A stretch of DNA of 8,052 bases from Candidatus Latescibacterota bacterium (lineage in GTDB: Bacteria > JAAXHH01 > JABIQT01). The notes beneath the pieces were generated by a model. It was not told where the DNA came from. It was given only the letters and a program-made list of their open reading frames with translations, and did not search any database. Shown piece after piece: positions 1 to 8,052 of the stretch (position 1 is its first letter; every line of letters begins with the position of its first letter). Made by a program: the position numbers and the translations under genes. Location: the NCBI GenBank assembly GCA_018667995.1, contig JABIQT010000842.1:1-8052 (forward strand). Reading direction: 5' to 3'.

Positions 1-82
1 CCATCACCAGAAGCGCGGGCATCTTCAACGCCACAGCATAGATCCCCGGTAAACTCCAGATAGGCAAACAGTCCTTCCACCA

Positions 83-733
83 ATGATCTCATCATCTGTC
101 ATTTACACGTCTTCAGACCTCATTGCCGTCGACAAGCCGGATGGGCTCTCGACCATCAAGGAGCGTGATCCTTCCATACCCTTTCTCCAGGGAAACCTGG
201 AGGAGGAATTGGGCGAAAGGTTATACGTAGTTCATCGGCTGGACAAAGAAGTCAGCGGCGCCATAATATTCGCACGAAATGAGCATGCCCATAGATACAT
301 GAACGGACTGTTTAGCAAACGTCAGATCAAGAAGACATATCTGGCAGTGGCCCAGGGCGTTATCATTGAAGATTGCGGAACAATCGAGGCGGCCATCCGT
401 ACCTTTGGATCTGGCCGTATGGGGGTTGATTCGGAACGGGGGCAACAGAGTACTACCGACTTCAAAGTGAGAGAACGACTGCGGGATCATACGCTACTGA
501 CTGCAGAGCCCTCAACTGGAAGACGTCACCAGCTTCGTGTTCATTTCTACCAAATAGGTCACCCGCTGGCGGGTGACAGGAAATATGGAGATTCAATGAG
601 ACAGGCCAGTTATTCACGGCTGTTACTACATGCCCATTCGCTTGCGTTCTGTCTGCCATCAGGGGAAGACGTACGGATTGAAGCAGAGGTGCCCGCCTCA
701 TTCGAGGAGGCCGTGAACACTCTGAGGGGGTAG
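83..733 (+). CDS. RluA-family RNA pseudouridine synthase, short form without S4 domain
   Basis: Predicted to isomerise specific uridines to pseudouridine in rRNA or tRNA in the cytoplasm. The 216-residue product is a bare catalytic domain. An opening segment (residues 14-22) contains DKPDGL. The signature HRLDKEVSG lies at 51-59, with the catalytic aspartate D54, followed by KTYLA (84-88). GRRHQLRVHF (146-155) matches the conserved GRTHQ(I/L)R-H block, and GDRKYG (164-169) follows. There is no N-terminal S4 RNA-binding domain, as in RluA/TruC-like members. ATG 83 is the first start codon after the in-frame stop at 50-52 and no alternative start lies between. No convincing SD precedes it. It converges on the SelA-like gene across a 111-bp gap and seems unrelated to the minus-strand gene block. 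The family is secure; the exact RNA target is unknown. Confidence 0.93.
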   Translation: MISSSVIYTSSDLIAVDKPDGLSTIKERDPSIPFLQGNLEEELGERLYVVHRLDKEVSGAIIFARNEHAHRYMNGLFSKRQIKKTYLAVAQGVIIEDCGTIEAAIRTFGSGRMGVDSERGQQSTTDFKVRERLRDHTLLTAEPSTGRRHQLRVHFYQIGHPLAGDRKYGDSMRQASYSRLLLHAHSLAFCLPSGEDVRIEAEVPASFEEAVNTLRG

Positions 734-773
734 TTCGTGGTATGTACCGGTATACGACGAAGATGCAGCCATA

Positions 774-838
774 GGCGAGTGCCTTCCTCCCGGCGGCTAA
801 AAGGGCACGCCATTCTACGCCGTGGTGCTGCACCGGCG
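774..838. other. Two bulged hairpins in the convergent intergenic gap, possible bidirectional terminator region
   Basis: Two neighbouring inverted repeats lie between the converging 3' ends. In the first, GGCG-AG-TGCC (774-783) pairs with GGCACGCC (804-811), giving eight pairs with a two-base bulge and a 20-base loop. In the second, CGCC-GT-GGTG (818-827) pairs with CACCGGCG (831-838) around a CTG loop, again with eight pairs and a two-base bulge. Neither is followed by a run of T on either strand, so intrinsic termination is an inference from position only. Confidence 0.35.
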
Positions 839-844
839 ACCGAC

Positions 845-2314
845 CTAGTCCCCAAGCCCAGCATGTCTGCACACTATCTCAATCGCTTTGACGAGTGTTT
901 TGGCGCCAAGTACCGCGTATTCTTCAATTAGATTGCCATCGGCATCCAGGGTACCCATACCCGGCCCAAGAAACATCTTCCCACTATAAATCGTAGCCGG
1001 CTCTACCCCCATGTGCTCCTGTGCGGTGACCATCGGATTGGTGTTGGCCCAGAGATCTTCCAGGTTGAAGATGGGAATACCGAAGCCCTCACCGTCCCAG
1101 GTGCGCTCGTAGTTTAGCTCGGTGCCACCCAATTGGTAGGTTTTGGCAAAGAGAATCTTATCCCGGAAACGAGCCGGTTTCATATTCTTGAATTCTTCGA
1201 CGATGATCTCATGAAAGCGATCGATGGGATCGGTCACTAGTTTGGGCTGGTCTCGTAAGACCTTCAAATAGGCCGTTAGGCCAACTATGGTATCTCTACC
1301 CGGGTCGCTGAATGTGTATACAGCTTTACCGTGCGATGACGTTTCGCCATAGCGTTGCCCTCCAAGGCCCATGCCCTTGCGAATTGGATTGATGAGTTCT
1401 TCCTTACCGATGATCAACCCCGATGCCGGTGCCCGGCCGGGCTTGTCCATGCTGTAGGTAATGATGTCACAATCGATGTCGCGAGGATCCATACCCACAA
1501 TCGGAATGGACCCACCGGTGTCCACCAGATAGGGCACGTCGTATTCCCTGGCTACTTCCGCCAGTTTCTTCAGTAGGACAGGGGCACCATTCTCATCGTG
1601 TTCGCCATGTCCATAACTGGGCGTGTCATAGCCGACCGCGGCGATTCCTGTCAGCTCTGAGGCATGGCGATACGCTGCTTTCTTCACGTTCTCGATGGTC
1701 GCGTCAGCGTCTACTTCTGTGAGTAGGGACGTAGGATTATAGCGCACACCGTGGGGTTCGTATTTGGCTCCTGCCATCCTAACGTAGAGGGTTTCCAGGT
1801 TGGCCAGGCTCTTGTTCTCCACACCTAATTCGCCACCGGAGATAGTGCGGTCAATCAGCAAATTCTTGTATTTGGGCGGAAAAGCACGGCCATATCCCCC
1901 GATCCATTCGTAGTCTTCGCCATACGGCATGATGACCCGTGCTCGGTACATGTCCCCGTGGCGCATGGTAGGCGGTGCAAATAGCGTCTCCATCGTGATA
2001 CGGATGGCTGCCTCACAGGTATTCGCAGCCGCGGCATCGTATTCATCGCCGTATACATCCTTTATTACCTCACGAAGCTGATCCTCGACCGCACGAACCG
2101 TATACGTTTTCCCGCCTCTATTGGCAGCGATGATCTCATCAAGCACATAGTCCGGCAGATTCCCAGGTCGCGCCGAGCTACCCGCATAGAGACCAATATC
2201 ATTCTTGAGCTTCGTGGTTCCCAGCTTTTCGCCGAACTTTCGCGCCTCTTCGTTGATCTGAGGCATGCTCTCATAGATCTGCTGGTACCACTGGTATTTA
2301 TACTTGGGAGGCAT
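845..2314 (-). CDS. SelA-like fold-type-I PLP-dependent enzyme, substrate unknown
   Basis: A 489-residue PLP enzyme whose closest recognisable group is the SelA/DgaE-like branch of the aspartate aminotransferase fold. The core holds VPYLVDTGGS (260-269), with a probable pyridine-nitrogen aspartate D265. Next comes DIITYSMDKPGRAPASGLIIG (283-303), where K291 is the best candidate for the Schiff-base lysine. Residues 65-75 (NRGGKTYTVRA) and the NTCEAAI stretch near 98-104 probably belong to the cofactor and phosphate-binding part. SelA itself makes selenocysteinyl-tRNA, but no selC or selB is visible here, so that role is not supported. Lyase, transaminase or racemase chemistry on a small amino compound is more likely. 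ATG 2314 has an AAGGA site eight bases upstream (2323-2327). No good promoter was seen in the 190-bp gap before it, so readthrough from the class V gene is plausible. It is the last gene of the minus-strand block. The PLP-enzyme call is firm; the subfamily is tentative. Confidence 0.8.
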   Translation of the reverse strand: MPPKYKYQWYQQIYESMPQINEEARKFGEKLGTTKLKNDIGLYAGSSARPGNLPDYVLDEIIAANRGGKTYTVRAVEDQLREVIKDVYGDEYDAAAANTCEAAIRITMETLFAPPTMRHGDMYRARVIMPYGEDYEWIGGYGRAFPPKYKNLLIDRTISGGELGVENKSLANLETLYVRMAGAKYEPHGVRYNPTSLLTEVDADATIENVKKAAYRHASELTGIAAVGYDTPSYGHGEHDENGAPVLLKKLAEVAREYDVPYLVDTGGSIPIVGMDPRDIDCDIITYSMDKPGRAPASGLIIGKEELINPIRKGMGLGGQRYGETSSHGKAVYTFSDPGRDTIVGLTAYLKVLRDQPKLVTDPIDRFHEIIVEEFKNMKPARFRDKILFAKTYQLGGTELNYERTWDGEGFGIPIFNLEDLWANTNPMVTAQEHMGVEPATIYSGKMFLGPGMGTLDADGNLIEEYAVLGAKTLVKAIEIVCRHAGLGD

Positions 2315-2407
2315 TTGCGGAATCCTTGGTTATGTGAGTCTGGCTGTTTCCAAACGGATCGTTTCGTTGCCCAACTCAATGGTACTGCACACGGAGCTAG
2401 CGCGTCC

Positions 2408-2439
2408 AATCGTAGCAGATTTGAGTCTCTGCTACGATT
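2408..2439. repeat. Perfect 12-bp inverted repeat between class V and SelA-like genes
   Basis: AATCGTAGCAGA (2408-2419) and TCTGCTACGATT (2428-2439) are exact reverse complements separated by eight bases. The pair lies in the 190-bp gap about 65 bp after the class V stop and about 95 bp before the SelA-like start. A second, offset arm pair, TCCAATC (2405-2411) and GATTGGA (2442-2448), overlaps or flanks it, so two nested pairings compete. No T-run follows on either strand. It could be a U-less terminator, an RNA-processing or stability hairpin that separates expression of the two genes, or a dyad operator. Confidence 0.7.
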
Positions 2440-2504
2440 CAGATTGGATGGAGAGACCCAATCTTATTGCAGTGTGGTGTCTATTACCTTGGAAGATAGG
2501 TTTC

Positions 2505-3650
2505 TCATGCAAGTATTGCGTCCACACAAGAAAGGGCCGCTTCAATGTCCACCATTTCGTTGTAGAGATGCGGTGAGAAGCGGACCACGTCCTGGCGGCA
2601 GGCGACCCTGATGTCGGATTCTTTGAACCGCTCCGTCACATCCGATGAGTCCAGTCCGGCAAACTGCGCGGTAACTATGGCGCTTCGCTCTGCCGGGGAC
2701 CGGGGTGACGTCACTTCCACCCCACGGTCCATCAGACCGCTGATCAGGGCGTCCGCAAGGGACTGGTTGTGGTCGAAGATTGATTCAATGCCAACATGGT
2801 TGAGGAATTCGATGGCGGAGGTAAGGCCGATGGCGCAGCCGTAGGCCATGGTACTGAACTCGAACCTGCTGGCATTTCCAGGATATACAATCTGCGTGGC
2901 ATCGATGTTCCAAATATCAGCATTGCTTCTAAACCCGACCAGACCGGGTTCGAGGGAACTGCAGAGCTGTGGAGACACATACATGATCGCCGCCCCAAAC
3001 GGCCCGCACAGCCATTTGTATCCGCCAGCAATAACCACATCAACGCCATCAGCGGGTGCGTCGATTGGAACAGCGCCGGCAGACTGTGTGGCATCGACGA
3101 CCAGAATGGCATTGTGCGCGTGAGCTGCCTCGGCAAACGCTGCCAGGTCGTAGCGCTGTCCGCTTCTGTACTCGACATGAGAAAGGGAGACCACGACCGT
3201 ATTCTCATCGATGAGGCCCATCAACGCACCAGGATCCACGTAACCTCGATGGGCTTCTGCCAATCGTATCTCACATCCGGTATGCTTCGCGACCCGTGCC
3301 CAGGGATAGACTGCCGTGGGAAAGGCAATGTCCGCCGAAACGATATTGGCGCCAGTAGGAGGCATTGCTGCCCAGGCAAGGGAACTGATTAACTCTGTGG
3401 CGCTGGATCCTACGCAGATATCGTCCGCCGTCGCACTGAATAGCCGTGCGCCTGCATCATGCAGCTCCGCGAAGACCGCCTCCTCAGCCGATTCATCAAA
3501 GTTGTTGCTACCATTTGCTGCAACGTCCTGTTGCCAGGCAATGATGGCATCACTCGCCCCTCGATACATCAGGGCCACATTGGCCGAATTGAGATAGGTG
3601 CAGGTCCGGGAGGCTGGAAAATCGGCGGCGGAGATTGAGAGTGGGTTCAT
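2505..3650 (-). CDS. Aminotransferase class V-fold PLP enzyme (cysteine desulfurase / isopenicillin-N epimerase / kynureninase-like)
   Basis: A full-length (381 residues) class V PLP enzyme. It opens with TYLNSANVALM (18-28), the typical class V N-terminal strand. GSSATELISS (81-90) is the phosphate-binding turn. SLSHVEYRSGQRYDL (155-169) carries the histidine that usually stacks on the cofactor. VVDATQSAGAVPID (184-197) supplies D186 and Q189, and AGGYKWLCGPFGAAIMYV (208-225) supplies the PLP lysine K212. The C-terminus has RFSPHLYN (357-364), the small-domain motif of epimerase and kynureninase-type members. The RxGxHCAxP active-cysteine loop of true cysteine desulfurases is not seen, so sulfur mobilisation is not the preferred reading; C-S lyase, epimerase or related side-chain chemistry is possible. 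ATG 3650 is the only start codon after the preceding in-frame stop. It lacks a clear SD, so translation initiation may be weak or structure-dependent. Its own promoter lies just past the stop of the upstream aminotransferase gene. Confidence 0.87.
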   Translation of the reverse strand: MNPLSISAADFPASRTCTYLNSANVALMYRGASDAIIAWQQDVAANGSNNFDESAEEAVFAELHDAGARLFSATADDICVGSSATELISSLAWAAMPPTGANIVSADIAFPTAVYPWARVAKHTGCEIRLAEAHRGYVDPGALMGLIDENTVVVSLSHVEYRSGQRYDLAAFAEAAHAHNAILVVDATQSAGAVPIDAPADGVDVVIAGGYKWLCGPFGAAIMYVSPQLCSSLEPGLVGFRSNADIWNIDATQIVYPGNASRFEFSTMAYGCAIGLTSAIEFLNHVGIESIFDHNQSLADALISGLMDRGVEVTSPRSPAERSAIVTAQFAGLDSSDVTERFKESDIRVACRQDVVRFSPHLYNEMVDIEAALSCVDAILA

Positions 3651-3772
3651 GGCTAGGTCATCGGATCGTCGTGTCGGTGGACGGACAAATACATCACGGT
3701 CAAGTGAATCATCTCTCTACCGGGCAGAACGAGCAAACTGTCGCGCTACTTCGGGTGCCCTGTCACTTGGAG

Positions 3773-3801
3773 CCACATGCCTCCTGAGGGGGCAGGTGTG
3801 G
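3773..3801. repeat. Bulged hairpin in the leader of the class V gene
   Basis: CCACATGCC (3773-3781) can pair with GGCA-GG-TGTGG (3791-3801), giving nine pairs with a two-base bulge and a nine-base loop. It falls between the predicted promoter (3842-3870) and the start codon at 3650, so it would form inside the roughly 185-base untranslated leader. No T-run follows, so it is not a standard intrinsic terminator. Confidence 0.35.
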
Positions 3802-3841
3802 AAGCATTCTGAAACTACGAAAAACGGCCAACGGTTGGGAT

Positions 3842-3870
3842 ATTATAGAAACGCTGATACCTAGAATCAA
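3842..3870 (-). promoter_or_regulatory. Sigma70-type promoter for the class V gene
   Basis: On the minus strand TTGATT (3870-3865) is followed after exactly 17 bases by a perfect TATAAT (3847-3842). The -35 box matches four of six consensus bases and the -10 box six of six. It begins six bases past the stop codon of the class I/II aminotransferase gene. Transcription would start near 3835, leaving a leader of about 185 bases before the ATG at 3650. The rest of the 225-bp gap holds the hairpin at 3773-3801 and no small ORF that I can support. Confidence 0.6.
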
Positions 3871-3875
3871 TCCAA

Positions 3876-5036
3876 TCAAGCCCCTGCAGCCACCCCGCCC
3901 TCTTCATCCGCTACCTGTCTCAGGACCTTGCTGATCCGCCCCAGCCCTTGCATCAGATAGTCGTGGGGAAGGCCATAGCTGATGCGTATATGATTGGGAA
4001 TTCCAAAATAGTCCCCCGGGCCAATCAGGACGGATCCGTCGCGGATAATACGTTCCACGAGCGAAACAGAGTCGATCTTCAGATTGTAACGGAGAAATGA
4101 GATGGCCGACGCCTTGGGCGGTGTCAGACTGAGTATATCCTTGTGTTCCTCGATCCATGGCTCGAAGCGGGTCCAGCCGTCCCGGATATACTGGCGAGTA
4201 CGCTCAAAAAGTGCCGACCGTACATCGGGCCTAAGTACCAGCGGAGCCAGATAGTGATTCGAGAGTTTCGCAGTGCTTATGGTTACGTACTCGTGACGCG
4301 CCCAGAGTTCTTTGAGAATGTCCTGAGGACCCACAATCCAGCCAATACGTAAACCCGGAGCACCATAGGCCTTGGACAGGCTACCGGCAGACAACACCTT
4401 GTCATACCGGCCGTAAATGGTGGGTGTAACGGCTTCACTCCCGCGTTCCGCACCCGCGTAAATCTCATCCGCCAACAGGTAAGCTCCGCTCCGGTCGGCC
4501 GCCGCAATAATAGTGTCTATCTCCGAATCCGTAAGTATCTGTCCCGTTGGGTTGTTCGGGTTGCAGATGGCAATCAGCTTAGTCTTGTCTGTAACGGCTT
4601 CATTGAGAGAGTCTACATTCAGCGCCCAGTCACGATCTGGGTCCAACGAAAAGGTCCGTCTGTCGGCATTGAGGTTGTTAGCTACGCCCCAGCCCTGCAG
4701 GTAATTTGGAACCTGAATCGCCACCTGATCGCCTGGTCGCAGCAGTGTGGAGTACACCAGGTAATTTGCCTCGATACAACCTACCGTTACGAGAACGTTG
4801 TCGGCTGTTGCACCAGGATAGTATTGGGCTATGGCCTCACGCAACTCCGGAGAACCCTCCGCATATCCATACCCCAGTTCGCTCTCCAGCATCTGATCCA
4901 ACATCGACGGATCATACGCAAGCAGCTCCTTTAGTTGAAGCGGATGTGCCCCGCTCTCGGAGAGGTTGTACTCGACCACCTGCTCCCACTCGGACATGAT
5001 GCGTTCGAGCTCGAATCGCTGAAATTGGTTTGCCAC
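3876..5036 (-). CDS. Class I/II aminotransferase-fold enzyme, capreomycidine synthase (VioD)-like
   Basis: A complete 386-residue class I/II PLP enzyme. The substrate-pocket segment LSESGAHPLQLKEL (25-38) comes first, then YGYAEGSPELREAIA (56-70). Next are CNPNNPTG (158-165), with the cofactor-binding asparagine N162, and LLADEIYAG (187-195), with D190 and Y193. SAGSLSKAYGAPGLRIGW (216-233) holds the PLP lysine K222 and phosphate-contacting R230. HIRISYG (349-355) supplies R351 for the substrate carboxylate. The S-SG-H segment together with SKAYGAPGLRIGW and YVTISTAKLSNH recalls VioD/OrfR-type enzymes, which cyclise 3-hydroxyarginine to capreomycidine; this is judged from memory of the family, not from an alignment. 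An ordinary transaminase is the alternative. The start is GTG (5036-5034), chosen because AGAAGGAG lies six bases upstream and the N-terminal fold begins directly after it. A 15-bp inverted repeat sits just ahead of that SD. Confidence 0.9.
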   Translation of the reverse strand: MANQFQRFELERIMSEWEQVVEYNLSESGAHPLQLKELLAYDPSMLDQMLESELGYGYAEGSPELREAIAQYYPGATADNVLVTVGCIEANYLVYSTLLRPGDQVAIQVPNYLQGWGVANNLNADRRTFSLDPDRDWALNVDSLNEAVTDKTKLIAICNPNNPTGQILTDSEIDTIIAAADRSGAYLLADEIYAGAERGSEAVTPTIYGRYDKVLSAGSLSKAYGAPGLRIGWIVGPQDILKELWARHEYVTISTAKLSNHYLAPLVLRPDVRSALFERTRQYIRDGWTRFEPWIEEHKDILSLTPPKASAISFLRYNLKIDSVSLVERIIRDGSVLIGPGDYFGIPNHIRISYGLPHDYLMQGLGRISKVLRQVADEEGGVAAGA

Positions 5037-5042
5037 TGACTA

Positions 5043-5050
5043 CTCCTTCT
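5043..5050 (-). promoter_or_regulatory. Strong Shine-Dalgarno AGAAGGAG that fixes the GTG start
   Basis: On the minus strand AGAAGGAG ends six bases before GTG 5036, which supports the non-ATG start of the aminotransferase gene. The seven-base core AGAAGGA is repeated in the adjacent hairpin arm (5066-5060). Confidence 0.75.
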
Positions 5051-5054
5051 GATT

Positions 5055-5099
5055 CGTGATCCTTCTCCCTAATGACAAACTATCGGGAGAAGGATCACG
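5055..5099. repeat. Perfect 15-bp inverted repeat ahead of the class I/II aminotransferase gene
   Basis: CGTGATCCTTCTCCC (5055-5069) and GGGAGAAGGATCACG (5085-5099) are exact reverse complements around a 15-base loop. In the minus-strand transcript the hairpin ends 18 bases before the GTG start and four bases before the SD. There is no T-run after it. It may terminate or stabilise the cyclodeaminase transcript, direct RNA cleavage, modulate ribosome access, or act as an operator dyad in DNA. The rest of this 197-bp gap (5100-5233) shows no ORF or promoter that I can support. Confidence 0.75.
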
Positions 5100-5233
5100 G
5101 ACGCAGGCGTGTTTCTAACGAACTCCCTCAACTAATAGCACTGAATGGGAGTGGGAGCCACGATGCGCACAGAGCCGCTCTCCCGAAATACATGCACTCA
5201 GTGCCAACTCAGACGCATCAAACGGTGACCTGG

Positions 5234-6190
5234 TTAGGCACTCACTGCCTTATATACAGCCTTGGATATCTGAATGTCCTGAACGGCTACACCCGTCAAG
5301 TCAGCAATGGTGGTCTGACCGTCCGAGGTACGTCCCTTTGAAGGATCCTGGATCACTACACCGAGTTCCGTTGCTGCACCTTCGGCAATAGCACCGGCTT
5401 CGGTAGCTTTGGCTATCTCACCTCGGGACTTGCTCTGAGGTATCGAATCCACGACGAGCACATCTGCATTGGCGAGGATCTGAGGATCAAGCTCGACCTT
5501 TTCCGGTGTATCGGATCCCATCGCGGTAATGTGCGTTCCGGGGCGGATTTGGTCAGCCGTAAGCAGAGGCTCCTTAGAGGGCGTGGACGTAATAATCATG
5601 TTACAGCTCGAGGCGATAGCTTCCGCGTCTCTCGTCGTCTCGACGGTATACCCCTGAGCTTCCATCGCGCTTTTGTAGGCCGCCATGCTTTCGTCACTGC
5701 GGCCCCATGCAATGATGTCTTTACAGTCTACGATGCCCTTCATGTACTCGACCTGCATCTGTCCCTGCACGCCGGAACCGAAGACACCGATGCGGTGCAC
5801 ATTCTTAGGTGCCATGTACTTGGAAACCACCGCACCGGCGGCGGCTGTCCGGACATTGGTGAGATGCCCACCATCCAGGAGTATTGCGACCGATTCACCT
5901 GTCTTCTGACTGAAGAGCAGCATCATTCCCTGGATACGGGGGATACCTAATGAAGGATTATTCTGAAAACCAGAAGCCAATTTAATGGTATAGTAATCGT
6001 CTCCGATAATCGCTCCGTACTTAATATGCACATCACCGGGCGGATCATCGAATATCATTTCTCCCACAGGGGGTACATCCACTTTGCCCTGGGAATAGGC
6101 AACAAAACCTTCTTCAATAGCAGACACAGCATCAATGCCTGGCAATACCGATTTAATCTGATCAATGTCGATGAGTACAGGTGCAGCCAT
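5234..6190 (-). CDS. Ornithine cyclodeaminase / mu-crystallin family NAD(P)-dependent protein
   Basis: A 318-residue member of the ornithine cyclodeaminase/mu-crystallin family, whose members include cyclodeaminases, ketimine and pyrroline-carboxylate reductases and amino acid dehydrogenases. The family block YYTIKLASGFQNNPSLGIP (66-84) has K70, which matches the substrate-contacting lysine. LTNVRTAAAGAV (110-121) has the conserved arginine R114. GVFGSGVQGQMQ (135-146) is the dinucleotide-binding turn. AMGSDTPEKVELD (223-235) carries D227, aligned with the catalytic aspartate of the family. DLTGVAVQD (297-305) is the usual C-terminal block. The arginine that commonly follows the VPP motif in ornithine cyclodeaminase is replaced (PPVGEM, 40-45), so the substrate is probably not ornithine itself. 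ATG 6190 has GGGAGG nine bases upstream (6205-6200). Its own promoter lies about 100 bases upstream. The family is secure; the reaction is open. Confidence 0.9.
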   Translation of the reverse strand: MAAPVLIDIDQIKSVLPGIDAVSAIEEGFVAYSQGKVDVPPVGEMIFDDPPGDVHIKYGAIIGDDYYTIKLASGFQNNPSLGIPRIQGMMLLFSQKTGESVAILLDGGHLTNVRTAAAGAVVSKYMAPKNVHRIGVFGSGVQGQMQVEYMKGIVDCKDIIAWGRSDESMAAYKSAMEAQGYTVETTRDAEAIASSCNMIITSTPSKEPLLTADQIRPGTHITAMGSDTPEKVELDPQILANADVLVVDSIPQSKSRGEIAKATEAGAIAEGAATELGVVIQDPSKGRTSDGQTTIADLTGVAVQDIQISKAVYKAVSA

Positions 6191-6297
6191 ACTGGAATTC
6201 CTCCCAATTCAATGTTTTGAGATTAAGACATTAGCGAGTAACAAATCCGTAGATCGATTGTGATTGTGGTAATAAAGCGGTCTCCAAAAGTGCCGTA

Positions 6298-6326
6298 ATT
6301 CTAATATCAGACACCGATAAAGTCAA
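6298..6326 (-). promoter_or_regulatory. Strong sigma70-type promoter for the cyclodeaminase-family gene
   Basis: On the minus strand TTGACT (6326-6321) and TAGAAT (6303-6298) are separated by exactly 17 bases; each box matches five of six consensus positions. A second overlapping TTGACT copy lies five bases further upstream (6331-6326), giving the tandem TTGACTTGACT. Transcription would begin near 6290, about 100 bases before ATG 6190. It lies just after the PhyH stop codon and so separates the cyclodeaminase gene from the SGNH-PhyH pair. Confidence 0.65.
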
Positions 6327-6351
6327 GTCAAACAAGCCTCGCTTCGGTGTC
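6310..6351. promoter_or_regulatory. Operator-like inverted repeat flanking the -35 box
   Basis: GACACCGA (6310-6317) and TCGGTGTC (6344-6351) are exact reverse complements separated by 26 bases. One half-site sits in the promoter spacer and the other just upstream of the -35 box. The arrangement would suit a dimeric or looping repressor or activator, but an eight-base repeat at this distance can also arise by chance. Confidence 0.3.
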
Positions 6352-6362
6352 CGGCACATGCA

Positions 6363-7127
6363 TCATTCCTCAATCAAACTTGCCTTCCGACCCCCGATTG
6401 AGGGAGGCGTCATTATTCTGCGTTGCTGCTCCGATACGTCCTCATATTCTGCTGGGTCATAATAGGCACTCGACCATGACGAATGCCCAGGACTGTATTT
6501 ATACAGAAGGGACCGTCTTTCATGATTCCCAGCCCAAGTCATGGTACCGTGGACAAGAGCTTCGGTAAAGATAATCAGATCACCCGCACTTGCCTCAGGT
6601 TGCACAACGTAGTGGGCGTTTCGGTCGAATGATCGTACATCGTCCGGTAGCTCTGAAAGAAAATTGGTCTTGTGTGTTCCGGGAATACAGACGAATCCGC
6701 CATCCCCCTTGCCAGCAGGGCTAAGACAGTAGGTAAACACAGTCAAACCGTTGCGGATGATGCCGTTATGACAGTCATACCAATGATCCCCGGATACGAC
6801 GGATCCTAGCTGCATCCGTGGGCCGCCATGCAGCCGCCCTGCAGTACCTCCGCGCCGCATGAAGATGCAGTAGTCGTGGTCGATTCTGAAATGCGGTCCC
6901 AATAAATCCCTCAAATACGGTAGCGCCCTGGGGTGATCTATGAGTGCCTGCGAAGGCGAGCCCCACAGCGAAACCTGGCTTGTCCTGCGGAAATTGGTAT
7001 CATCGTACTCCCCGGCAAAGGCCTCATCGGCTAGTTCATTCAGCGTATCAACTTCGTCGGGTGTGAGTACATCTTTCACCACCAGATAGCCCTCAAGATC
7101 GAACATAAACGTCTCTTCGGGGGTCAT
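6363..7127 (-). CDS. PhyH-family (phytanoyl-CoA dioxygenase-like) Fe(II)/2-oxoglutarate oxygenase with HGG in place of HxD
   Basis: A 254-residue cytosolic non-haem iron oxygenase of the PhyH superfamily. The N-terminus FDLEGYLVVKDVLTPDEVDTL (9-29) is the typical PhyH opening. The double-stranded beta-helix core follows, with HDYCIFMRRGGTAGRLHGGP (84-103), GDGGFVCIPGTHK (141-153) and GDLIIFTEALVHGTM (182-196), then the 2-oxoglutarate arginine near RRSLLYKYSPG (204-214). H100 and H193 are the expected metal ligands. The usual acidic ligand two residues after the first histidine is missing, since the motif reads H100-G101-G102. His-x-Gly/Ala is the arrangement known in 2-oxoglutarate halogenases such as SyrB2 and WelO5, though PhyH-like proteins of unknown function may also vary here. 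ATG 7127 follows AAAGGAG by five bases. It lies 19 bp behind the SGNH gene and is almost certainly cotranscribed with it. Family is firm; substrate and reaction are unknown. Confidence 0.9.
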   Translation of the reverse strand: MTPEETFMFDLEGYLVVKDVLTPDEVDTLNELADEAFAGEYDDTNFRRTSQVSLWGSPSQALIDHPRALPYLRDLLGPHFRIDHDYCIFMRRGGTAGRLHGGPRMQLGSVVSGDHWYDCHNGIIRNGLTVFTYCLSPAGKGDGGFVCIPGTHKTNFLSELPDDVRSFDRNAHYVVQPEASAGDLIIFTEALVHGTMTWAGNHERRSLLYKYSPGHSSWSSAYYDPAEYEDVSEQQRRIMTPPSIGGRKASLIEE

Positions 7128-7146
7128 GAACGCTCCTTTCTACTCA

Positions 7147-8052
7147 TTATTGTAAGTGCCCCTCTGATTGGGTCGTTCTTATCAAGTATTCCCCGTCGGA
7201 CAGATACTCCAGGAATCGCCTACTCACCTCTTGGTGACCCGCGGGAGTCCAATGTGTCCCGAACGCGGGATATCGATGTGGATTCTTCAGCTGCAATTGG
7301 TCGATCCCTTCTTCGTTCATATAGCGTGTCAGCTCAGCATTTTCGTCCTGAAGCCCCACTATGAATTGGGCCCCACGTGAAGTCACGTACGTATTGAGTT
7401 CAGACACGATCTCATAGGTGGGATCCGGAACTCGAATATGATCAGGATCGACCAGCCAGTGATATGTCCTGGCCAATCCCCGGACGAGATAGCTGGCGGT
7501 CCAGTCGTAATATTGGGCATAGAAGTAATTAATGGATGGCTGCACGGGGACGCCCTCCAACGAGAGTCTACCGTTCTCTATCGTATAATAGGGTTTGAAG
7601 TAGCCTTCAAATATCATGTTTGTGGTGTTATCGGCTTCATCGTTTATCTGGCAGAACACCAATAGTACGATATCTGGACGATATCTGTCAAAAAAGCGTC
7701 TGAGAAGGAGGAATTCCTGATCGGTGGAATAGCCACTCACCCCCATATTCATCACGTCCCAGTCGGTCAGCGCCGAATCAAGCCGATCCGTGAATCTCTC
7801 AGTCTGCTCCACGTCGAATCCCCATACGAACGAATCACCCAGAACAGCGATTCTCGGCCTATCCTTGGGGCCATGCTCGGTATCACGAAATCCATCACTA
7901 TTGTGAGTAACGGACACCGTTCGGCTGGCAGAGAATGTGCCCTCGCTCCTCTCCAATGGAAACCAACCGAGCTCCGAGTCGTATCTGTACAGCACATTTC
8001 TCTCGTCGAAGTGGCGATACAGATAATTCTTGAATACATATCGAAATATAAG
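7147..8052 (-). CDS. SGNH/GDSL-like hydrolase or acyltransferase-like protein, 5' end beyond the window
   Basis: The reading frame is open from the right window edge to the TAA at 7149-7147, so the gene starts outside the window. The first in-frame start-like codon inside is GTG 7995, but 19 coherent codons lie upstream of it (including NYLYRHFDERN), so it is probably internal. Counting from that GTG, IAVLGDSFVWG (49-59) is block I with nucleophile S55. MNMGVSGYSTDQE (82-94) is block II, FCQIND (114-119) is block III with N118, and GTHWTPAGH (246-254) is block V with H248 and H254. The usual aspartate before the histidine is not present. Such proteins hydrolyse or transfer ester-linked acyl groups, often at the cell surface; any N-terminal signal or membrane anchor would lie off the window. 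The stop is 19 bp from the PhyH start, so the two form an operon pair. Confidence 0.8.
   Translation of the reverse strand, partial: LIFRYVFKNYLYRHFDERNVLYRYDSELGWFPLERSEGTFSASRTVSVTHNSDGFRDTEHGPKDRPRIAVLGDSFVWGFDVEQTERFTDRLDSALTDWDVMNMGVSGYSTDQEFLLLRRFFDRYRPDIVLLVFCQINDEADNTTNMIFEGYFKPYYTIENGRLSLEGVPVQPSINYFYAQYYDWTASYLVRGLARTYHWLVDPDHIRVPDPTYEIVSELNTYVTSRGAQFIVGLQDENAELTRYMNEEGIDQLQLKNPHRYPAFGTHWTPAGHQEVSRRFLEYLSDGEYLIRTTQSEGHLQ

Follow-up and report, generated by a model that had tools for sequence, protein, structure and literature searches.

The window analysed here (the whole stretch of DNA, 8,052 nucleotides) spans positions 1 to 8,052 of contig JABIQT010000842.1 from a Candidatus Latescibacterota bacterium. 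It codes on its minus strand for an oxygenase of the PhyH type, whose gene, predicted active-site residues and immediate upstream neighbour are as follows.

6363 to 7127, minus strand: PhyH-type Fe(II)/2-oxoglutarate (2OG) oxygenase gene, of the HxG...E-x3-H type; intact open reading frame, 254 aa
6516 to 6518, minus strand: R204, expected ligand of the 2OG C5 carboxylate; 224 of 228 distinct family rows
6549 to 6551, minus strand: H193, predicted distal iron-binding His, in FTEALVHGT; 226 of 228 family rows, with gaps in the remaining pair
6561 to 6563, minus strand: E189, proposed replacement carboxylate four residues N-terminal of the distal His; an acid is conserved here, and HygX also has Glu
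6822 to 6827, minus strand: G101-G102, where the HxD motif has x-Asp; invariant among the 13 closest relatives, HygX also having LHGG
6828 to 6830, minus strand: H100, predicted proximal iron-binding His; His in 208 of 228 family rows
6876 to 6878, minus strand: H84, in the strand RIDHDY, ranked second as a candidate active-site residue; His in 158 of 206 HxX rows, Glu or Asp in 14
7147 to 8052, minus strand: SGNH/GDSL-type protein gene, 19 bases upstream of the oxygenase gene in the same direction and running off the contig; PF13472 at 31.7 bits, under the cut-off of 32.9

The oxygenase has an AGGAG stretch close upstream of its ATG, and its only Pfam match at 0.001 was PF05721 (PhyH), at 45.5 bits against a gathering cut-off of 22. 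Reading the minus strand from 6842 to 6810 gave gca ggg cgg ctg CAT GGC GGC cca cgg atg cag, that is AGRLHGGPRMQ, in which the codons for H100-G101-G102 occupy 6830-6822 inside RLHGGP. The carboxylate of the H-x-D/E motif, part of the canonical PhyH 2-His-1-carboxylate site, is thus absent, with G102 in its place. This agrees with an earlier note on this DNA, which had reported His-Gly-Gly instead of His-x-Asp, an H100-H193 spacing of 93 residues, and a distal histidine and 2OG arginine in place; H193 and R204 are both conserved across the 228 family rows, the exceptions being nearly all gaps. The AlphaFold2 model of the protein has a mean pLDDT of 90.4, and its DSSP assignment puts E189 in a loop between strands 184-188 and 192-196. 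Overall the sequence points to a PhyH superfamily member of a variant branch, as is HygX.

An ornithine-cyclodeaminase-type gene lies 172 bases beyond the oxygenase gene and is followed by genes for three pyridoxal phosphate (PLP) enzymes and a pseudouridine synthase. The three PLP-type genes are contiguous (845-5036, minus strand): the aminotransferase resembles guanitoxin GntC (248 bits) and capreomycidine synthase VioD (230 bits), each below its cut-off, the second is SufS/NifS-like, and the third codes for a 489-aa protein with weak matches (Aminotran_5 at 19.7 bits, under cut-off; SelA/SepCysS-like). The neighbourhood is not a conserved one: at 83 loci with relatives of the oxygenase gene, genes for the six other window proteins were absent from the vicinity, and the context therefore gives no substrate. 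The aminotransferase is itself conserved within the taxonomic order, at 65-72%, on contigs other than that of the oxygenase gene's closest relative. In genome G013 the neighbours of the relative code for a permease of amino acids and a protein of the histidine-kinase type, and at one Latescibacterota locus the relative stands beside a gene for an AAA ATPase and three further PhyH genes.

HGG as the norm of a PhyH branch

A search of 59 genomes yielded relatives of the oxygenase in 17, and all 16 genomes examined from the same phylum contained them. A scan of GTDB contigs with the single sequence as query returned no relatives; with a 13-row alignment of the closest relatives as query it returned 550 candidate stretches, the best 80 of which came mostly from metagenome-assembled genomes (MAGs) of Latescibacterota, Poribacteria and Gemmatimonadota. 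Identity to the best relative is 74-75% along nearly its full length. The oxygenase's own genome (6.06 Mb in 1165 contigs, 85% complete) holds 39 matches to it at E values up to 1e-3, about 25 diverged paralogues of the HGG branch, and 154 matches to PF05721. The last figure resembles the excess of phyH genes, mostly without known function, that has been reported in Poribacteria (PMC3909097).

HGG was the commonest proximal-histidine triplet among the 228 distinct rows (147), followed by HSG, HGS, HGA and HAS, and H100-G101-G102 was invariant among the 13 closest relatives. The conservation of a histidine with a non-acidic residue at the third position across the family rules out that the missing aspartate is due to chance or to a sequencing slip, and the predominance of HGG makes it an old, conserved state of one branch. 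HGG is the norm in this large PhyH branch, which spans Poribacteria, Latescibacterota and related MAGs.

Two PhyH domains are fused in a 591-codon frame of the same genome (L050, contig C299), and both lack the HxD acid as well as the acid four residues before the distal histidine (SGG and HGN, with Gly at -4). In L052/L164 (C36) and L055 (C418), also of this genome, the proximal histidine has been lost (SDN and YGF instead) and the Glu at -4 kept; these proteins are possibly inactive or have a single-histidine site. In Latescibacterota (L079, L081, L082, L084 and L086), three more PhyH genes follow the HGG gene within 4.5 kb, two of them being HSG/HAG types with Asp at -4.

The acid four residues before the distal histidine

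The earlier note had cautioned that another residue could supply the missing ligand. This looks right, since Glu or Asp is found at -4, four residues N-terminal of the distal histidine, where the HxD acid is missing; the residue concerned, E189, had been overlooked. A total of 331 distinct PhyH domains were classed by the residue at +2 of the proximal histidine and that at -4 of the distal histidine. With all genomes pooled, 192 of 200 proteins without the HxD acid (HxX) had an acid at -4, against 7 of 114 HxD paralogues. Specifically, in the oxygenase's own genome 25 HxX proteins had the -4 acid and 5 lacked it, the figures for HxD being 6 and 84; in the other genomes they were 167 and 3 for HxX, and 1 and 23 for HxD. 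Alignment with the branch's own profile placed an acid at -4 in 93% of 206 HxX rows (178 Glu, 14 Asp) versus 7% of 59 HxD rows. E189 was nearly invariant in a 48-row alignment and invariant among the 13 closest relatives.

Fisher tests of the -4 acid against loss of the HxD acid, which ignore kinship, gave p values of 2e-15 and 1e-25. In a tree of 118 own-genome paralogues built with the motif residues masked, the HxX proteins with the acid fell mainly into one 24-row clade (support 96) and into a second, separate 5-row clade (support 95). On this tree the group is explained by four changes, too few for significance in a sign test, and the Fisher values therefore overstate the acid swap, which rests on few independent events. 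Support for a function of E189 comes instead from the persistence of the acid as the branch diverges and from the interchange of Glu and Asp at this position, as would be expected of a working carboxylate. The acid can also have another role, given its presence in 7 of 114 HxD proteins. One own-genome paralogue (L246, contig C732) combines HRD with Glu at -4 and lies in the 5-row clade, sister to an HTG/HRG clade; it is a possible intermediate of the swap.

A second position was considered for the replacement ligand. D83, next to H84, is acid-enriched too, with an acid in 83% of HxX rows versus 5% of HxD rows. HygX has Leu and Glu at the positions of D83 and H84, and this pair was ranked second for that reason.

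The proposed iron site and its alternatives

Comparison with solved structures identified HygX as the best match by both sequence and fold. Against PDB sequences the E value was 1.3e-7 with the single sequence and 3e-30 with a profile (next family, 2e-18); Foldseek placed HygX at ranks 1-16, with Z scores of 23.3-23.9 versus 21.9 for the next family, and the model superposed on HygX with an rmsd of 2.5-2.8 Å over 210-219 residues. HygX is described as a 2OG-dependent, non-heme iron enzyme that forms the orthoester of hygromycin B, a description backed by structural evidence (PMC8234114). With HGG, Glu at -4 and HygX as the closest solved fold, the window oxygenase has the traits of a HygX-like HxG...E-x3-H branch, of which HygX is the only structurally known member found.

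We therefore favour, as the probable reading, a non-halogenating Fe(II)/2OG oxygenase of the HygX-like branch in which E189 replaces the lost aspartate, either directly or through a water. H100 and H193 are predicted to hold the iron, 2OG would chelate the iron as usual, its far carboxylate bound by R204, and E189 would take the third protein site that Gly102 leaves without the HxD aspartate. Glutamate being the longer residue, E189 could reach the iron itself as a third ligand, or, like D721 of human AspH, it could hold a water in the position left empty. Oxygen would then give a normal ferryl, which would hydroxylate or oxidatively cyclise a small substrate. More tentatively, and short of an even chance, the facial triad may have been re-wired: the iron carboxylate would have moved from +2 of the proximal histidine to -4 of the distal one as a direct ligand, in hundreds of uncharacterised oxygenases that have expanded in sponge-associated and marine candidate phyla, the paralogues with both acids (HRD with Glu at -4) being possible intermediates of the swap.

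The iron site of human AspH reads HXG...H (PMC10947486). Its iron is held by H679 and H725, and a water, W1, occupies the site of the missing carboxylate, where it is held by D721; activity was much lower in the D721A variant (PMC13168262). One 2OG oxygenase is thus known in which the -4 residue faces the empty position. The EGF-domain substrates of AspH are not halogenated by it, and thiocyanate takes a different position on its iron (PMC13168262). AspH thereby shows that an HxG...H site with an acid at -4 can be that of a hydroxylase whose vacant site takes no halide or pseudohalide.

AspH bears equally on an alternative that we consider unlikely, namely a pure two-histidine oxygenase whose vacant site is filled by a water that E189 does not help to hold, the role of E189 being structural or in binding the substrate. 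Both AspH and FIH with its Asp changed to Gly hydroxylate with Gly at this position (PMC10947486), but such a site would explain neither why the -4 acid tracks loss of the HxD acid nor why Glu and Asp interchange there.

The earlier note had inferred halogenation or a rewired hydroxylase. On the halogenase reading, chloride would bind in the vacated aspartate site and a chloro-ferryl would chlorinate a small substrate, as in SyrB2 or WelO5. HxG/HxA in place of HxD, as found here, is the textbook halogenase signature (PMC4019311), and some paralogues of the branch match TIGR01762, the model for chlorinating enzymes, weakly (best E value 1.4e-6). The window oxygenase, however, had no match to TIGR01762 at E values up to 10 and no other NCBIfam match, and no above-cut-off match to TIGR01762 was found in the 59 genomes searched. 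At -4, the position of the conserved E189 in the window oxygenase, both SyrB2 and CytC3 carry Ser (FWSTLMH and FWSNTMH), and so no acid by the vacant site; no carrier-protein or NRPS gene was found in the window. A genome with about 25 HxX paralogues would moreover hold an improbable number of halogenases. The closest solved relative, HygX, carries the same LHGG motif and is an orthoester-forming oxygenase. Together with the AspH precedent, these observations leave the halogenation inference unsupported, and we regard a halogenase here as highly improbable.

A degenerate or catalytically dead paralogue is likewise highly improbable: the loss of the proximal histidine in some own-genome paralogues (SDN, YGF) indicates that decay occurs in the expansion, but this protein retains H100, H193 and R204, all conserved in the family, its reading frame is intact, the model is confident and the 75%-identical relative in G013 keeps every motif.

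Comparison with known systems

Human PHYH and EctD share the PhyH fold, the distal histidine and the arginine with the window oxygenase; they differ in keeping the HxD acid (HQD in PHYH, HSD in EctD) and in having no acid at -4, where PHYH has Pro (FFHPLLIH). The halogenases SyrB2 and CytC3 have a related fold and likewise lack the HxD acid, but act on carrier-protein substrates and have their own model in TIGR01762. WelO5 and BesD were not among the PDB sequence matches listed, which for the profile were the best 60. AspH resembles the window oxygenase in its HXG...H site, in carrying an acid at -4 (D721, the distal histidine being H725) and in being a hydroxylase, not a halogenase; it differs in lying outside the PhyH family, the only one matched here.

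In genome mining, HxG/HxA is often taken as a sign of halogenation, to which the large family described here is probably an exception. The residue four before the distal histidine offers a cheap test: it is acidic in this protein as it is in HygX and AspH, and Ser in SyrB2 and CytC3. Should E189 be a true ligand, the family would show that a metal ligand has moved in nature, and it would provide active sites to compare with those of the halogenases.

HygX (PDB 4XC9, 4XCA with Ni and 2OG, 4XCB, and 4ZPI with Fe) comes closest, sharing the LHGG, the Glu at -4 (within NEALMHGT in HygX, where it is E202 by chain position), the 2OG arginine and the fold. It differs in sequence (about 21-22% identity) and in having Glu in place of H84, and no aminoglycoside biosynthesis neighbourhood was found in the window. 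Hygromycin B is not known to contain a halogen, and the abstract of the HygX structure paper reportedly mentions variation in metal coordination in the enzyme. In our view it is the acid swap across the family that merits a specialist's attention, the individual oxygenase itself belonging to the known, HygX-like kind.
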